Position numbers and translations under genes: made by a program
The notes under the pieces: generated by a model
The model's database searches: none
What the model was told of the DNA's origin: nothing
Seen by the model: only the letters and a program-made list of their open reading frames with translations
Source of the DNA: Pseudomonadota bacterium
GTDB taxonomy: Bacteria; Desulfobacterota; Desulfobulbia; Desulfobulbales; Desulfocapsaceae
DNA: 64,000 nucleotides
Assembly (NCBI GenBank): GCA_018820855.1
Contig: JAHJNL010000086.1
Location: 62,001 to 126,000, forward strand
Direction: 5' to 3'
Shown: positions 1 through 64,000 of the stretch, piece after piece
How positions within the stretch are numbered: position 1 is the first letter of the stretch
How the letters are laid out: the number at the start of each line of letters is the position of its first letter

Positions 1-593
1 GGACCAATGCTGCCTCCCTGCAGGGCGGACGGGCATTCGGAGTAGCGCTGCGCCAATTCACTGAAATCAACTCGCGCGGCCAGGGCCTTGTCATGAACCT
101 TGTTGATACGGGTCAGGGCTGCCTGGCGACTGTTTTCCGGAAACTGATCATTAATGGTTATGAGAATATGGCGTAGACGGCGCTGTTCAGGTGTTACCGT
201 ATTGGCTGCTGCAAAGGCCTCCTCAACCTGCGTTTCACTGGGTGGTTGAACACCGGTTGCTACCCGCACCAGGGTGGCTTCCACGGTCAGGTCTACTTCA
301 AGGGCGGTGGCCATGCTCCTCAGATCCAAATCATTTGCTGCCATATCCTGCTCAAACCTCTCTGGCGATTCGTAGCGTTTGGCAATACCAGCCATGGCAT
401 CCTGGACTGATTTTTGCGGCACCACCACCTGCATACCCTCTTTACTGGTCAGTATCTTCTTTTGCATAATACATTCTTCTTCAGCCCGGCTTTGTACCGC
501 TGCCTGCTCATGACTTGTAAGTTCACCAGGGGTACGGCGAAACATCTGCAGGGAAAATTTGAGCAGATTATAGGGAAGGGATGGTTGGAGCAT
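1..593 (-). CDS. nifM: NifM, parvulin-type peptidyl-prolyl isomerase (partial, runs off left edge)
   Basis: NifM is a peptidyl-prolyl cis-trans isomerase needed in some diazotrophs to mature NifH. The frame is open from the ATG at 593 to the window edge (about 197 codons), so the C-terminus is outside. The start has a good Shine-Dalgarno (AGAGGTGA on the minus strand). The N-terminal helical domain contains VVVPQKSVQDAM and AKRYESPE; the start of the rotamase domain reads RHILITINDQFPENSR and YSECPSALQGG. These match from memory the corresponding stretches of Azotobacter vinelandii NifM. It is divergent from nifH across about 490 bases. It could be called a generic PpiC protein, but the match in both domains favours NifM. 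Confidence 0.88.
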   Translation of the reverse strand, partial: MLQPSLPYNLLKFSLQMFRRTPGELTSHEQAAVQSRAEEECIMQKKILTSKEGMQVVVPQKSVQDAMAGIAKRYESPERFEQDMAANDLDLRSMATALEVDLTVEATLVRVATGVQPPSETQVEEAFAAANTVTPEQRRLRHILITINDQFPENSRQAALTRINKVHDKALAARVDFSELAQRYSECPSALQGGSIG

Positions 594-1915
<1,322 letters not shown>

Positions 1916-1956
1916 GCAAGGTGCCAATACCATTTTAGACAACCAAAAAGAATATA

Positions 1957-1981
1957 CCGGTGAGGCGACACCGCCTGCCGG
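1957..1981 (+). promoter_or_regulatory. Stem-loop between nifH and nifI1
   Basis: The 86-base gap after nifH contains a compact hairpin: CCGG-TG-AGGCG, loop ACAC, CGCCT-G-CCGG, with a small asymmetric bulge. No T-run follows, so it is not a clean terminator. Its position 3' of nifH suggests an mRNA-stabilising or partial-attenuation structure that would keep nifH transcript above nifDK; that role is inference. Confidence 0.5.
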
Positions 1982-2000
1982 CCAAGTTGGAGATACAGTT

Positions 2001-2357
2001 ATGATGATAATGATTCGTTCAATTATTCGGCCTGAAAAAGCAGATGCTGTCCTGGCGGCGCTCATGGATGCAGGTTTTCCTGCTGTTACCAAATATTCTG
2101 TTGCCGGCCGTGGTAAGCAGCGGGGCATTAAGATAGGCGATGTTACCTATGATGAACTCCCTAAGGTCATGTTGATGAGTGTGGTGAACGCTGAAGAAAA
2201 GAACTTCGTCATCGATACCATTATGGAAACTGCCCGTACGACGGGTAAAGGCGCCTTTGGTGACGGGAAGATTTTCGTCAGTGAGGTGGAGGAATCCTAC
2301 ACCATCAGCTCTGGCGTAAAGGAGACCGCGGCCGCATCTGAGGGGGTACCGGCATGA
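2001..2357 (+). CDS. nifI1: NifI1, PII-family nitrogenase regulator
   Basis: This 118-residue PII-like protein works with NifI2; in methanogens the NifI1-NifI2 complex binds dinitrogenase and inhibits it when ammonium is present, with relief by 2-oxoglutarate. It begins with the PII start MIRSIIRPEKADAVLAAL and contains AGRGKQRGIK before the T-loop and the TGKGAFGDGKIF ATP-binding segment. The start at 2001 has GGAG 8 bases upstream. Its stop overlaps the nifI2 start in an ATGA arrangement. The position between nifH and nifD is the diagnostic location for NifI rather than GlnB. Confidence 0.95.
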   Translation: MMIMIRSIIRPEKADAVLAALMDAGFPAVTKYSVAGRGKQRGIKIGDVTYDELPKVMLMSVVNAEEKNFVIDTIMETARTTGKGAFGDGKIFVSEVEESYTISSGVKETAAASEGVPA

Positions 2358-2728
2358 AAGAGGTAATCGCTGTTGTACGTATAAATATGATGAACCAGAC
2401 CAAGCAGGCCCTCACTGATTGTGGCGTAGATGCCTTCTTTGCCCATGAGGCTCATGGGCGAGGCAAGGGTTTTGTCAATCCACATATCCTGGAAGGTGCT
2501 GAAAAAGGCTATGAAGAGGCCGCCTCCATGCTGGGTGAAAAGGGAAAGCTTTATCCCAAACGTTTACTCACTGCTGTGGTGCCAGATAGCATGGTGAACT
2601 GCGTGGTGGACACGATTATCAACACAAACCAGACCGGCATGCCAGGGGATGGCAAGATTTTTGTTCTGCCGTTGCTCGATGCAGTGCGGGTAAGGACCGG
2701 TGAGAAGGGCGAAAAAGCCATCGCCTGA
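2354..2728 (+). CDS. nifI2: NifI2, PII-family nitrogenase regulator
   Basis: Second PII-like subunit of the nitrogenase switch-off complex (124 residues). It begins MKEVIAVVRINMMNQTKQAL, carries GRGKGFVNP ahead of a longer T-loop than NifI1, and ends the PII fold with TGMPGDGKIFVLPL. Translational coupling with nifI1 through the 4-base overlap suggests balanced synthesis of a hetero-oligomer. The next gene, nifD, follows after 56 bases with its own strong ribosome binding site. Confidence 0.95.
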   Translation: MKEVIAVVRINMMNQTKQALTDCGVDAFFAHEAHGRGKGFVNPHILEGAEKGYEEAASMLGEKGKLYPKRLLTAVVPDSMVNCVVDTIINTNQTGMPGDGKIFVLPLLDAVRVRTGEKGEKAIA

Positions 2729-2784
2729 TTTAAGGCTTTTTGAGTAACAATCCACAAAAAGCCTATCTATTAAGGAGTACGAGA

Positions 2785-4425
2785 ATGGCAACAGCGACTA
2801 AGAAAAAAATGGTGCAGTGGGAACCTGCCGATGTCAAGGCGGAATTGTTGAAAAAATATCCGCCCAAGGTAGCTCGTAAGCGCGCCAAGCAAATAATGAT
2901 TAACGAGGCGTTAGAGAATGAGACGCCAGAGATTTCGGCCAACGTTCGTACCATCCCTGGTATCATCACCATGCGCGGCTGTACCTATGCCGGTTGTAAG
3001 GGCGTTATCATGGGACCGACACGAGACATCGTCAATCTGGTACATGGCCCCATCGGCTGTAGTTTTTACGCCTGGCTGACTCGGCGCAATCAGACCGATG
3101 CCGGTCCGGACGGCGAAAATTATATGAATTATTGTTTTTCCACCGACATGCAGGAGCAGGATATCATCTTTGGTGGTGAGAAAAAGCTGGAGGCAGCCAT
3201 CCAGGAGGCCTACGATCTCTTTCATCCCAAGTCCATAGCGGTCTTTGCCACCTGTCCGGTGGGCCTTATCGGTGACGATATCCACACGGTGTCGGCCAAT
3301 ATGAAGGAGAAATTCGGAGATTGTAATGTCTACGCCTTTTCCTGTGAAGGGTACAAGGGTGTGAGTCAGTCTGCCGGCCATCATATTGCCAATAACCAGG
3401 TTTTCAGGCATATAGTCGGCGAAAATGATGAGGAGAAGCCGGGAAAATACAAGATCAACCTGCTGGGTGAGTACAACATCGGCGGCGACGGTTTCGAGAT
3501 TGACCGGATCTTTAAAAAATGCGGTATCACCTGTATTTCCACATTTTCCGGTAACTCGACCTATGACCAGTTTGCCTCTGCTCATACTGCCGATTTAAAT
3601 GCTGTCATGTGTCACCGTTCCATTAACTATGTGGCCGACATGCTGGAGACCAAGTACGGCATCCCGTGGATCAAGGTGAACTTTATCGGCGCCGACTCCA
3701 CCGCCAAGTCTCTGCGCAAGATTGCCCAGTACTTCGGCGATCAGGAACTCGTCGACAAGGTGGAAGAAGTGATTGCCGAGGAGATGCCCGAGGTCGAGGT
3801 GAGTCGCACTGATGTCCGTACCAGGACAGAAGGCAAGACTGCCATGATGTTTGTCGGCGGTTCCCGGGCTCATCATTATCAGGATCTCTTCAGTGAGATG
3901 GGCATGAAAACCATCTCAGCCGGTTATGAGTTTGCCCATCGTGATGATTATGAGGGACGTCAAGTTATACCATATATCAAGCTGGATGCTGATAGCCGTA
4001 ACATTGAAGAGTTAGAGGTGGAGGCTGATGAAAGCCGTTTTAGGCCGCGCAAGAGCGCCGAGGAAATCGAGGCCTTAGAAAAAGCAGGTTACAAGTTCAA
4101 GCATTATGACGGTCTTGTTCCTGACATGGATAAAGGCACTTTGATCATTGATGACCTCAACCAGTATGAGGCCGAGAAGCTGGTGGAACTCATGAAACCC
4201 GACATCTTTTGTGCAGGTATCAAGGAGAAATATTCCATCCAGAAACTCGGAGTACCGATGAAGCAGCTGCACAGCTACGACTCCGGTGGGCCTTACGCTG
4301 GTTTCAAGGGTGCCATCAATTTCTATAATGAGATTGATCGCCTGGTTGGTTCCAAGGTCTGGAGTTACATGAAGGCACCCTGGCAGGAAAATCCACAGCT
4401 GTCAGCTACCTATGGCTGGGAATAA
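2785..4425 (+). CDS. nifD: Nitrogenase MoFe protein alpha subunit NifD
   Basis: NifD holds the FeMo-cofactor and shares the P-cluster with NifK. The 546-residue protein shows P-cluster cysteines Cys66 (RGCTYAGC), Cys92 (GPIGCSFY) and Cys157 (ATCPVGLIGDD), the FeMo-co cysteine ligand Cys276 (VMCHRSINY) and the histidine ligand His496 (LHSYDSGGPYAGF). It is longer than Azotobacter-type NifD because of extra sequence before the C-terminal domain (around residues 400-445), as in the anaerobe 'group II' enzymes. The ATG at 2785 is preceded by AAGGAG; a longer in-frame start at 2740 lacks support. It is a Mo-type enzyme: no anfG/vnfG lies between nifD and nifK. Confidence 0.98.
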   Translation: MATATKKKMVQWEPADVKAELLKKYPPKVARKRAKQIMINEALENETPEISANVRTIPGIITMRGCTYAGCKGVIMGPTRDIVNLVHGPIGCSFYAWLTRRNQTDAGPDGENYMNYCFSTDMQEQDIIFGGEKKLEAAIQEAYDLFHPKSIAVFATCPVGLIGDDIHTVSANMKEKFGDCNVYAFSCEGYKGVSQSAGHHIANNQVFRHIVGENDEEKPGKYKINLLGEYNIGGDGFEIDRIFKKCGITCISTFSGNSTYDQFASAHTADLNAVMCHRSINYVADMLETKYGIPWIKVNFIGADSTAKSLRKIAQYFGDQELVDKVEEVIAEEMPEVEVSRTDVRTRTEGKTAMMFVGGSRAHHYQDLFSEMGMKTISAGYEFAHRDDYEGRQVIPYIKLDADSRNIEELEVEADESRFRPRKSAEEIEALEKAGYKFKHYDGLVPDMDKGTLIIDDLNQYEAEKLVELMKPDIFCAGIKEKYSIQKLGVPMKQLHSYDSGGPYAGFKGAINFYNEIDRLVGSKVWSYMKAPWQENPQLSATYGWE

Positions 4426-4432
4426 AATCAGA

Positions 4433-4484
4433 CTGAAGGCAGAAGGTGTTGAGATTGAAGAAGAACGATTCCTTCCGCCTTCAG
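4433..4484 (+). promoter_or_regulatory. Stem-loop between nifD and nifK
   Basis: An 8-base perfect inverted repeat (CTGAAGGC at 4433-4440, GCCTTCAG at 4477-4484) spans most of the 91-base nifD-nifK gap, with an AGAAGG / CCTTCC continuation inside. It is not followed by a T-run. It may protect or tune the transcript between the two subunit genes; this is inference. Confidence 0.45.
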
Positions 4485-4516
4485 CCTAACTCTCTATAAA
4501 TTTGAGGTTCATCAAA

Positions 4517-5890
4517 ATGTTATTACGACATACACCTAAAGAAATAACGGAGCGCAAGGCCTTGACCATTAATCCGGCCAAGACCTGCCAGCCCATCGGT
4601 GCCATGTATGCGGCCTTGGGAATTCACGGCTGCCTGCCCCACAGTCACGGTTCGCAGGGGTGCTGCGCCTATCATAGAAGCGCTCTGACCAGGCATTACA
4701 AGGAACCGGTCTCCGCATCGACAAGTTCATTTACCGAAGGAGCATCGGTGTTTGGCGGTCAGGCTAATATGCTGCAGGCCATCAACAATATATTCACCGT
4801 CTATGACCCGGAGGTGATTGCCATTCATACCACCTGTCTGTCGGAGACCATCGGAGATGATCTGCCGCAGATTAAGAAAAAGGCGGAAGCGGAGGGCAAG
4901 ATTCCTGCAGGTAAGCACGTGATCAGTGCCTCTACCCCGAGCTATTCGGGTTCGCACGTCACAGGCTTTTCCAATATGGTGAAGGCTATGGCTGAAATGG
5001 CCGAACCGGTCGGCAAAAAGAACGGCAAGATCAATGTGATCCCCGGCTGGGTGGAACCGGCAGACATGGAAGAGATCAAGCGCCTGACCAATATGGTGGG
5101 GGTAAAGACCATTCTCTTTCCGGATACATCCGGTGTGCTGAACGGCCCACTCTCCGGCGAGTATAAGATGTTCCCGGACGGCGGTACTACGGTGGCGGAA
5201 CTCAAGTCCACTGGTGATTCCATCGGCACTTTGGCCCTGGGAGAATGGTGTTCGGCAGATGCGGCCCGTCTTCTGGATAAGCAACATAAAGTACCCTGCC
5301 GTGTCCTGGATATGCCCTTTGGCCTCAAGGCGACTGACCGCTTTATTGATGCTCTGCGTACCGTTGCCGGAGTTACTGTGCCGGATGAGCTTTCCATGGA
5401 AAGGGGGCAGCTGGTGGACATGATATCTGACATGCATCAGTATTTTTACAAGAAAAAGGTGGCCCTGGCCGGTGATCCGGATCAGCTCATTGCCATGACC
5501 GAGTTCCTGGTCTCCATTGACATGTGTCCGGTACATATCGTCACCGGTACCCCGGGCAAGAAGTTTGAAAAACGGATCAGGGAAATCACCAAGGATATGG
5601 GCTGTGAGGTCAACGTCAAGGCCAAAGGCGATCTCTTTCTGCTCCATCAGTGGATAAAGAATGAGCCGGTGGATCTGCTGATCTGCAACACCTATGGCAA
5701 GTATATCGCCAGGGATGAGGATATTCCACTGGTACGCTGGGGATTCCCCATTCTTGATCGTCAGGGTCACCAGTACTTTCCCACCGTGGGCTATAAAGGT
5801 GGGCTGAGGCTGCTGGAGAAGATACTCGGCGTACTCATGGATCGCAAGGATCGTGACGATCCGGAAGAGACGTTTGAACTGGTCCTGTAA
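4517..5890 (+). CDS. nifK: Nitrogenase MoFe protein beta subunit NifK
   Basis: NifK pairs with NifD in the alpha2-beta2 MoFe protein and supplies the other P-cluster ligands. The 457-residue product has Cys24 (KTCQPIGAM), Cys49/Cys50 (GSQGCCAYHR) and Cys107 (TTCLSETIGDD), with the typical beta-subunit segment STSSFTEGASVFGG. It lacks the roughly 50-residue N-terminal extension of Azotobacter NifK, as usual for group II nitrogenases. The ATG at 4517 is used because the upstream in-frame codon at 4502 is TTG without a ribosome site. The next gene starts 3 bases after the stop. Confidence 0.98.
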   Translation: MLLRHTPKEITERKALTINPAKTCQPIGAMYAALGIHGCLPHSHGSQGCCAYHRSALTRHYKEPVSASTSSFTEGASVFGGQANMLQAINNIFTVYDPEVIAIHTTCLSETIGDDLPQIKKKAEAEGKIPAGKHVISASTPSYSGSHVTGFSNMVKAMAEMAEPVGKKNGKINVIPGWVEPADMEEIKRLTNMVGVKTILFPDTSGVLNGPLSGEYKMFPDGGTTVAELKSTGDSIGTLALGEWCSADAARLLDKQHKVPCRVLDMPFGLKATDRFIDALRTVAGVTVPDELSMERGQLVDMISDMHQYFYKKKVALAGDPDQLIAMTEFLVSIDMCPVHIVTGTPGKKFEKRIREITKDMGCEVNVKAKGDLFLLHQWIKNEPVDLLICNTYGKYIARDEDIPLVRWGFPILDRQGHQYFPTVGYKGGLRLLEKILGVLMDRKDRDDPEETFELVL

Positions 5891-5892
5891 GG

Positions 5893-6990
5893 ATGACTGC
5901 CATGGATGAGGGAACTTTAACACATTCGATGATACTGGACATCAAACTCCCTGTTGCTCCCCTGGTCAATCACCGATTGGCCAGGGATATGGAGGAAAAA
6001 CAGGCTACAGCTTTGGTTCCGGCCGAGGCTGTGGCCTGGCTGCAGGCCTTGCGCAAAGGAGGCAGAGTAATTGAACGCATTGAACTCTGCGGTCCTGGAG
6101 ATGTCCTGGCTTCGGCCCCGATAACCCTGGCCTGTCTGGAGCTTCTCCAGCCGGAGATTCGGGGGGCTGAACTCTCCCTGACCACTCTTGGTCTGGGTGG
6201 GGGCGAGATTGCTGCTGATCTGGCCCGTCTTGGTGTGAAAACAGTGAACATGCTGGTGGACACAGTGGCGGTTGAGACTGCAATGAAACTGTATACCTGG
6301 ATTCGCCCTGGGAAAAAGACAGTTCCTCTGGCCAAGGCTGCTGAAATACTCATTCGCGGGCAGGCTGAGGCAGTACAGACCTTGCAGGCGGTTGGTATCA
6401 GAGTGGTTATTCGAACCACCCTGGTGCCGGGTGTCAATGATGATGAGATCTCAGTTCTTGCCGAGAAAATGGCGGGATTGGGGGCCGCGGCCATGGAAAT
6501 TAGCGGGGATGGCATTATTGGCATGGAAGAACTGTGTGCCCTGGTATCGAAATTATTACCGACAACAGTGTATCATCCCGCGCCGAACCTCCCGCCTCCG
6601 GGTATGCCTCATTCCTGTGCGGAGATCAGTATGCCTAAACCGACCCGGGAACGACCGAACGTGGCTGTGGTCAGCACCAACGGGATGGATGTGGATATGC
6701 ATCTGGGACAGGCTTCGCAGGTCCTGATATACGGTCCCAGGGAAGATGGCCTGGCCTGTCTTTTGAAGGCTCGGCAGACTCCCGACAGCGGTGGCGGCTC
6801 CAGTCGCTGGCAGACCATGGCCAAAGAGTGCCTTCATGACTGTTTTGCCCTGCTGGCCAGCCATGCAGGTGATGCGCCCCGCAAGGAATTTGCTGAATTG
6901 GGAATACAGGTGATCCTTACCGAAGACAATATTGAGGGCCTGGTGGATGTGCTTTACGGTGGCGGTAAGAAAAAGAAATGTAAAAAATAG
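5893..6990 (+). CDS. NifB paralogue with a degenerate radical SAM domain and a NifX-type C-terminal domain
   Basis: The 365-residue protein aligns along its whole length with the true NifB encoded at 28185-29489. The radical SAM barrel keeps LPVAP, GPGD, a GLGLG-like turn and PGVND, but the CxxxCxxC of NifB (Cys40, Cys44, Cys47) is replaced by Val25, Leu29 and Asp32, so it cannot hold the SAM cluster. The C-terminal domain (from about residue 255, NVAVVSTNGMDVDMHLGQ) is a dinitrogenase FeMo-cofactor-binding domain as in NifX/NafY/NifB. It ends in a lysine-rich tail with one cysteine (KKKKCKK). It is almost fused to nifK (2-base gap). A non-catalytic cofactor carrier, scaffold or partner of NifB is the likely role; this is inference. 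The frame is intact, so it is not an obvious pseudogene. Confidence 0.85.
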   Translation: MTAMDEGTLTHSMILDIKLPVAPLVNHRLARDMEEKQATALVPAEAVAWLQALRKGGRVIERIELCGPGDVLASAPITLACLELLQPEIRGAELSLTTLGLGGGEIAADLARLGVKTVNMLVDTVAVETAMKLYTWIRPGKKTVPLAKAAEILIRGQAEAVQTLQAVGIRVVIRTTLVPGVNDDEISVLAEKMAGLGAAAMEISGDGIIGMEELCALVSKLLPTTVYHPAPNLPPPGMPHSCAEISMPKPTRERPNVAVVSTNGMDVDMHLGQASQVLIYGPREDGLACLLKARQTPDSGGGSSRWQTMAKECLHDCFALLASHAGDAPRKEFAELGIQVILTEDNIEGLVDVLYGGGKKKKCKK

Positions 6991-7053
6991 GTGAGAGTTT
7001 GACCAAGGATTATGTCTCCTGGTGAACTGTTACAAAAATTGAGGAGTAGGACA

Positions 7054-7356
7054 ATGGCAATACCAGAGAGAATGATTCTTGTCTGTCAGTCGTTTCGCGT
7101 GGTCGGGGATAAGAAGGGAATCTGTCATAAGGGTACCGACGGTTTTCTGCAATACATTGAGGAAGAGGCACTGGAACGCGGTCTGGATTGTCTTGTGAGC
7201 GCTACCACCTGTCTTAAACAGTGTGACAACGGTCCCATTATGGTTATTCAGCCCGAGAACTGGTGGTTTAAAGGGGTAGACAGTGAGGAGGCCATTGATG
7301 CCATTCTCGATGGCCTGGAAGATGGTGAACCTGCTGCCGAATATCTTATTTCCTGA
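7054..7356 (+). CDS. Thioredoxin-fold [2Fe-2S] ferredoxin, nif-associated
   Basis: A 100-residue protein of the family of Clostridium pasteurianum [2Fe-2S] ferredoxin and the Azotobacter FeSII (Shethna) protein, which donate electrons to nitrogenase or protect it during oxygen stress. Visible features are the N-terminal ILVCQSF cysteine, GICHKG, and the C-terminal pair CLKQCDNGP followed by the conserved IQPENWWFKGV segment. The ATG at 7054 follows GAGGAG, so an in-frame extension from 7012 is rejected. It lies 63 bases after the NifB paralogue in the nif operon. Confidence 0.9.
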   Translation: MAIPERMILVCQSFRVVGDKKGICHKGTDGFLQYIEEEALERGLDCLVSATTCLKQCDNGPIMVIQPENWWFKGVDSEEAIDAILDGLEDGEPAAEYLIS

Positions 7357-7381
7357 ATGATTGCATCGGGGGGAGAGAAGC

Positions 7382-7492
7382 ATGGCGCATATCTTCTTTT
7401 TTGAAAAGCCTGGCTGTCTCAATGGCGAGAAACAGAAGGGTATCGATCTGCAGACCCTGTCCTGCGCTGAGCAGAGGAGAGAGACCAGATGA
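7382..7492 (+). pseudogene. N-terminal remnant of the nitrogenase-associated ArsC-like protein (36 residues)
   Basis: A short open frame starting MAHIFFFEKPGCLNGEKQK, preceded by a purine-rich ribosome site (GGGGGGAGAGAAGC). The start resembles the ArsC/Spx-family 'nitrogenase-associated protein' (pattern FYEKPGC-x-N-x-x-QK), normally over 100 residues. Here similarity stops after about 20 residues and the frame ends at TGA 7490-7492, overlapping the next start codon in an ATGA junction. It is read as a deletion remnant; it may still be translated and couple translation of the downstream gene. Confidence 0.6.
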
Positions 7493-7674
7493 CCTTTAAA
7501 TCATACCTGGAGTCCGGTGGTGAACAGTGTCCCAAGTGCGGTTCCAAGGCAATAAAGGCAAGTGCGCCACCGAAAAAGAGTAAAGCGGACCAGATGCAGG
7601 TTTCCATGTTTTGCGCAACCTGCGGTGCCAGATGGCGAGACATCTATTCCCTGAGCAAGGCGGAAGATTTATAA
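7489..7674 (+). CDS. Small zinc-ribbon protein in the nif operon
   Basis: A 61-residue protein with two CxxC knuckles, CPKC near residue 14 and CATC near residue 43, separated by a lysine-rich linker. This is the layout of a zinc ribbon. No enzymatic domain is present and no precise function is recognised. The start follows GAGGAGAGAG and overlaps the stop of the preceding remnant frame. The Cys knuckles make metal binding likely; nucleic-acid or protein contacts are possible. Confidence 0.75.
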   Translation: MTFKSYLESGGEQCPKCGSKAIKASAPPKKSKADQMQVSMFCATCGARWRDIYSLSKAEDL

Positions 7675-7736
7675 GTTGCCGGGAGCTGTCCTGGTGAAAG
7701 AGCAGATTGTAAAAAGAGTTTGTAAGGAGCATAACC

Positions 7737-7982
7737 ATGAAAAAGACCTGGGAAAAAATATTCGAATACGCATCCATGCCGGTACACGGCACCATGTCAC
7801 GCAAGCTGCGCAAGGGTGTTTCCCTGCAGATCAACGAAGGCAAAGTCTATGAAAATGGAGTTGTTTTTCTCGGTGAAGGGTTTGTACGTATAACCGAGGA
7901 CGAGGGAAAAAAGCAGTGCGTTAACAGCTATTACGACTGGACCGCTATCAATTCCATACGGACCTTCAGTCCTGTCGAATAG
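7737..7982 (+). CDS. Uncharacterised small nif-operon protein (81 residues)
   Basis: An 81-residue soluble protein (starts MKKTWEKIFEYASMPVHG) with a strong AAGGAG ribosome site. The central part alternates charged and hydrophobic residues and looks like a small beta-rich fold; there is a single cysteine (KKQCVNSYYDW). No family is recognised. It lies 62 bases after the zinc-ribbon gene and 7 bases before the acetyltransferase gene, so it is very likely co-transcribed with the nitrogenase genes. Confidence 0.7.
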   Translation: MKKTWEKIFEYASMPVHGTMSRKLRKGVSLQINEGKVYENGVVFLGEGFVRITEDEGKKQCVNSYYDWTAINSIRTFSPVE

Positions 7983-7989
7983 CTGTGTC

Positions 7990-8448
7990 ATGGTCACTGT
8001 GCGAATTCGTCAGGCCCGGACGACAGACCTTGAGTATCTGCTAGGCCTGCTGCAGGTTCTCTTTTCCATTGAAGAGGATTTTCATTTTGAGGCAACTCGG
8101 CAGCGTCGCGGCCTGGAGATGATGCTTGATCGTGATGGCGCTGTTATCTTGGTTGCCGAGGCAGAGAGCAGGGTGATCGGCATGTGTTCCGGGCAACTCA
8201 TGGTCTCCACGGCAGAGGGTGGTTTTTCGCTGCTGGTGGAGGATGTGGTGGTGGAGGAAGAATGGCGGGGCAGAGGAGTGGGCACAGCATTGCTGAAGGC
8301 CCTGGAAGATTGGGCCGGAGAGAGGGATATTTTACGTTTTCAGCTCCTGGCAGATCGGTCGAATAAGGCGGGCTTGAGATTTTATCATAATCAAACCTGG
8401 CAGGACACCAAACTTGTTTGTCTGTGTAAACATCCAACGGACCGTTAA
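7990..8448 (+). CDS. GNAT-family N-acetyltransferase
   Basis: A 152-residue GCN5-related acetyltransferase, transferring an acetyl group from acetyl-CoA to an amine of unknown identity. It begins VRIRQARTTDLEYLL, contains the central strand LVEDVVVEEEWRGRGVGTALLKALEDWA, whose RGRGVGTALL is the acetyl-CoA pyrophosphate-binding loop (motif A), and ends with the motif-B region NKAGLRFYHNQTWQDTKLVCLCK. Located inside the nif accessory run; its substrate cannot be told from the sequence. Confidence 0.88.
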   Translation: MVTVRIRQARTTDLEYLLGLLQVLFSIEEDFHFEATRQRRGLEMMLDRDGAVILVAEAESRVIGMCSGQLMVSTAEGGFSLLVEDVVVEEEWRGRGVGTALLKALEDWAGERDILRFQLLADRSNKAGLRFYHNQTWQDTKLVCLCKHPTDR

Positions 8449-8463
8449 CACAGGAGAGAGATA

Positions 8464-8937
8464 ATGCTAATGCCTGAAACAATGAGAAATACAGCCGCAA
8501 CTCTTGTGGGATTTGGAGACATCAAGAAGGCCAGATCCATTGATGGGTGGGAGGAATTCCTTCATGATGGAGATGCTTTTCTGCAAACCGGCATCGCTGC
8601 CTATACAAAAGGAAAAAAAGCCTTCACTCCTGAGATTCTCTATAATGTTATTGCCATGGCCATTGAAAAGTTTGTGATGGCAGCCCTGATGCAGCGAGGA
8701 GCCCTGCCCTATAATCACACCATGGGTGATCTGGTGGACTCCATGGATGAGGTCTTTCCTGAGGGCATGAGTGATATAAAGGATGGTCTCCTTGATCTCG
8801 ATCGTTACCAGGAAATCTGTGATGTGGATACTTTTAATATTACTCCTCCGGCTATGGCTGCGATTCCTGCCATGCTCGTTCTGGCGGAGAAGATGCAGGA
8901 GCTGGTGTACAAAACAACAGGGGAGAAACAGGGATGA
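8464..8937 (+). CDS. HEPN-like helical protein, nif-associated
   Basis: A 157-residue, probably all-helical protein. The stretch AMAIEKFVMAALMQRGALPYNH followed by TMGDLVDSMDEVFP resembles HEPN domains, including an Arg-x6-His arrangement near the RNase-type motif, though the match is imperfect and nuclease activity is not implied. It starts with GGAGAG upstream and overlaps the next gene by an ATGA junction. A fragment related to its C-terminus recurs at 13373-13475. Function in nitrogen fixation is unknown. Confidence 0.65.
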   Translation: MLMPETMRNTAATLVGFGDIKKARSIDGWEEFLHDGDAFLQTGIAAYTKGKKAFTPEILYNVIAMAIEKFVMAALMQRGALPYNHTMGDLVDSMDEVFPEGMSDIKDGLLDLDRYQEICDVDTFNITPPAMAAIPAMLVLAEKMQELVYKTTGEKQG

Positions 8938-9272
8938 CGCTCAGACCATTGGGTACTGTAAAGGAGATTCTGGAATCTGCGGGACTGGGACTTTCTTTTG
9001 CCCATGAAGACCTGGTTTTTCTGGAACACAACGGTTTCCTGCTGCAGTTCACCAACAAAGAGCAGGAAGTCTTGATCCATATTAACGAAGAGGCCAGGGA
9101 GAATGAACTGGCGGCCTCCTTTGCTGTGTTACAAAAGAAGGCCATGGAAAGCGGAATGGTTTTCAGTAAAGGAGATTATTACCGACTGAGCCAGGCAGAC
9201 GAAAACAACATTCGTATTGAATTTTTATCAACTCAAGACTTTGAACCCGAAGGAGATATGACAAATGGCTAA
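8934..9272 (+). CDS. Uncharacterised nif-associated protein, first of two copies
   Basis: A 112-residue protein starting MTLRPLGTVKEILESAG, with the conserved-looking core EDLVFLEHNGFLLQF and QEVLIHINEEA. No transmembrane segment, cysteine motif or known domain is evident. It is translationally coupled to the HEPN-like gene upstream and overlaps the Nif11-like gene downstream by 8 bases. A diverged second copy lies at 13470-13811 with the same core motifs, showing that the reading frame is under selection. Confidence 0.75.
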   Translation: MTLRPLGTVKEILESAGLGLSFAHEDLVFLEHNGFLLQFTNKEQEVLIHINEEARENELAASFAVLQKKAMESGMVFSKGDYYRLSQADENNIRIEFLSTQDFEPEGDMTNG

Positions 9273-9486
9273 AAAAGACGTGGAAGCACTCCTCATTGCA
9301 GGAGGCGAGGATAAACATTTGCGGGCCAAATATGATGTACCGGCCACCCGAGAAGAATTTATTGTCCTGGCCGCCACTGACGGCTATGACTTTACCGTGG
9401 AGGAGCTTGATGCCGTACTCCATGAGTCTGGTGATGTTTTTGAAAAAAACGGCAATCCAGCCAAACGGTCAATCTGGTGGACATAG
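9265..9486 (+). CDS. Nif11-like protein
   Basis: A 73-residue protein of the Nif11 type: LRAKYDVPATREEFIVLAATDGYDFTVEELDAVL matches the family pattern of a short helical module with EF-x-x-LA-x-x-x-GYDFT-x-x-EL. Nif11 proteins were first noted in nif clusters and related sequences serve as leader peptides of some ribosomal natural products. No double-glycine cleavage site or cysteine-rich core peptide follows here, and the C-terminus PAKRSIWWT is the end of the protein, so a nitrogen-fixation accessory role is favoured over a leader peptide. It is the last gene of the operon. Confidence 0.85.
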   Translation: MAKKDVEALLIAGGEDKHLRAKYDVPATREEFIVLAATDGYDFTVEELDAVLHESGDVFEKNGNPAKRSIWWT

Positions 9487-9500
9487 GGCATGGGCAACGG

Positions 9501-9543
9501 ACAAAGTCGCTTGAGTTTTCAGAGCTCAAGCGACTTTGTTTTG
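9501..9543 (+). terminator. Intrinsic terminator closing the nifH operon
   Basis: A perfect 15-base inverted repeat (ACAAAGTCGCTTGAG at 9501-9515 and its complement at 9525-9539) with a 9-base loop, ending in a short T-run (TTGTTTTG). It sits 15 bases after the Nif11-like stop. On the opposite strand the complementary A-rich arm gives ACTTTGT, so it could also stop the convergent nitroreductase operon. Confidence 0.9.
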
Positions 9544-9549
9544 AGGAGA

Positions 9550-10185
9550 TTATCTATCAAAGCTTACGATAATTTCATCCGTTGTTTTTCTCCATTTGGC
9601 CGGATGCATTTCCAGGCCTGGTTTCTTGTACCCGACAGCGAGCAGGAGCGGAATCCAGAAATTATCCGGTATATCAAATTCCTTGCGGACGCCCTCGTGA
9701 TCGAAGCCGTCCATGGGGTGGGTCTCCAGCCCGAGACTGGTGGCGGCATACATCAGGCTCATGGCAAAAAATCCGGTGTTTTTGGCAGCAAATGCAAGAT
9801 TTGCCTCCGGACTCCAGTTGTAGAGGGATTGAGCCGCATCGAGAAACCACTGTCGTTGCTCGGGTTGCATGCTCCCTGCCTTGACCATTTCCTGCCAGTT
9901 TTTTTCAACTGTTGCATGTCCTTCCTGCCACCCGTTTTTATCAGCAAGGAAAATCAGGACAACAGGCGCCTCAATGACTTTGGGCTGATCCCAAGCCAGC
10001 GTTTTCAGCTTTTCTTTTTTTTTCTGGTCCCGGAGAACCATCAGGTTCCAGGGCTGCAGGTTAAAGCTTGAAGGGGTTTTGGCGGCAAGCTCAATGACCT
10101 CAGTCAGCAATTGCTCAGAGACATCTTGTTGCGGATCAAAAAAATTGATCGCCCGTCTTTTTTCACTGATTTCACGAAAGTTCAT
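9550..10185 (-). CDS. Nitroreductase-family FMN oxidoreductase
   Basis: A 211-residue flavin-dependent NAD(P)H oxidoreductase of the NfnB/NfsB type, acting on nitroaromatics or quinones. The N-terminus MNFREISEKRRAINFFD and the FMN-binding segment AAKTPSSFNLQPW are typical; MYAATSLGLETHPMDGFD is the usual central segment. It is the last gene of a minus-strand operon marR-pirin-nitroreductase, an arrangement that suggests response to redox-active or electrophilic compounds. Confidence 0.92.
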   Translation of the reverse strand: MNFREISEKRRAINFFDPQQDVSEQLLTEVIELAAKTPSSFNLQPWNLMVLRDQKKKEKLKTLAWDQPKVIEAPVVLIFLADKNGWQEGHATVEKNWQEMVKAGSMQPEQRQWFLDAAQSLYNWSPEANLAFAAKNTGFFAMSLMYAATSLGLETHPMDGFDHEGVRKEFDIPDNFWIPLLLAVGYKKPGLEMHPAKWRKTTDEIIVSFDR

Positions 10186-10207
10186 ATGATCACCTTTTTT
10201 TTATTGT

Positions 10208-10921
10208 TCATTCTTCTTCAGTACCTGACGGTACATCTATCAGCAGGAAATCACCTTTTGCTGTTGTTGTTATTTCAAGGGATTTTTCCCCGTCAATTCT
10301 TCCCTGATCGCCCTTTTTCATCTCCAAACCGTTTACTGATATGCCGCCGTCGATCACATAGAGAAAGATCTTTCGGTCACTTGCTGGGTTGTAGGTAACG
10401 ATTCTGTCGTCAGCAAGTGTTGCCCGGTAAATTGACCCGTCAGTATTGAGGGGGACGATATTCTCTTCATTTTTGTTCGATGCCAGGAGAGCCAACCTGT
10501 TCTGCCAGGTATCGGGGGTGAAGTTTTTCTGGGCATAGGACGGTGCCAGGCCACGCTTATCCGGATAGATCCACATTTGGTAAAAATGGACTGGAGCGCT
10601 GCCAATGTTCTGTTCAGAATGTTTCAGGCCGGTACCGGCAGTCATTCGTTGTACATCATTGGTTCGGATGGTTGTTTCATTGCCCATTGTGTCTTTGTGG
10701 ACCATCTCACCCTCAAGAATGATGGAAACAATCTCCATCTCCTCATGGGGGTGAAGGCCAAAACCGGTCTGCGGCTGAACGATGTCATCATTGAATACTC
10801 TGAGTGCACCATGTCTGATATTTTCCTGGTCATAAAAGGCAGAAAAGGAAAACAGCCAGTAGGTCTGCAGCCACCCAAAATCACTGAAATGTCTTTTTTC
10901 GGAGGGAATAATTTTTATCAT
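10208..10921 (-). CDS. Pirin-family bicupin protein (YhaK-like)
   Basis: A 237-residue two-cupin protein of the pirin family; some members have quercetinase activity, others sense redox state through a bound iron. The metal-binding motif HPHEEMEIVSIILEGEMVHKD and the conserved RMTAGTGLKHSEQN lie in the N-terminal cupin; the shorter C-terminal cupin begins around YRATLADD. It is 22 bases upstream of the nitroreductase and 39 bases downstream of marR on the same strand. Confidence 0.9.
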   Translation of the reverse strand: MIKIIPSEKRHFSDFGWLQTYWLFSFSAFYDQENIRHGALRVFNDDIVQPQTGFGLHPHEEMEIVSIILEGEMVHKDTMGNETTIRTNDVQRMTAGTGLKHSEQNIGSAPVHFYQMWIYPDKRGLAPSYAQKNFTPDTWQNRLALLASNKNEENIVPLNTDGSIYRATLADDRIVTYNPASDRKIFLYVIDGGISVNGLEMKKGDQGRIDGEKSLEITTTAKGDFLLIDVPSGTEEE

Positions 10922-10960
10922 ATCACAACCTCATTCAATTAAACATTTGGAAATATTTTA

Positions 10961-11401
10961 TTATGCGCCGGACAATTTCTTACAGAGGCGGCCCAATTCC
11001 TTCTGTTCAGCAATGGTCAGCTTATCCATCAAAAGGGTGATACGCTTGGCATGGTCCGGAAAAATTGTCTGTATGGCGTGAGTACCTTCATCGGTTAATT
11101 GAATATTGAAGAACCTTCGGTCAGCATCATTGCGCTCCCTGATCACCAATCCTTGTTTTTCGAGATTATCAATGACCGTGGTGATGTTACCTGTACTTTT
11201 AAGAATTTTTTCGGCAATTTCTTTCTGGCACATCGGCCCGAGATGGTACAGGGCCTCCAACACCCCGAACTGACTGACCGTCAGGCCAATTTCTCTCAGT
11301 TTCCTGTGAGCTTTCGATGAAACAGTCTCTGCGGCTCTGATCAGTTTCACAAAGCTGCTTAATGCTCTTGTCTCTTTTTTATCACTGCGATATCTGTTCA
11401 T
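10961..11401 (-). CDS. MarR-family transcriptional regulator
   Basis: A 146-residue winged-helix regulator, likely a repressor of its own operon. The recognition-helix region reads PMCQKEIAEKILKSTGNITTVIDNLEKQGLVIRERNDADRR followed by the wing and LTDEGTHAIQTIF, as in MarR/SlyA proteins. No cysteine suited to redox sensing is in the usual N-terminal place. It is the first gene of the operon with pirin and nitroreductase, and a palindrome lies immediately upstream. Confidence 0.93.
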   Translation of the reverse strand: MNRYRSDKKETRALSSFVKLIRAAETVSSKAHRKLREIGLTVSQFGVLEALYHLGPMCQKEIAEKILKSTGNITTVIDNLEKQGLVIRERNDADRRFFNIQLTDEGTHAIQTIFPDHAKRITLLMDKLTIAEQKELGRLCKKLSGA

Positions 11402-11418
11402 TTTAGATCCATATTGAA

Positions 11419-11436
11419 TAGTTTAATGTCAAACTA
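11419..11436 (-). promoter_or_regulatory. Palindromic operator of marR
   Basis: TAGTTTAATGTCAAACTA: perfect 6-base arms separated by 6 bases, centred about 26 bases upstream of the marR start codon. The size and position fit a MarR-dimer operator for autoregulation. Identity of the ligand is unknown. Confidence 0.65.
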
Positions 11437-11568
11437 ATTCTGACTGAAAGCCTTGTCAAGGCAGAGATGGCGTATTCTCAGACGTATGGGATGGTGGGAA
11501 GGGTAGGGATCTGTGCGTCTAACACAATGTCACAGCAACAGGTCTCAGGGGAATGTCACTAAGTTAGG

Positions 11569-11781
11569 TTAAACGTCAAGTGTGTAGCAAGGGCCGCATT
11601 CTGCAAGTAAGATGCCGATGATTTCAGGATGTTCTTCATCTGAGTGTTCTAAGGATGTAAGTAAGGAGTCTATAACTTCCTCTGGAATCCGATGATTTGA
11701 TTGCCAGAGCTGTGGAATAATATTAGAATCAAAGTTTAGAGTCGATTTATTCAATGCTATAATTAATTCGTTTAACGGCAT
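11569..11781 (-). CDS. Possible small protein divergent from luxR (70 residues)
   Basis: An open frame from ATG 11781 (the frame extends to 11796) encoding about 70 residues, starting MPLNELIIALNKSTLNFDSN and ending LLAECGPCYTLDV. It shares the low-GC composition of luxR/luxI and has acidic helices. The ribosome site is weak (AAAAGAC) and no family is recognised. Its 5' end abuts or overlaps the luxR start, so transcription of the two would interfere. Small genes beside luxR often modulate quorum sensing, but nothing in this sequence proves that role. Confidence 0.4.
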   Translation of the reverse strand: MPLNELIIALNKSTLNFDSNIIPQLWQSNHRIPEEVIDSLLTSLEHSDEEHPEIIGILLAECGPCYTLDV

Positions 11782-11790
11782 TTGTCTTTT

Positions 11791-12522
11791 ATGCAACGGT
11801 TGAGCAAAGCAGAACTTGCGAGTTTACTGGAGATCATATCTGATTGTGTATACTGCACATCCATAGAGGAACTTTATAATATTGCTAATAAAGTAGGTGG
11901 CTTGCTGCAGTCAGGAAATATTGTTTTTCTGTCTTCTCGATTGGATTTTCCCAGTGAACCAAGAGCAATAGAAGAAATAAACATATCCTATCCACCTGAA
12001 TGGGCAGATATCTATAGATCTCAAAATTTTGTTCAGGTAGACCCAATAATTAGTACCGGCCGTTCAGGGTTACTGTATTGGAAGGATGTATACAGGCAAT
12101 CCCCTCCAGGCCAGGAATTTTATGCTCAAGCAAAATCTTTTGGTTTGAGCAATGGTTTTTCCCATATACATGCTGACAAGAATCTTTTTGGCTTGATGTC
12201 TATAGCAGATGAGAAATTACGCAATTCTGAACGAAACAGAATAATTTTAAATGCTATTGCTCCCCATTTTCATCAATTGATCGCAAAACTGGTACACCAG
12301 AAAGCTTGTCAACGAGTGCCAAAGCTAACACCTCGTGAACGTGAAGTACTGCTATGGGCCATGGAGGGCAAATCAAATTGGGAGATATCAGTCATTTTAG
12401 GTATCAGCCAGGAAAGTATTAAAGGACATATTGCAAATATCCTCAACAAATTGAAGGCAACGAACCGTGCTCATGCGGTTGCGATTGCACTGCAATATGA
12501 CCTTTTACTCTCTTTGAATTAA
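11791..12522 (+). CDS. LuxR-family quorum-sensing regulator with autoinducer-binding domain
   Basis: An acyl-homoserine-lactone-responsive transcription factor, about 243 residues. The N-terminal domain keeps all residues usually invariant in AHL receptors: Trp and Tyr in PPEWADIY, Asp in VDPII, Trp in LLYWKD, and Gly in SNGFSHIH. The C-terminal LuxR helix-turn-helix reads LTPREREVLLWAMEGKSNWEIS and ESIKGHIANILNKLKATNRAHA. The ATG at 11791 is preferred; a TTG at 11782 is possible, and neither has a strong ribosome site. It converges on a luxI homologue with only 29 bases between stops. The AT-rich codon use differs from the nif genes nearby, suggesting acquisition by transfer. Confidence 0.93.
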   Translation: MQRLSKAELASLLEIISDCVYCTSIEELYNIANKVGGLLQSGNIVFLSSRLDFPSEPRAIEEINISYPPEWADIYRSQNFVQVDPIISTGRSGLLYWKDVYRQSPPGQEFYAQAKSFGLSNGFSHIHADKNLFGLMSIADEKLRNSERNRIILNAIAPHFHQLIAKLVHQKACQRVPKLTPREREVLLWAMEGKSNWEISVILGISQESIKGHIANILNKLKATNRAHAVAIALQYDLLLSLN

Positions 12523-12551
12523 TTGAAGCCCCCCAAACGGGTGAAATTGTA

Positions 12552-13208
12552 TCAAGCTACCATTTCTTCCGCACTCCATTCTTTGTAATCTTTAAACCAG
12601 GCTAACAGCGCAGGTTTTTTCTTCTCGTTCTTTTGTTCAAATGCCGTCCAACTCGATATGGCAGCGACTGCCACTACACCGTCGGGCATGGTTACTGCCG
12701 GAGAAACAGCAGTACAAGGCATCCCCAGTAAATTTAAGAGTCGAAAAAAATGTTTTGAAACAACCATATAAACGATATCTTTTCCGTTAGTTCTGCACCA
12801 ATTATAAAAGGCTTTTTCTAAGGCCATTACGATTGGGAACGTGCCATATTCTGTAGAAACCTGGCTTTTTCGTACATCGTTTGCTATGCAAAAGCGTGTC
12901 ACCTCAATTGTTTGCGGTGTTTTTTTGATTTGATGATCGCCAAGGACTGTCTTGAACTCTTTTTCTAACATGAATCGGTCAGTTGAAAAGTGGATTCGTA
13001 AACAGGCGATCAGGCGGTTAAATGCAAAAATACCCACTTGTACGCATCTGCTGTCATAACCATCTATTTCTTTGTTGTTGGCATTGCTGGAAACCCATCC
13101 AAGTTCTTCTGCAAAAACCTGATGGCGTAGGCGATATGCTGCCGCTTTCTCTTCTTTTGTCGTTAAGGTCTGCATCCGTAGATCTTGTTCAAAAAAACAT
13201 TCCATCAT
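12552..13208 (-). CDS. LuxI-family acyl-homoserine-lactone synthase
   Basis: This enzyme makes the quorum signal from S-adenosylmethionine and an acyl-ACP or acyl-CoA. The 218-residue protein shows the family hallmarks: RLRHQVFAEELGW (Arg and Trp), the acidic IDGYD, ACLRIH, and IEVTRFCI, the family's E-x-x-R-F/W block. The C-terminal half (RLLNLLGMPCTAVSPAV) matches the acyl-chain pocket region. The start at 13208 or 13205 lies directly after GGGGGAG. Distinguishing it from exosortase-associated acyltransferases relies on the adjacent LuxR with an intact AHL pocket, which fits a true LuxI. Confidence 0.9.
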   Translation of the reverse strand: MMECFFEQDLRMQTLTTKEEKAAAYRLRHQVFAEELGWVSSNANNKEIDGYDSRCVQVGIFAFNRLIACLRIHFSTDRFMLEKEFKTVLGDHQIKKTPQTIEVTRFCIANDVRKSQVSTEYGTFPIVMALEKAFYNWCRTNGKDIVYMVVSKHFFRLLNLLGMPCTAVSPAVTMPDGVVAVAAISSWTAFEQKNEKKKPALLAWFKDYKEWSAEEMVA

Positions 13209-13259
13209 CTCCCCCTGACAATAGTGAGCTTCTCAACATCCTCTTGAAATAAAGGGATA

Positions 13260-13275
13260 ACTGATACAACTCAGT
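13260..13275 (-). promoter_or_regulatory. Candidate lux-box-like inverted repeat upstream of luxI
   Basis: ACTGA-TACAAC-TCAGT, perfect 5-base arms, about 52 bases upstream of the luxI start. Classical lux boxes are 18-20 bases with CT-N12-AG; here the spacing is CT-N10-AG, so the match is imperfect. Confidence 0.35.
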
Positions 13276-13312
13276 AAAGTATGTGAGACTGATTGTGGAA
13301 GGAAGGAGGCCA

Positions 13313-13345
13313 AAAGTATATCCCCCGAATGGGGGGGTATACTTT
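13313..13345. promoter_or_regulatory. Inverted repeat with opposed C- and G-tracts
   Basis: AAAGTATA then a C-tract, a GAAT centre, a G-tract and TATACTTT, giving 13 of 14 paired positions. It lies between luxI and the duplicated nif-associated segment. The combination of AT-rich arms around G/C-tracts recalls operators of the CsoR/RcnR/FrmR group, but no such regulator is encoded nearby. It could equally be a hairpin at the edge of the inserted segment. Confidence 0.45.
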
Positions 13346-13372
13346 GTCGGAATGATTTGGTTATTATTCTTA

Positions 13373-13510
13373 ATGGAAATCTCGGAATTCTTTACTATCG
13401 AAACTTCTGCTATGCGTGTTCTGGAAGAGAAGATGTATGAGCTGTTTAACGAAAGAACAGGGGAAAAAAATGATGATAAAACCATTGGGAACAGTAACCG
13501 AGATCGTTGA
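13373..13510 (+). pseudogene. C-terminal fragment of the HEPN-like nif-associated gene
   Basis: The reading frame encodes SAMRVLEEKMYELFNERTGEK, matching the C-terminal PAMLVLAEKMQELVYKTTGEK of the protein at 8464-8937. The rest of that gene is missing. As in the intact copy, the fragment's end overlaps the start of the following gene, so the segment is a truncated duplication (or remnant of a second nif-associated operon) starting within the HEPN-like gene. Confidence 0.75.
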
Positions 13511-13811
13511 GTCTGCCATGATGGATGTGTCTTATGCGTATGAAGACTTGATTTTCCTGGAGCAGAAGGGGTTTCTGCTCCAGTTTACCGACAGGGAGGA
13601 GGAAGTCCTGATCCATATCAACAAAGAGGTCAAGAAGAGTGAATGGGCTGGTCCTCTTGCCTTGTTACAGGAAAAGGCAGAAGAGCGCACGATGGTGTTC
13701 AGTACAGGAGATTATTTTCGGATGAGCAATGAAGACGAAGAAAGCGTCCATATCCAATTTTACAAAAACAGACATGGTCAGAAAAATACCAATAGGCCAA
13801 AAAGACCGTGA
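13470..13811 (+). CDS. Uncharacterised nif-associated protein, second copy
   Basis: A 113-residue paralogue of the protein at 8934-9272. Shared features are KPLGTV-x-EI-x-ESA near the start, EDLIFLEQKGFLLQF and EEVLIHINKEVKK, and the GDYF/YR-x-S segment near the C-terminus; the last 15 residues differ. The frame is intact with AGGGG before the start, so it may still be expressed, possibly from a promoter upstream of the fragment. The Nif11-like gene that follows the first copy is absent here. Confidence 0.75.
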   Translation: MMIKPLGTVTEIVESAMMDVSYAYEDLIFLEQKGFLLQFTDREEEVLIHINKEVKKSEWAGPLALLQEKAEERTMVFSTGDYFRMSNEDEESVHIQFYKNRHGQKNTNRPKRP

Positions 13812-13903
13812 AATAGGTTGATTGTAGATAATTTGGAAACGGTTGCGCTTTGCCAGGATGTGCTGACCAACCATTGATGGAAACAACTTTATCGCGGGAA
13901 AGT

Positions 13904-13943
13904 CTGACACTGAAGATATTGAGACAACTATCTTCAGTGTCAG
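13904..13943. terminator. Perfect 15-base inverted repeat between convergent genes
   Basis: CTGACACTGAAGATA at 13904-13918 and its exact complement at 13929-13943, with a 10-base loop. It lies between the plus-strand copy-2 gene and the minus-strand DUF1737 gene. No strong T-run flanks it on either strand, so a bidirectional Rho-assisted terminator or an mRNA 3'-end stabiliser is likely. Confidence 0.65.
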
Positions 13944-13971
13944 GGGAGAATTTACTTGAGCGTTTGCCGGG

Positions 13972-14169
13972 TTACAGACTCTTCAGGTCAATTTCCTGAT
14001 GGTATTCACCTTCGACTTCTTTGATCACGGCCTGTCCGGCAATCACGCTTTTTCCGTCAAAAGTCAGGCTGGGGGCACCGTACAATTGCCAGCCGTTATT
14101 CAGTCTTTCCGTAACTCTTTTACAAAAGGCCTCATCATCCGGGCCGGTAAGAAATGAGTAAAGTTTCAT
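13972..14169 (-). CDS. DUF1737-family small protein
   Basis: A 65-residue protein starting MKLYSFLTGPDDEAFCKRV, with NNGWQLYGAPSLTFDG, the signature of the DUF1737 family (short proteins described as binding or sensing small ligands only by prediction). The ATG at 14169 follows GAGGGAATT; an upstream in-frame start lacks support. It lies 98 bases downstream of ureG on the same strand and could be the last gene of the urea operon or independent. Confidence 0.8.
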   Translation of the reverse strand: MKLYSFLTGPDDEAFCKRVTERLNNGWQLYGAPSLTFDGKSVIAGQAVIKEVEGEYHQEIDLKSL

Positions 14170-14267
14170 AGGAATTCCCTCTGTTTTTTTTTGGTTACTG
14201 TTTCTAATATAAAAAGATTGGTTGAAAAAATTGTATCTCACTTGTCGTGGTGCGAGGAAGAAAGAAT

Positions 14268-14882
14268 TCAAAGCATCCCCTCCTGTTCGATAAAGGCCAG
14301 AATATCATCCACGCCCTGGCCGGTTTTCATGTTGGCAAAAATATAAGGCCTGTCGCCGCGCATTTTTTTTGTGTCCCTGTCCATCACAGCCAGGGAGGCT
14401 CCTACCAGGGGAGCCAGGTCGATCTTGTTGATTACCAGCAGGTCGGAGCGGGTGATGCCGGGTCCGCCTTTGCGCGGTATTTTGTCGCCTGCCGCCACAT
14501 CAATGACATAGATTGCCAGATCAGCCAGTTCCGGACTGAAGGTGGCGCTCAGGTTATCGCCGCCGCTCTCGATGATGATCAGGTCCAGATCGGGAAAGCG
14601 ATGGATGAAGTCATCGACTGCGGCCAGGTTCATAGAGGCATCTTCGCGGATGGCTGTATGCGGACAGCCTCCTGTCTCCACGCCCACGATCCTTTCGGCG
14701 GGCAGGGCCTGGCTGCGGGTGAGGAACTCGGCATCTTCACGGGTATAGATGTCATTGGTAACTACGGCCACCTGGTAACGGTCGCGCATCTTACGGCAGA
14801 GAGCGTCAATCAATGCGGTCTTGCCGGAGCCCACCGGCCCGCCGATGCCGAGGCGCAGAGGTGATTTTTTATTTCCTGTCAT
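14268..14882 (-). CDS. ureG: Urease accessory GTPase UreG
   Basis: UreG couples GTP hydrolysis to nickel delivery into urease with UreE, UreF and UreD. The 204-residue protein has the P-loop [18 protein letters not shown] near residue 14, the nickel-binding CPH in [16 protein letters not shown], the [19 protein letters not shown] segment and the guanine motif NKID. It is the last ure gene in the operon. Confidence 0.97.
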
Positions 14883-14893
14883 GGTTCTTTCCT

Positions 14894-15580
14894 TTATGAT
14901 CGGTAGAGTCTGGTATATTGATTTTCGTGCAGGCTGCTGGCAAGAGCCAGAGCCGGACTTGCAGCACCGATATCGTTATCTTCGAGTTGCATCCCCCGGT
15001 CAACAATTTCAGGGATTCCTGCACTGAGTTGCAGGAGAAGGCGTTGGCCTTCTGTTTGGCCGAGAGGAATAATTTTGATTCCGGCCAGGACCTGGTTTTC
15101 CAGCCAGGCCCAGGTATAGCCGAGAGCAGCATCTCGCCTCTCTATCTTCCACTGCACTGCTGCCAGGGCAAACCCGGCCAGCTGGCTGCGGTTCAGGGTT
15201 TTTCTCAAGTGCTTTGCTCTATCAATATCAAGACCTTGCAGCAGTGTTGCCAAGGCCCGGCCCCGGAGCTGTTCTTCCTGCTGTAATTCTGCTGTTTCGC
15301 GGCAGGCAAGGAGCAGGGAACACCAACCTTCCAACTCCTGTATTGTTTCATTGTGCAGAGCTGTAATCATGCGGCATAAAATCGGAATGTCGACAAATGC
15401 CAGGGACTGCCCGAGCAGATCGCTGAGCCAGTCCTGCAGAGTTGGACCGTCATGAACCCATTTCGCTTCCATCGCCCATTCCAACCCTTGTGAATAACTG
15501 AAAGCACCGGTGGGCAGGGTGGGGCTGACAAGATGCAGTAAGTGCAGCAGAGACTCTTCTTTATCCATGGCTGTGTCCAT
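14894..15580 (-). CDS. ureF: Urease accessory protein UreF
   Basis: UreF bridges UreD and UreG in the urease activation complex and gates UreG GTPase. The roughly 228-residue helical protein shows [22 protein letters not shown] near the N-terminus and the C-terminal [14 protein letters not shown]. Several start codons are possible; ATG 15580 is chosen because GAAGG lies just upstream, giving a short overlap with the end of ureE, where coupling is expected. Confidence 0.93.
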
Positions 15581-16004
15581 GCCCTTCTCCATAGGCACCT
15601 GTTTCCGGTTCGAAGGGGGCCTGTTCAATCTCTGCTGTCAACCCCATGCCTTGGAGCATGGCATCGAGGACATGGTCATGGGGGTAACGGATCCGGTGTT
15701 CGCTGATTTCCAGGTCCACATGACGGTTGCCGAGGTGATAGCAGATGCGGGCCAGCTGCAGGGGATCTTGACAGTAAACCGTGGAGACTGTTTCTGTGGC
15801 CGCCAGTATCTTGACAACGGTGTTGTCGTCTGTGGCCAGACAGTCACCACCCCGAAGGATGATGCCCCGTTCCAGGAAGAGTCCGGCTTCTTCACCATTG
15901 TCAAGTCGGACCCGCTGGCGGCTTTTGCTGCGCTGTGACCAGGGCAGGGTGAGTGTGGCCGGTGCTTCCGGGCATCGTTCTATTTTTCGAGTGAACTGGA
16001 TCAT
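15561..16004 (-). CDS. ureE: Urease accessory nickel chaperone UreE
   Basis: UreE is the metallochaperone that supplies nickel to urease. About 148 residues: an N-terminal peptide-binding beta domain (IQFTRKIERCP onward, with GLFLERGIILRGGD) and a C-terminal ferredoxin-like metal domain containing CYHLGNRHVDLEI, whose histidine is the conserved dimer-interface nickel ligand. The tail GEGHGHSHG is a short histidine-rich nickel store. The ATG at 16004 begins MIQFTRK and abuts ureC; a longer upstream start would overlap ureC extensively. Confidence 0.94.
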   Translation of the reverse strand: MIQFTRKIERCPEAPATLTLPWSQRSKSRQRVRLDNGEEAGLFLERGIILRGGDCLATDDNTVVKILAATETVSTVYCQDPLQLARICYHLGNRHVDLEISEHRIRYPHDHVLDAMLQGMGLTAEIEQAPFEPETGAYGEGHGHSHG

Positions 16005-16005
16005 A

Positions 16006-17709
16006 TCAGAAGAGAAAGTAACGCTGGGCCATGGGCAGCACAGACGACGGCTCGCAGGTGAGCAGTACACCGTCGGCCCGCACCTCATAGGTCTGTGAGT
16101 CAACCTCAATTACAGGCAGGTAATCATTTAATATCATATCCTTTTTGGTAATATTTCTGCATCCTTTGACTGTGGCGATGGTGGTTTGCAGTTGTAATTT
16201 GTTTGCAATGCCGGCGTCTACGGCCGCATGGGAGAGAAAGCTGAGAGAGGTGGCGTTTCTTGCCCCGCCCAGGGCCCCGAACATGGGCCGATAATGTACC
16301 GGCTGCGGCGAAGGAATAGAGGCGTTGGGGTCACCCATGGGTGCGGCGGCAATCATACCACCCTTGAGGATCAGACTTGGTTTGACTCCAAAGAGTGCGG
16401 GTTTCCAGAGAACCAGATCGGCCAGCTTTCCAACCTCCACGGAGCCTACCTCATGGCTGATGCCGTGCGAGATGGCCGGGTTGATGGTGTACTTGGCAAT
16501 GTAACGCCTGGCCCGCAGGTTATCATGGTGGGCAGGGTCGCCGCTCAGGCTGCCGCGTTGGGTCTTCATCTTGTGGGCCGTCTGCCAGGTACGGATGATC
16601 ACCTCGCCCACGCGTCCCATGGCCTGGGAGTCGGAGGCGATCATGGAAAAAGCGCCAAGATCGTGGAGGATGTCTTCGGCAGCAATGGTTTCCCGGCGAA
16701 TGCGTGATTCGGCAAAGGCCACGTCCTCGGCAATTTTCGGGTCCAGATGATGGCAGACCATGAGCATGTCGAGATGTTCATCCACGGTATTGACGGTATA
16801 GGGTCTGGTGGGGTTAGTGGATGAAGGGAGGACATTGTTTTGGCCACAGGCCCGGATAATATCCGGCGCATGGCCGCCACCGGCGCCTTCTGTATGGTAG
16901 GTATGGATGGTTCGGCCTTTAAAGGCGGCCATGGTCTGCTCGACAAAACCGGATTCGTTCAAGGTGTCGGTATGGATGGCCACCTGTACGTCCATGGCTT
17001 CGGCCACGTTCAGGCAGTTATCAATGGCCGCAGGAGTTGTGCCCCAGTCCTCGTGCAGCTTCAATCCCATGGCGCCTGCCTGCACCTGTTCTTCCAGTGC
17101 TTCCGGCAGGCTGGCATTGCCCTTGCCGAGAAAACCAAGATTCATGGGCAGTTCGTCAGCGGCCTGGAGCATGCGGTGGATGTACCAGGGGCCTGGGGTG
17201 CAGGTGGTGGCATTGGTTCCGGTGGCCGGGCCTGTGCCGCCGCCGAGCATGGTGGTGACGCCGCTCATCAAGGCTTCTTCGATCTGCTGGGGACAGATGA
17301 AATGGATATGGGCGTCAACCCCCCCTGCCGTAATGATTGAGCCTTCTCCGGCAATGGCCTCGGTACCCGGGCCGATGATGATATTGACACCGGGTTGTAC
17401 GTCCGGGTTGCCCGCCTTGCCGATGCCACTGATGCGCCCGTTTTTGATACCGATATCGGCCTTGATAACTCCCCAGTGGTCCAGGATGAGTGCATTGGTA
17501 ATGACCAGATCCACAGCGTCCCGACTCTGCCGCTGGCTCTGGCCCATGCCGTCGCGTATGACCTTGCCGCCGCCGAATTTTACCTCGTCACCGTAGATGG
17601 TCCGGTCTTCTTCTACCTCAATCCAGATTTCTGTGTCAGCCAGGCGTACCCTGTCGCCGGTGGTTGGCCCGAACATCTCAGCATAGGCCCTGCGGCTAAT
17701 TGTTGTCAT
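16006..17709 (-). CDS. ureC: Urease alpha subunit UreC
   Basis: Catalytic subunit of nickel urease (urea to ammonia and carbamate), 567 residues, standard length. Seen in the sequence are the nickel-binding HIHFICPQQ, the lysine carbamylated to bridge the two nickel ions in GLKLHEDWG, the flap region MVCHHLD, and the family segments [20 protein letters not shown] and [16 protein letters not shown]. It overlaps ureB by 4 bases. Confidence 0.98.
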
Positions 17710-18023
17710 TTGTTTTCCTCCAGTTGACCCATGATTGCACCAGTAAAGCCATACACTATTCGGTTGCCCGCATAGGCGACAAGCTCCACCTTCCGGTTCT
17801 GGCCGGGCTCAAAACGAACCGCAGTGCCGGCAGCAATATTGAGGCGGAACCCGCGTGTTTTTTCCCTGTCAAAGATCAGGGCAGGATTGGTCTCGAAGAA
17901 GTGGTAATGGGAGCCGACCTGGATGGGCCGGTCGCCGCTGTTGGCGATGTCGATGGTGATGGTTGCGCGACCACTGTTGATCTCAATTTCACCATCGGCA
18001 GTAATTATTTCACCTGGTATCAT
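17706..18023 (-). CDS. ureB: Urease beta subunit UreB
   Basis: Structural beta subunit, 105 residues, of the (alpha-beta-gamma)3 urease. It begins [16 protein letters not shown] and contains the conserved [21 protein letters not shown] and [10 protein letters not shown] segments. Separate ureA and ureB genes, as here, are the common bacterial form rather than the fused Helicobacter form. It lies 11 bases after ureA. Confidence 0.98.
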
Positions 18024-18034
18024 GCTGGGCCTCT

Positions 18035-18337
18035 CTAGACAATGGGATTATGGACTGTAACCAACTTGGTGCCGTCGGGGAAGGTGGCCTCCACCTGGAT
18101 CTCTTCCACCATGTCGGCGACGCCTTCCATGACATCTTCCAGGCGCAGCAGGGTCCTCCCGTAATCCATGAGTTCGGCCACGGACCTGCCGTCACGTGCT
18201 CCTTCCAGAATGGCGGCACTGATAAAGGCAATTGCTTCCGGATAGTTGAGTTTAAGGCCTCGCTCTTTACGCCGTTCGGCAAGGAGTCCGGCAGTGAACA
18301 GCAGCAATTTGTCTTTTTCTCTTGGTGTTAGTTCCAT
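18035..18337 (-). CDS. ureA: Urease gamma subunit UreA
   Basis: Structural gamma subunit of 100 residues, with [37 protein letters not shown] and the C-terminal VHNPI typical of UreA. It follows ureD on the minus strand after a 58-base gap and precedes ureB. Confidence 0.98.
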
Positions 18338-18395
18338 AGGGTTTCCTCTTTGCTATGCGGGACAGGTGGCCGCAGTGTTGTTGTACCTGTTTGTG

Positions 18396-19238
18396 TCATG
18401 TTGCCCAAATGCGTGGTGGACAAGCACTTTTCCCGACAATTTTCGGGCGCAGGGTTTTCCATATCTGGGTAAAAAGACCTTGTGCGGCAAAGGTTGAACG
18501 GCCAAGGTATCTGGCCACCAGCAGATCATCCATCAGAGTCACCCCGTACAGGGCCTTTTTTTCCTGAGGGACAAGACTGCGCAGGGGAGCAAGCATCTCA
18601 GTTGTGCAGGCGGTGGCGACGAAGGTGGCAATAACCGGAAAACCACGCAGGCCGGCACAGCGCTCCAGGTCTGTACTGCTTGTTACCCGCAGTCGATCTA
18701 TGAGCAGGGGGGTGTTGTGGCGATATATAACCAGGCTTGTCAGAAGCCGCCCGCTGCTGAAGACCTCACCGTTCACCGGCAGCCCCAGACAGAGTATCTC
18801 CCATCCCATAAACCGTGCCTTGGGCGCAAGGTCAATCCTGGTGCTGATTTCTGCATCTGCCCCGGGAAAGAGAATACTGTCCTGGGGAAACCATTCAAGT
18901 ATTGCCCCATCGCGGACGGTAACATGCTGTTTCTGCACTACCTTTTTGGCGTCTGAGCGATAAAACTTGGTTGCTCCGGGAGTGGTTATAAGGGTGGCCG
19001 TGTCTTTTTCGGCAAGGACATCGATTTCCAGACGGTCACCACCAACCACTCCGCCGGGGGGGTGGAGTATGCAGGTGTGGCAGACTCCACCTTCGGGGTA
19101 GAGGGGGCGCTGCACCACAAGGGGGCCGCTGTGGCGGTTGCGGACAAGAACGGTGCGTTCCCGGCGCAGGGCAAACTCCAGTTGCAGACAGGCACTCCAG
19201 CCCTTGCTAGCACCACTGTCCATTTCCACTGTGCTCAT
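18396..19238 (-). CDS. ureD: Urease accessory protein UreD (UreH)
   Basis: UreD binds apo-urease and provides the tunnel through which nickel passes from UreG/UreF. The 280-residue protein contains SGPLVVQRPLYPEG, CHTCILHPPGGVVGGDRLEIDV and TPGATKFYRSD, all standard UreD blocks. It starts 2 bases after the urtE stop, linking the urea transporter and urease genes in one transcript. Confidence 0.96.
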   Translation of the reverse strand: MSTVEMDSGASKGWSACLQLEFALRRERTVLVRNRHSGPLVVQRPLYPEGGVCHTCILHPPGGVVGGDRLEIDVLAEKDTATLITTPGATKFYRSDAKKVVQKQHVTVRDGAILEWFPQDSILFPGADAEISTRIDLAPKARFMGWEILCLGLPVNGEVFSSGRLLTSLVIYRHNTPLLIDRLRVTSSTDLERCAGLRGFPVIATFVATACTTEMLAPLRSLVPQEKKALYGVTLMDDLLVARYLGRSTFAAQGLFTQIWKTLRPKIVGKSACPPRIWAT

Positions 19239-19240
19239 CC

Positions 19241-19936
19241 TTATACTGTGAGATACTTGCGGATTAATTGCTCATCAAGTTTGTCTATGCTACCCGTTGC
19301 CACTGACCGGCCACGATCCAGAATAACAAAACCGTCGGCGACGGCCCGGGCAAAGGGCAGCTTCTGTTCCACTAAGAGGACAGTTATGCCCAGTTCGTTT
19401 TTCAGTTTATTGATGATGTCACCGATCTCCTGAACAATATTGGGCTGGATGCCTTCGGTGGGTTCGTCCAGAATCAGCAACGAGGGATCCAGTACCAGGG
19501 CGCGGCCGATGGCCAACTGTTGCTGCTGGCCGCCGGAGAGGTCGCCGCCCCGACGGCTCATCATCTCTTTTAATACGGGAAAGAGGGAAAAGACAAGCTC
19601 TGGAATTTTTTTTCTTTTCGTGCGTCCGGTGGCGAGACCGATTTCCAGGTTCTCCTGCACGGTGAGCAGTGGGAAAATCTGACGTCCCTGCGGCACATAG
19701 CCGACACCGAGGGCGGCTCGACGTTCCGCCGCAAGTTTTGCTATTTCCTTGCCTTCAAGTCTGATGTGACCGGAGCGCAGGGGCAGCAGTCCCATGATGG
19801 AGTCAAGCAGGGTGGTTTTCCCTACGCCGTTTCTCCCCATCAGGCAGGTGCATTGCCCTTTGGCTACGGTCAGGTCGATATCCCAGAGGGTGTGGCTTTC
19901 ACCGTAGTACTGGTTGAGTTGTTCAATCTGCAGCAT
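19241..19936 (-). CDS. urtE: Urea ABC transporter ATP-binding protein UrtE
   Basis: One of two LivF/LivG-type ATPases of the high-affinity urea importer. The 231-residue protein has Walker A GRNGVGKTTLLDS, the Q-loop in GYVPQGRQIFP, the signature LSGGQQQQLAIGRAL and Walker B LLILDEPTEGIQP. The ATG at 19936 (MLQIEQLNQYYGES) is preferred; an in-frame extension overlaps urtD. Confidence 0.96.
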   Translation of the reverse strand: MLQIEQLNQYYGESHTLWDIDLTVAKGQCTCLMGRNGVGKTTLLDSIMGLLPLRSGHIRLEGKEIAKLAAERRAALGVGYVPQGRQIFPLLTVQENLEIGLATGRTKRKKIPELVFSLFPVLKEMMSRRGGDLSGGQQQQLAIGRALVLDPSLLILDEPTEGIQPNIVQEIGDIINKLKNELGITVLLVEQKLPFARAVADGFVILDRGRSVATGSIDKLDEQLIRKYLTV

Positions 19937-19940
19937 GCTC

Positions 19941-20771
19941 TTATTCTCCGAGATAGACTTCAATGACCCGTTGGTTGTTCTGTACTTCGTCCATAGTCCC
20001 TTCAGCCAGTACGCCACCCTGGTGTAATACCGTCACTTTCTGGGCGATTGAGCGAACAAAGTCCATATCATGTTCGACGACGATGATGCTGTGCGTACCG
20101 GCAAGGGAGGTCAGTAGTTCCGCGGTTCGTTCCATTTCCTGATGGGTCATGCCGGCAGCCGGTTCATCCACCAGCAGCAGTTTCGGATTCTGCATCAGGA
20201 GCATGCCGATCTCCAGCCACTGTTTCTGGCCATGGGAGAGGGAGCCGGCCAGGTTGGCAGACTGCTTGTTCAGGCCGATGATGTGCAGGATTTCGTCCAT
20301 GTGGTCGCGTTGTTCTCCGCTCAGGCGTGCGTTGAGTGTTGTCCACACTCGCTTGTCGCCTGCCATGGCAAGTTCCAGATTCTCTATGACAGCGTGATGT
20401 TCAAAGACTGTAGGTTTTTGAAATTTTCGACCAATGCCTGCGGCGGCTATTTCCGGCTCATCCATTTTCAGGAGGTTGATCTGTTGTCCGAACCAGGCGG
20501 AGCCGCTGTCCGGCCGTGTTTTTCCGGTAATGATGTCCATCATTGTGGTCTTGCCGGCACCGTTCGGGCCGATGATGCAGCGCAGTTCACCGTCGTCGAT
20601 GTAGAGGTTAAGGTCATCAATGGCCTTGAACCCGTCAAAACTGACACTGATCTCTTCCAGATAGAGGATTACGCCGTGGGTCAGATCAAGGTCCGGCGGT
20701 GTGTCCGGAATGAGAAATTCAAAAACCTGATCGCGGCGCATGAACGAGCGCATGGATTCAAGGACACTCAT
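19941..20771 (-). CDS. urtD: Urea ABC transporter ATP-binding protein UrtD
   Basis: Second ATPase of the urea importer, 276 residues, LivG type. It has Walker A GPNGAGKTTMMDIITG, the characteristic GIGRKFQKPTVFEH, the signature LSHGQKQWLEIGMLL and Walker B LLLVDEPAAGMTHQE. The N-terminal 35 residues before the ATPase fold are somewhat longer than in LivG but usual for UrtD. It overlaps urtC by 4 bases. Confidence 0.96.
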   Translation of the reverse strand: MSVLESMRSFMRRDQVFEFLIPDTPPDLDLTHGVILYLEEISVSFDGFKAIDDLNLYIDDGELRCIIGPNGAGKTTMMDIITGKTRPDSGSAWFGQQINLLKMDEPEIAAAGIGRKFQKPTVFEHHAVIENLELAMAGDKRVWTTLNARLSGEQRDHMDEILHIIGLNKQSANLAGSLSHGQKQWLEIGMLLMQNPKLLLVDEPAAGMTHQEMERTAELLTSLAGTHSIIVVEHDMDFVRSIAQKVTVLHQGGVLAEGTMDEVQNNQRVIEVYLGE

Positions 20772-21856
20772 TGGTTCACCTCTTTTTTTCTCAGCAGTCC
20801 GGTGACTCCCCTGGGCAGGAGCAGGGTTACCAGGACAAACAGCGCACCCAGGGCAAACAGCCAGGCATCCGGCATGGCGCCTGTAAGATAGCTTTTTGCG
20901 TAATTGACCATAAGCGCCCCGGCCACCGCACCGTACAGGGTCGCCCGTCCGCCCACCGCAACCCAGATAACGATCTCAATGGAGGCCAGGGGCGCAAATT
21001 CTCCGGGATTGATGATACCCACCTGGGGGACATACAGGGCTCCGGCAATGCCTGCCAGTATGGCGGAAAAAGTGAAGATCCACAACTTGAAATTTTCCAC
21101 CCGGTAGCCGATGAAGCGGGTGCGATTCTCCTGGTCCCGGATTGCTGTGCACAGTCTGCCGAGTCGGGAGCGGGTGATATAGAGGCAGCTCAGGTATCCC
21201 AGGCCAAGGGCTGCGGCCGAAGCAATGAAGAGAGCGGCCCGGGTGGCGTCTGACTGCAGGGAAAATCCTAAGATATCCTTAAAGTCAGTGAGTCCGTTGT
21301 TGCCGCCGAATCCCATCTCGTTTCTGAAAAAGGCGAGGAGGAGAGCATAGGTCAGGGCCTGGGTCATGATTGAGAGATAGACACCGGTGACCCGTGAGCG
21401 GAAGGCCAGCCAGCCAAAGGCAAGGGCGAGCAGACCCGGCACCAGTATGACCATAAGCATGGCGAACCAGAACCAGTGGAAACCGTGCCAGAACCAGGGG
21501 AGCTCCTGCCAGTTGAGGAAGACCATGAAGTCGGGCAGTACCGGATTTCCGTACATGCCGCGGCTGCCGATCTGTCGCATCAGGTACATGCCCATGGCGT
21601 AGCCGCCCAGGGCAAAAAAGGCGCCGTGACCAAGACTGAGGATACCGAGGTAGCCCCAGACCAGGTCCACGGCAACGGCGAGCAGCGCATAACAGAGGTA
21701 CTTGCCGAGCAGGGTCATGGTGTAGGTGGAAATATGTAGTCCACTGCTGTCAGGGACCAGCAGGTTGCATACAGGCACCACCAGAGTTGTCAGGAGCAAA
21801 AGGCCGAGCATGAATGCTCCGCCCCGGTCAGTTTTAAGAAGTTTGAATAGAAGCAT
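20768..21856 (-). CDS. urtC: Urea ABC transporter permease UrtC
   Basis: LivM-type inner-membrane permease, about 362 residues with some ten hydrophobic segments. LVWGYLGILSLGHGAFFALGGYAMGMYL and the cytoplasmic coupling segment AIRDQENRTRFIGYRVENFKL are typical. The ATG at 21856 (MLLFKLL) is chosen; an extension to 21934 overlaps the end of urtB. The insert around residues 100-130 (GMYGNPVLPDFMVFLNW) is usual for UrtC. Confidence 0.95.
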   Translation of the reverse strand: MLLFKLLKTDRGGAFMLGLLLLTTLVVPVCNLLVPDSSGLHISTYTMTLLGKYLCYALLAVAVDLVWGYLGILSLGHGAFFALGGYAMGMYLMRQIGSRGMYGNPVLPDFMVFLNWQELPWFWHGFHWFWFAMLMVILVPGLLALAFGWLAFRSRVTGVYLSIMTQALTYALLLAFFRNEMGFGGNNGLTDFKDILGFSLQSDATRAALFIASAAALGLGYLSCLYITRSRLGRLCTAIRDQENRTRFIGYRVENFKLWIFTFSAILAGIAGALYVPQVGIINPGEFAPLASIEIVIWVAVGGRATLYGAVAGALMVNYAKSYLTGAMPDAWLFALGALFVLVTLLLPRGVTGLLRKKEVNQ

Positions 21857-21860
21857 AGTG

Positions 21861-23495
21861 TCACCCCGCAGCGCGGCCCTTTTGCGGGAACAAGCCCTGG
21901 GGACGTTTCTGGATAAAGAGAATGATGAAGACAAGGATCAGGATTTTGGCCAGAACCGCTCCGGCCCACGGTTCGAGAAACTTGTTGGCTACACCAAGTG
22001 ACAGACCGCCGATAAGCGTACCCCACAGGTTGCCGACCCCGCCGAAGACCACGACCATGAAGGAGTCGATAATGTAGGCCTGGCCAAGATTCGGTCCGAC
22101 GTTGGTGAGCTGGGAAAGGGCAACACCTGCAATGCCGGCGATGCCGGAACCAAGGCCGAAGGTCAGGGCGTCCACCTTTGCGGCTCGGATTCCCATGGCT
22201 CTCGCCATGTTGCGGTTTTGTGATACTGCCCGCACCTGCAGGCCGATGGAACTTTTTTTGAGAAGGAGGTAGAGCCCGGTAAAGACCAGAAGTGAAAAGA
22301 TGAGTATCGTTATGCGGTTGGTGGTCAGCGACAGGATCGGGTTGATCTGCAAAGAGCCGCTCATCCAGGCAGGACTTGCAACACTGCGATTAAGCGGTGA
22401 AAAAACGGAACGTACTGCCTGTTGCAGGATAAGGCTGACGCCAAAGGTCGCCAGCAGAGTTTCCAGGGGACGACCGTAGAGGAAACGAATAACTGAGCGC
22501 TCAATAACAATGCCGGTGAGACCGGAGACGATAAAGGCTGCCGGAATGGAAAGAAAAAGGGCAATTCCGATGGAGTTCGGAAGCATCTGCTGCATTACGT
22601 ATGTTGTGTAGGCCCCCAGCATGATCAACTCGCCGTGGGCCATGTTGATGACCCCGATTACGCCAAAGGTGATGGCAAGGCCGATTGCGGCCAGCACCAG
22701 CACAGAGCCGAGACTGAGGCCGAAGAAGATCGTTTCCGCCAGTCCGTACAGGGTGGTTTTCGCTTCGATGGTGGAAAGAACCGATTCCGCTTTGTTCCGA
22801 ATGCTTATGTCCTGCTTCTCGGAAATCAGGCGCTGGATTTCATTACGCACTGTCGGATTGAGATTGCCCTGAAGTCTGCTCAGTGCAAGCAGCTTCTTTT
22901 CATTGTCAGGACTGCGCAGGTCAGCGATGGCCATGGCCGTTGTCAGTGCGTCGCGGACATCGCTGTTTGTTTCTGTTTCTAAAAGTTCGCTTAACAGGCC
23001 GGAGGATTCCGGGGTCAGGCTGACTGCCAGTTTGTTGACCGCTTCTTCCCGTACCTTTGCATCAGGACTGTTCAGATCGATCTTGGCCAGTACATCTTTA
23101 AGCTGGGTGCGTAAGGTATTGTTGATGGTTATTTTTTTGAGTTTTCTCTTTTTGACAGATTTAAGGACATCTCCGCTAAAGACTGACATAATGTCTACCG
23201 GCGAATTTTCAGTATTGGCATACACCAGGGTGTTGTCCTTTTTCACCAGAAACAGATTTCCGTCCTGCAGGGCCATGAGAACAGCTTTCGCGCGCTTGTC
23301 GCCACTTGTGGCGATTTTTTGAATACCGTTTCTTTTCTGCTCAAAATCTCCCTGGATGAGAAGGGTGGTACCTTCTGTAAACTGCGCTTTGGGATCTTCA
23401 GCATGACCCGGTCCGGCCAGGGGAAGAAGAAGTGCGGTCAGGATAAGGATAAGGAGTGTCTTGAAACTGCATGGACTACTCGGGGCCGATTGCAT
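21861..23495 (-). CDS. urtB: Urea ABC transporter permease UrtB
   Basis: LivH-type permease fused, as usual for UrtB, to an N-terminal periplasmic domain. The 544-residue protein has a signal peptide (LILILTALLLPLAGPGHA), about 230 residues of HEAT-like helical repeats (DAKVREEAVNKLAVSL and similar), then the membrane domain with GVINMAHGELIMLGAYTTYV and GAGIAGVAG-like coupling sequence. It lies 89 bases after urtA. Confidence 0.95.
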   Translation of the reverse strand: MQSAPSSPCSFKTLLILILTALLLPLAGPGHAEDPKAQFTEGTTLLIQGDFEQKRNGIQKIATSGDKRAKAVLMALQDGNLFLVKKDNTLVYANTENSPVDIMSVFSGDVLKSVKKRKLKKITINNTLRTQLKDVLAKIDLNSPDAKVREEAVNKLAVSLTPESSGLLSELLETETNSDVRDALTTAMAIADLRSPDNEKKLLALSRLQGNLNPTVRNEIQRLISEKQDISIRNKAESVLSTIEAKTTLYGLAETIFFGLSLGSVLVLAAIGLAITFGVIGVINMAHGELIMLGAYTTYVMQQMLPNSIGIALFLSIPAAFIVSGLTGIVIERSVIRFLYGRPLETLLATFGVSLILQQAVRSVFSPLNRSVASPAWMSGSLQINPILSLTTNRITILIFSLLVFTGLYLLLKKSSIGLQVRAVSQNRNMARAMGIRAAKVDALTFGLGSGIAGIAGVALSQLTNVGPNLGQAYIIDSFMVVVFGGVGNLWGTLIGGLSLGVANKFLEPWAGAVLAKILILVFIILFIQKRPQGLFPQKGRAAG

Positions 23496-23584
23496 GGGAT
23501 GGTCTCGTCAGGTGTTTTGTTGGATGGTACTGGGGCACCGGGAATCGGCAGGAAGAACCAATTCCCGGTGCTGGATATTGTCGT

Positions 23585-24871
23585 TTATTGCTGGCCGGAG
23601 CATTTTCCGGACTTGACGTTATAGTTGCCGCAGGAAAGCGGTTTTCTCCAGTCGGAAATCAGGTCTTTGGAACCTTCAAGAAAGTCGGACCAGGCGTCGC
23701 CGACTACCATGCCGGCAGTCTGCCAGACAACCTCGAACTGACCGTTGTCCTGAATCTCACCGATGAGGACAGGCTTGGTGATGTGGTGGTTGGGCATCAT
23801 GGCAGAGTAGCCGCCGGACAGGTTGGGTACGGTCACACCGATGATGGCATCCTGCACGGCGCTTGGATCTGTGGTGCCTGCCTTTTCAACGGCTTTGATC
23901 CACATGTTAAAGCCAATGTAATGCGCCTCCATGGGGTCATTGGTGACTCGTTTTTCACTCTTTATGAACTTCTGCCAGCTTTCTATAAAGGCGTCGTTGC
24001 TCTCGCTGTCCACGCTCATGAAGTAGTTCCAGGCGGCAAGGTGACCGACCAGAGGTTTGGTATCGATACCGGAGAGCTCTTCTTCACCCACGGAAAAGGC
24101 AACGACAGGAATGTTGTCGGCGGTGATACCCTGATTGCCCAGTTCCTTGTAAAAGGGGACGTTGGCGTCACCATTGATGGTGGAAACCACGGCTGTCTTT
24201 TTGCCGAGGGAACCGAACTTTTTGATATCGGCAACAATGGACTGCCAGTCGGAATGGCCAAAAGGCGTATAGTTGATCATGATGTCCTCGGCCGCCACAC
24301 CTTTGGCTTTCAGATAGGCTTCCAGGATCTTGTTGGTGGTACGGGGATAGACATAGTCCGTGCCTGCCAGTACCCAGCGCTTCACTCCCATATCATTCAT
24401 CAGGTAGTCAACGGCGGGAATGGCCTGCTGGTTCGGCGCTGCGCCGGTGTAAAAAACATTCTGTGATGACTCCTCTCCCTCATACTGCACCGGATAAAAA
24501 AGCAGATTATTGAGCTCCTCAAAGACCGGCAGTACAGATTTGCGGGAGACTGAAGTCCAGCAGCCGAATACCGCGGCAACTTTTTCCTTTTCAATGAGTT
24601 CGCGGGCCTTTTCAGCAAAAAGCGGCCAGTCAGACGCCGGATCGACTACCACGGCTTCAAGCTGCTTGCCAAGCAGTCCGCCCTTTTTGTTCTGCTCATC
24701 GATAAGCATGAGCATAGTATCTTTCAGCGTGGTTTCACTGATGGCCATGGTGCCGGACAGGGAGTGCAGTATCCCGACCTTGATGGTTTCTGCTGCCATG
24801 ACCTGGCTGCTGAAGAGGGTGCCAATTGTTAAGGCGCAAGCAACTGAGATTGCGATCAGTTTTGATTTCAT
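23585..24871 (-). CDS. urtA: Urea ABC transporter substrate-binding protein UrtA
   Basis: Periplasmic type-I solute receptor (428 residues) with an N-terminal signal peptide ending VMAAET. Features are IKVGILHSLSGTMAISETTLKD, VFGCWTSVSRKSVLPVFEELNNLLFYPVQYEGEESS, and NYFMSVDSESN, typical of FmdD/UrtA urea-amide receptors. It is the first gene of the 12-gene urea operon and carries a good ribosome site (AAAGGAGAAAAG). Confidence 0.96.
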   Translation of the reverse strand: MKSKLIAISVACALTIGTLFSSQVMAAETIKVGILHSLSGTMAISETTLKDTMLMLIDEQNKKGGLLGKQLEAVVVDPASDWPLFAEKARELIEKEKVAAVFGCWTSVSRKSVLPVFEELNNLLFYPVQYEGEESSQNVFYTGAAPNQQAIPAVDYLMNDMGVKRWVLAGTDYVYPRTTNKILEAYLKAKGVAAEDIMINYTPFGHSDWQSIVADIKKFGSLGKKTAVVSTINGDANVPFYKELGNQGITADNIPVVAFSVGEEELSGIDTKPLVGHLAAWNYFMSVDSESNDAFIESWQKFIKSEKRVTNDPMEAHYIGFNMWIKAVEKAGTTDPSAVQDAIIGVTVPNLSGGYSAMMPNHHITKPVLIGEIQDNGQFEVVWQTAGMVVGDAWSDFLEGSKDLISDWRKPLSCGNYNVKSGKCSGQQ

Positions 24872-25227
24872 CTTTTCTCCTTTTTAAGCTGTTGGTTAAG
24901 AAACTGTCATTTAGTTTTTTTTGTTTCGGAGCCGGTTTCGATTATCAGTTGCATGGACTGCACATGGTATGCCATGCGAGATGTTTGCAGGAGGTGTTTT
25001 TGCAACTAGCTTATTTAACATGTAAAAAAGTACAAACTGATTCCTAGGCCTTTTCAGCCGCGGCCTAAATAGCACACTTATGTTGTTGTCTTGATTTTGT
25101 TTGCTACATAAATGTAAGGTATTTTGTCTCCCGCCTGCCGGCGATTCCAATGGGAAAGGACTGTTGTAAAAAAAATGCCACTGTCTCTTTCCCTCTCTAC
25201 GACAAAAGGGAAGATTTGTTTCAATTT

Positions 25228-25243
25228 TGTCAACTTTGCGACA
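25228..25243 (+). promoter_or_regulatory. NifA upstream activator sequence
   Basis: TGT-N10-ACA (TGTCAACTTTGCGACA), the exact NifA consensus, about 92 bases upstream of the sigma-54 promoter of nifE. This distance is normal for enhancer binding. It implies a NifA-type activator encoded outside the window. Confidence 0.75.
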
Positions 25244-25334
25244 TTACCTGTAGCATCATCTTCACTCTTTTTTTTGGTTCCGTTGTCTCGGTATCTATTT
25301 GAAATAAAGGTATTATTTATTCTTCTCCCCTTTT

Positions 25335-25350
25335 TGGCACAGTCGTTGCT
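25335..25350 (+). promoter_or_regulatory. sigma-54 (-24/-12) promoter of nifENB
   Basis: TGGCACAGTCGTTGCT matches TGGCAC-N5-TTGC exactly. It lies about 40 bases before the nifE ATG, downstream of a NifA-type site. Confidence 0.9.
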
Positions 25351-25388
25351 TTTCCCTTTAGCAAATCAACCAGGAGGCAGGGAACAGC

Positions 25389-26771
25389 ATGGAACTACTA
25401 AAAGAACGAGAAGAACAGATTCACCGCACCGGAGAGCAGCCTTTTACGTTGTCCTGTAACAAAGATTCATTGGCCGGGGCGGTGAGCCAGCGGGCGTGTG
25501 TGTTCTGCGGTTCGCGGGTGGTACTCTATCCCATTGCCGATGCCCTGCACCTGGTGCATGGCCCCATCGGTTGTGCCGTGTACACTTGGGACATTCGTGG
25601 GGCCCTTTCTTCGGGGCCGGAACTGCATCGTCTTTCCTTTTCCACGGACCTGCAGGAGATAGATGTCATCTTCGGAGGTGAAAAGAAACTGAGGAGTGCC
25701 CTTCTTGAGCTTATTGAACGGCACAGTCCCAAGGCCGCCTTTGTCTATTCCACCTGTATTGTCGGTATCATCGGAGATGATATGGAGGCGGTATGCAGGC
25801 AGGTGGAAAAAGAGACGGGCATCCCGGTGATCCCGGTCAAATCAGAGGGATTTATGGGCAACAAGCGGGCCGGGTACACCGCTGCCTGTAATGCCATGGC
25901 CCGGCTCATCGGCACCGGAGAGACCACGGGAATTTCACCCTATTCCATCAATATTCTGGGTGACTTCAACCTGGCTGGTGAGATCTGGCTGATCCGTGAA
26001 TATTTTGAACGTATGGGAGTTGAGGTGGTGGCCAACATCACCGGAGACGGACGGGTGGCAGATATTCAACGGGCCCACGGTGCGGCCCTGAACGTGGTGC
26101 AGTGCTCCGGCTCAACCATGGATCTGGCCCGGATGATGGAGGATGAGTATGGGGTCCCTTCCATCCGTGTCTCTTATTTCGGGGTCGAGGACATGGCGCA
26201 GGCCCTCTATGACGTGGCCAACCATTTCAATGATCCGGAGATGCTGGAGCGTACCCGGCAGCTGGTGAAAGAAGAGCTGCAGGAACTGCTGCCGAAGCTG
26301 GAGTTTTATAAAAAGGCACTGAAAGGCAAGAAGGCGGCCATCTATGTGGGCGGCTCCTTCAAGGCATTTTCTCTGGTCAAGGCCTTCCGTCTCCTGGGCA
26401 TGGTTGTGGTGATGGTCGGCAGTCAGACCGGCACTGAACAGGAGTATCAGGAGCTTGCCGAGATAACTGATCCCGGTACCATCATTGTCGATGATACAAA
26501 TCCTCTGGAGCTTACCAGTTTTCTGGAGGAAAAAGAGGTGGATATCTTCGTCGGCGGGGTCAAGGAACGTCCCATCGCCTACAAACTGGGGGTGGGCTTC
26601 TGTGATCACAATCACGAACGCAAGGAGATGCTGGCAGGATTTGTCGGCATGCTCAATTTTGCCGAAGAAGTCTACTCCTCGGTGATGAGTCCGGTCTGGC
26701 GCTTTACCTGTCAGAAGGAAAAAGGCAGAGAAAAAATGTGCAGCATAGCTGTTGCTAATCCTAAGGAATGA
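25389..26771 (+). CDS. nifE: Nitrogenase cofactor scaffold NifE
   Basis: NifE forms with NifN the scaffold on which the NifB-cofactor is converted to FeMo-cofactor. The 460-residue NifD homologue has cluster cysteines in QRACVFCGSR, GPIGCAVYTW and YSTCIVGIIGDD, and the cofactor-proximal cysteine in VVQCSGSTMDLARMMEDEYG, where NifD has VMCHRSINY. NifD's His ligand context (HSYDSGGPYAGF) is replaced by CDHNHERKEMLAGF. AGGAGG precedes the ATG. It overlaps or abuts nifN. Confidence 0.96.
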   Translation: MELLKEREEQIHRTGEQPFTLSCNKDSLAGAVSQRACVFCGSRVVLYPIADALHLVHGPIGCAVYTWDIRGALSSGPELHRLSFSTDLQEIDVIFGGEKKLRSALLELIERHSPKAAFVYSTCIVGIIGDDMEAVCRQVEKETGIPVIPVKSEGFMGNKRAGYTAACNAMARLIGTGETTGISPYSINILGDFNLAGEIWLIREYFERMGVEVVANITGDGRVADIQRAHGAALNVVQCSGSTMDLARMMEDEYGVPSIRVSYFGVEDMAQALYDVANHFNDPEMLERTRQLVKEELQELLPKLEFYKKALKGKKAAIYVGGSFKAFSLVKAFRLLGMVVVMVGSQTGTEQEYQELAEITDPGTIIVDDTNPLELTSFLEEKEVDIFVGGVKERPIAYKLGVGFCDHNHERKEMLAGFVGMLNFAEEVYSSVMSPVWRFTCQKEKGREKMCSIAVANPKE

Positions 26772-26779
26772 GGGAAATC

Positions 26780-28141
26780 ATGTCAAAAAATCCTCCCAAT
26801 TATATCTCCACCACCAATGCCTGCAAGCTTTGCACGCCTTTGGGCGCAGCCCTGGCTTTTAAGGGCATTGAAGGTGCAGTTCCCTATCTGCATGGTTCCC
26901 AAGGCTGTGCAACGTATATGCGGCGCTATATCATCAGTCATTTTAACGAGCCCATCGACATCGCCTCTTCTTCACTGTCGGAAAAACACGCGGTCTATGG
27001 AGGAGGCGCCAATCTCAAACTGGGGCTGATGAATGTCACCCAAAAATACCGGCCGCAGCTCATCGGTATTGCCACCACCTGTCTCACCGAGACCATAGGG
27101 GATGATGTGAAGTTGTTTCTCCGTGAATATGAAAAAGAGGTGGAAGGTGAAAAGCCGATCATGGTTCAGGTAAGCACGCCAAGCTACAACGGCACTCATA
27201 TGGAAGGTTTTCATAATGCCGTTGCTTCCGTCGTGGCGGCCCTGGCCGGGAAAGAAGGAGACGAGGACACAAGCGGTGGAGTGAACATCCTGCCAGGCTT
27301 TGTCTCGCCGGCAGACATTCGCTATCTGAGAGAAATTACAGACGATTTTTCACTTCAGGCCACGATCCTGCCGGATATCTCGGATACCATGGACGGACCG
27401 GCTGCCAAGACCTATGAGAAGATACAACCCGGTGGTACGCCACTCTCATCCATTGCTTCCATGGGTAATGGTATGGGCAGTATTGAATTTGGTCACACCA
27501 TGAGTGATGACAGTGGCGGCGTCCTTTTGGCCAGAAAATTCGGTGTGGAAAATGTAAGAATTGCCATGCCCATGGGAATTTCCGCTTCGGATCGTTTCTT
27601 TGATCATCTGACCAGGCTCAGTGGTTCGCCTATTCCTGAAAAGTACAGGGGAGAGAGGGGTCGTTTAGTGGATTCATATGTGGACGGTCATAAATATATC
27701 TACGGAAAAAAGGCCATTGTCTATGGCGAAGAAGACCTGGTGGTGGGATTGACGGCCTTTCTGGCGGAGATCGGTGTCATGCCTATACTCTGCGCCTCGG
27801 GTGGGAAGAGCGGTAAGCTTGCGGAGATGATTCGTCAAGCTACTGATGACCTGTTACCTGAGCAGCCCCAGGTGCACGAAGGGATGGATTTTTATGATAT
27901 CAGTGAGCTGGCCGAAAGCCTTGGGCCAGATCTTCTGGTGGGCCATTCCAAGGGATATCCACTGGCTCAAAAGCTCTCCATTCCACTTATCCGCGTGGGA
28001 TTTCCCATCCATGACCGCATGGGCGGTCAACGTATTCTTCACCTCGGTTACCGGGGTGCTCAGCAGCTTTTCGATCTGGTGGTCAATGCCTGTATTGCCA
28101 AGAAGCAGGGCGATTCATCGATCGGCTACTCGTATATGTGA
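26780..28141 (+). CDS. nifN: Nitrogenase cofactor scaffold NifN
   Basis: NifN is the NifK-like partner of NifE. About 453 residues, with NACKLCTPLGAALAFKGIEG, LHGSQGCATYMRRYI, SSSLSEKHAVYGG and ATTCLTETIGDD. The start at 26780 (MSKNPPN) has GAGGGA upstream; ATG 26768 would make an ATGA overlap with the nifE stop and is an alternative. The nifB gene follows after 43 bases. Confidence 0.95.
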   Translation: MSKNPPNYISTTNACKLCTPLGAALAFKGIEGAVPYLHGSQGCATYMRRYIISHFNEPIDIASSSLSEKHAVYGGGANLKLGLMNVTQKYRPQLIGIATTCLTETIGDDVKLFLREYEKEVEGEKPIMVQVSTPSYNGTHMEGFHNAVASVVAALAGKEGDEDTSGGVNILPGFVSPADIRYLREITDDFSLQATILPDISDTMDGPAAKTYEKIQPGGTPLSSIASMGNGMGSIEFGHTMSDDSGGVLLARKFGVENVRIAMPMGISASDRFFDHLTRLSGSPIPEKYRGERGRLVDSYVDGHKYIYGKKAIVYGEEDLVVGLTAFLAEIGVMPILCASGGKSGKLAEMIRQATDDLLPEQPQVHEGMDFYDISELAESLGPDLLVGHSKGYPLAQKLSIPLIRVGFPIHDRMGGQRILHLGYRGAQQLFDLVVNACIAKKQGDSSIGYSYM

Positions 28142-28184
28142 TTTTATAAAGTCTGAAGTCTGAAGCTAATAGAGAGAAAAAATT

Positions 28185-29489
28185 ATGGAGCCTGTTATGA
28201 AAACCCTCTTTACTGCATCCCCGGATCTTTCCCGTCATCCCTGTTTTAATGCCAAAGTCAAAGGGAAATTTGGCCGGGTGCATCTGCCGGTGGCTCCGAA
28301 ATGCAATATCAAGTGTAATTATTGCAACCGGAAATATGATTGTGTCAATGAGTCCAGGCCTGGTGTTACCTCGACCATCCTGACACCGGAGCAGGCCCTG
28401 ATCTACATGGACAAGGTCCTGGCAGCCGAACCCCGTATCAGTGTGGCGGGCATTGCCGGACCAGGCGATCCTTTTGCCAATTCCAATGAGACCCTGGAGA
28501 CCATGCAGCTTCTGCGTAAACATTATCCGGAGCTCATTCTCTGTCTTTCCAGCAATGGCCTGGGTCTGGCCCCTCATGTGGACGAGGTTGCAGATATCGG
28601 CGTCTCCCATGTTACGGTGACGGTAAATGGCATTGATCCTGAGATTACCAAGAATATCTATACATTTGTCAGGGACGGCAACATCGTTTATCACCATCGG
28701 CAGGCTGCTGAACTGCTTCTGGCCCGCCAACTCACGGCCATTGAGAAGCTGAAAGCCAGGGGCGTGACAGTCAAAATTAATTTTATCACCATTCCCGGGG
28801 TCAATGACCATCATGCTGAGACCACGGCCAGGACCATGGCCAAGCTGGGAGTGGATCTGTTTAACTGCATGGCCATGCTGCCCAATGCTGATACACCTTT
28901 TGCTGACCTGGTTGAACCGGATAAGGCCATGATGAACAGGCTGAGAAACAGCTGTGAAGAACATCTGCCCCAGATGCGCCATTGTCAGCGGTGTCGTGCC
29001 GATGCCGTTGGCCTGCTCGGACATGATAAGTCAGGTGAAATGGCCGGATGCCTCAACGCCTGTGCCACCATGCCGGCCGCTCCTCCAAAAGTGCGGCCCT
29101 ATGTTGCCGTGGCCAGTCTGGAGGGGATGCTTGTCAATCAGCACCTGGGTGAAACCACCAAATTTCTCATCTATGGCAAAGCAGAGAACGAGGATGGCTA
29201 TACCTTGATCGAGGAACGTCGGGCCCCTGCTCCCGGAGGCGGCATAGGGCGCTGGGAGGCCCTGACCAGGCTTCTTTATGACTGCCGGGCGGTGCTGGCC
29301 AGTGATATGGGGGCCTCACCCAGAGAGGTTTTCACGCGGGCAGGAATCACTCCTGTAACCATGTCCGGTTTTATTGAGGCAGGACTGGAGGCTGTGTACA
29401 CGGGTAAGGGACTGTCGGCCCTGAAAAGAAGGGCCAAAAAGAGCTGCAGCAGCGGCGGATGTCTGGGAACCGGCACCGGCTGCGGTTGA
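28185..29489 (+). CDS. nifB: FeMo-cofactor biosynthesis radical SAM protein NifB
   Basis: NifB fuses two [4Fe-4S] clusters with insertion of carbide and a sulfur to make the NifB-cofactor. The 434-residue protein has the radical SAM triad Cys40, Cys44, Cys47 in APKCNIKCNYCNRKYDC, the GPGDPFAN and SSNGLGL motifs, PGVND, the later CRADAVGL, and a C-terminal NifX-like domain (YVAVASLEGMLVNQHLG). The tail is cysteine-rich (SCSSGGCLGTGTGCG), which may bind a cluster or metal. It is the functional counterpart of the cysteine-less paralogue at 5893-6990. Confidence 0.97.
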   Translation: MEPVMKTLFTASPDLSRHPCFNAKVKGKFGRVHLPVAPKCNIKCNYCNRKYDCVNESRPGVTSTILTPEQALIYMDKVLAAEPRISVAGIAGPGDPFANSNETLETMQLLRKHYPELILCLSSNGLGLAPHVDEVADIGVSHVTVTVNGIDPEITKNIYTFVRDGNIVYHHRQAAELLLARQLTAIEKLKARGVTVKINFITIPGVNDHHAETTARTMAKLGVDLFNCMAMLPNADTPFADLVEPDKAMMNRLRNSCEEHLPQMRHCQRCRADAVGLLGHDKSGEMAGCLNACATMPAAPPKVRPYVAVASLEGMLVNQHLGETTKFLIYGKAENEDGYTLIEERRAPAPGGGIGRWEALTRLLYDCRAVLASDMGASPREVFTRAGITPVTMSGFIEAGLEAVYTGKGLSALKRRAKKSCSSGGCLGTGTGCG

Positions 29490-29618
29490 GCTGCAGCTTT
29501 CTTCTTCCCTGGGAGCAGGTACACCAGGGAAGGACTTTACCGGTCTTGTCAGTGATACCGGTGAGGGGAAAAAAATAAGCTGACTATTATTGAACTGTAT
29601 TTCAGTTCTACTGCGCCC

Positions 29619-29671
29619 AGCAGCAGTCTCTGCCGTGATTAATGAGAAGCGGAGGAGACTGCTGCTTTTTT
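29619..29671 (+). terminator. Intrinsic terminator after nifB
   Basis: AGCAGCAGTCTC (29619-29630) pairs perfectly with GAGACTGCTGCT (29655-29666), followed by a T-run to 29671. It lies 130 bases after the nifB stop; the gap between also contains a weaker TTCCCTGG / CCAGGGAA hairpin at 29505-29531. No gene is seen in the 254 bases between nifB and the dsrE-like gene. Confidence 0.88.
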
Positions 29672-29743
29672 ATTGTGCAGAAAGTCGTCTGAGTCAGCTT
29701 GCTCTTTTGCCGATCTTTTCAACCAACCAGTGCTGTTTCAGGA

Positions 29744-30094
29744 TCAGAAATTAAACACCTGGGCCGTTGCTGCCAGATCAATGAGGTGACCGCCGGTGTC
29801 GAGTTTCATGTTACTGAGGAATGTTGCCTCGTCAAGACTTCTGCCCTTGGCGCACGGAGTGCAGACGCCTGTGGCTACCCTGTTCTCTTGCAGGTAGGGG
29901 AGATAATCTGCCGGGCAGTCACCGGTAAGGGTTTTTTGCGAACCGTCTTTTCCCGTTACAGCCCAGTGGACGCCGTCATCCACAAGAAAGATGGCGACGG
30001 TATGTTTTTTTTCATGGGCTATCTTGGCAAACTGGAAGCAGCGTGCTGCCTTTTCATTGTCATCGGTATGCAGAACAAAGAGAAATTCAGCCAT
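29744..30094 (-). CDS. DsrE-family sulfur-relay-like protein
   Basis: A 116-residue protein of the DsrE/DsrF-like fold: MAEFLFVLHTDDNEKAARCFQFAKIAHEKKHTVAIFLVDDGV is the first strand-helix-strand unit. Conserved cysteines occur in TGDCPADYL and GVCTPCAKGRSLDEATF; such cysteines carry persulfide sulfur in TusD/DsrE. It is monocistronic. It may transfer sulfur or act as a small redox protein; the substrate is unknown. Confidence 0.82.
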   Translation of the reverse strand: MAEFLFVLHTDDNEKAARCFQFAKIAHEKKHTVAIFLVDDGVHWAVTGKDGSQKTLTGDCPADYLPYLQENRVATGVCTPCAKGRSLDEATFLSNMKLDTGGHLIDLAATAQVFNF

Positions 30095-30214
30095 GGTGAT
30101 CCTCCGTAAAGTGGGGTTGGTGGATGGGCCTGCAATGGAATCGTGAACGGCTAAATATCAAACATATGTTCAAAAAAATAGCAATACATTTCTGTATTAT
30201 CAGTGGGTTGTCTA

Positions 30215-31450
30215 TTATTGTATCTCTTGGATGGCCGCCTTCTTCTGCATGTCGTCAAGGATGGCATCGGTGTTGATGATTCCGAAGTCGTTGCTGAGAT
30301 CAATGAGCAGGGCCGCAGTAAAGAGCAGTCCTATGGTCAGGGCCAGAAACCGGGAAAAGAAGGTCCTGTTTTTGAGGAAAAAGATCACTGCCGGCAGTAC
30401 GCCAAAGAGCAGGGCAATGCCCACTCCACCCACAACCCCGATGGCCTTGAGAAAGACAGTGGGAAAGAGGAGGGCAATGATGAGGGGCGGAAGAAAGGTG
30501 GCTGCAATGATCTTGATTTTGCTGCCACCACCCAGGAGGTCTCGGTTAAAGTCCATGAGTCCGATACCGTTGGCGGCATAAGAGGTACAGATGGCAGTGA
30601 GGGAAAAGGCAATGGCCACCGTGCTGAACAGGGGATTGGCCAGAGCTTTTCCCAAAGGCACAGTGGCGGGCAGACCCTGCTGGAATCCGCTGAGGATGGA
30701 GTTGCTGCCAAGAGTGAGGGGCAGGACCCCTATCCCGACACTGACCCAGACAAGATTCATGAGAAAGCCGATACCCATGCCGAGGAGCATGGCCCTGGAG
30801 ATAACGGACAGGTCCCAGTCCATATCCTTGCAGATGGTGGGAATGATATTGTGAAAATGAAAGGCTGTGAGGATTACCGGAACGGCAACTGGCAGGAAGC
30901 GCAGGTCACGAAAGAGCATCTTCTGCAGTTCCACATGTCCTGCTCCCATGGTCACCAACGCTGCAAAAGAGATCCCGAGAAAGAGCATGAGCAGCTGGTT
31001 GTAGCGGGCCACGAACCCGGTACCGGCAGCGGTAAATGCTGAAAGTGCTGCAAAGAGCAGAAGGGTGACAGCGATTGTCAGTGTCTGGCCTGATCCTGCC
31101 TTTGCAGAGATGGTCGAGACAATGATGGTGGCTCCGCCGCCAATGTAGGCGGTAAGAAGGCCATAGAGGATGAGGAGGTTGGCGACGGTGGCCAGCCATT
31201 TGCCAAAAGGGCCGAGATATCTGCCGTAGAGACTGGGATAGTTGAAGTTCTCTTCCTTTCTCTCCACCGCCTCCTTTGCCAGGACAATGGCCGAAAAATA
31301 CATGGCCCCGCAGAAAACAACCATGGCCAGAAAGGAGTAAAAGAGTCCGGCCCCCCCGGTCTGCATGGGCAAAGCCAGGATACCGGCACCAATGAGATTA
31401 CCGGTCACCAGCAGAGCGATCATCACCGTGCCCTTTTTCTTGTTTTCCAT
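30215..31450 (-). CDS. HAAAP-family amino acid permease (SdaC/Trp-Tyr type)
   Basis: An integral membrane protein of about 411 residues with some eleven hydrophobic helices, family of Mtr/TnaB/SdaC proton symporters. GNLIGAGILALPMQTGGAG in the first helix is the family signature. Being 66 bases downstream of the serine dehydratase gene on the same strand, it most likely imports serine. The ATG at 31450 follows GAGGATCT; a TTG start at 31465 is less likely. Confidence 0.9.
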   Translation of the reverse strand: MENKKKGTVMIALLVTGNLIGAGILALPMQTGGAGLFYSFLAMVVFCGAMYFSAIVLAKEAVERKEENFNYPSLYGRYLGPFGKWLATVANLLILYGLLTAYIGGGATIIVSTISAKAGSGQTLTIAVTLLLFAALSAFTAAGTGFVARYNQLLMLFLGISFAALVTMGAGHVELQKMLFRDLRFLPVAVPVILTAFHFHNIIPTICKDMDWDLSVISRAMLLGMGIGFLMNLVWVSVGIGVLPLTLGSNSILSGFQQGLPATVPLGKALANPLFSTVAIAFSLTAICTSYAANGIGLMDFNRDLLGGGSKIKIIAATFLPPLIIALLFPTVFLKAIGVVGGVGIALLFGVLPAVIFFLKNRTFFSRFLALTIGLLFTAALLIDLSNDFGIINTDAILDDMQKKAAIQEIQ

Positions 31451-31516
31451 AGATCCTCTTTCCAACAGTATGAGAGAAATAAGTCGAAGTTCTGCATGAC
31501 TCGGTTTGCTATGTCA

Positions 31517-32884
31517 TCAGCAGTGAACGTAGGAGACAGCCAGGCCGCCCTGGGCCGTCTCTTTGTATTTTGAGGACATCTCTTTTCCGGTGATCCGCAT
31601 GGCCTCCACCACCTGATCAAAGGAGATTTTTTGTCGGAGGGGTTCGCCAACGGTTGCCAGGATATAACTGTTATAGGCAGAAACTGCTCCCATGGCATTG
31701 CGCTCGATGCAGGGGATCTGGACATAGCCGTCGATTGGATCGCAGGTCAGGCCCAGGTGGTGCTCCAGGGCAATCTCAGCTGCATTTTCTACCTGGCGGA
31801 TGCTTGCCCCGTTTGCATGAGCCAGGAAGGCAGCAGCCATGGCCGAGGCAACACCCACTTCTCCCTGGCAGCCGACCTCGGCCCCGGCAATGGAGGCATT
31901 ATGGCGGGCCACAAAGGCAATTGCTGCGGCAGCCACCAGGCCATGTCTCAGTTGTTCTGGAGGGAGGCTGAAATGACGGTCGAGAAGGGTGACGATGCCG
32001 GGGATGATACCGGCAGAACCGGAAGTGGGTGCCGTTACTACCTTTCTGCCCGCGGCATTTTCCTCTGAGGCAGCGAGGGCATAGGCATTGAGCGCAGCGA
32101 GAAAGCGGTCATGACTGTTGGCGATTGATTGGGAGTGAAGATAGAGGACCTGGGCCTTGCGCTGCAGTCCGATGGGGCCGGGCAGGATGCCGTCTCTGGC
32201 CAAGCCGTTTTCCACGGCCTCTTTCATGGCAGCAAGGATTCGGTCAAGTCCTTCTTCGATCTCAGCCCGGGATCTGTTACTGAGTTTTGCTTCGTTTTCC
32301 AGGATAATCTCATGCAGGGGCCGTTGCAGTTCCTGGACAATCCGGCTCAGCTCCGTCATGTTGGAAAAGGAGTGCGGCAGTTCAGGCGGAACATCCTCTT
32401 TCTCTCCCTTTTCCCTGATAAACCCTCCCCCTATCGAGTAATATTCACCTGTGATCAGGGTGCGCTCCTTTCCTTTTGCCTCAAAGAAGAGGGTGTTTTG
32501 GTAGTGAAGATGGTTTCCTGCCCCGGCGAAATGGATGTTGGCAGCGCGAAAAGGAATCTTGTATTCTCCTGCAGCAATCTCATATTGCTCATCATCCCGG
32601 CACAGAAGTTCGAGAAGACGGTCTGCATCACAGCCCTCTGGTGTCCAGCCGAGGAGTCCACCCAGGACGGCCTTGTGAGTTCCATGTCCCAAACCGGTGG
32701 CACTCAGTGAGCCGTACAAGGAGACATCAAGAGAAATGATCTGTTTCTCGAGATCCGGGCTGGCGGTCTGCATCTTGTGAAGAAAGGCCCTGGCAGCCTT
32801 CATAGGGCCGATAGTGTGGGAGCTGGATGGTCCGGGGCCGATTTTGAAGATATCAAAAATGGAGGTCGTAATAACGGTGGTCAT
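31517..32884 (-). CDS. sdaA: L-serine ammonia-lyase (L-serine dehydratase), iron-sulfur type
   Basis: Converts L-serine to pyruvate and ammonia using an oxygen-labile [4Fe-4S] cluster. The 455-residue single-chain enzyme has the N-terminal beta domain (FDIFKIGPGPSSSHTIGPMKAA) and catalytic alpha domain with APTSGSAGIIPG, cluster cysteines in AEVGCQGEVG, GLTCDPIDGYVQIPCIERNA. It is the first gene of an operon with the permease and is divergent from a second permease gene 240 bases away. Confidence 0.95.
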   Translation of the reverse strand: MTTVITTSIFDIFKIGPGPSSSHTIGPMKAARAFLHKMQTASPDLEKQIISLDVSLYGSLSATGLGHGTHKAVLGGLLGWTPEGCDADRLLELLCRDDEQYEIAAGEYKIPFRAANIHFAGAGNHLHYQNTLFFEAKGKERTLITGEYYSIGGGFIREKGEKEDVPPELPHSFSNMTELSRIVQELQRPLHEIILENEAKLSNRSRAEIEEGLDRILAAMKEAVENGLARDGILPGPIGLQRKAQVLYLHSQSIANSHDRFLAALNAYALAASEENAAGRKVVTAPTSGSAGIIPGIVTLLDRHFSLPPEQLRHGLVAAAAIAFVARHNASIAGAEVGCQGEVGVASAMAAAFLAHANGASIRQVENAAEIALEHHLGLTCDPIDGYVQIPCIERNAMGAVSAYNSYILATVGEPLRQKISFDQVVEAMRITGKEMSSKYKETAQGGLAVSYVHC

Positions 32885-33124
32885 AGTTGGCTCGCAGGGG
32901 ATGCAGGAGGAAAGGACTTTTCTTTGGTTGTATAGGATATAAAACGGATATGCAAATTTTTGCGCACTCTTTAAGGGAGTAATGAGGAGTAGTTTTGTGC
33001 TGTCGAAATGTAAATATTTTTTCTGTTCAGAGAAGATACGCTTCTGCTATAGTTGTAACTGGTATCGAACGGATGATGGATTTCTCAGCAGACAATATAA
33101 CTACGACTCCAAGGTCTCTCATGA

Positions 33125-34354
33125 ATGGCTTCTGATTCCCCCACTGTATGCTCTGCAGCTCTTTTTGTTTCCGGGGCAAGTCTCGGGGCAGGTTTGCTGG
33201 CACTGCCTATCCAGACGGGACTGGCCGGACTTATACCTGCCCTGTCAGGACTCATCTTTATCTGGGGACTCATGTTTATCAGTGGTTTGATTCTGGCCGA
33301 GACATTTGTCTGTAACGGACAGTCGTCCACTGGACTTTTCAGCCTGTATGAGCAGGGGCTGGGCAGGTGGAGTCGCTGGCTGGTAACCCCCGGTTTTCTT
33401 CTGGTCTTTTATGGAATACTGGTGGCCTATCTCAGTGCCGGCGCCACTGTTCTTGCCTCCCTCCTCCATCTGCCGCAGGATGAGTTGCCTCTCCTCCTGC
33501 TCTTTTTTCTCCTGAGTTCAGCCACTGTCCTGGTTGGTTTGCGATTCGTGCACAGGGCCAACGGTGTCTTCATGCTTCTGCTGATTGGTTCTTTTGCGGC
33601 CATGCTTGTTTTGGTGGGAACAAAGATGGAGAGCAAAAATCTTGTTTATCAGGACTGGAAGTTCCTGCCCTCGGCTCTGCCTATCATTGTTTGCTCATTT
33701 GCCTATCAGAATGTCATTCCTTCCATCTGTACCAGTCTCAATAATGACCGTGGCCGGATACAGCAGGCCCTTCTTTTCGGGACCCTGCTTTCTCTTCTCG
33801 TCAATGGGCTCTGGATCATTGTGGTGATCGGTGTACTTCCTCTGGCAGATGGCACGGGTTCTCTCCTTACCGCCTTCCAGCAGAATCAGCCTGCCACTGT
33901 CCCCCTGGCCCGAAACCTTCATTCCGAGGACATTCGCTTTTGTGGTCTTCTCTTTTCCATGGCAGCTCTTTATACATCTTATGTGGCTGTGGGAGAGGGC
34001 TTACGGAATTTTCTGGCCGATCTTCTTGACACGCAGGGCAAGCAGAGCAGGGACTGGTTGGTTGGCGGTCTGACATTTATTCCACCTCTGGCAGTGACGC
34101 TCATTTACCCTCAGCTCTTTCTGCAGATGCTCAATCTCGTCGGCGGTCTGGGCGTGGTACTCCTTTTCGGACTGCTGCCGGCCCTTGTTTTTTTTCGCCA
34201 GGTCAGAAAACAGAAACAGCCGGTGCGACAGGTCGTTGCCCTGTTGCTCTGCGTGATATTTACTGCCTTGATTCTGCTGGAATGCGGTCAGGAGCTTGGC
34301 CTCTTGCAGATCCATCCCCAGGTCGAGTACTGGCATGGGCGACTGCATCCTTAA
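33125..34354 (+). CDS. HAAAP-family amino acid permease, second paralogue
   Basis: A 409-residue membrane protein related to the permease at 30215-31450. Its first helix reads SGASLGAGLLALPIQTGLAG, in place of GNLIGAGILALPMQTGG. About eleven transmembrane helices are visible, ending in the shared GGLGVVLLFGLLPALVFF. Divergent orientation around sdaA suggests the two permeases serve related substrates (serine or aromatic residues); no binding residue can be assigned. Confidence 0.88.
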   Translation: MASDSPTVCSAALFVSGASLGAGLLALPIQTGLAGLIPALSGLIFIWGLMFISGLILAETFVCNGQSSTGLFSLYEQGLGRWSRWLVTPGFLLVFYGILVAYLSAGATVLASLLHLPQDELPLLLLFFLLSSATVLVGLRFVHRANGVFMLLLIGSFAAMLVLVGTKMESKNLVYQDWKFLPSALPIIVCSFAYQNVIPSICTSLNNDRGRIQQALLFGTLLSLLVNGLWIIVVIGVLPLADGTGSLLTAFQQNQPATVPLARNLHSEDIRFCGLLFSMAALYTSYVAVGEGLRNFLADLLDTQGKQSRDWLVGGLTFIPPLAVTLIYPQLFLQMLNLVGGLGVVLLFGLLPALVFFRQVRKQKQPVRQVVALLLCVIFTALILLECGQELGLLQIHPQVEYWHGRLHP

Positions 34355-34469
34355 GTTTCTCCCGGAAAAAATAGTATGCTCTAAACACTGGCATCAGCAG
34401 CAGTACCTGGAGCTGTTATCGGAATTTCTGTGTGGTAACGTTGCTGCAAAATTGGTGTTTGCTACAATG

Positions 34470-34563
34470 GTCGAGAGTATGGTAACTCTCGACTAGGTGT
34501 TTTATCTGTCCATTTCTGGACAGATACTCTTTTGAAGAGTAATCCGGTCCGGAGTGTTCCGGA
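34470..34563 (+). other. Series of consecutive hairpins in an intergenic region
   Basis: Three perfect hairpins follow one another: GTCGAGAGT / ACTCTCGAC (34470-34493, loop ATGGTA), ATCTGTCC / GGACAGAT (34504-34525, loop ATTTCT) and TACTCTT / AAGAGTA (34525-34541, loop TTG). A fourth, TCCGG / CCGGA, spans 34543-34563. The first two may terminate the permease transcript; the ensemble also resembles the 5' leader of the downstream 72-residue gene. No known riboswitch class is recognised. Confidence 0.55.
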
Positions 34564-34583
34564 ATTGAGAATAAGGAGTTGAG

Positions 34584-34802
34584 ATGTTTCTTCGTATGTT
34601 GGCAAGAGATCTGTATCGGAGTCAGAAGGAAGTGGAGAGCCTTGAACAGCAGCTGTTGGAGGCGGATACGGTTGCAGAGCAGGAGAAGGTGAAGGATCTG
34701 CTGCGTCAGGCAAAGGTTGAGCTGGAGCAGATCCGTAAGGTGATGGAAGGCAGAAAAGAGCAGTCCCGATCATTAATGCATAAACCGAAATCCCGTTTCT
34801 GA
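34584..34802 (+). CDS. Small coiled-coil protein of unknown function (72 residues)
   Basis: A highly charged helical protein with heptad-like spacing of leucines (VESLEQQLLEADTVAEQEKVKDLLRQ and continuing), probably a single coiled coil, with a basic C-terminus. It has a strong AAGGAG ribosome site. The sixA-like gene follows 9 bases later, so they are likely co-transcribed. No family is recognised. Confidence 0.75.
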   Translation: MFLRMLARDLYRSQKEVESLEQQLLEADTVAEQEKVKDLLRQAKVELEQIRKVMEGRKEQSRSLMHKPKSRF

Positions 34803-34811
34803 GTAATTGCA

Positions 34812-35315
34812 ATGAAAAGACTCTATCTTATCCGTCATGCCAAATCGAGTTGGGCGGATCCGACCTTGCGAGACTTCGACCGTCCGCTCAACAAGAGGGG
34901 AAAGCGAGATGCCCCATTTATGGGGGAAAAACTGGCGGAACTGGCAATCAGGCCAGATTTTATCATGTCCAGTTCTGCCAAACGAGCGGAAAAAACTGCG
35001 CGAACAATTGCCAAAGCCATCGCTTATCCTCCGAAGAAGATTTTTTTTACTGAGGCAATTTACCTGGCCGATGAGAATGAGCTTTATCGGATTGTTCAGT
35101 CCTGTGACGATAAGGTGACTACTCTTTTTTTGGTGGGTCACAATTTTGGGATCACCGATTTTGCAGTCAGTATAGCGGGTGTGCAGATTGATAACATACC
35201 TACCTGCGGCATTGCAGCCGTGGAGTTTGACCTTGATTCCTGGCAGCAGGTAGTGCCGAATAGTGGTCGGCTGCTCTTTGTTGACTGGCCTAAGAAATAC
35301 AAAAGCCAGCGGTAG
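34812..35315 (+). CDS. sixA: SixA-type phosphohistidine phosphatase
   Basis: A histidine-phosphatase-family enzyme of 167 residues; SixA removes phosphate from His residues of phosphorelay or PTS proteins. The catalytic RHA motif is in MKRLYLIRHAKSSW, with SSAKRAEKTARTIA and the second histidine in LVGHNFGI. The short length and RHAKSSW fit SixA rather than phosphoglycerate mutase. Confidence 0.9.
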   Translation: MKRLYLIRHAKSSWADPTLRDFDRPLNKRGKRDAPFMGEKLAELAIRPDFIMSSSAKRAEKTARTIAKAIAYPPKKIFFTEAIYLADENELYRIVQSCDDKVTTLFLVGHNFGITDFAVSIAGVQIDNIPTCGIAAVEFDLDSWQQVVPNSGRLLFVDWPKKYKSQR

Positions 35316-35362
35316 GGAATGTAGTTGTCCATCTAACTGATTTTGAGAAAAATGGAGTGATC

Positions 35363-37054
35363 ATGCTTCGCTTTTTCATCCGTCTGATCGTGTTGTTCAT
35401 GACTGTCTCGATGTTTGCCTCCGCAGCATCGGGAGTAACTATGTTTCCCCTTGAGCCTCCTGATACCTCGAGTCCGCGAGCTACTCTGGAGAGCTTTATC
35501 CTCTATTCGGATGTCTTTTACGCGGCCATGCGTGCGCCTGTGCCGGATCCCTACGAGGTGCGGGAATCCCTGGAAAGGGCTGTCCGCTGTTTTGACCTGA
35601 GCAGGATTGCTCCAACTATTGCGAAGGACGTAGGGCTGGAGTCTGTGCTTCGCTTGCGCGAAGTGCTCGATCGTATCCCCTTGCCGGATCTGGAGGATGT
35701 CCCCGATAAAAACGAAGTGAAGAAACAGGATGTCGTCAACTGGCGTATTCCGCATACGGAACTTGTGATTGGAAAAGTGATGGAAGGAGCCCGGCTCGGT
35801 GCCTTTCTTTTCACTCCGGAAACCGTCGACCAGCTGGATAAATATTATGGTGAGGTTCAACATTTGCCGTATAAGGATGGAGCCGCGCAGGGAATTTACG
35901 AGGAGTATATCTATTCTTCCGGCTGGCTGATACCGGACGGTTTCATCAGCAGGCTTCCCAGCTGGATGAAACAGGGATACCTGGGGCAGGCCATGTGGCA
36001 GTGGGCCGGGCTTGTTCTTACCATTGCTTTGGGCGGACTGTTGCTTTGGCCGTTGCTCAGATGGCACAGAAACTGGAAAAACAGGGAAAGCAGCAGCGCA
36101 TGGCGTTTGGTGCGGTTGGTCTTTCCTCTGTCCGCTATGGGGTTGTGCTTCGTTATGGAGTACATTATCAATACTCAGGTCAATATTACCGGCAGGGTGC
36201 TGACCGCCACCACCATGGCAATAGAGGCCCTGTTTTTCCTCTTTGTCGCCTGGGCTATTCTTGTAGGCGGCAATGTCGTTATGCATGGAATCATCACTTC
36301 TCGGCATATAAAGGAAGAAGCGCTGGATGCCGATGTCATCAAGCTGGTTTGTCGTCTGGTCTCCTTCGCTCTGGTCTTTACCTTGTTTTATAGGGCGGGC
36401 AGTTATTTCGGTCTTCCGGTAACAGCTGTCTTTGCCTCTGCCGGTATTGCCGGGGTGGCGGTTGCTCTGGCAGCGCGTGAGACCTTGGCTAATTTTTTCG
36501 GAGGAGTGTCTATTTTCCTGGACCGCCCTTTCCGAGCCGGAGATTATATCGTTCTCGATAGCGGTGAACGAGGTGAGGTCAAAGCCGTCGGTATGCGCAG
36601 TACGCGACTTCAGACCCGCGATGATGTGCTTATTACCATTCCTAATTCGGTTATCACCAATCTGAAGATAGTCAATCAAAGTAAGCCCCAACAGGATTTT
36701 CGCATACGCATTAAAATCGGTGTTGCTTACACTTCGGATCTGGAGAAAGTGGAGAAAGTCCTTGAGGATGTGGCACGGAACAACGCGATGGTGATGAAGA
36801 CACCAGCGCCGCGGGTGCGGTTACGAACTTTTGGGGACTTTTCTATTAACTTCGAATTGTTGGTGTGGGCCAGCCGGCCACAGGAGCGAGGACGGCTGAC
36901 GCATGAGCTAAGTAAGGCGATTTTTTATCGTTTCAAAGAAGAAGGGATTGAGATTCCGTTTCCGCAGTGGGATATTCATATGCGAACTGGCAAGGAAGAC
37001 GCAGAGAGACAGGCGGAATATGTTATGGAGAGTTCTTCGCGAGATAATTTGTAG
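35363..37054 (+). CDS. MscS-family mechanosensitive channel
   Basis: A 563-residue channel protein. It begins with a signal peptide (MLRFFIRLIVLFMTVSMFASAAS), then about 180 residues of periplasmic sequence, four or so membrane helices (from residue 205), and the MscS pore helix region AVFASAGIAGVAVALAARETLANFFGGVSIFLDRPFRAGDYI with alternating Ala/Gly packing. The C-terminal cytoplasmic alpha-beta domain ends in FPQWDIHM. It resembles larger members such as YnaI/YbiO class rather than minimal MscS. The ATG at 35363 follows GGAG. Confidence 0.92.
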   Translation: MLRFFIRLIVLFMTVSMFASAASGVTMFPLEPPDTSSPRATLESFILYSDVFYAAMRAPVPDPYEVRESLERAVRCFDLSRIAPTIAKDVGLESVLRLREVLDRIPLPDLEDVPDKNEVKKQDVVNWRIPHTELVIGKVMEGARLGAFLFTPETVDQLDKYYGEVQHLPYKDGAAQGIYEEYIYSSGWLIPDGFISRLPSWMKQGYLGQAMWQWAGLVLTIALGGLLLWPLLRWHRNWKNRESSSAWRLVRLVFPLSAMGLCFVMEYIINTQVNITGRVLTATTMAIEALFFLFVAWAILVGGNVVMHGIITSRHIKEEALDADVIKLVCRLVSFALVFTLFYRAGSYFGLPVTAVFASAGIAGVAVALAARETLANFFGGVSIFLDRPFRAGDYIVLDSGERGEVKAVGMRSTRLQTRDDVLITIPNSVITNLKIVNQSKPQQDFRIRIKIGVAYTSDLEKVEKVLEDVARNNAMVMKTPAPRVRLRTFGDFSINFELLVWASRPQERGRLTHELSKAIFYRFKEEGIEIPFPQWDIHMRTGKEDAERQAEYVMESSSRDNL

Positions 37055-37190
37055 TAATCCCGCTCTGTGTGACTGAAAATCTGTACTGAAACAGCTACGT
37101 TCGATCATTGAAAAAAATTGGACAGCCTTAGATAAAATCTGGAGATTTTACTCATTGAATGTTCTTAAGTAATTCTTATTAAAAAATACT

Positions 37191-38573
37191 ATGACCGGTA
37201 TAGTGGGCAAAAGCCTTCCATTTTCACTTCGTAACATCCGGCTCTTCATTGCCCTGCGAGTCCTCTTTAACTGCCGCTTCTATTATCCGGTTTTTACTAT
37301 CCTCTTTCTTGATTTTGGCCTGACCCTTGAGCAGTTTGCCCTGCTCAATACGGTCTGGGCGCTGACCATCGTCCTTGCTGAAGTGCCTTCAGGTGCTCTG
37401 GCCGATGTAGTGGGACGCAAGTATCTCCTGGTAGCCACCTCTGTGCTCATGTTCATGGAGATGCTGCTCATTGCTTTTGTGCCCCTGGGGAATGGGACTC
37501 TTATCTTTTGGGCTTTCCTGGTCAACCGTGTCCTCAGTGGTCTGGCAGAGGCCCTGGCCAGCGGTGCAGATGAGGCTTTGGCTTATGATACTCTGGTGGA
37601 ACAGGGGGATCCTGATGACTGGCCCAAGGTCCTGGATATCCAGATGCGGGCCAAATCCGTGGGGACGGTGATTGCCATGACTGTGGGGGCGCTGGTTTAT
37701 GATCCGCAGTCGGTCAATTCGGTTTTGCACTGGCTTGGCATTCAGACAGAGGTGACTCAGCAGATGAGTATGCGTTATCCCATCTATCTCACCCTGCTTC
37801 TCAGCATGGGTGCCCTTATAAGCAGTCTGATGATGCGGGACCCTGTTCCGCTTTATCAGTCATCTTCGGAGAAGAACCCATTTTTCACGACACTCTGGCA
37901 GGCCAGCCGTAAGACCTGGCAGGCCGGTGCTTGGATTGTCGGAACTCCCTTTGCTCTGGCTGCAATTCTTTTTGGGATGGGTTATGACCATGTGCTGCGT
38001 ATGATCGTAACCATGACCAGCCAGTATTTTCGTCTCATTGCTCTGCCTGAGGCCAGTTTTGGTCTGATCGGAGCAGTGTTTGCCAGCCTTGGTTTTGTCA
38101 TCCCGAAACTGGCCAGGGAGATGGTACATCGCAACACCCCGGCAGGGAATGCGAGTTATCTTGCCGCAATAACGCTTGTTGCCCTCTGGAGCCTGACCGG
38201 ATTCATTCCTTATTTCGGTCTGTTGCCCATGGCCCTGATCTACAGCGGGATGATGCTGACCTCGTTTTTCACCAGTCATTATCTGAACCGGATCACCGAA
38301 TCGCATCAGCGGGCTACGGTACTCAGTTTCAAAGGGCTAGCCTTTAACCTGGCCTATGGCATGGTCGGGGTTCTTTTTGCGGGGCTGATGCAGGAGCTGC
38401 GAAAGAGTGTGGCGGTTTCCCGGCCTGACCTGTCCCTGCCTCTTGTTGAGGCCCAGGCCTTTCGTCAGGCCATTGGCTGGTTTCCCTGGTATACCTTGTG
38501 TATTCTTGGCCTGATCGTTTGCTTCAGTGCCTGGTCACTGAGAAACTCCGAGGTTCATCGCAAGGCTGGCTGA
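37191..38573 (+). CDS. Major facilitator superfamily transporter
   Basis: A 460-residue twelve-helix membrane protein. The loop between helices 2 and 3 contains the MFS motif EVPSGALADVVGRKYLL, and FWAFLVNRVLSGLAEALASGADEALAYD resembles the family including multidrug and small-solute exporters. The substrate cannot be told. It lies alone, 136 bases after mscS, with a weak ribosome site. Confidence 0.9.
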   Translation: MTGIVGKSLPFSLRNIRLFIALRVLFNCRFYYPVFTILFLDFGLTLEQFALLNTVWALTIVLAEVPSGALADVVGRKYLLVATSVLMFMEMLLIAFVPLGNGTLIFWAFLVNRVLSGLAEALASGADEALAYDTLVEQGDPDDWPKVLDIQMRAKSVGTVIAMTVGALVYDPQSVNSVLHWLGIQTEVTQQMSMRYPIYLTLLLSMGALISSLMMRDPVPLYQSSSEKNPFFTTLWQASRKTWQAGAWIVGTPFALAAILFGMGYDHVLRMIVTMTSQYFRLIALPEASFGLIGAVFASLGFVIPKLAREMVHRNTPAGNASYLAAITLVALWSLTGFIPYFGLLPMALIYSGMMLTSFFTSHYLNRITESHQRATVLSFKGLAFNLAYGMVGVLFAGLMQELRKSVAVSRPDLSLPLVEAQAFRQAIGWFPWYTLCILGLIVCFSAWSLRNSEVHRKAG

Positions 38574-38822
38574 GCTGGTCCATGTAATTATCACGATGCA
38601 GGAGAAAGTTTTCTGACGAGGGGGAGCGGGCAAGAGACGGATCTGTCTGGATAGGTTGAGTCTTTCTTATTACTTCTGGGAGGTTAGTGGATTAGTATGG
38701 CTCACGTGGTTGTTACAAGAAAAGCGTTAGACTTATGGTTAGGAACATAGTAATATTTTTTACAATATATCTGTCTAATTTTTTTCTCGTTATTGATATT
38801 CACCATTACTGTCGATACTATT

Positions 38823-39164
38823 ATGTGGCATGAAAGAAGAAATTCTCAACGTCGCTTCCCTGACTACCTCCTGGAAATAGAGGGGAAGATACAACATGGA
38901 CAAATGTTTCAGGAAAGGGCGATTCTGGTTAATATCTCGGCGGGAGGTGCCCAATTCACAACTCTGTACAAGGAACGGTATTACGTTGGCCAACCCTTGC
39001 AGACCACTATTTTTTTGCCAGGAAGACAGGAGGTCAAGGGGGGGATGAAGACCATGGCCCATGTTATTCGCATTGATGAGAATGGTGAGCATTCACCGCA
39101 AGCCAGAGTTGCACAGGCCAATATCTCAATAAATTTTACAGAACCGTTTCATCTTATGCGGTAA
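38823..39164 (+). CDS. PilZ-domain protein (probable cyclic-di-GMP receptor)
   Basis: About 113 residues forming one PilZ domain. The N-terminal RRNSQRRFP gives the RxxxR arginine motif and VNISAGGAQF gives the D/N-x-S-x-x-G motif, both used for c-di-GMP binding. No second domain is attached. It precedes a nucleotide cyclase by 22 bases, so the pair may be a signalling operon, though the cyclase is of the cAMP type. Confidence 0.82.
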   Translation: MWHERRNSQRRFPDYLLEIEGKIQHGQMFQERAILVNISAGGAQFTTLYKERYYVGQPLQTTIFLPGRQEVKGGMKTMAHVIRIDENGEHSPQARVAQANISINFTEPFHLMR

Positions 39165-39186
39165 GAAATCAGGACGGCAGGGCAGC

Positions 39187-40338
39187 ATGAGAACGAGAAA
39201 GCAGGAGCTCAGTTTTTATAGAAGAATCAGGATCAGCCTGGGATTGATGGGGATTCTCCCATTTCTCCTGGCTATGTATCTGGTGTTGCAGGAAGTGGGG
39301 GCACCGAGCCAAACGATGATAGTCAGTGCGGCTCTGGTCTTGTTCAGTATTCTCATGGGCTTTGTTCTGTTGCGTAAGTCATCAGATCAGCTTGCCTGCT
39401 TGGCCAGAGAGACATCCATGCCTGGACCCGGCGATGTTCCTTTGCCTTTGAATGTGAAGGTTGATGGTGAGTTGAAAGATATTGCCACTAATTTTAATGC
39501 TGTGGTTGCCCAACTCAACAAGGCAAACCGGGATATACAGAGTCGGAGTTTTCAGCTTCAGGAATTCGCCAGAAACTTGTCCGATTCCTACGAGCAGCTG
39601 GAAAGTGAAAATCGACTGCGTACCCATCTTTGTCGTTACGTTGGGAAGGATCTTGTTGAAAAACTCATGGTGTCCAAAGATGGTAAGCTGTTGAAAGATG
39701 AGAGAAAAATTGTAACTGTCATGTTTGCAGATATCCGTTCTTTTACGGCGATATCAGAGCAGATAGAACCAGAAGAGGTCCTTGCCATGCTGAATGAATA
39801 TTTTACTGTCATGGTGGACATTGTCTTCAAATATAACGGGATGCTTGATAAGTTGGTGGGTGATCAGATTATGGCGGTATTTGGCCACATGTCCAGTGAA
39901 AGGGAAGGGGCCAGGGCTGCTGTACGTGCAGCATTTGAGATGCAGAATGCGGCTGCTGTCTTGATGCGGAAACGAGCAAAGGATGGGCTGCCTGTATTTA
40001 AAATCGGCATTGGTATCAACACCGGCAGTGCTATTCTCGGCAGTGTCGGGGCAGAAAACAGAAAAGATTATACCGTGATCGGAGATACGGTGAATGCGGC
40101 AGCCCGCCTTGAAAAGCACGCGGGTGAAAGGGAAGTGGTTATAGGTGAACGTACCTGTAAACACATACCTCCATCAATCTATACCGGTAACAGGCAGGAA
40201 TTACGGATGAAAAATCGTATGGAGCCTGTTGTCTGTTACACCCTGACTCCAACAAAAAAGAGAGTGGCCAAGACAGTTACACCTGCGGCCAGGACAATGC
40301 GTATACACCCTGCCTTTCAAGGGGACGTCGCTTGCTGA
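39187..40338 (+). CDS. Membrane-anchored class III adenylate/guanylate cyclase
   Basis: 383 residues: two transmembrane helices (about residues 18-35 and 42-60), a linker with a HAMP-like/coiled segment, and a class III cyclase domain from about residue 170. The catalytic metal Asp is in TVMFADIRSFTAISEQ, the second in DKLVGDQIMAVFG; KDYTVIGDTVNAAARLE carries the purine-specifying Asp and transition-state Asn/Arg. The substrate pattern favours ATP. The sensor input is not obvious. Confidence 0.92.
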   Translation: MRTRKQELSFYRRIRISLGLMGILPFLLAMYLVLQEVGAPSQTMIVSAALVLFSILMGFVLLRKSSDQLACLARETSMPGPGDVPLPLNVKVDGELKDIATNFNAVVAQLNKANRDIQSRSFQLQEFARNLSDSYEQLESENRLRTHLCRYVGKDLVEKLMVSKDGKLLKDERKIVTVMFADIRSFTAISEQIEPEEVLAMLNEYFTVMVDIVFKYNGMLDKLVGDQIMAVFGHMSSEREGARAAVRAAFEMQNAAAVLMRKRAKDGLPVFKIGIGINTGSAILGSVGAENRKDYTVIGDTVNAAARLEKHAGEREVVIGERTCKHIPPSIYTGNRQELRMKNRMEPVVCYTLTPTKKRVAKTVTPAARTMRIHPAFQGDVAC

Positions 40339-40469
40339 GGGGGGAGTTCTCTTTTCTTGCCGAGAGGTTCCTTGAAAAGCGAATGTCGAACAGGGTAACA
40401 TAACATAACGTTTTTCAGTGATAAAAAACTTTTACTGCGACTTGCTCGACCTCCTCGTCTCATTGTCTG

Positions 40470-41267
40470 CTACCTTTTCTCTTGTTGTTTGCTTCGCTTT
40501 GCCTCTTCAATGGCTGCGAAGTTAAGGGTGCTGTGTACTGTCATCAGGGGAAAGATTATGGCCATGAGAAAGATGTTGAGGACAGGGACAATACTAACCA
40601 GGGCCGGAAAGACACCCAGTCGAAAGGATGGTGTGCTGTGGCTGCGTAACCAGTTGAGCTTTTGCCCCAGACTCCAACGCCGGCGAGAGGTCGGGTAGTC
40701 CACAAACATGAGTGTAGAGTAGTAAGTATAGAGGAGAAAGACTACTACCTGCCCGATTCCGGGTATGAAGTTGGCCACCAGTGCCGCTATGGTCACCAGG
40801 ATTCCGAAACCGGCAATCTTGACTCCCTCAAAAAGATCAATAAGTATTCCCTTGATGTTCAGAGCCGTATCCGGTTCAAAATCCTTACCTGCATGTATTT
40901 TTTCCGTTGTTGTACTCAGAAAGACATAGCCGGGAGACGAAAGCGTGTAAGCAATGAGAAAGGCCAGATAAAAGGCGACGATGCGGCTGATAATAAGAAA
41001 AAGCCACTTGATAACCACCCATCCAACATATTTTGTCCATCCCCAAATGCCAGCAGCTTCGGGCTGAGCCAGGAAAAAACTTCCAGTAAGGCTGTCGACA
41101 AAATCAACTGTAAGGAGGTAGCCTGCCCAGGTGAAGGCCATGGTCATCAGGATGAGGAACGCACTCCAGGCCATCAGACGTTTGGAGCGCAGGATAAAGG
41201 TAAAGGAGTAGGAGAGCGGAATCCATTTTGCCGGTGCGGAGATTCTTGGGATGCTGCTGTTGTTCAT
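40470..41267 (-). CDS. EI24/CysZ-like membrane protein
   Basis: A 265-residue membrane protein with four to six hydrophobic segments. FLIAYTLSSPGYVFLSTTTEKIHAG and FIPGIGQVVVFLLYTYYSTLMFVDYPTSRRRWSLGQKLNWLRSH match the EI24 family, which includes the sulfate permease CysZ. A sulfate or anion-transport role is possible in a sulfur-metabolising anaerobe but is not shown by the sequence. Confidence 0.8.
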   Translation of the reverse strand: MNNSSIPRISAPAKWIPLSYSFTFILRSKRLMAWSAFLILMTMAFTWAGYLLTVDFVDSLTGSFFLAQPEAAGIWGWTKYVGWVVIKWLFLIISRIVAFYLAFLIAYTLSSPGYVFLSTTTEKIHAGKDFEPDTALNIKGILIDLFEGVKIAGFGILVTIAALVANFIPGIGQVVVFLLYTYYSTLMFVDYPTSRRRWSLGQKLNWLRSHSTPSFRLGVFPALVSIVPVLNIFLMAIIFPLMTVHSTLNFAAIEEAKRSKQQEKR

Positions 41268-41420
41268 GGGAGAGGTTTCTTCGTGTTAGAGTTATTGAGT
41301 GTCATGCAGAATAATTTTTGTACACAATAGAACTTTTGGGGAAGAGAGTAAAGGGCGGTGCTGTTATTTTACAGGGGGATATGATAGAGTCCTGTTGTTG
41401 TTCAGAACTATGACTATTAT

Positions 41421-41568
41421 TTAAGGGTACCTCGAAAAATTGCCTTTTTGCCCAAGCTCTTCGTCATAGCCAAAAAATAATGCTCACATATCGACCATAT
41501 GCTGCGCTTATTTTTTCGTCTTCTCCTCGATCTTGAACAAAAAATCTAATTTTAAAAGGTACCCTTAA
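41421..41568. repeat. Palindromic 148-base intergenic repeat, copy 1 (MITE-like)
   Basis: Bounded by perfect 11-base terminal inverted repeats (TTAAGGGTACC / GGTACCCTTAA). Inside lies a second palindrome (AAAAAATAA / TTATTTTTT) enclosing CATAT / ATATG. It has no gene and fills most of the 315-base gap between the EI24 and radA genes, ending 15 bases before the radA ATG. Its right end, CTTGAACAAAAAATCTAATTTT and TACCCTTA, recurs in the repeat at 47047-47129. Confidence 0.7.
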
Positions 41569-41582
41569 GGAATCGGATTCGC

Positions 41583-42947
41583 ATGGGAAAAAAACAGGAT
41601 AAGGCCTTTGTCTGTACTGATTGCGGTGCGGATTTCAGTCGTTGGCTTGGCCAGTGCAGTGTCTGCAGAGAGTGGAATACGGTGAAAGAGGTGCGCCTGG
41701 GGAAAAGGACTGTTGGCCGCGCCCCTGGTTACAGCGGAAAACGCTCCGCTGTGCAGCTGCTTTCTGAGGTTGACCGAAGCCGTGCCGAGAGAATCTCAAC
41801 CGGAATTGCCGAGTTTGACCGAGTTCTGGGGCAGGGAATTGTCTGTGGTTCCGTGGTTCTTATCGGCGGAGCTCCTGGAGCGGGGAAATCTACGCTTCTC
41901 CTCCAGGCCCTGGCCAATGGCGCTAATGCCGGAATACCTGTACTCTACGTCTCTGGCGAGGAGTCTCCTCAGCAGATAGCTGAACGGGCTTATCGTCTTG
42001 GTCTGCCGGCAGATAATATCAAGATGCTGGCAGAGACCTCTGTTGAGGAAATCTGTGCAGTGCTCGATCAGGAAAAACCGCAGATCGTGGTCATTGATTC
42101 CATCCAGGTGGTGCATACCAGTGGCTCTGAATCGGCCCCAGGATCTATCGCCCAGGTCCGCGAATCTGCTGCAGCCTTGACCCAGTATGCCAAAGAGACC
42201 AATACTTCCATTTTTATGGTGGGTCATGTGACCAAAGATCACTCTCTGGCTGGTCCCATGACACTCAGCCACATCGTTGATGCCCAGGTGGTCCTCTCAT
42301 CTACTGATGATGCCCGCTATCGGATCCTGCGCGCGGACAAGAACCGCTTCGGCAGTGTCGGAGAGCTCGGATTTTTTGCCATGACCGACACCGGCCTCAG
42401 AGAGGTGAAAAATCCTTCAGCCATGTTTCTTTCCCGTTCCGGCACTTCTTCCTCCGGCAGTGTGGTGACGGTCATCTGGGAGGGAACCAGACCGCTGCTC
42501 GTGGAAATTCAGGCTCTGGTCACCGAAAGCCAGTCCGGCAATCCCAGGCGGCTGGCAGTGGGTATGGATCAGAACAGGATCGCAATGCTCCTGGCAGTCC
42601 TGGCCAAGCACGGAGGGATGGCAACTGCCAGTGACGAGGTGTATGTCAACGTGGTGGGTGGTATACGGATTTACGAGACCAGTTCTGATCTGGCTGCGGT
42701 GATGGGCATTGTTTCCAGTCTGAGAGACAGGGTTATTCCCCATGACTCTCTCTATTTCGGTGAAATCGGGCTCAGCGGTGAGATTCGGCCGGTGGCCAAT
42801 GGCGAGGCCAGATTGAAAGAGGCCGCCAAGCATGGTTTTCGCCGGGCAGTTATCCCCCGGGCCAATGCGCCGAAACAAGCAGTGGAGGGATTGGAGATTA
42901 TAGCTGTTTCCAGTCTGGTGGAGGCCTTGGAGGTATTTGTTGGTTAA
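41583..42947 (+). CDS. radA: DNA repair protein RadA
   Basis: A DnaB-like helicase that promotes branch migration in recombination. The 454-residue protein has the N-terminal C4 zinc finger (CTDCGADFSRWLGQCSVC), Walker A GGAPGAGKSTLLLQ, Walker B VVIDSIQVVH, the RadA-specific KNRFGSVGELGFF and a C-terminal Lon-protease-like domain (YVNVVGGIRIYETSSDLA, HDSLYFGEIGLSGEIRPV). Standard length. Confidence 0.97.
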   Translation: MGKKQDKAFVCTDCGADFSRWLGQCSVCREWNTVKEVRLGKRTVGRAPGYSGKRSAVQLLSEVDRSRAERISTGIAEFDRVLGQGIVCGSVVLIGGAPGAGKSTLLLQALANGANAGIPVLYVSGEESPQQIAERAYRLGLPADNIKMLAETSVEEICAVLDQEKPQIVVIDSIQVVHTSGSESAPGSIAQVRESAAALTQYAKETNTSIFMVGHVTKDHSLAGPMTLSHIVDAQVVLSSTDDARYRILRADKNRFGSVGELGFFAMTDTGLREVKNPSAMFLSRSGTSSSGSVVTVIWEGTRPLLVEIQALVTESQSGNPRRLAVGMDQNRIAMLLAVLAKHGGMATASDEVYVNVVGGIRIYETSSDLAAVMGIVSSLRDRVIPHDSLYFGEIGLSGEIRPVANGEARLKEAAKHGFRRAVIPRANAPKQAVEGLEIIAVSSLVEALEVFVG

Positions 42948-43042
42948 GAGATGAATGCAGAATATTTTCTTTTTGTATAATAAGTTGTTGTCCTGTTCTT
43001 TATGGCAGAAAAAGAAGAATAAATTTTAACAGAGAGGGCCTT

Positions 43043-43666
43043 ATGGATTTCAAGATGCATTTGGAAACTGCCTGGCAGAATACGCTGCAGTTCATCGTTC
43101 CCGTCATTTTGCTGACCCTGGTACAAATGGTGGTAACGATCTTCAGTCTCGGTATTCTGCTCCCTGTTACTACAGCTGGATATATGCAGTCCCTGCTATA
43201 TGCTCTGCGGGACGGGCGTGAGCCAAAGATCGGTGACCTTTTTTCCCAGATGAATCTCTTTCTCCCTCTCTTTGTCTATGGACTATTGGCCATGCTGGCT
43301 GTGAGTTTAGGGTTCGTCCTTTTGATAATTCCTGGTTTTCTCGTTGCCGGCTTCATCGTTTTTGCCTCTATCTACGTTGTGCCTTTGATGACGGATAAGA
43401 AGATGGGCTTGATTGAGGCCCTGAAAGGGTCCTGGGAAATGGCAACGAGAGAACCTTTGGCTGATCAGATCATCCTTATGGTTCTCTACCTGGTACTTCT
43501 TTCCGTGGGTGGCTCCATAGCCGTGGCAGTACTTTTTACCCAGCCTCTGGCCACGTTCCTGGTACTGTCGGTCTATGAAGAACGGTTACAGGGACAACAG
43601 GCTGTTATAGAGGAGGAGGCCACGCCTCCTCCCCCCCCTCCTCACCCTACCGATAAAGAGGAGTAA
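43043..43666 (+). CDS. Integral membrane protein of unknown function (207 residues)
   Basis: Four or five hydrophobic segments (VPVILLTLVQMVVTIFSLG, LFVYGLLAMLAVSLGFVLLIIPGFLVAG, LMVLYLVLLSVGGSIAVAVL) with the LLIIPG-x-x-x-A element seen in several YciC/DUF975-like membrane proteins. It ends in a proline-rich acidic tail (TPPPPPPHPTDKEE). No catalytic residues are recognised. Ribosome site AGAGAGG lies ahead of the ATG. Confidence 0.75.
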   Translation: MDFKMHLETAWQNTLQFIVPVILLTLVQMVVTIFSLGILLPVTTAGYMQSLLYALRDGREPKIGDLFSQMNLFLPLFVYGLLAMLAVSLGFVLLIIPGFLVAGFIVFASIYVVPLMTDKKMGLIEALKGSWEMATREPLADQIILMVLYLVLLSVGGSIAVAVLFTQPLATFLVLSVYEERLQGQQAVIEEEATPPPPPPHPTDKEE

Positions 43667-43800
43667 TGTGGAGCGGAGAAGGGATGTTGTTAACTCTATA
43701 CAGTATTGAAGGAAAGCTGGTAATTCCCCGGTGAACTGCTAACGCGGAGAGTGGGCACAAAAGGGAAAAAGCCAAGGGTTCGTAAAGGGGATGTGGATTG

Positions 43801-46800
43801 ATGGAAATGCAAAGAGATGAACTGGAAAAATCCGTTGCCGAGACGTTAAGCTGGCAGCGTCTTGAATGGGAAGGACATGCGCTCTATGTCCAACCCGATA
43901 TTCCGGACTGGATTGTTGTCTCTGAGGCCAGCGACAGGCTGCTTGGGTATGGAGAAAGGGGGGGTAACAACTTTTATGCCCTGGACCGGCTGGTTGGCGC
44001 TCTGGAGACAGAGCCCATACGTCCCTATCGGGGAAGGGGGGCGGCACTGACCCTGGACCGTCTCAAGGAATGCTGGTTTCATCTTACCGACGCCTGCAAT
44101 CTCAGCTGTCGTCACTGCCTTTTTGCAGCATCCCCTACAAAAACAAGGAGTCTGGAGCCTGAGCTTCTGCAGAATACTGTGGATCAGGCCCTGGCTCTCG
44201 GTTGTCGTCTCTTTTCTTTCACCGGAGGAGAGCCATTTCTCTATCCTGATTTTCTTCCTTTTCTGCACAGGCTGCTGGAGAGGAATCAGGACGTGCATGC
44301 GGCAATTCTGACCAACGGTATGCTGCTGGATCTGCATCTTGATGAGCTTAAGGGGATGAGTCGTCTCCATCTGCAGGTGAGTCTTGACGGGCTGGAGGTT
44401 GCCCATGACAGGCTGCGGGGGCGCGGCAGTTATGGAAAGCTCATGGAAAATCTTCGAGTCCTGCAGAAGGCCGAGATTCCGGTCACCCTTTCGGTGGCGC
44501 TCAGTCGTGAAAATATAGAGGATCTGCCGCAGCTGGTGGACGTGGCTGCAGAAGTCGGGGCCGCAAGTATCCATATCCTTTATCACTTTATTCGGGGGAA
44601 GGGGAGCCGGGAGCAGTTTATCGATTGCGATACCATTTTCCCTCAGTTCCTTGCCGCCTGGCGTCGTGCCGATGAGCTGGGAGTGACCATCGATAATGTC
44701 GATACTCTGCGCAGCCAGGTTTTTTCTACCCCGGGTAGCCGCTATGATCTTTCCAATACCGGCTGGGAATCGCTCGCTGTGGGTCCGGACAATATAATCT
44801 ATCCGTCACCGGCCCTGGTTGGTATGGAGGCATGTGCCTGCGGCAACCTGGATCAGGGGTTGGCAGAGGTCTGGCATACGAGTCAGGTCCTGGAAGGATT
44901 GCGCCGGAGTTCGCTCATCGATTCTCCAGCATATCAGTCCAATCCCCTCAAATTTCTGGTGGGTGGTGGTGATATTGATCACAGTTTTATGCATAGCGGA
45001 CAGTGGGTGGGACATGACCCCTACGTGGAACTCTATAATCGTATTGCTCTCCAGCTCATTGTTGACCAGGCCAACCGCTACAGGAGTGATGAAAACTGCG
45101 CCATCCGGCTGCGTATGGGAGACGTGCGGTATGATTGCCCTGATGAAGAAGGTAGCTCCGATGTGGCCTTGACACACTGCAACTGTTTGATATCGCTGGC
45201 ATCTGATGTTGGACACAGTTCGGTTCGGGAATTTTATGGTCAGGCCGCATTGGCTGCCAATGAGGATATTATCAACCCCCTTGCTCCGGCCCAGGCCGAG
45301 GCGGAATTTATTCCCGGCGAAACCCGTAAGCGTTCCTATGGCTGCGGCAGCCCGGTGACCGATGGCGCCCCTCAAGCGGGCGAGACCCTGGTGGACCTCG
45401 GTTCCGGATCAGGGGTTGAGTGTTTCATGGCTTCATCCTCGGTGGGTCGGAGCGGTAAAGTATACGGTATTGATATGACCGACGAGATGCTGCATCTGGC
45501 CAACGAAACACGCCCCCAAGTGGCGACGCGCCTTGGCTATGCTAATGTGGAATTTCGCAAAGGATTCCTTGAGCAGATCCCCCTGGACAATGGGCTGGCG
45601 GATGTGGTCATCTCCAACTGTGTGATCAACCTCAGTCCTGACAAGCGAATGACCTATCAGGAAATATTTCGTATTCTCAGGCCGGGTGGCAGGTTGGTGG
45701 TGTCAGATATTGTCACTGACGCGGCTATCCCCCCTGGAATCAGAAATAATGTTCGCTATCGTGGTGAATGTCTGGGTGGGGCCATGCAGCAGGAAGAACT
45801 GGTGGCCATGATGGAAGCGGCAGGATTTTGTTCCATTCGTTTTCTCAAACGCTTTCCCTATCGCCAGGTGGAGGGGATGGACTTTTTTTCTCTCACCTAT
45901 CAGGCGCAGCGGCCTGCCGGTTCAGGTAAAGAAGAGGGACAGGCTGACGTGGTCTACAGAGGCCCCTTTGGTGCAGTTTATACTGAATCCGGTATCCTTC
46001 TGGTCAAGGGGAGACGCACCGCTGTCCCCGCGGCAGAGGTCGCTCTGCTGGATGAATCTGTCTTTGTCCTTGATGACAAGGGGGCAGTGACCAATCTGGT
46101 GCTGGAGAACTCCTGCTGTGCTCCGCAGGCCGAAATCGGTCCGGCCCAGAATTGCTGCGATAGTGATGGCTCGGGCTGTTGTGAGGGGGCTGAGGCGTTG
46201 CCGAAGAAAGAACGGAAACGTGAGGGCTGTATGCTCTGCGGCGAACCGCTGCATTATTTTACCGAGTTTCGGGATATGCGCTGCAGCTATTGCGGGCGTC
46301 TCCAGTCAGCCAACGCCTGCTGCGAACAGGATCATTTTGTCTGTGACAGCTGTCACCGGGAAAACGGCATCGAGGTGATCAAAACGATATGCAGCGGTAC
46401 AGAGGAAAAGGATCTTATTGCCCTGCTCGAACTGATTCGCAGCCATCCGGCCATTCCCATGCATGGTCCTGAGCACCATGCCATGATTCCGGGTATCATC
46501 CTGGCCTGTTATCGCAACAGCGGTGGAAAGCTCAAGAGTGAGAGTATTCTTGCCGGAATTGGTCGGGGGGCTGATATCCCCGGTGGGGTTTGCGGCTTCT
46601 GGGGGGTCTGCGGGGCGGCGATTGGCGCAGGGATCGCCGTGTCGACCATACTGGCGGCCACCCCCCTGACTCCGTCATCCAGGCAGACTGCCCAGGCCTG
46701 TAGTGCAGAGATCCTGTCGGCTATTGCTCACTACCGTGGCGGCCGCTGCTGCCAGCGTGAAACCTGGATTGCCCTCACTGAAGCGGCCAGACTTTCAGCC

Positions 46801-46950
46801 GAGATGCTGCCAGTGTCCATGGAGGCAAAAGGAATCCTCCGTTGTCAACAGTATCTGAAAAATCGGGAGTGTATCCGTAAACAGTGCCCCCTTTGGGAAA
46901 ATAGAATAAAAGACCTGCAGTCTGAGCCAAAATTTATCTCTCTGCCCTGA
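43801..46950 (+). CDS. Radical SAM / ArsM-like methyltransferase / DUF5714 fusion protein
   Basis: A 1049-residue multidomain protein. Residues 1-90 form a leading domain that may resemble PqqD-like peptide-recognition modules. Residues about 95-330 are a radical SAM domain with Cys99, Cys103, Cys106 (CNLSCRHC) and GGEP at 142-145, followed by a SPASM-like cysteine region (GMEACACGNL). Residues about 500-720 are a methyltransferase resembling arsenite methyltransferase ArsM: YGCGSPV, VDLGSGSG at 531-538 and NCVINLSPDK near 606. Three Cys-Cys pairs follow (772-773, 785-786, 793-794). From about 810 the C-terminus is a DUF5714-type cysteine-rich domain (GCMLCGEPLHYF, CSYCG, CDSCH). It probably builds or modifies a metalloid- or thiol-containing product; this is inference. 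The ATG at 43801 is used. Confidence 0.85.
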   Translation: MEMQRDELEKSVAETLSWQRLEWEGHALYVQPDIPDWIVVSEASDRLLGYGERGGNNFYALDRLVGALETEPIRPYRGRGAALTLDRLKECWFHLTDACNLSCRHCLFAASPTKTRSLEPELLQNTVDQALALGCRLFSFTGGEPFLYPDFLPFLHRLLERNQDVHAAILTNGMLLDLHLDELKGMSRLHLQVSLDGLEVAHDRLRGRGSYGKLMENLRVLQKAEIPVTLSVALSRENIEDLPQLVDVAAEVGAASIHILYHFIRGKGSREQFIDCDTIFPQFLAAWRRADELGVTIDNVDTLRSQVFSTPGSRYDLSNTGWESLAVGPDNIIYPSPALVGMEACACGNLDQGLAEVWHTSQVLEGLRRSSLIDSPAYQSNPLKFLVGGGDIDHSFMHSGQWVGHDPYVELYNRIALQLIVDQANRYRSDENCAIRLRMGDVRYDCPDEEGSSDVALTHCNCLISLASDVGHSSVREFYGQAALAANEDIINPLAPAQAEAEFIPGETRKRSYGCGSPVTDGAPQAGETLVDLGSGSGVECFMASSSVGRSGKVYGIDMTDEMLHLANETRPQVATRLGYANVEFRKGFLEQIPLDNGLADVVISNCVINLSPDKRMTYQEIFRILRPGGRLVVSDIVTDAAIPPGIRNNVRYRGECLGGAMQQEELVAMMEAAGFCSIRFLKRFPYRQVEGMDFFSLTYQAQRPAGSGKEEGQADVVYRGPFGAVYTESGILLVKGRRTAVPAAEVALLDESVFVLDDKGAVTNLVLENSCCAPQAEIGPAQNCCDSDGSGCCEGAEALPKKERKREGCMLCGEPLHYFTEFRDMRCSYCGRLQSANACCEQDHFVCDSCHRENGIEVIKTICSGTEEKDLIALLELIRSHPAIPMHGPEHHAMIPGIILACYRNSGGKLKSESILAGIGRGADIPGGVCGFWGVCGAAIGAGIAVSTILAATPLTPSSRQTAQACSAEILSAIAHYRGGRCCQRETWIALTEAARLSAEMLPVSMEAKGILRCQQYLKNRECIRKQCPLWENRIKDLQSEPKFISLP

Positions 46951-47046
46951 TCTCGGGTTGCTGCCAGGATGGGAAAAGAGCACGACAAATCCTGTCAAAA
47001 AAACAAGAGAACAGAGCAGTCAGATGTTACATAAGAGCTTACGGCA

Positions 47047-47129
47047 ACTTTGAATAATTGCTTTTTCAACCAATTTCCCCGTTCCTCCACCTTGAACGAA
47101 AATGCTAATTATTCAAAGTACCCTTACGG
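47047..47129. repeat. Palindromic intergenic repeat, copy 2
   Basis: A perfect 13-base inverted repeat, ACTTTGAATAATT at 47047-47059 and AATTATTCAAAGT at 47107-47119. The segments CCTTGAACGAAAATGCTAATT and TACCCTTA correspond to the right end of the repeat at 41421-41568, and AATTGCTTTTTCAACC to its left portion. It is shorter and diverged and overlaps the 3' end of the nucleotidase gene by about 6 bases, where it could aid termination. Confidence 0.65.
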
Positions 47130-48743
47130 TGTTACTACGAGTATTCGCCCGTCAGGGAGAGGTGGATTGAGTACTTTAGCATTATCGAGTTTTTCAGCCA
47201 GCAATGAATAGAGGGTGGTGTAAGTGTTCACCTGATCGCTGCCATATTCTTTAAACCAGTAGTACTGGTCCCCTCCGTGTTGGGCCAGATAGGCGTTGGT
47301 GGCCAGGGCATACTCTTTTTCCGGTTCAATGGGACTGTAGGATCTGTCTCTGTTACGGATCTGGGCATCAACTATTCGCTCTCCCGGTTTGAGCACCTCC
47401 CAGCCCTCTTCTTTCCCGGCAACCTCCTGACTGTTCTTCGACGGATTTATTGATAAGCGCAGACCAGCAACCTGGAGAAATCCGCCTTGGCCGATGAGGG
47501 AGGCAGAGTGTTCCAGGACAGCATGCAGATATTTCCCTTTTATTTTCAGGAGGTAGACATCATTTTCAAATTCATCAATCTCGTGCAGCATGGTGTCTGT
47601 GATCTGTCCGGCCGGATATTCCTTGTTCCCCCGGAAGGCGCCGGCGTTATTGAGGACGACATCTACCTGAAATTTTTCTAAAATGAGATCGTTTATCATG
47701 TCGGCCACCGTTGACTCACCGGACCTGACAGAGTTCTTGTCAAGCTGCCAGGCACTGTCGGTGCGGCCAAGGACCACGGCTGCAGGGAGTTGCTCAGTAT
47801 AATGCCGCAGCTCCTCAGCGGTTATTTGGTCTTCAGAAACCGACTCCGTCACTGGTATCAGGGTATAGGCGACTGATTCAGGAATAATTTTTCTGTCACT
47901 GCTGAGTTTCATATCCAGACGCACAAGGGCCGCTCCCTTTTCTCCACCATTGACGATCAGGGTTCTGTTTACAGTTTCCAGTTTTGGCAGGTATGAATGG
48001 GAGTGACCGCCAAAGATCAGATCAATGCCTTTAACTTCGGCAGCAAGCTGACGGTCAAGATCGGATCCGATATGTGTTATTGCCACGATCAGGTCTGCAC
48101 CCTTTTCACGCAGCTCTGAGACCATTTTTGTGGCTACTGCAACGTTTGAACCGTTCAAAGATACGTTGCCAGTGGTGGTCACATAGGGAAACTTGGGAGT
48201 CATCAGAGAAAAGAAACCAATTTTGACATTGTCATATTGCCTGATCAACAGAGGTTGACAGGAGCCTTGCATTACAGTCCCTTTGACTGCCAGGTCGGAA
48301 CAGAGGGGAACAAATTTAGTCTTCTCCAGGGCTTCCGCGAGGAGGCCCGGCCCTCGATCAAACTCGTGGTTGCCAAGGGCCAGAATTTCATAGCCTGCGG
48401 TCCCGAGGAGACTGAAGATGGCCTTGCCGTTAAATGTGTGGAAGTAGCGACCCATCAGGTCATCCCCTGATGAGAGGATGATAACAGGTCCCTGGCCCTG
48501 TTTTTTGCTCTCTTTAATCAGGGTGGCAATTCGGGCAATTCCGCCCACGACATCAATTTTTTGCCCTCGGTCGCCAAGGTCGCTGGAGCGATGGGATGAC
48601 TCCAGCTGTCCTTGCAGATCGGCTGTACCAAGGAAAGTCAGCTGTTGGGTTGCTGCTGTCATGGTTGGAGCGGCCCATAGACCCGAACAGCTCAGAAAAA
48701 GTGAAAACAGTGCTGAAAAAAGGATGATGCGTGAGTTTTTCAT
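47124..48743 (-). CDS. Secreted 5'-nucleotidase / bifunctional metallophosphatase (UshA-like)
   Basis: A 539-residue exported metallophosphatase. A signal peptide (MKNSRIILFSALFSLFLSCSGLWA) is followed by the calcineurin-like domain: FLGTADLQGQLE, LSSGDDLMGRYF, ALGNHEFDRG, THIGSDLD and FGGHSHSYLP supply the metal ligands. The C-terminal nucleotide-binding domain has NNAGAFRG and EYALATNAYLAQHGGD. The expected first metal motif D-x-H is changed to TADLQGQ, that is, Asp is kept but His is replaced by Gln, as in some related enzymes. The ATG at 48743 has GGAG upstream. Confidence 0.92.
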   Translation of the reverse strand: MKNSRIILFSALFSLFLSCSGLWAAPTMTAATQQLTFLGTADLQGQLESSHRSSDLGDRGQKIDVVGGIARIATLIKESKKQGQGPVIILSSGDDLMGRYFHTFNGKAIFSLLGTAGYEILALGNHEFDRGPGLLAEALEKTKFVPLCSDLAVKGTVMQGSCQPLLIRQYDNVKIGFFSLMTPKFPYVTTTGNVSLNGSNVAVATKMVSELREKGADLIVAITHIGSDLDRQLAAEVKGIDLIFGGHSHSYLPKLETVNRTLIVNGGEKGAALVRLDMKLSSDRKIIPESVAYTLIPVTESVSEDQITAEELRHYTEQLPAAVVLGRTDSAWQLDKNSVRSGESTVADMINDLILEKFQVDVVLNNAGAFRGNKEYPAGQITDTMLHEIDEFENDVYLLKIKGKYLHAVLEHSASLIGQGGFLQVAGLRLSINPSKNSQEVAGKEEGWEVLKPGERIVDAQIRNRDRSYSPIEPEKEYALATNAYLAQHGGDQYYWFKEYGSDQVNTYTTLYSLLAEKLDNAKVLNPPLPDGRILVVTP

Positions 48744-48954
48744 TTTTTTTCTCCACAGGTCGAGCCTTATTCTATTATTGTCAATTGAGGAACCAGTTGT
48801 CATTGTGCCACGATATACAGGATGAGGTCAAGCTTCTGTACTCAGTGATTTTTCGAAGGAGTATGAAAAAGAGATCGACAAATCCTTTGAAAATTGTTCA
48901 TATACTCGCAAATGGTATGTTTGATACAATCAGTATAAAGGAAGGAGGACTTCG

Positions 48955-49074
48955 ATGAGCGGACATGGGCATGGACATGAGAAACCGGAAGAAGATCACT
49001 CAATCTGTATCAAGGTTGGAATTTTCTTTGTTTTCGTCATTGTTGGATTTTTTGTGATTGGTATGATCAACTGA
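48955..49074 (+). CDS. Tiny histidine-rich single-pass membrane protein (39 residues)
   Basis: A 39-residue frame with a strong AAGGAGG ribosome site and an intrinsic terminator 22 bases after the stop. The N-terminus MSGHGHGHEKPEEDH is histidine-rich (metal-binding look), followed by one hydrophobic helix (VGIFFVFVIVGFFVIGMI). Size, signals and codon use support a real gene. It may anchor or regulate a membrane complex or bind nickel/zinc; no family is recognised. Confidence 0.75.
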   Translation: MSGHGHGHEKPEEDHSICIKVGIFFVFVIVGFFVIGMIN

Positions 49075-49096
49075 GACAGTAATCGAACGAAATGAC

Positions 49097-49136
49097 AAAA
49101 AACCGCCTGGGGCACAGCTCCTTGGCGGTTTTTTTT
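49097..49136 (+). terminator. Intrinsic terminator after the tiny membrane protein gene
   Basis: AACCGCC (49101-49107) pairs with GGCGGTT (49124-49130) with flanking A-run and T-run, giving a near-symmetrical terminator that can work in both directions. Confidence 0.9.
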
Positions 49137-49159
49137 GTTTTTACGTTCAGTGGTGGAGT

Positions 49160-49852
49160 ATGGCTGGGAAAAAGTTTTATGCAGTAGCCAAGGGCCGGAG
49201 GCCAGGAATATATACCTCCTGGCCGGATGCCGAAGCCCAGGTTAAAGGATACGGCGGAGCCAGGTACAAGGGTTTTGCCAATCGGTCTGAGGCAGAGGCC
49301 TGGATAGAGAATCCTGAGTTGCAGCAGCGGCGGAAGATGCCGGAAAAAATGGCAGGAGTGCAGAAAAAACAACTCGGAAGCTCTGCTGACCGGGTGGAAA
49401 TTTATACCGACGGCGGGGCCATCAATAATCCCGGCCCTGGTGGCTATGGGGCTGTCATTCTCGCAGAAGGGAGGGAGCTGGAACTTTCAGGCGGCTATCG
49501 GCTTACAACAAATAATCGGATGGAACTCATGGCCTGTATCAAGGCCATCGGCGCCTTGCCGTGTCATGACAAACCGGTTCTTCTTCACTCAGATTCCAGT
49601 TATGTTGTTAACGGCATCAGTAAGGGTTGGGCCAGGGGGTGGCGCAGGCATGGCTGGGTGAAGTCAGATGGTAAACCGGCCCTGAATTCCGACCTTTGGG
49701 CTCAGCTGCTGGACCTTATAGAAGGCCTGAATATCAGTTTTCACTGGGTCAGGGGACATGCCGGTCACCCCTTAAACGAACGCTGCGACCAACTGGCTGT
49801 ACAGAATGCCAGAAAAGATAATTTGCCCGAGGATACAGGTTACAAACCATGA
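49160..49852 (+). CDS. rnhA: Ribonuclease HI with N-terminal viroplasmin (hybrid-binding) domain
   Basis: RNase H degrades the RNA strand of RNA-DNA hybrids. Residues 1-50 form the hybrid-binding domain (KKFYAVAKGRRPGIYTSWPDAEAQVKGYGGARYKGF), and residues about 75-225 the catalytic domain with the acidic triad context YTDGGAINNPGPGGYG, NRMELMACIKAI and LHSDSSYVVNGI, plus HWVRGHAGHPLNERCD. The fusion is usual in many bacteria and in eukaryotic RNase H1. The next gene starts in an ATGA overlap. Confidence 0.95.
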   Translation: MAGKKFYAVAKGRRPGIYTSWPDAEAQVKGYGGARYKGFANRSEAEAWIENPELQQRRKMPEKMAGVQKKQLGSSADRVEIYTDGGAINNPGPGGYGAVILAEGRELELSGGYRLTTNNRMELMACIKAIGALPCHDKPVLLHSDSSYVVNGISKGWARGWRRHGWVKSDGKPALNSDLWAQLLDLIEGLNISFHWVRGHAGHPLNERCDQLAVQNARKDNLPEDTGYKP

Positions 49853-50865
49853 CTGACCAGAAAAAAAACAGACAGCACCCAGGTGCTTTTCCGGAACTTG
49901 GGCCAGATACCGTACTTAATATTGTCGAGGCAGGCCTGGGAATATCCTGCACGAATCTCTGCAGGCAGTTTAACAGCTATATCAACCGTGTTTTTGAGTT
50001 GAAGGCCGTGGACGGAAGAGGGCTGGTGGTGAAATTCTACAGGCCTGGCCGCTGGTCAAAAACAGCCTTACAGGATGAGCATGACTTTCTCCTTGAGCTG
50101 GACCAGCATGAGATTCCGGTAATTCCACCCTTAACCCTGGCCAATGGGGGTACCCTTGGTGAGCATGAGGGACTTTGTTTTAGTGTCTTTCCCCGCTGTG
50201 GGGGACGCAGTTCTGATGAATTCAGCGAAGATCAATGGTTGGAGATTGGGCGTCTGCTTGGACGCTGCCATGCAGTAGGGGCTGTTCATCCTTCCAAAGA
50301 CAGGGTGAAGATGGTTCCAAACCATTCTACACGTGAGCAGGTACGCTTTATCTTGGAGGGCGGAGTTATTACCCAACCGCAGACAGCTGCCCGATTTTCT
50401 TCGTTGTGCCAGGAGCTCATTAATGAAATCACTCCCTTATTCAAGGATATGAAACTGAGCAGAATTCATGGTGACTGTCATTTTTCCAATATCATCCACC
50501 GCCCTGGAGAATCCTTTTTTCTAATTGATTTTGATGACATGTCCATGGGATTGCCAGTCCAGGACCTGTGGATGCTCCTCCCTGGAGTTCCTGAGGAATC
50601 TCTGTTGGAGATCGACCTCTTTCTTGAGGGCTATGAGACCTTCCACCATTTCGATCGACGGACTTTTAAGCTCATTGAGCCTCTGCGCGCCATGCGTTTC
50701 CTCCATTATATCGCCTGGCTGACCTATCAGTACCTGGCTGACGGCAGCGCCCCCATTGTTCCTGGATTTGGTTCAGCGGAATACTGGGAGGGCGAGATAG
50801 GCGATCTGGCAGACCAGCTTGAGCGGATCCGAAAGGGGATGGGCGGATTCGGTAATATGGCTTGA
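49849..50865 (+). CDS. srkA: SrkA/RdoA-type stress response kinase
   Basis: A 338-residue aminoglycoside-phosphotransferase-fold kinase of the SrkA (YihE/RdoA) family, Ser/Thr protein kinases that modulate stress-induced death. RVFELKAVDGRGLVVKFYRPGRWS carries the ATP-binding Lys, RIHGDCHFSNIIHR the catalytic loop (HGDCH-x-x-N), and IDFDDMSMGLPVQDLWML the metal Asp. Family function is known; the target here is not. Confidence 0.92.
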   Translation: MTDQKKNRQHPGAFPELGPDTVLNIVEAGLGISCTNLCRQFNSYINRVFELKAVDGRGLVVKFYRPGRWSKTALQDEHDFLLELDQHEIPVIPPLTLANGGTLGEHEGLCFSVFPRCGGRSSDEFSEDQWLEIGRLLGRCHAVGAVHPSKDRVKMVPNHSTREQVRFILEGGVITQPQTAARFSSLCQELINEITPLFKDMKLSRIHGDCHFSNIIHRPGESFFLIDFDDMSMGLPVQDLWMLLPGVPEESLLEIDLFLEGYETFHHFDRRTFKLIEPLRAMRFLHYIAWLTYQYLADGSAPIVPGFGSAEYWEGEIGDLADQLERIRKGMGGFGNMA

Positions 50866-50997
50866 AAGGCTGAAGAACAACGACTAAAGAAAAACTAGTA
50901 AACAGGTTGTTGGTGGAAGAGATGGTAATTTTCGCTTACCATGTTAAAGAGTTTTTTCGGCATTCAACATATACCGCCGTGATTTGAGGAACTAGCT

Positions 50998-51231
50998 TTG
51001 GATATAAAAGAAAAACTGCTCTGCTATTGTTTTTCCCACAGTCGTGCAGATCTAGAGCAGGACATCAATAAAAATGGCAGGTCTGTCATCATGGAAGAGA
51101 TCATCTCTTTTTCCCGTTCCGCAAAGTGCCGCTGCGAGAAGACAAATCCATCGGGCCAATGATGCCTCGCTGATGTGCGCCGGGCGGTGAATGAGATTAT
51201 CAGGTTGCATTGTTTTTCTATAGAACAATAA
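50998..51231 (+). CDS. Probable selenoprotein: [2Fe-2S]-binding BFD/CopZ-like protein with in-frame TGA (Sec55)
   Basis: Reading from TTG 50998 (GAGGA 8 bases upstream) gives 54 residues, a TGA at 51160-51162, then 22 more codons to TAA at 51229. Cysteines 9, 11, 44, 46 and 56 are in CYCF and CRC plus a C-terminal cysteine. The family ends NPSG-x-C-C-L-x-D-V; here it reads NPSGQ-TGA-CLADVRRAVNEIIR, so the TGA sits exactly where the first cysteine of the pair belongs and the frame remains family-like after it. Selenocysteine is the best reading; a Cys-to-stop mutation is the alternative. arsC follows 4 bases after the TAA. Such [2Fe-2S] proteins carry metals or electrons to partners. Confidence 0.68.
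51163..51203 (+). promoter_or_regulatory. Candidate bacterial SECIS hairpin
   Basis: Downstream of the TGA, CTGAT (51170-51174) can pair with ATCAG (51199-51203), and inside, CGCC (51178-51181) with GGTG (51186-51189) around a GGGC apical loop that begins with G, 19 bases after the TGA. These distances fit bacterial SECIS rules, but the stems are short and no folding energy was computed. Confidence 0.4.
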
Positions 51232-51235
51232 TGGC

Positions 51236-51673
51236 ATGACAATGAGTGAAAAGCGAAAAAGAATTCTCTTTCTTTGTACCGGCAATTCCTGTCGCAGTCA
51301 GATGGCAGAGGGTTGGGCCCGGCACCTGCATGGCGACCGAATTGAGGTCTGCTCTGCCGGCATAGAGGTGCATGGCTTGAATCTCATGGCAGTCAGGGCA
51401 ATGCAGGAGGCGGGAGTGGATATCAGTAGGCACTGGTCAAAACATGTAGATGAGTTGCCGGATAAGGATTTTGATCTGGTGATCACTGTCTGCGGGCATG
51501 CTGATGAAAATTGTCCTCTGTTTCCCGGGGCCACCAAGGTCATTCATCACGGTTTTGCTGATCCCCCGCAACTGGCCAAAAACGCAAAAAACGAGGAAGA
51601 AATATTTGCATGCTATCAACAAGTCTGTCTGGAGATACGAGATTTTGTAAAAAGCCTGGGTCCGCTTTGCTAG
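51236..51673 (+). CDS. arsC: Thioredoxin-coupled arsenate reductase ArsC
   Basis: Reduces arsenate to arsenite, fold of low-molecular-weight tyrosine phosphatase. The 145-residue protein has the P-loop LCTGNSCRS (Cys14 and Cys19) and the redox pair Cys86 and Cys93 in VCGHADENC, plus HHGFADPPQ, typical of the thioredoxin-linked type (as Staphylococcus pI258). It is immediately downstream of the probable selenoprotein and is likely in the same transcript. No arsB/acr3 or arsR is in the window. Confidence 0.93.
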   Translation: MTMSEKRKRILFLCTGNSCRSQMAEGWARHLHGDRIEVCSAGIEVHGLNLMAVRAMQEAGVDISRHWSKHVDELPDKDFDLVITVCGHADENCPLFPGATKVIHHGFADPPQLAKNAKNEEEIFACYQQVCLEIRDFVKSLGPLC

Positions 51674-51751
51674 CTGTTGCTCCCCGGTATTAGGAGGAGT
51701 TATGGGGTACAAAAGAAGCTGATGATTCGATTACTATTTTCAGGGAGAAAT

Positions 51752-52321
51752 ATGATACGAAAATACTTATTGGTTCTGTGTCTGCTGCTGCTTTCCAGCT
51801 GTGCGTATATGGGTGGCGAGAATGATCGTTTTCTTGCGAAGAATGATGGTACGGTAGTTGATGTGGAAAGCGGTCTCATGTGGGCTGCTGCTGACAACGG
51901 CCAGAGCCTGACTTGGCCGGAGGCCTTGGAATACTGCAATTCCTATACAGGCGGCGGTTATCACGACTGGCGTTTGCCCAAAAAAGCAGAGCTGGCTGCC
52001 CTCTATAAGGCAGGGATTCGAAGGGACAAAGGGACGATTACTATTCATGAAAATTGGGTCTGGGCTGCTGAGACCGATGAAACCAAGGGGGCCTACTGTA
52101 GTTTTAAAATGGGAGGTTGCGATTGGGTGGAAAAGGTGGTTTCCTTTGCCTTGCGTGCTCTTCCTGTTCGCGATACCCGAAACATTCCATCTTCATCGCC
52201 GGTGGTTCAAGCTCAATCGCTGGAGCAACGACTCCAGGTTCTCGATCTTCTTCACAGGCAGCAGCTTATCACTCAGGAAGAGTATGATCAGAAAAAGGCT
52301 GTAATCCTGCATGAACTCTGA
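51752..52321 (+). CDS. DUF1566 (Lcl C-terminal domain) lipoprotein
   Basis: A 189-residue predicted lipoprotein: signal peptide IRKYLLVLCLLLLSSC with lipobox LSSC, then a DUF1566-type module with GTVVDVESGLMWAAADNGQSLTWPEALEYCNSYTGGGYHDWRLPKKAEL. A C-terminal helical segment (LEQRLQVLDLLHRQQLITQEEYDQKKAVIL) resembles SHOCT-like oligomerisation tails. The ATG at 51752 is chosen over an upstream TTG. It overlaps the next gene by 11 bases. Confidence 0.85.
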   Translation: MIRKYLLVLCLLLLSSCAYMGGENDRFLAKNDGTVVDVESGLMWAAADNGQSLTWPEALEYCNSYTGGGYHDWRLPKKAELAALYKAGIRRDKGTITIHENWVWAAETDETKGAYCSFKMGGCDWVEKVVSFALRALPVRDTRNIPSSSPVVQAQSLEQRLQVLDLLHRQQLITQEEYDQKKAVILHEL

Positions 52322-52826
52322 TCTTTCCGGTCCACCCCCCTGTCGAATTCTGCCATCTCTGCCCGGTGATGTAGACAGGGGGTTTCATGACTTGAGCAGG
52401 GATATGGATCCGAGCCTGGTCCATGTCTTCCTCGACAAACTGCAACGCTATGCAGCCAAACCGGATCGGGCACTTTTTTTTGCCGAGTCCGCAGGAAAGA
52501 TAATCGGTTTTGCCACCATCATCGACCGGGCAGAGGCACCGGAAGGTATGGGTGAGGATGTCGCTCATCTTCTGCAAAACTATGGTTGTGGTACCGGGCT
52601 CATGGTCCTGCCGGAATTTCGTCGCAGGGGCGTTGCCCGTATCCTTGTTCAACACTGGCAACAGTGGGCTCAAGCCAGCGGTAGGCAGGGGGTCTGGATC
52701 GTCACCAGAGAGATGGCGGACTGGTACCAGCGTTGTTTTCACTACTCTGTACTTGGGACCACAGTGCGCCATGGAGTGAAAAAAACCGTGCTGGCCAGGA
52801 GTATATCTCAGTTCTCTTCCTCTTGA
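52311..52826 (+). CDS. GNAT-family N-acetyltransferase
   Basis: A 171-residue acetyltransferase. The acetyl-CoA-binding segment is CGTGLMVLPEFRRRGVARILVQHWQQWAQ, where RRRGVARILV is the pyrophosphate loop; IIGFATIIDRAEA is the preceding strand pair and GVWIVTREMADWYQRCFHYSVLG the C-terminal motif. Substrate unknown. It may be translated with the lipoprotein gene it overlaps. Confidence 0.85.
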   Translation: MNSDLSGPPPCRILPSLPGDVDRGFHDLSRDMDPSLVHVFLDKLQRYAAKPDRALFFAESAGKIIGFATIIDRAEAPEGMGEDVAHLLQNYGCGTGLMVLPEFRRRGVARILVQHWQQWAQASGRQGVWIVTREMADWYQRCFHYSVLGTTVRHGVKKTVLARSISQFSSS

Positions 52827-52866
52827 GTCTTTTTACGGCATCGTCTCAAGTCGGCAATGGTCCATG

Positions 52867-53640
52867 TTACAGAGATAGGCTCTGTGCCAGTGCCTCGCGG
52901 ATGTGATCGCACAAGATCTCTGCCACTCCCTCCATCATTCCCAGGCCATGGTTTATGGCCGATAGAGAAATACCTGCCCTGGTCAATTGCGACTTCCATG
53001 AATCAGGATCGGGCCCGGTCAACTCTCGCTCGAAATGTCTGCCTGCCACCAGCATGAATGGGATAAGACAGGCAGATTCAAAGCCTGCCTGTTGAACATG
53101 TCGGATCATTTCTGCAGGGGCTGGATAGCCCTTAAGCAGGGCGAAAAATATTCGTTTGCCAAAACGTTTACGCAAGAAATGATCTAGGGCAAAATACCCG
53201 GTCCAGGCCGGATGGCTGGTTCCATGCCCACAAATAATCAGGGCTTGGTTTTCATGTCCATCGGCGATGATATCCAGGCATGGACAAATTTTTTCATAAT
53301 CTGAAGGGGAACTGAGTAAAGGCAGACCAATGGAGACGTCCAGTGGACAGTTGTGTGCTATGCGGACAAGTTTATGGAATTCATGACCAGGCCATAGATG
53401 CGCGGATTGGAGCACTGCCTGTCTGTAACCTTGCTGCTTGAGTTTTTGCAGTACATCCTCCGGGCCTGGGAAGCCTGACGTATCTATGCCACTATTTTTT
53501 GAAGTAATAACTCGAGAAGAAAAACTCCACAAGATCTCATGCCCGGAAAAACAGTTGCGGATGAGTGTATCGAGAAACGAGTAGGTGTTAAGTGCTCTTG
53601 AAGTTGTGCCGAATGCACTTATGACAATGGGAATGTTCAT
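52867..53640 (-). CDS. cbiK: Anaerobic sirohydrochlorin cobaltochelatase (CbiK-type)
   Basis: Inserts cobalt (or iron) into sirohydrochlorin for cobalamin or siroheme synthesis; class II chelatase of about 257 residues without a signal peptide, so cytoplasmic. The metal-binding histidines appear as CGHGTSHP (His139) and LVAGRHFERE (His202), with Glu177 in APAEMIR between, by analogy with Salmonella CbiK. VISAFGTTSRAL is the usual N-terminal start. Both neighbours are on the opposite strand. Confidence 0.88.
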   Translation of the reverse strand: MNIPIVISAFGTTSRALNTYSFLDTLIRNCFSGHEILWSFSSRVITSKNSGIDTSGFPGPEDVLQKLKQQGYRQAVLQSAHLWPGHEFHKLVRIAHNCPLDVSIGLPLLSSPSDYEKICPCLDIIADGHENQALIICGHGTSHPAWTGYFALDHFLRKRFGKRIFFALLKGYPAPAEMIRHVQQAGFESACLIPFMLVAGRHFERELTGPDPDSWKSQLTRAGISLSAINHGLGMMEGVAEILCDHIREALAQSLSL

Positions 53641-53988
53641 GAAATACCATTAATGATTCTAGGGGGATTAGTAGTCTCTCATACCATATATTGTGGTATT
53701 AAAAAAGAAAATTGCATTTTGTTCAAAGACATGGAAAAAAATTAACGAACCCATTGAAAAAATATAGATAATTAGTTGACACGGAAGAGCAAATACGATA
53801 GTACAAGAAATTGAAGTAAAAATATTTGTACGCTATAGAGATCTGTACTGAACAGATGTGACATGCAAGACTGAAGAGTTCAAGCTGTTTTAATTTATTA
53901 TTAATTAATTTTTATTTTCAGCTTGAACGTTGGCTCGGCTTTTCAGGAGGGTCGGGTCGTAACATTCTAAGAGGAAGGAGGATACAAG
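53641..53988. other. AT-rich intergenic region and porin leader
   Basis: 348 bases with no gene, strongly AT-rich. It holds ATACCA / TGGTAT (53681-53699), a TTGACA-like box at 53776-53781 with a poor partner hexamer downstream (weak sigma-70 candidate), and TTCAAGCTG / CAGCTTGAA (53879-53887 and 53919-53927) separated by a 31-base, nearly pure A/T loop. The last structure is in the likely 5' leader of the porin gene, 61 bases before its ATG. A purine-rich AGGAAGGAGG precedes the start. Confidence 0.5.
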
Positions 53989-55503
53989 ATGGTGAAAAAA
54001 TTTTCCATGTTGGCCCTTGCCGGTCTGATCGCACTGCCTGCAGTAGCGTCAGCAAGCGGTGGAGCTAATGCCGGTGACCTGGAGCGAAAAATTGAAGAGT
54101 TGAGCCTGCAGTTGGATCAGCTGAAAGCCCAGATGTCAGAGAAAGGTGAAGGTGTAAGTCAGTCAGATTTTAATGCGCTTTCCGATACCGTTGGTAGTAT
54201 GGAAGAGCGTTCCGACAGCTGGGATCTGGCTGCCCGTATCAACTTCTACGGAGATTTCCGTGCCCGTCTCGATTACTATCGTGCCAAGACTGTTTCTGAG
54301 TCAATTCAAAGGAGTGATACTCTCTGGACCAATCGTTTTCGCCTGAACATGCGTGTTAAGGCTACAGAAAACGTTGAGTTTAAGGCCCGTCTTGCCATGT
54401 ACAAAGCCTGGGGAATGGAGACCACCCCGAATGGTATTGGTGGTGGCTACCCAATGTGGGATGGCAACAGTACCCGTCAGCCTTCAGACAATGCCCTGCG
54501 TGTTGACCGTGCCTTTGTAAACTGGAATAACATTGCCGGAGTACCTCTCTGGTTCTCCATTGGTCGTCGTCCTACCACTGATGGTCCTCCTGCCCAGGTT
54601 CGCATGGGTACCGATGAGCGTATGGCCACCCCGGTTGCTTTCATGGACTGGCCATTTGACGGTATCTCCATGGGCTATGCCTATCGTTGGGGCGTTGACG
54701 CCTTGGGAACCGGTCGTGTCCGTTTCTGTTATGGACGTGGATTCGAGGATGGACTTGAGGTCCAGGATGGTACCGAAGGTATAATGGATGATATGGATTT
54801 TGCCGGCCTTAGCTGGGATGTCATGAAAAAGGGTGATCGTTTCTTGAATCTCCAGTCTTTCATGGCTTTCAACGTCTTTAATTATCCCTCTTTCGAGAGT
54901 GATTTCATCAATGCTTTCGCCCCGGCTGTTTATGGTCAGCAGACGGAACTCGGTAATATCATGCACACCTCTGGTGTGTATATGGATAAAATCGGTGACG
55001 TAAGCTTCTTCGCTGCCGGTGGCTGGTCTCAGACCGATCCCAATGATAATGGTATGTTCAATGATTACATTGGCATGATGATGGGTGGCACTACTAACAG
55101 CGATAAAGAGAATGGTTACTCTGTTTATCTCGGTGCTCGCTATGATATCGATTCCATTGGCCTGAAACTGGGTGCTGAGTGGAACTACGGTTCAGAGTAC
55201 TGGATTGCCATGAGTCCTGGTCATGATGACATGTATCTGTCTAAGCTGGCTGCCCGCGGTAACGTCTTTGAGGTATACGGAATCTATGACCTGCCCACAG
55301 GCGAGGCCATCTCCAAATACGCCAAGACCTTTGTCCGTTTCGGCTATCAGCGTTACGAGTATGATTACTCCGGTTCCATGGATTGGAATATGAAGCCATA
55401 TGACCTTGGTGATGCCATGGATCAGCAGTACTTGAGCATGCTGGGTCAAGATCCTGTTGAGAGTGCAGATCAGGTTTACCTGACCTTTGAGGCATTCTTC
55501 TAG
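53989..55503 (+). CDS. Outer-membrane porin-like protein, DUF3373 family
   Basis: A 504-residue exported protein. A signal peptide (MVKKFSMLALAGLIALPAVASA) is followed by a short coiled coil (DLERKIEELSLQLDQLKAQMSEKG), then a long beta-rich part with aromatic-terminated strands (FYGDFRARLDYY, FVRFGYQRYEYDY) ending in VYLTFEAFF, a typical barrel-closing C-terminus. It resembles the DUF3373 porins found in Desulfobacterota and epsilonproteobacteria. Highly used codons and a strong ribosome site suggest abundant expression. Confidence 0.88.
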   Translation: MVKKFSMLALAGLIALPAVASASGGANAGDLERKIEELSLQLDQLKAQMSEKGEGVSQSDFNALSDTVGSMEERSDSWDLAARINFYGDFRARLDYYRAKTVSESIQRSDTLWTNRFRLNMRVKATENVEFKARLAMYKAWGMETTPNGIGGGYPMWDGNSTRQPSDNALRVDRAFVNWNNIAGVPLWFSIGRRPTTDGPPAQVRMGTDERMATPVAFMDWPFDGISMGYAYRWGVDALGTGRVRFCYGRGFEDGLEVQDGTEGIMDDMDFAGLSWDVMKKGDRFLNLQSFMAFNVFNYPSFESDFINAFAPAVYGQQTELGNIMHTSGVYMDKIGDVSFFAAGGWSQTDPNDNGMFNDYIGMMMGGTTNSDKENGYSVYLGARYDIDSIGLKLGAEWNYGSEYWIAMSPGHDDMYLSKLAARGNVFEVYGIYDLPTGEAISKYAKTFVRFGYQRYEYDYSGSMDWNMKPYDLGDAMDQQYLSMLGQDPVESADQVYLTFEAFF

Positions 55504-55535
55504 GCCGTTTTCTGTTTTAAACTCTGCAGTATTCT

Positions 55536-55571
55536 GGGGAAGGTTCCTTTTGGGGGACCTTCCCCATTTTT
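55536..55571 (+). terminator. Intrinsic terminator after the porin gene
   Basis: GGGGAAGGTTCC pairs with GGGGACCTTCCCC (55536-55565) and is followed by TTTTT (55567-55571). It lies 33 bases after the stop codon. Confidence 0.93.
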
Positions 55572-55590
55572 ATTGGTTCCCGACGTAAAC

Positions 55591-56331
55591 ATGGCAAATC
55601 AACTTCAAGGCGGCAGAGAGAGGGGAAGAATCATCATTTCCACCGATCGGCGCGGAGGAATAAGCCGCTCTCCCTACAATTCTCTAAACCTCAGTTATGG
55701 AGTAGGTGATGAATCGTATTGTGTTGCTGAAAATCGTGAGCGACTCAAGATTGAAGGTCCCTTTACCCATCTTCTTTCCGCCAGGCAGGTTCATGGAGAT
55801 GATATCTTTATGGCCACAGGGGAATTAAGTGCAGACCTTGAGGTCGATGGCTATGATTCCTTAATGACAGAGACAATTGGTCTTGGTTTGATGATCCAGC
55901 AGGCCGATTGCCAGGCGGTGACACTCTATGACCCCAGACGCCCGGCAATAGCTGCCGTTCATTGCGGTTGGAAGGGAAGTGTCCTCGATATTCTCGGAAA
56001 AACGGTGCAGGCCATGAAAGACTGTTATCGTACCTCACCATCAATGCTGCAGGCATATGTCAGTCCCTCCCTTGGCCCATGTTGTGCCCAGTTTATCAAT
56101 CACGCCAGAGAATTGCCTCCCGCCTTTCTTGCCTTTCAGGAGCGCAAGAACTATTTTAATTTCTGGAAGATCAGCAGGATGCAACTGCTGCAGGCAGGAC
56201 TGGATGCGGATAATATTATACTGTCCGAACAATGTACTTCATGCTCAGCAGATCATTTTTCCTATCGCCGTGCCTGCCGGCAGGGAGATGGCCGAACCGG
56301 GCGCTGTGCCACAGTGATCGGTCTGGTATAA
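55591..56331 (+). CDS. YfiH-family multicopper-type protein (purine nucleoside phosphorylase / laccase domain)
   Basis: About 246 residues of the YfiH (DUF152) family, first called polyphenol oxidase and more recently linked to purine nucleoside metabolism. Its signature is in LLSARQVHGDDIF and IQQADCQAVTLYD, with AIAAVHCGWKGSV and the C-terminal CTSCSADHFSYRRACRQGDGRTGR; the conserved Cys/His residues bind zinc. The ATG at 55591 (MANQLQGG) is taken; there is no obvious ribosome site. Confidence 0.88.
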   Translation: MANQLQGGRERGRIIISTDRRGGISRSPYNSLNLSYGVGDESYCVAENRERLKIEGPFTHLLSARQVHGDDIFMATGELSADLEVDGYDSLMTETIGLGLMIQQADCQAVTLYDPRRPAIAAVHCGWKGSVLDILGKTVQAMKDCYRTSPSMLQAYVSPSLGPCCAQFINHARELPPAFLAFQERKNYFNFWKISRMQLLQAGLDADNIILSEQCTSCSADHFSYRRACRQGDGRTGRCATVIGLV

Positions 56332-56428
56332 AAATTTGTATGATATTTGAGGTTGTTTTTTTGAATTCTCTTCTCTCAATTATCCATATTTCGCGGTTAC
56401 AGTTCGATTTAGCCTGTTAACATATACT

Positions 56429-57103
56429 ATGCGCATTCTTGTTGTTGAAGATGATAAGAAAATTGCAGCGTTTCTGGAAAAGGGTCTGCAGGAAGCGGGA
56501 TTCACCGTTGATGTCTGTCATGATGGTATTTCAGGCTTGTCACTTGCTTTGACGGAGCCCTACGAGGCAGCAGTGGTGGACATTATGCTGCCCGGTCTTG
56601 ACGGCCTGAGTCTGATCGAGAAGATCCGGGGACGAGGAATTGTGATTCCAGTCCTCATCCTCAGTGCTCGACAGTCCGTGGATGATCGTATTGAAGGGTT
56701 ACAGCGCGGAGGGGATGACTACATGGTCAAGCCCTTCTCTTTTAATGAGTTACTGGCTAGGGTTCAAGCCCTCCTGCGACGCGGGCAGAAAGGCGGTGAG
56801 AGTGGAAAACTCACTGTGGGAGAGTTGCAGCTTGATCTGCTTAAGCGCGAAGTCAGGCGACAGGGGAAAAAGATTGAACTGCCGGCCAAGGAGTATGCAC
56901 TCCTGGAACTTATGATGCGTAATCCCGGGCGTGTGCTCTCCAAAACATCCATATTGGAGCGGATCTATGAGTATAATTTTGACCCCCAGACCAATGTGGT
57001 TGATGTTCTTGTCTGTCGTCTCCGCAACCGGGTAGATAAGGAGTATGAGGTTAAACTTATCCATACTGTCAGAGGCATGGGCTATGTCCTTCGCACTGAA
57101 TAA
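56429..57103 (+). CDS. OmpR/CusR-family response regulator
   Basis: A 224-residue DNA-binding response regulator. The receiver (MRILVVEDDKKIAAFLEKGLQEAG) has the phospho-acceptor Asp in AVVDIMLPGLDG, the Ser/Thr in LSAR and Lys in VKPFSFNE; the winged helix contains ELPAKEYALLELMMRNPGRVLSKTSILERIYEYN and TVRGMGYVLR. The overlap with the kinase gene and the CusR/CopR-like sequence suggest a role in metal or envelope sensing, but the target is unknown. Confidence 0.95.
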   Translation: MRILVVEDDKKIAAFLEKGLQEAGFTVDVCHDGISGLSLALTEPYEAAVVDIMLPGLDGLSLIEKIRGRGIVIPVLILSARQSVDDRIEGLQRGGDDYMVKPFSFNELLARVQALLRRGQKGGESGKLTVGELQLDLLKREVRRQGKKIELPAKEYALLELMMRNPGRVLSKTSILERIYEYNFDPQTNVVDVLVCRLRNRVDKEYEVKLIHTVRGMGYVLRTE

Positions 57104-58463
57104 CCTGTTTGTACACCGTCTCAGACCCGGTCGGCTCCTCTTTTTTTTCCTCTTTCTCTGGCTGTTCTCAGGCCTTTTCCTTTTTTTTCATCTCCAGTTT
57201 CTGAAAAGTCAGATTCAGAATCAGGAAATGCAGCGTCTGCAGGTCGGGCTTGATAATTATCTCAAGAGAAGCGGCGTCACATCTGGAGAAAATTTTATCC
57301 TGGAGAGTGAACCTCCTCAAGAGGTAGATTTTATCCGTTTGGTCAGGGGACGGGATCAGTTTCTTCTTACTGGCAATACGACCATGAATTTCACAGGGCT
57401 GGTGGATCTGGACCCATTTGCCCATGGAATCTGGATAGATCTTATGCAACCGGGAGATTCCGGCACCTGGCTCTTGGTATCCAGGAAGCTTACAGGTGGA
57501 TTGGTGCAAGCCGGTAAAGATGACAGCAGTGCAGGCATTGCCATGTATCAGAGGGCGGTTCGTGTTTCCTTTTGGAGTTTTTGCCTGGCCGCCCTGCCTT
57601 CCCTTGTCCTTTCTTTTTTTCTGATGTATCTCATTCAGCAGCCTTTGCGGCAACTTCACGATGATATGGCAAGAGCCTTGGCGAAAAGATCCCTGCTCCT
57701 GCCAAAACACCGTGGACACTATGATGAACTGGCGCCGTTGTATCAGCAACTGGAACAGCTCTTTCAGCAAAACAGACAATTAATCCAGGAGATGCAGTCT
57801 TCACTTGATAATGTTGCGCATGATCTGAGAACGCCGATGAGCAGATTGCGGGTTGTGGCCGAGTATGCTCTGCAGTCAGAGAGGAATGAGCCGGAACTCT
57901 ATCGCAATGCTCTTTCTGATTGTCTGGAAGAATCCGAGCGGGTGATGTCGATGCTTAAGGTCATGATGAGTGTAGCCGAAGCTGAGGCAGGCACCATGCG
58001 CCTGGAGTTGGAAGAGTTGGATCTTATGAAAACCCTGGAGGACGTGATATCTCTTTATCAATATGTTGCGGAAGAAGAGCAGATTGCTGTTTCCTGTGCA
58101 GGAGAAAAAGGGGTTTTTGTCCATGCTGATAAGACCCGTATCAGTCAGGTCTGGGCCAATCTTCTTGATAACGGAATAAAATACGGGCACGAATCTGGAA
58201 CAGTGAGGATTACTGTTGCCACAAAGGATAATTTTGCTGTGGTCAGTTTTTGCGATGACGGCATGGGGATTTCCGAGGCAGAGATTAGTCGAATATGGGA
58301 TCGACTGTATCGCGGCGATCGAAGTCGCAGTCATCAGGGACTAGGGCTGGGTTTGAACTACGTCAAGGCAGTTGTCGAAGCCCATGGAGGGCAAGTACTG
58401 GTAAAGAGTAAAATTCGTGAAGGCTCCTGCTTTGAAGTGCGTTTGCCATTGCTGCGCAAATGA
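57084..58463 (+). CDS. Membrane sensor histidine kinase, partner of the OmpR-type regulator
   Basis: About 459 residues with two membrane helices (near residues 12-35 and 165-190) flanking a periplasmic sensor region of about 130 residues. The H-box NVAHDLRTPMSRL carries the phospho-acceptor His; the ATPase lobe has LLDNGIKYG (N box), FCDDGMGIS (G1) and RSRSHQGLGLGLNYVKA (G2). The start at 57084 overlaps the response-regulator gene by 20 bases. The sensor sequence does not reveal a ligand. Confidence 0.94.
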   Translation: MSFALNNLFVHRLRPGRLLFFFLFLWLFSGLFLFFHLQFLKSQIQNQEMQRLQVGLDNYLKRSGVTSGENFILESEPPQEVDFIRLVRGRDQFLLTGNTTMNFTGLVDLDPFAHGIWIDLMQPGDSGTWLLVSRKLTGGLVQAGKDDSSAGIAMYQRAVRVSFWSFCLAALPSLVLSFFLMYLIQQPLRQLHDDMARALAKRSLLLPKHRGHYDELAPLYQQLEQLFQQNRQLIQEMQSSLDNVAHDLRTPMSRLRVVAEYALQSERNEPELYRNALSDCLEESERVMSMLKVMMSVAEAEAGTMRLELEELDLMKTLEDVISLYQYVAEEEQIAVSCAGEKGVFVHADKTRISQVWANLLDNGIKYGHESGTVRITVATKDNFAVVSFCDDGMGISEAEISRIWDRLYRGDRSRSHQGLGLGLNYVKAVVEAHGGQVLVKSKIREGSCFEVRLPLLRK

Positions 58464-58541
58464 AGATAGCCAACTTTACGGAGGAGATTTCCCAATAAAA
58501 TTGTACCAATGATAGCAAAAGAAAGGGTAGTGAGGGAGCCA

Positions 58542-59273
58542 TTACAGGCTGAAATCGCAGAGTAACGGGGCATGATCGGAGAAACGAATATCCGGGATGG
58601 AAAAGTTTGAGGCGATAAGCTCCGGACTATGGAGAATAAAATCAAGATGACGTTTCGGGGCATGGCTGGGATGTGACGGTTTGCCTGTGAGATTGGCGTT
58701 GCATAGTCTTGAAGCCGCCATAAAAAGCTGCAGTTCACGATCACCGCCAAAGGTGTTGAAATCACCTGCTACGATCACTGGCTTTGTGCTGTTTGAAATT
58801 ATACGGTGGAGATGTTCGAGCTGCTGTTGTCTGTGTTTGAATTTTAAGGAGAGGTGGACAATAAAGATACAGATGTCATCAAGTTCCACTTCGATGACCA
58901 GGCGTTTGACTCCTTCATTAAAATAATGAAAGCGGGAACTGTTAATTATCCGGTTGGTGAGCAGGGCATTGCTTTGCTTGTTCAGTACTGGAATCCTGTT
59001 GGCCAGTGACTTGTCTCCGTACTTGGTTTCCACAATATGAAAATGGTCCAAACTGTTAGCGATTACCTCGGCCTGACAACATTTTCCGGAACGATAGGAC
59101 CCGGAGTCAACTTCAATAAGACCTATGATGTCCGGGTGGACGGAGCGGATAAAGGAAACGATCTGATCCAGGGTGTTTCCGGTCTGTTTGAAAAATCCGG
59201 TAAAGGGAAGAGGTAGGTGGTATCGTGCCCCATGGCCTGTGGCATACCGTATATTATAGAGTAAAAAACGCAT
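58542..59273 (-). CDS. Endonuclease/exonuclease/phosphatase-family hydrolase
   Basis: A 243-residue EEP-fold metal-dependent hydrolase. MRFLLYNIRYATG holds the first metal Asn, IIGLIEVDSGSYR the Glu, VIVAGDFNTFGGDREL the GDFN motif, LDFILHSPELI and RFSDHAPLLCDF the terminal catalytic His (SDHAP). Such enzymes act on phosphodiesters of DNA, sphingolipids or nucleotides; the substrate here is unclear. It converges on the histidine kinase gene. Confidence 0.88.
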   Translation of the reverse strand: MRFLLYNIRYATGHGARYHLPLPFTGFFKQTGNTLDQIVSFIRSVHPDIIGLIEVDSGSYRSGKCCQAEVIANSLDHFHIVETKYGDKSLANRIPVLNKQSNALLTNRIINSSRFHYFNEGVKRLVIEVELDDICIFIVHLSLKFKHRQQQLEHLHRIISNSTKPVIVAGDFNTFGGDRELQLFMAASRLCNANLTGKPSHPSHAPKRHLDFILHSPELIASNFSIPDIRFSDHAPLLCDFSL

Positions 59274-59589
59274 GCAGTTATGATAGCGGTTTCTGCACCA
59301 CTTTGCAATGAGGCCTTTTTTTATGGCATCACATCTGAGATGTCATATGTTCTGTTTCAATCATTGCGGCTGGAAGAGGTTGCCTGTGTCGTTTGTTCAT
59401 GTAATTATCCTTGTGAACCTTATACAGCCAGCTATGTGAACCCGATAGATCACACTCCATGAGTATTTCCGTGCAGCAACAGAAGTGGGATATTGTAAAC
59501 TCTTACCTTTTTTCTCTATATCTCATATGGTACAGTAACGCTTCATAACTAAGAGACAATACAATAGATTCAAACAGACAGGATAGAAT
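59274..59589. other. Divergent intergenic region before hemC
   Basis: 316 bases between the EEP hydrolase (minus strand) and hemC. A small palindrome (ACATCT-G-AGATGT) lies near 59331-59343. A 60-codon open frame from 59280 has cysteine-rich sequence (CVVCSCNYPC) but no ribosome site and is not accepted as a gene. A plausible ribosome site GACAGGAT precedes hemC. Nothing else is recognised. Confidence 0.4.
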
Positions 59590-60522
59590 ATGACCACAAT
59601 ACATATCGGATCGAGAAAGAGTAAACTTGCCATGTGGCAGACCGAGACCGTTGCCGCCCTGCTGGAAAAGAGCGGTTTAAAGACGGTGATCAGTTCCATG
59701 GAGACCAAAGGTGATAAGATTCTTGATGTTTCCATCGCCAAGATCGGCAGCAAAGGAGTCTTTACTGAAGAACTTGAGGAGCAACTGGGCGGTGGCACGA
59801 CAGATATCGCTGTTCACAGTGCCAAGGATATGCAGTCTATTCTGCCGGATGGTTTTGGTCTCATCGCCTTTACCGACCGGGAGAAGGTCAATGATGTTCT
59901 GCTGTCCATGGACAAGTCCATAGACATAGAAGACAAAAGTCGGGCAATCCGGATCGGCACTTCCTCTGTACGGCGTATTGCCCTCTTGAAACACTACTAC
60001 CCTCATGTTGAAACTGTTGATATGCGCGGAAACCTGCAGACCAGAATCAGCAAAATGAAGCAAGGTATCTGTGATGCCCTTATTCTGGCCTATGCCGGGG
60101 TGAAACGTATGGAATATGAGGATATGATCGTCAAGGTTTTTTCAGAGGAGGAGTTCATTCCTCCGGTGGGGCAGGGCTGTATCGCTATCGAGGCGGCAGA
60201 GAGCCTGGATGCAGAGAAGCAGGAATGGGTTCGGGCCTGTCTCAATAATCCGGATTCTGAAGACTGCCTGCTGGCTGAACGTGCCTACCTGCGGACCATG
60301 GAAGGAGGCTGTTCCATTCCTGCATTTGCATTGGCGATTCTTGATGGACAGCAAATTGTCCTGCGTGGGGGCTTGGCCAGTCTGGATGGTACGACAGTTC
60401 TGGTCAAGACAGAAAAAGGTCCCAGAAAAGAGGCTGAAGAGCTGGGACAGCGCCTGGGGAAATTTATCCTGGAAAACGGTGGCCGGGAAATATTGGCCGA
60501 GGTCCGACGTGTCCAGGGATGA
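59590..60522 (+). CDS. hemC: Hydroxymethylbilane synthase (porphobilinogen deaminase)
   Basis: Joins four porphobilinogen molecules to hydroxymethylbilane in the tetrapyrrole pathway. The 310-residue enzyme has IGSRKSKLAMWQTE, the catalytic Asp region TTDIAVHSAKDMQSILP, the IGTSSVRRIALLKHY Arg motif and the dipyrromethane-cofactor cysteine Cys241 in MEGGCSIPAFAL. Its product feeds siroheme, heme and cobalamin, consistent with the cbiK gene nearby. Confidence 0.97.
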   Translation: MTTIHIGSRKSKLAMWQTETVAALLEKSGLKTVISSMETKGDKILDVSIAKIGSKGVFTEELEEQLGGGTTDIAVHSAKDMQSILPDGFGLIAFTDREKVNDVLLSMDKSIDIEDKSRAIRIGTSSVRRIALLKHYYPHVETVDMRGNLQTRISKMKQGICDALILAYAGVKRMEYEDMIVKVFSEEEFIPPVGQGCIAIEAAESLDAEKQEWVRACLNNPDSEDCLLAERAYLRTMEGGCSIPAFALAILDGQQIVLRGGLASLDGTTVLVKTEKGPRKEAEELGQRLGKFILENGGREILAEVRRVQG

Positions 60523-60620
60523 AACAACGGCGTGTATCAACAGGTAATGGTCTCACGTTCTCTTCTTTATACATTCAATGGAAAAAGGAATACATCCTAT
60601 TGGGCAGGAGGCTTTATTCG

Positions 60621-61244
60621 ATGAAGGGGTGCACTGGCGGATCAACTGTAATTGTCTTCATTTTCCTATTCACCATTACAGCCGGCGGTCTGGCAGGCTG
60701 TGGGAAGAATGCTCCTCTCAGGCAACAATTTTCCGCACCTGCAGCTGTTACGGCGGCAGAGCTTTCACCAGGACTTACAGTTTTCTATTTTGATAAATTC
60801 TACCGAAGTACTGGGCATATGCCGACTTATTTAGAGGCAAGGTCCCAAGGGAGGCCGGGAAAACCTGTTTTTCAGCTCAACCATCAGTTTGCTCATGACG
60901 TACCGGTTTTTGATTCCGGTGCGCAAAAAGGCGTCGGTATGGTACTGGCAGGGTATCTCCATCTTGCTGAAGCCGGCGAGTACAGATTCCAGGCCCTGGC
61001 TAATGACGGTATAGAGTTTTCTCTTGACGGCAGCCTCTTGTTTGAGGATCCCGCGGTGCACAGCGACAGGTTGTCTCCCGTCGGTATTGCCGATGTTGCG
61101 GCAGGCGGTTGGTATCCGATCCTTATTCGCTATTTTCAACGTAAAGGAACAGCTACTTTGAAACTCTACTGGCAGCCGCCTGCCGCCACGGAATTCTCCA
61201 TTATCCCTGCAGGAATCTATGCTCATCAAGAGACAAGAGAATAG
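60621..61244 (+). CDS. PA14-domain lipoprotein
   Basis: About 207 residues. The start at 60621 follows AGGAGG. A lipoprotein signal (VIVFIFLFTITAGGLAGC, lipobox LAGC) is followed by a PA14-like beta domain: GVGMVLAGYLHLAEAGEYRFQALANDGIEFSLDGSLLFED, and GGWYPILIRYFQRKGTATLKLYWQPP. PA14 domains bind carbohydrate. It is downstream of hemC but unlikely to be related in function. Confidence 0.85.
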   Translation: MKGCTGGSTVIVFIFLFTITAGGLAGCGKNAPLRQQFSAPAAVTAAELSPGLTVFYFDKFYRSTGHMPTYLEARSQGRPGKPVFQLNHQFAHDVPVFDSGAQKGVGMVLAGYLHLAEAGEYRFQALANDGIEFSLDGSLLFEDPAVHSDRLSPVGIADVAAGGWYPILIRYFQRKGTATLKLYWQPPAATEFSIIPAGIYAHQETRE

Positions 61245-61256
61245 ATGATGCAGATA

Positions 61257-61967
61257 TTATTTTTGGCATATTGTCGTTAAATAGTGCAGCCACTGCTCAA
61301 ATCCTTCCCCGCTGGTGGCAGAAAGATCCATGACCAGCAAGTTGGGGTTCAGCTGCAGGGCCTCGGCCTTGGCTTCCTCAACAGGGAAATCAAAGTAGGG
61401 AAGGAGATCGGTCTTGGAAATAATGAAGACCTGGGAACTGATAAAGGCCTTGGGGTATTTAGCTGGCTTGTCCGGTCCTTCCGGGACTGATACCAGGACG
61501 ACCCGGTGATGTTCTCCTAAGTCAAAGGTGGCCGGGCAGACAAGATTACCTACGTTTTCTATGACGAGCAGGTCGAGCTGGTCTCCACCAGGTTCTTTTT
61601 CCAGAAGATGCAGTCCCTTGTGGATCTGGGCTGCGTCAAGATGACAGGCCCCTCCGGTTGTCAGCTGGATTACGGGGACTCCCTTGGCCCGAATGCGTGC
61701 TGCATCCCTGTCTGTTTCGATGTCTCCCTCTATGACACCAATCCTGAGCCTGTCTTTCATGGCTTCAATGGTCTTTTCCAGGAGCGTGGTTTTGCCAGAC
61801 CCAGGGCTGGAAATCATGTTGATGGCTACCGCCCCCATCTTTTCAATATGGACCCTGTTTTTTTCTGCCATGGCCGTATTAGCTGCCAGCAGGCTCTGGT
61901 GGACGTCAATCACCTTTGAATCGTGGGAATGGTCGGGAGTCAAGTCACAGCCGCATGAATCACACAT
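61257..61967 (-). CDS. hypB: Hydrogenase nickel-insertion GTPase HypB
   Basis: HypB delivers nickel to the hydrogenase large subunit with HypA. The 236-residue protein has the N-terminal high-affinity nickel motif CDSCGC, P-loop SSPGSGKTTLLE, the metal-binding CHLDA in TTGGACHLDAAQIHKG and the segment ENVGNLVCPATFDLGE, and the guanine-specifying SKTDLL. There is no long histidine stretch after the N-terminal motif (only DHSHDS). A terminator-like hairpin lies just upstream. Confidence 0.96.
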   Translation of the reverse strand: MCDSCGCDLTPDHSHDSKVIDVHQSLLAANTAMAEKNRVHIEKMGAVAINMISSPGSGKTTLLEKTIEAMKDRLRIGVIEGDIETDRDAARIRAKGVPVIQLTTGGACHLDAAQIHKGLHLLEKEPGGDQLDLLVIENVGNLVCPATFDLGEHHRVVLVSVPEGPDKPAKYPKAFISSQVFIISKTDLLPYFDFPVEEAKAEALQLNPNLLVMDLSATSGEGFEQWLHYLTTICQK

Positions 61968-61981
61968 AAATACACCTTTAT

Positions 61982-62007
61982 AAAAAAAAATGGCTGCCGA
62001 AGCGGCC
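61982..62007 (-). terminator. UUCG hairpin with U-run between hypA and hypB (terminator or attenuator)
   Basis: On the minus strand GGCCGC-TTCG-GCAGCC forms a perfect 6-base stem (one G-T pair) closed by a UUCG tetraloop and followed by A then nine T. It ends 15 bases before the hypB start codon and directly before the hypB ribosome site (AAAGGTG). Either hypB has its own promoter inside this short gap or the hairpin attenuates hypB. Confidence 0.85.
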
Positions 62008-62083
62008 GGTTATCGTAATTGATTAAAGTTCTCACGTTGTTTTCTAATTAAGTATAGGATCCGTCATTGGCGAAACCCAACTG

Positions 62084-62428
62084 TCATTCCATTTGAACCT
62101 GACGCAGGATAATATCATCTCCCCCTTCTGGACTGAGAAGGGTTTCTGAACAGGCCGGACAGGCCTCCGGCTTCAGCTCTTCCTCAATTCTTTTGCCACA
62201 GCCGCAGCATAGGTAGGTCGCAGGTGTACTTTCTATGACCAGGCTGGCGCTGCGGGTCAAAGGGTCTTCTGCGGAGAGGATGTCGAAACCGAATTGAAAG
62301 GAGTCAATGACCACCCCGGAAAGGGGACCGATATCCATACACACGGTTATCACCTTTGTCTTGTTGTGCTCTCGGGCCAGTTCGTGCAACTGACTGAGCA
62401 GGCCTTGGACCAGAGACATCTCATGCAT
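62084..62428 (-). CDS. hypA: Hydrogenase nickel chaperone HypA (HybF)
   Basis: A 114-residue protein with the nickel-binding N-terminus MHEMSLVQGLL and the zinc-ribbon C-terminal part (YLCCGCGKRIEEELKPEACPACSE). It acts with HypB in nickel insertion. The start at 62428 gives an 8-base overlap with the protease gene. In the same operon as hypE and the maturation protease. Confidence 0.95.
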   Translation of the reverse strand: MHEMSLVQGLLSQLHELAREHNKTKVITVCMDIGPLSGVVIDSFQFGFDILSAEDPLTRSASLVIESTPATYLCCGCGKRIEEELKPEACPACSETLLSPEGGDDIILRQVQME

Positions 62429-62948
62429 GACAGCTCTTCTCGTTTTTACTGTTTTGCGGACATATGGCGTGGCCGAGTTCCTTGAGGCGCTGCACAAGAA
62501 GATCACCGATTTTTTTAACCTGTACTGCAACCGAATCAGACATCTCAAGTCCGGTGGCCAGGCTTTCCGGTACTACACAGAAAAACTCAACGGTCTCAGG
62601 ACTGATATCACGCAGCTTACAGATATCCAGTATCTCTAAAATCCCTAATTGATGCGGAGACATCCGTGTCTGCATGGAGCCGTTTCTTGCCTCATCAGCC
62701 GTAAACGTATAGAGTGTCCCAGGTGCTGCACCCTTGAGGTTGACCACATCAACCACAAACACGGGGTCATGGGTTTCGAGAAAGGGTGCCATGTAGATAC
62801 CTGCAGTTCCCCCGTCAATGATCGTGACGGTATCGGGGAAGAGGTACTCTTCTTCAAGATACCGGGTAACATGAATACCAAAGCTCTCGTCAGAGAGAAG
62901 AAGATTACCGATTCCGAGAATTCCTGTCTTTTTGTTTTCTTTTTCCAT
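62421..62948 (-). CDS. Hydrogenase maturation protease (HyaD/HybD family)
   Basis: A 175-residue endopeptidase that removes the C-terminal extension of a NiFe-hydrogenase large subunit after nickel insertion. LGIGNLLLSDESFGIHVTRYLEE contains the first metal Glu, VTIIDGGTAG the Asp and FVVDVVNLKG the second; the His appears in TRMSPHQLGILEIL. It lies between hypE and hypA. The hydrogenase it serves is outside the window. Confidence 0.9.
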   Translation of the reverse strand: MEKENKKTGILGIGNLLLSDESFGIHVTRYLEEEYLFPDTVTIIDGGTAGIYMAPFLETHDPVFVVDVVNLKGAAPGTLYTFTADEARNGSMQTRMSPHQLGILEILDICKLRDISPETVEFFCVVPESLATGLEMSDSVAVQVKKIGDLLVQRLKELGHAICPQNSKNEKSCHA

Positions 62949-62957
62949 TCTGACTCC

Positions 62958-63977
62958 TTAGCAGATCCTGGGTAGAGGTTCCCCGTGCAGGGGAGTAAGT
63001 ATTCTGGAGCCACCTATGGCTGTGCGCAGCACAACCTGGCCTGGGGTTCCTTTTTTCAGACTTCCGATAACAGCACTTTCTTTTCCTACGGAAGTGGACT
63101 GCATAAGTTTCAAGGTCTCGTCTGCCTGCTCGGGAGCAACCAGGACGAGGCATTTGCCTTCGTTGGCCAGGTAAAGCGGGTCAAGTCCCATGATCTCGCA
63201 GGCAGCTCGGACCTCTTTGTGTACGGGGATGTCTGTTTCATGGATCTCGGCCATGAGGTGCGCGGCAGCAGCAATCTCATTCAGTGAGGTTGCCACTCCG
63301 CCTCGAGTCGGATCCCTGAGGGTGTGCAGGCTGTCAGCGGGCAGGCCGTCAAGGAGAAGAGCAACCAGTTTGTGGAGGGAGGCGGAATCACTGGCAAGGT
63401 TTCCGTCAAGACTGATCCCGGCTCGACGGGTCATGATGGTGATTCCGTGATCTCCCATGGAACCGGAAAGGATGATGACATCACCTGCCCGAGCCATGGT
63501 GGATGAGATGTTGACCTCTTCTGCGACAATGCCGATGCCGGACGTGTTGATGAAGATTTTGTCACCCTTTCCTCTGGGAACAACCTTGGTGTCACCGGTA
63601 ACAATGGGCACTTCGGCTTCTTTGCAGGCCTTTCCGATGGAGATGATGACTCGCTCAAGATCGTCGAGATCCAGCCCCTCCTCAAGAATCAAACCGAGGC
63701 TCAGGCAAAGGGGACGGGCGCCACGCATGGCAAGATCATTGATGGTACCATGAACAGCCAGGGTGCCGATGTCACCGCCCGGGAAAAAGATCGGATCCAC
63801 TACATAGCTGTCAGTACTGAATGCCAGCTTGCCGGGATGATTCTCAAGAACGGCACTGTCTTCCAGAGAGGAAAGAATTTTATTGTCCAGGTGCTTGAGA
63901 AAAAGTCCTGAAATAAGTTCCTGACTGGCAATACCGCCGCTGCCATGGTCAAGGAGGATACTGTTTTTTGGGTTCAT
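62958..63977 (-). CDS. hypE: Hydrogenase maturation protein HypE
   Basis: HypE dehydrates the carbamoyl group on its C-terminal cysteine to make the cyanide ligand of the NiFe centre. The 339-residue AIR-synthase-fold protein starts LLDHGSGGIASQELI, has TGDTKVVPRGKGDKIFINT and SGSMGDHGITIMT, and ends with the expected PRIC, supplying the C-terminal modified cysteine. The window ends 23 bases upstream of its start. Confidence 0.96.
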   Translation of the reverse strand: MNPKNSILLDHGSGGIASQELISGLFLKHLDNKILSSLEDSAVLENHPGKLAFSTDSYVVDPIFFPGGDIGTLAVHGTINDLAMRGARPLCLSLGLILEEGLDLDDLERVIISIGKACKEAEVPIVTGDTKVVPRGKGDKIFINTSGIGIVAEEVNISSTMARAGDVIILSGSMGDHGITIMTRRAGISLDGNLASDSASLHKLVALLLDGLPADSLHTLRDPTRGGVATSLNEIAAAAHLMAEIHETDIPVHKEVRAACEIMGLDPLYLANEGKCLVLVAPEQADETLKLMQSTSVGKESAVIGSLKKGTPGQVVLRTAIGGSRILTPLHGEPLPRIC

Positions 63978-64000
63978 TTATTACTTAACACTCCATAAAT

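Follow-up and report, generated by a model that had tools for sequence, protein, structure and literature searches.

Within the window, the 64,000-nucleotide stretch of DNA analysed here, a small predicted selenoprotein gene lies on the forward strand at 50998..51231. Its reading frame, whose limits the first-pass annotation had placed exactly, opens after a TGA at 50980-50982, offers the TTG at 50998-51000 as its sole start codon, continues through a TGA at 51160-51162 that we read as selenocysteine (Sec), and ends with the TAA at 51229-51231, giving a product of 77 residues plus the stop. A possible ribosome-binding site, GAGGA, is found 7 nt 5' of the start (50986..50990, forward strand); a scan for promoters and terminators returned nothing exceeding shuffles. 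The product carries the cysteine motifs C9-Y-C11, C44-R-C46 and NPSGQ-U55-C56 in what appears, from homologue comparison, the structure 2HU9 and the NCBIfam model NF047645, to be a CopZ-N-type [2Fe-2S] domain. As had been read at the outset, the surroundings of the TGA translate as NPSGQ-U-CLADVRRAV, with Sec in place of the first cysteine of a CC pair, a residue that is Cys in distant homologues. The gene had also been expected to escape standard gene calling, and the mechanical list of open reading frames of at least 60 residues indeed holds no entry for it. Only 4 bases 3' of its stop codon begins an arsC-like gene (51236..51673, forward strand), the immediate neighbour that had been named from the start, which is predicted to encode a thioredoxin-type arsenate reductase: it passes the cut-off of PF01451 with 67.1 bits and, at 142.6 bits, stays under the 174.3 required by TIGR02691. 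The two genes are probably co-transcribed.

Homologues were sought in 144 genomes, namely the window's own and 143 relatives. The protein was matched in 72 of them, and 76 of the 79 rows listed, from 70 genomes, carry the TGA in the same column. Of the three rows without a counted TGA, one is the initial part of a gene that is already in the count, and the others are weak, more distant matches (G025 and G108), both of which carry CC. The TGA keeps one and the same place with respect to the neighbouring NP, CxC and C residues in all 76 copies, two of which also contain a second stop (TAA or TAG). In a search of the phylum, 105 of 395 genomes gave a match, with TGA in 57 of the 59 rows of at least 60 bits, seven of these 59 rows coming from genomes already within the 144-genome set; the strong rows lacking it come from G197 and G230, and rows under 60 bits are mixed. 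Cysteines at -9 and +1 relative to Sec are present in 76 of 76 copies, the N-terminal CxC in 74 (it is absent from L089 and L092) and a glycine at -2 in 68. Cys itself occupies the Sec position in L009 and L010, in the frames of L216 and L217, and in all 15 plasmid homologues described below.

Could the TGA simply be a genuine stop, leaving a 54-residue peptide and, beyond it, similarity that is only a relic? TGA does serve as the final stop in several of these same homologues, and the hairpin of the window copy, as described below, is weak. Against this, conserved residues continue past the codon: the Cys immediately after it is invariant (76 of 76) and position +5 is V in 74 copies and I in two. 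No further in-frame stop occurs within 30 nt after the TGA in any of the 76, the other two frames giving 36 and 35, and pN is lower than pS on both sides of it in all six pairs compared. Compensated stem pairs across the 76 copies point the same way. On these comparative data we reject a true stop, which we consider extremely improbable. Comparison shows the UGA at 51160 to lie inside a conserved coding frame. A sequencing error was another candidate; the 76 gene copies with TGA argue against it and we reject it on the comparative data, and the homologues do not stop at this position.

A 2026 review (PMC13188914), in its section on SECIS, models the bacterial element as a stem of 4-16 bp, with an energy no higher than -7.5 kcal/mol, that closes a loop of 3-9 nt; the loop has G in its first two positions and lies 16-37 nt downstream of the UGA. 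In a gapless alignment of the 76 sequences, the family hairpin has a 7-bp stem and a 4-nt loop beginning 19 nt after the TGA, so that loop size, G, spacing and stem length all fit the published model. The loop reads AGGT in 41 copies, GGGT in 17 and otherwise in the rest, with a G within its first two positions in 76 of 76; the loop starting with G that had been proposed 19 nt downstream of the TGA is thus right for the window and has its counterpart throughout the family. Across the alignment 94.5% of the cells of the stem are paired and 42 cells show changes on both sides, values that none of 500 shuffles reached in either case, and slid versions of the stem pair at 33-63%. Two other measures, which count doubly changed pairs and distinct pair types, are not above shuffles (185 and 217 of 500). 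RNAalifold, to which the stem was not supplied, predicted five of its seven pairs, missing the outermost and the innermost. All seven pairs form in 48 of the 76 copies, six in 27 (the window among them) and five in one. Comparison thus shows an RNA hairpin 19 nt 3' of the UGA that is conserved with compensatory changes.

The window's own copy of this apical hairpin (51175..51192, forward strand; arms 51175-51181 and 51186-51192, loop GGGC at 51182-51185) forms six of the seven pairs, with one G-A mismatch, and its core is the weakest of the 76 at -2.8 kcal/mol. Taken alone, the core hairpin reaches -7.5 kcal/mol or lower in 49 of the 76 copies and falls short in 27. A 56-nt stretch of the window folds at -14.5 kcal/mol, and when the window RNA is folded by itself its stability does not exceed that of shuffles (z 0.08 for this stretch; z 0.25). 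The outer stem that had been proposed at 51170..51203 (forward strand; 51170-51174 with 51199-51203) does form in the fold of the window copy. It finds little support in the family, where 44.7% of its cells are paired, a value reached by two of 500 shuffles and lying among those of slid versions (28-49%). A scan against Rfam gave just two matches, both far under their gathering scores.

The genes needed to insert Sec had been suggested as a check, and selA (609.5 bits), selB (367.7), selD (366.6) and tRNA-Sec (73.4) were all found over cut-off in the window genome. As to a genome-wide reassignment of the codon, several homologues themselves end in TGA, and the Sec genes would account for the in-frame one. 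Among the 70 genomes with the TGA form, 61 have a selA match (E up to 1e-40). Seven of the other nine have selB over cut-off, and G019 has a selB-like fragment below it; in G029 neither selA nor selB was matched. The near-complete genomes G008, G024, G031 and G061 have a selB match and no selA match in the part of their sequence that was searched. Many of the draft genomes have selA only a few hundred bases away from the end of a contig (e.g., contig 5 of the window genome, G000), which suggests a repeated element near selA in those drafts. As a separate observation, selD of the window genome (L218, contig 91) holds one in-frame TGA and is therefore probably a selenoprotein gene itself. With the TGA at the same codon in 76 copies from 70 genomes, a conserved stem and the Sec genes in place, the probable selenoprotein of the first-pass annotation stands, and we regard it as almost certain that the UGA of the window gene is translated as Sec.

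The family to which the protein belongs had been given as BFD/CopZ-like. The CopZ part of this label holds. The NCBIfam model NF047645 (CopZ_Nterm_CC) scores 54.3 bits against a cut-off of 100 and covers profile positions 84-137 of 138, NF045877 (CopZ_Nterm_CU) scores 26.3 bits against 190, and a profile of 35 homologues matches A. fulgidus CopZ (2HU9) with E 5e-5. Cys homologues (L010 and the L217 frame) exceed the NF047645 cut-off, at 142.1 and 134.8 bits. For the BFD part, no Pfam family matched the selenoprotein at E up to 1, neither a BFD model nor an HMA domain, and the BFD-like label traces to the name of cd10141 as given in a review table. Of the CopZ N-terminal domain, the protein represents just the C-terminal [2Fe-2S] half, standing alone, and it very likely has the CopZ-type [2Fe-2S] fold; the structure model is poor (pLDDT 57.2, pTM 0.41).

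The alignment with 2HU9 places Cys75 at C9, Cys77 at C11, Cys109 at C46, Cys118 at U55 and Cys119 at C56. In A. fulgidus CopZ the cluster ligands are reportedly Cys75, Cys77, Cys109 and Cys119, in work of Sazinsky dating from 2007. From this one alignment and that reported ligand set, we infer that C9, C11, C46 and C56 would hold the [2Fe-2S] cluster. By the same reasoning Sec55 would sit at the position of Cys118, beside the ligand Cys119, and would therefore not be a cluster ligand. CopZ also contains a Zn site and an HMA domain. Compared with 2HU9, the window protein lacks the N-terminal half and the copper-binding HMA domain, and has Sec at Cys118 and an extra Cys44, which is invariant in the Sec forms (76 of 76), present in 15 of 15 plasmid Cys forms and faces a gap in 2HU9.

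This selenoprotein family is already catalogued, and the window gene is a further member of it. The tables of two reviews (PMC13188914, PMC9312934) have entries for two selenoproteins, forms 1 and 2, named '(2Fe-2S)-binding protein (copper chaperone Copz family)', of which form 1 is given as cd10141, WP_245779778.1. The motifs stated in the 2026 review are GxUC for form 1 and CU for form 2 (PMC13188914); the window protein, with G-Q-U-C, shares both the motif and the family label of form 1. In the text of the reviews as available, form 1 is a table row, with no function given beyond its name. Its accession occurs, within the open-licence PMC literature as far as its text could be searched, only in these two reviews. 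The reference that the 2026 review cites for form 1 is PMC2398784; CopZ is not mentioned in the main text, as available, of PMC2398784, PMC8318568, PMC5029168 or PMC12013277, a text search of PMC7558416 matched only reference-list entries, and no mention of a Sec-containing CopZ was found in the available text of PMC2147054. Nor did the open-licence PMC literature, at the same depth, yield a paper linking a Sec-containing CopZ-like protein to arsenic.

Two of the protein models are close points of comparison. NF047645, a putative iron-sulfur cluster-binding metallochaperone, shares its domain at positions 84-137 with the window protein, which differs in lacking the N-terminal half, in scoring below the cut-off and in having Sec for the first Cys of the CC pair. 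NF045877, the Csac_0668 family (seleno)protein or form 2, has the same domain and, by its catalogue entry, also places Sec in the pair, but as the second residue (C-U), whereas in the window protein Sec is the first (U-C).

To see what surrounds the family, we clustered the neighbouring frames of 96 loci: 75 fetched loci, 20 phylum loci (taken from the 59 strong phylum rows, and including two Cys forms) and the window. One representative per cluster was compared with NCBIfam to check the names: those for ArsR, thioredoxin and Acr3 scored over cut-off and those for the permease and the CcdA/DsbD-like protein below it, while the ArsC and ArsM clusters include the window's own genes, ArsM scoring below its cut-off. 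Within 6 kb, ArsR is found at 21 of the 96 loci, a SaoE/SO_0444-like permease at 20, ArsC at 19, an ArsE-type thioredoxin at 15, Acr3 at 12, a CcdA/DsbD-like gene at seven and ArsM at five. At least one of ArsR, permease, ArsC, thioredoxin, Acr3 and ArsM lies within 6 kb at 29 loci and within 2.5 kb at 26; the other 67 have no arsenic-type gene within 6 kb, partly owing to contig ends. A different set of genes recurs elsewhere, with TauE at 14 loci, MFS at 10 and CrcB at 13, all named by eye and the TauE cluster having no NCBIfam match. At L156, L158, L162 and similar loci, mostly of one genus (g5), genes for a TauE-type permease, an MFS transporter and a CrcB-like protein take the place of arsenic genes after the selenoprotein gene. 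In the window itself, about 4 kb upstream of the selenoprotein gene, a 1050-residue open frame (43798-46950, forward strand) combines radical SAM, an ArsM-like methyltransferase (NF008823, 220.6 of 263 bits) and DUF5714; the DUF5714 stretch also matches MbdU, a double-selenoprotein model, at 140 bits, below the cut-off.

The first-pass annotation had tied the gene to arsC. This link recurs, though at a minority of loci. ArsC is single-copy in 105 of the 110 genomes with a match, and 14 of the 62 genomes having both have it no farther than about 4 kb from the selenoprotein gene, where 0.17 would be expected by chance if kinship is disregarded and one arsC per genome, an 8-kb target and 3-Mb genomes are assumed; given kinship, these 14 genomes do not represent 14 independent events.

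The Cys forms on plasmids broaden this picture. We inspected 3-5 kb on each side in all 15 plasmid records with a match, two of which share the same protein accessions and seven of which are from Deinococcus. All 15 homologues carry CC, and all have a CxC corresponding to C44/C46. Twelve are near a mer gene, a metal transporter gene or a metal-named regulator, for example in the orders MerR-MerT-cation transporter-homologue, MerF-homologue (preceded by a heavy metal-responsive regulator) and, in two records, MerR-homologue-MerB; one match falls within a gene annotated merA. The remaining three have a MerR-family regulator alone nearby, which is weak evidence because regulators of this family need not sense metals. 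In G197 (L216:2531-4657, reverse strand) the Cys form is followed by the mercuric reductase MerA (568 bits) in one open frame. Comparison of these loci shows arsenic genes beside part of the selenoprotein family and metal genes beside its Cys relatives.

One way to read this distribution is that the arsC link is shared by descent within a few lineages and has no functional meaning, the protein acting on some other metal, for instance copper. The 67 loci without arsenic-type genes would suit such a reading, as would two plasmid homologues that follow an ArsR-type regulator and a heavy-metal ATPase gene (ArsR-ATPase-homologue). We consider it rather unlikely: the association spans seven genera in three families, arsC lies upstream, downstream or on the other strand in different loci, and mer genes stand near several of the plasmid homologues.

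Taking these lines together, there is a strong likelihood that the window gene encodes a stand-alone CopZ-N-type [2Fe-2S] selenoprotein, made together with arsC. A role in detoxifying soft metals or metalloids in general is, in our judgement, probable. In mechanistic terms, binding of the cluster by C9, C11, C46 and C56 would leave an Se/S pair free, made up of C44 and the U55 selenol. This pair could bind or reduce a soft metal(loid), with As(III) the likeliest candidate; the metal(loid), or electrons, would then be passed on to the efflux or reductase proteins encoded alongside. A metal relay is our best guess for its role; whether As(III) is bound and relayed, rather than the role being purely a redox one, strikes us as evenly balanced.

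The main competitor accepts that Sec is real and gives the protein a mainly redox role: the cluster and Cys44/Sec55 would relay electrons for recycling ArsC, or a thioredoxin-like partner, and would carry no metal. We give it less than an even chance. The recurrence nearby of thioredoxin-like (ArsE family) and CcdA/DsbD-like genes agrees with it, as do a plasmid Cys homologue that shares a run of genes with CcdA, TlpA and lpdA and two others directly 5' of a gene annotated lpdA. On the other hand, most loci have no ArsC nearby, and Cys homologues also adjoin merT, merF, merB and metal ATPase genes, a setting that a metal relay fits better.

The most specific form of the metal relay is one that we put forward only tentatively and hold to be somewhat doubtful: a selenium-based arsenite relay, in which a minimal [2Fe-2S] domain has Sec at a non-ligand position adjoining the cluster, and the Cys44/Sec site, tuned by the cluster, captures As(III). 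The Cys relatives of mer operons would capture Hg(II) instead, and the cargo would go to efflux or reductase partners. Its nearest analogue is ArsD, an arsenite metallochaperone and small thiol protein that hands As(III) to efflux and is not known to have an iron-sulfur cluster or Sec; the likeness concerns the proposed role alone.

Our study adds to a catalogued family the covariation of its SECIS element, its breadth within the order and the phylum, the stand-alone half-domain form, the proposal of Sec as a non-ligand and the arsenic and mercury gene context. Since the protein has no Pfam match and both its NCBIfam scores lie under their cut-offs, ordinary annotation would probably drop or shorten the gene, yet the TGA form is present in 70 of the 144 genomes searched. 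The alignment with 2HU9 yields a testable proposal for the role of Sec, and the gene context links the family to arsenic and mercury handling. If the arsenite relay were true, these proteins would represent a distinct, selenium-dependent branch of arsenic resistance.
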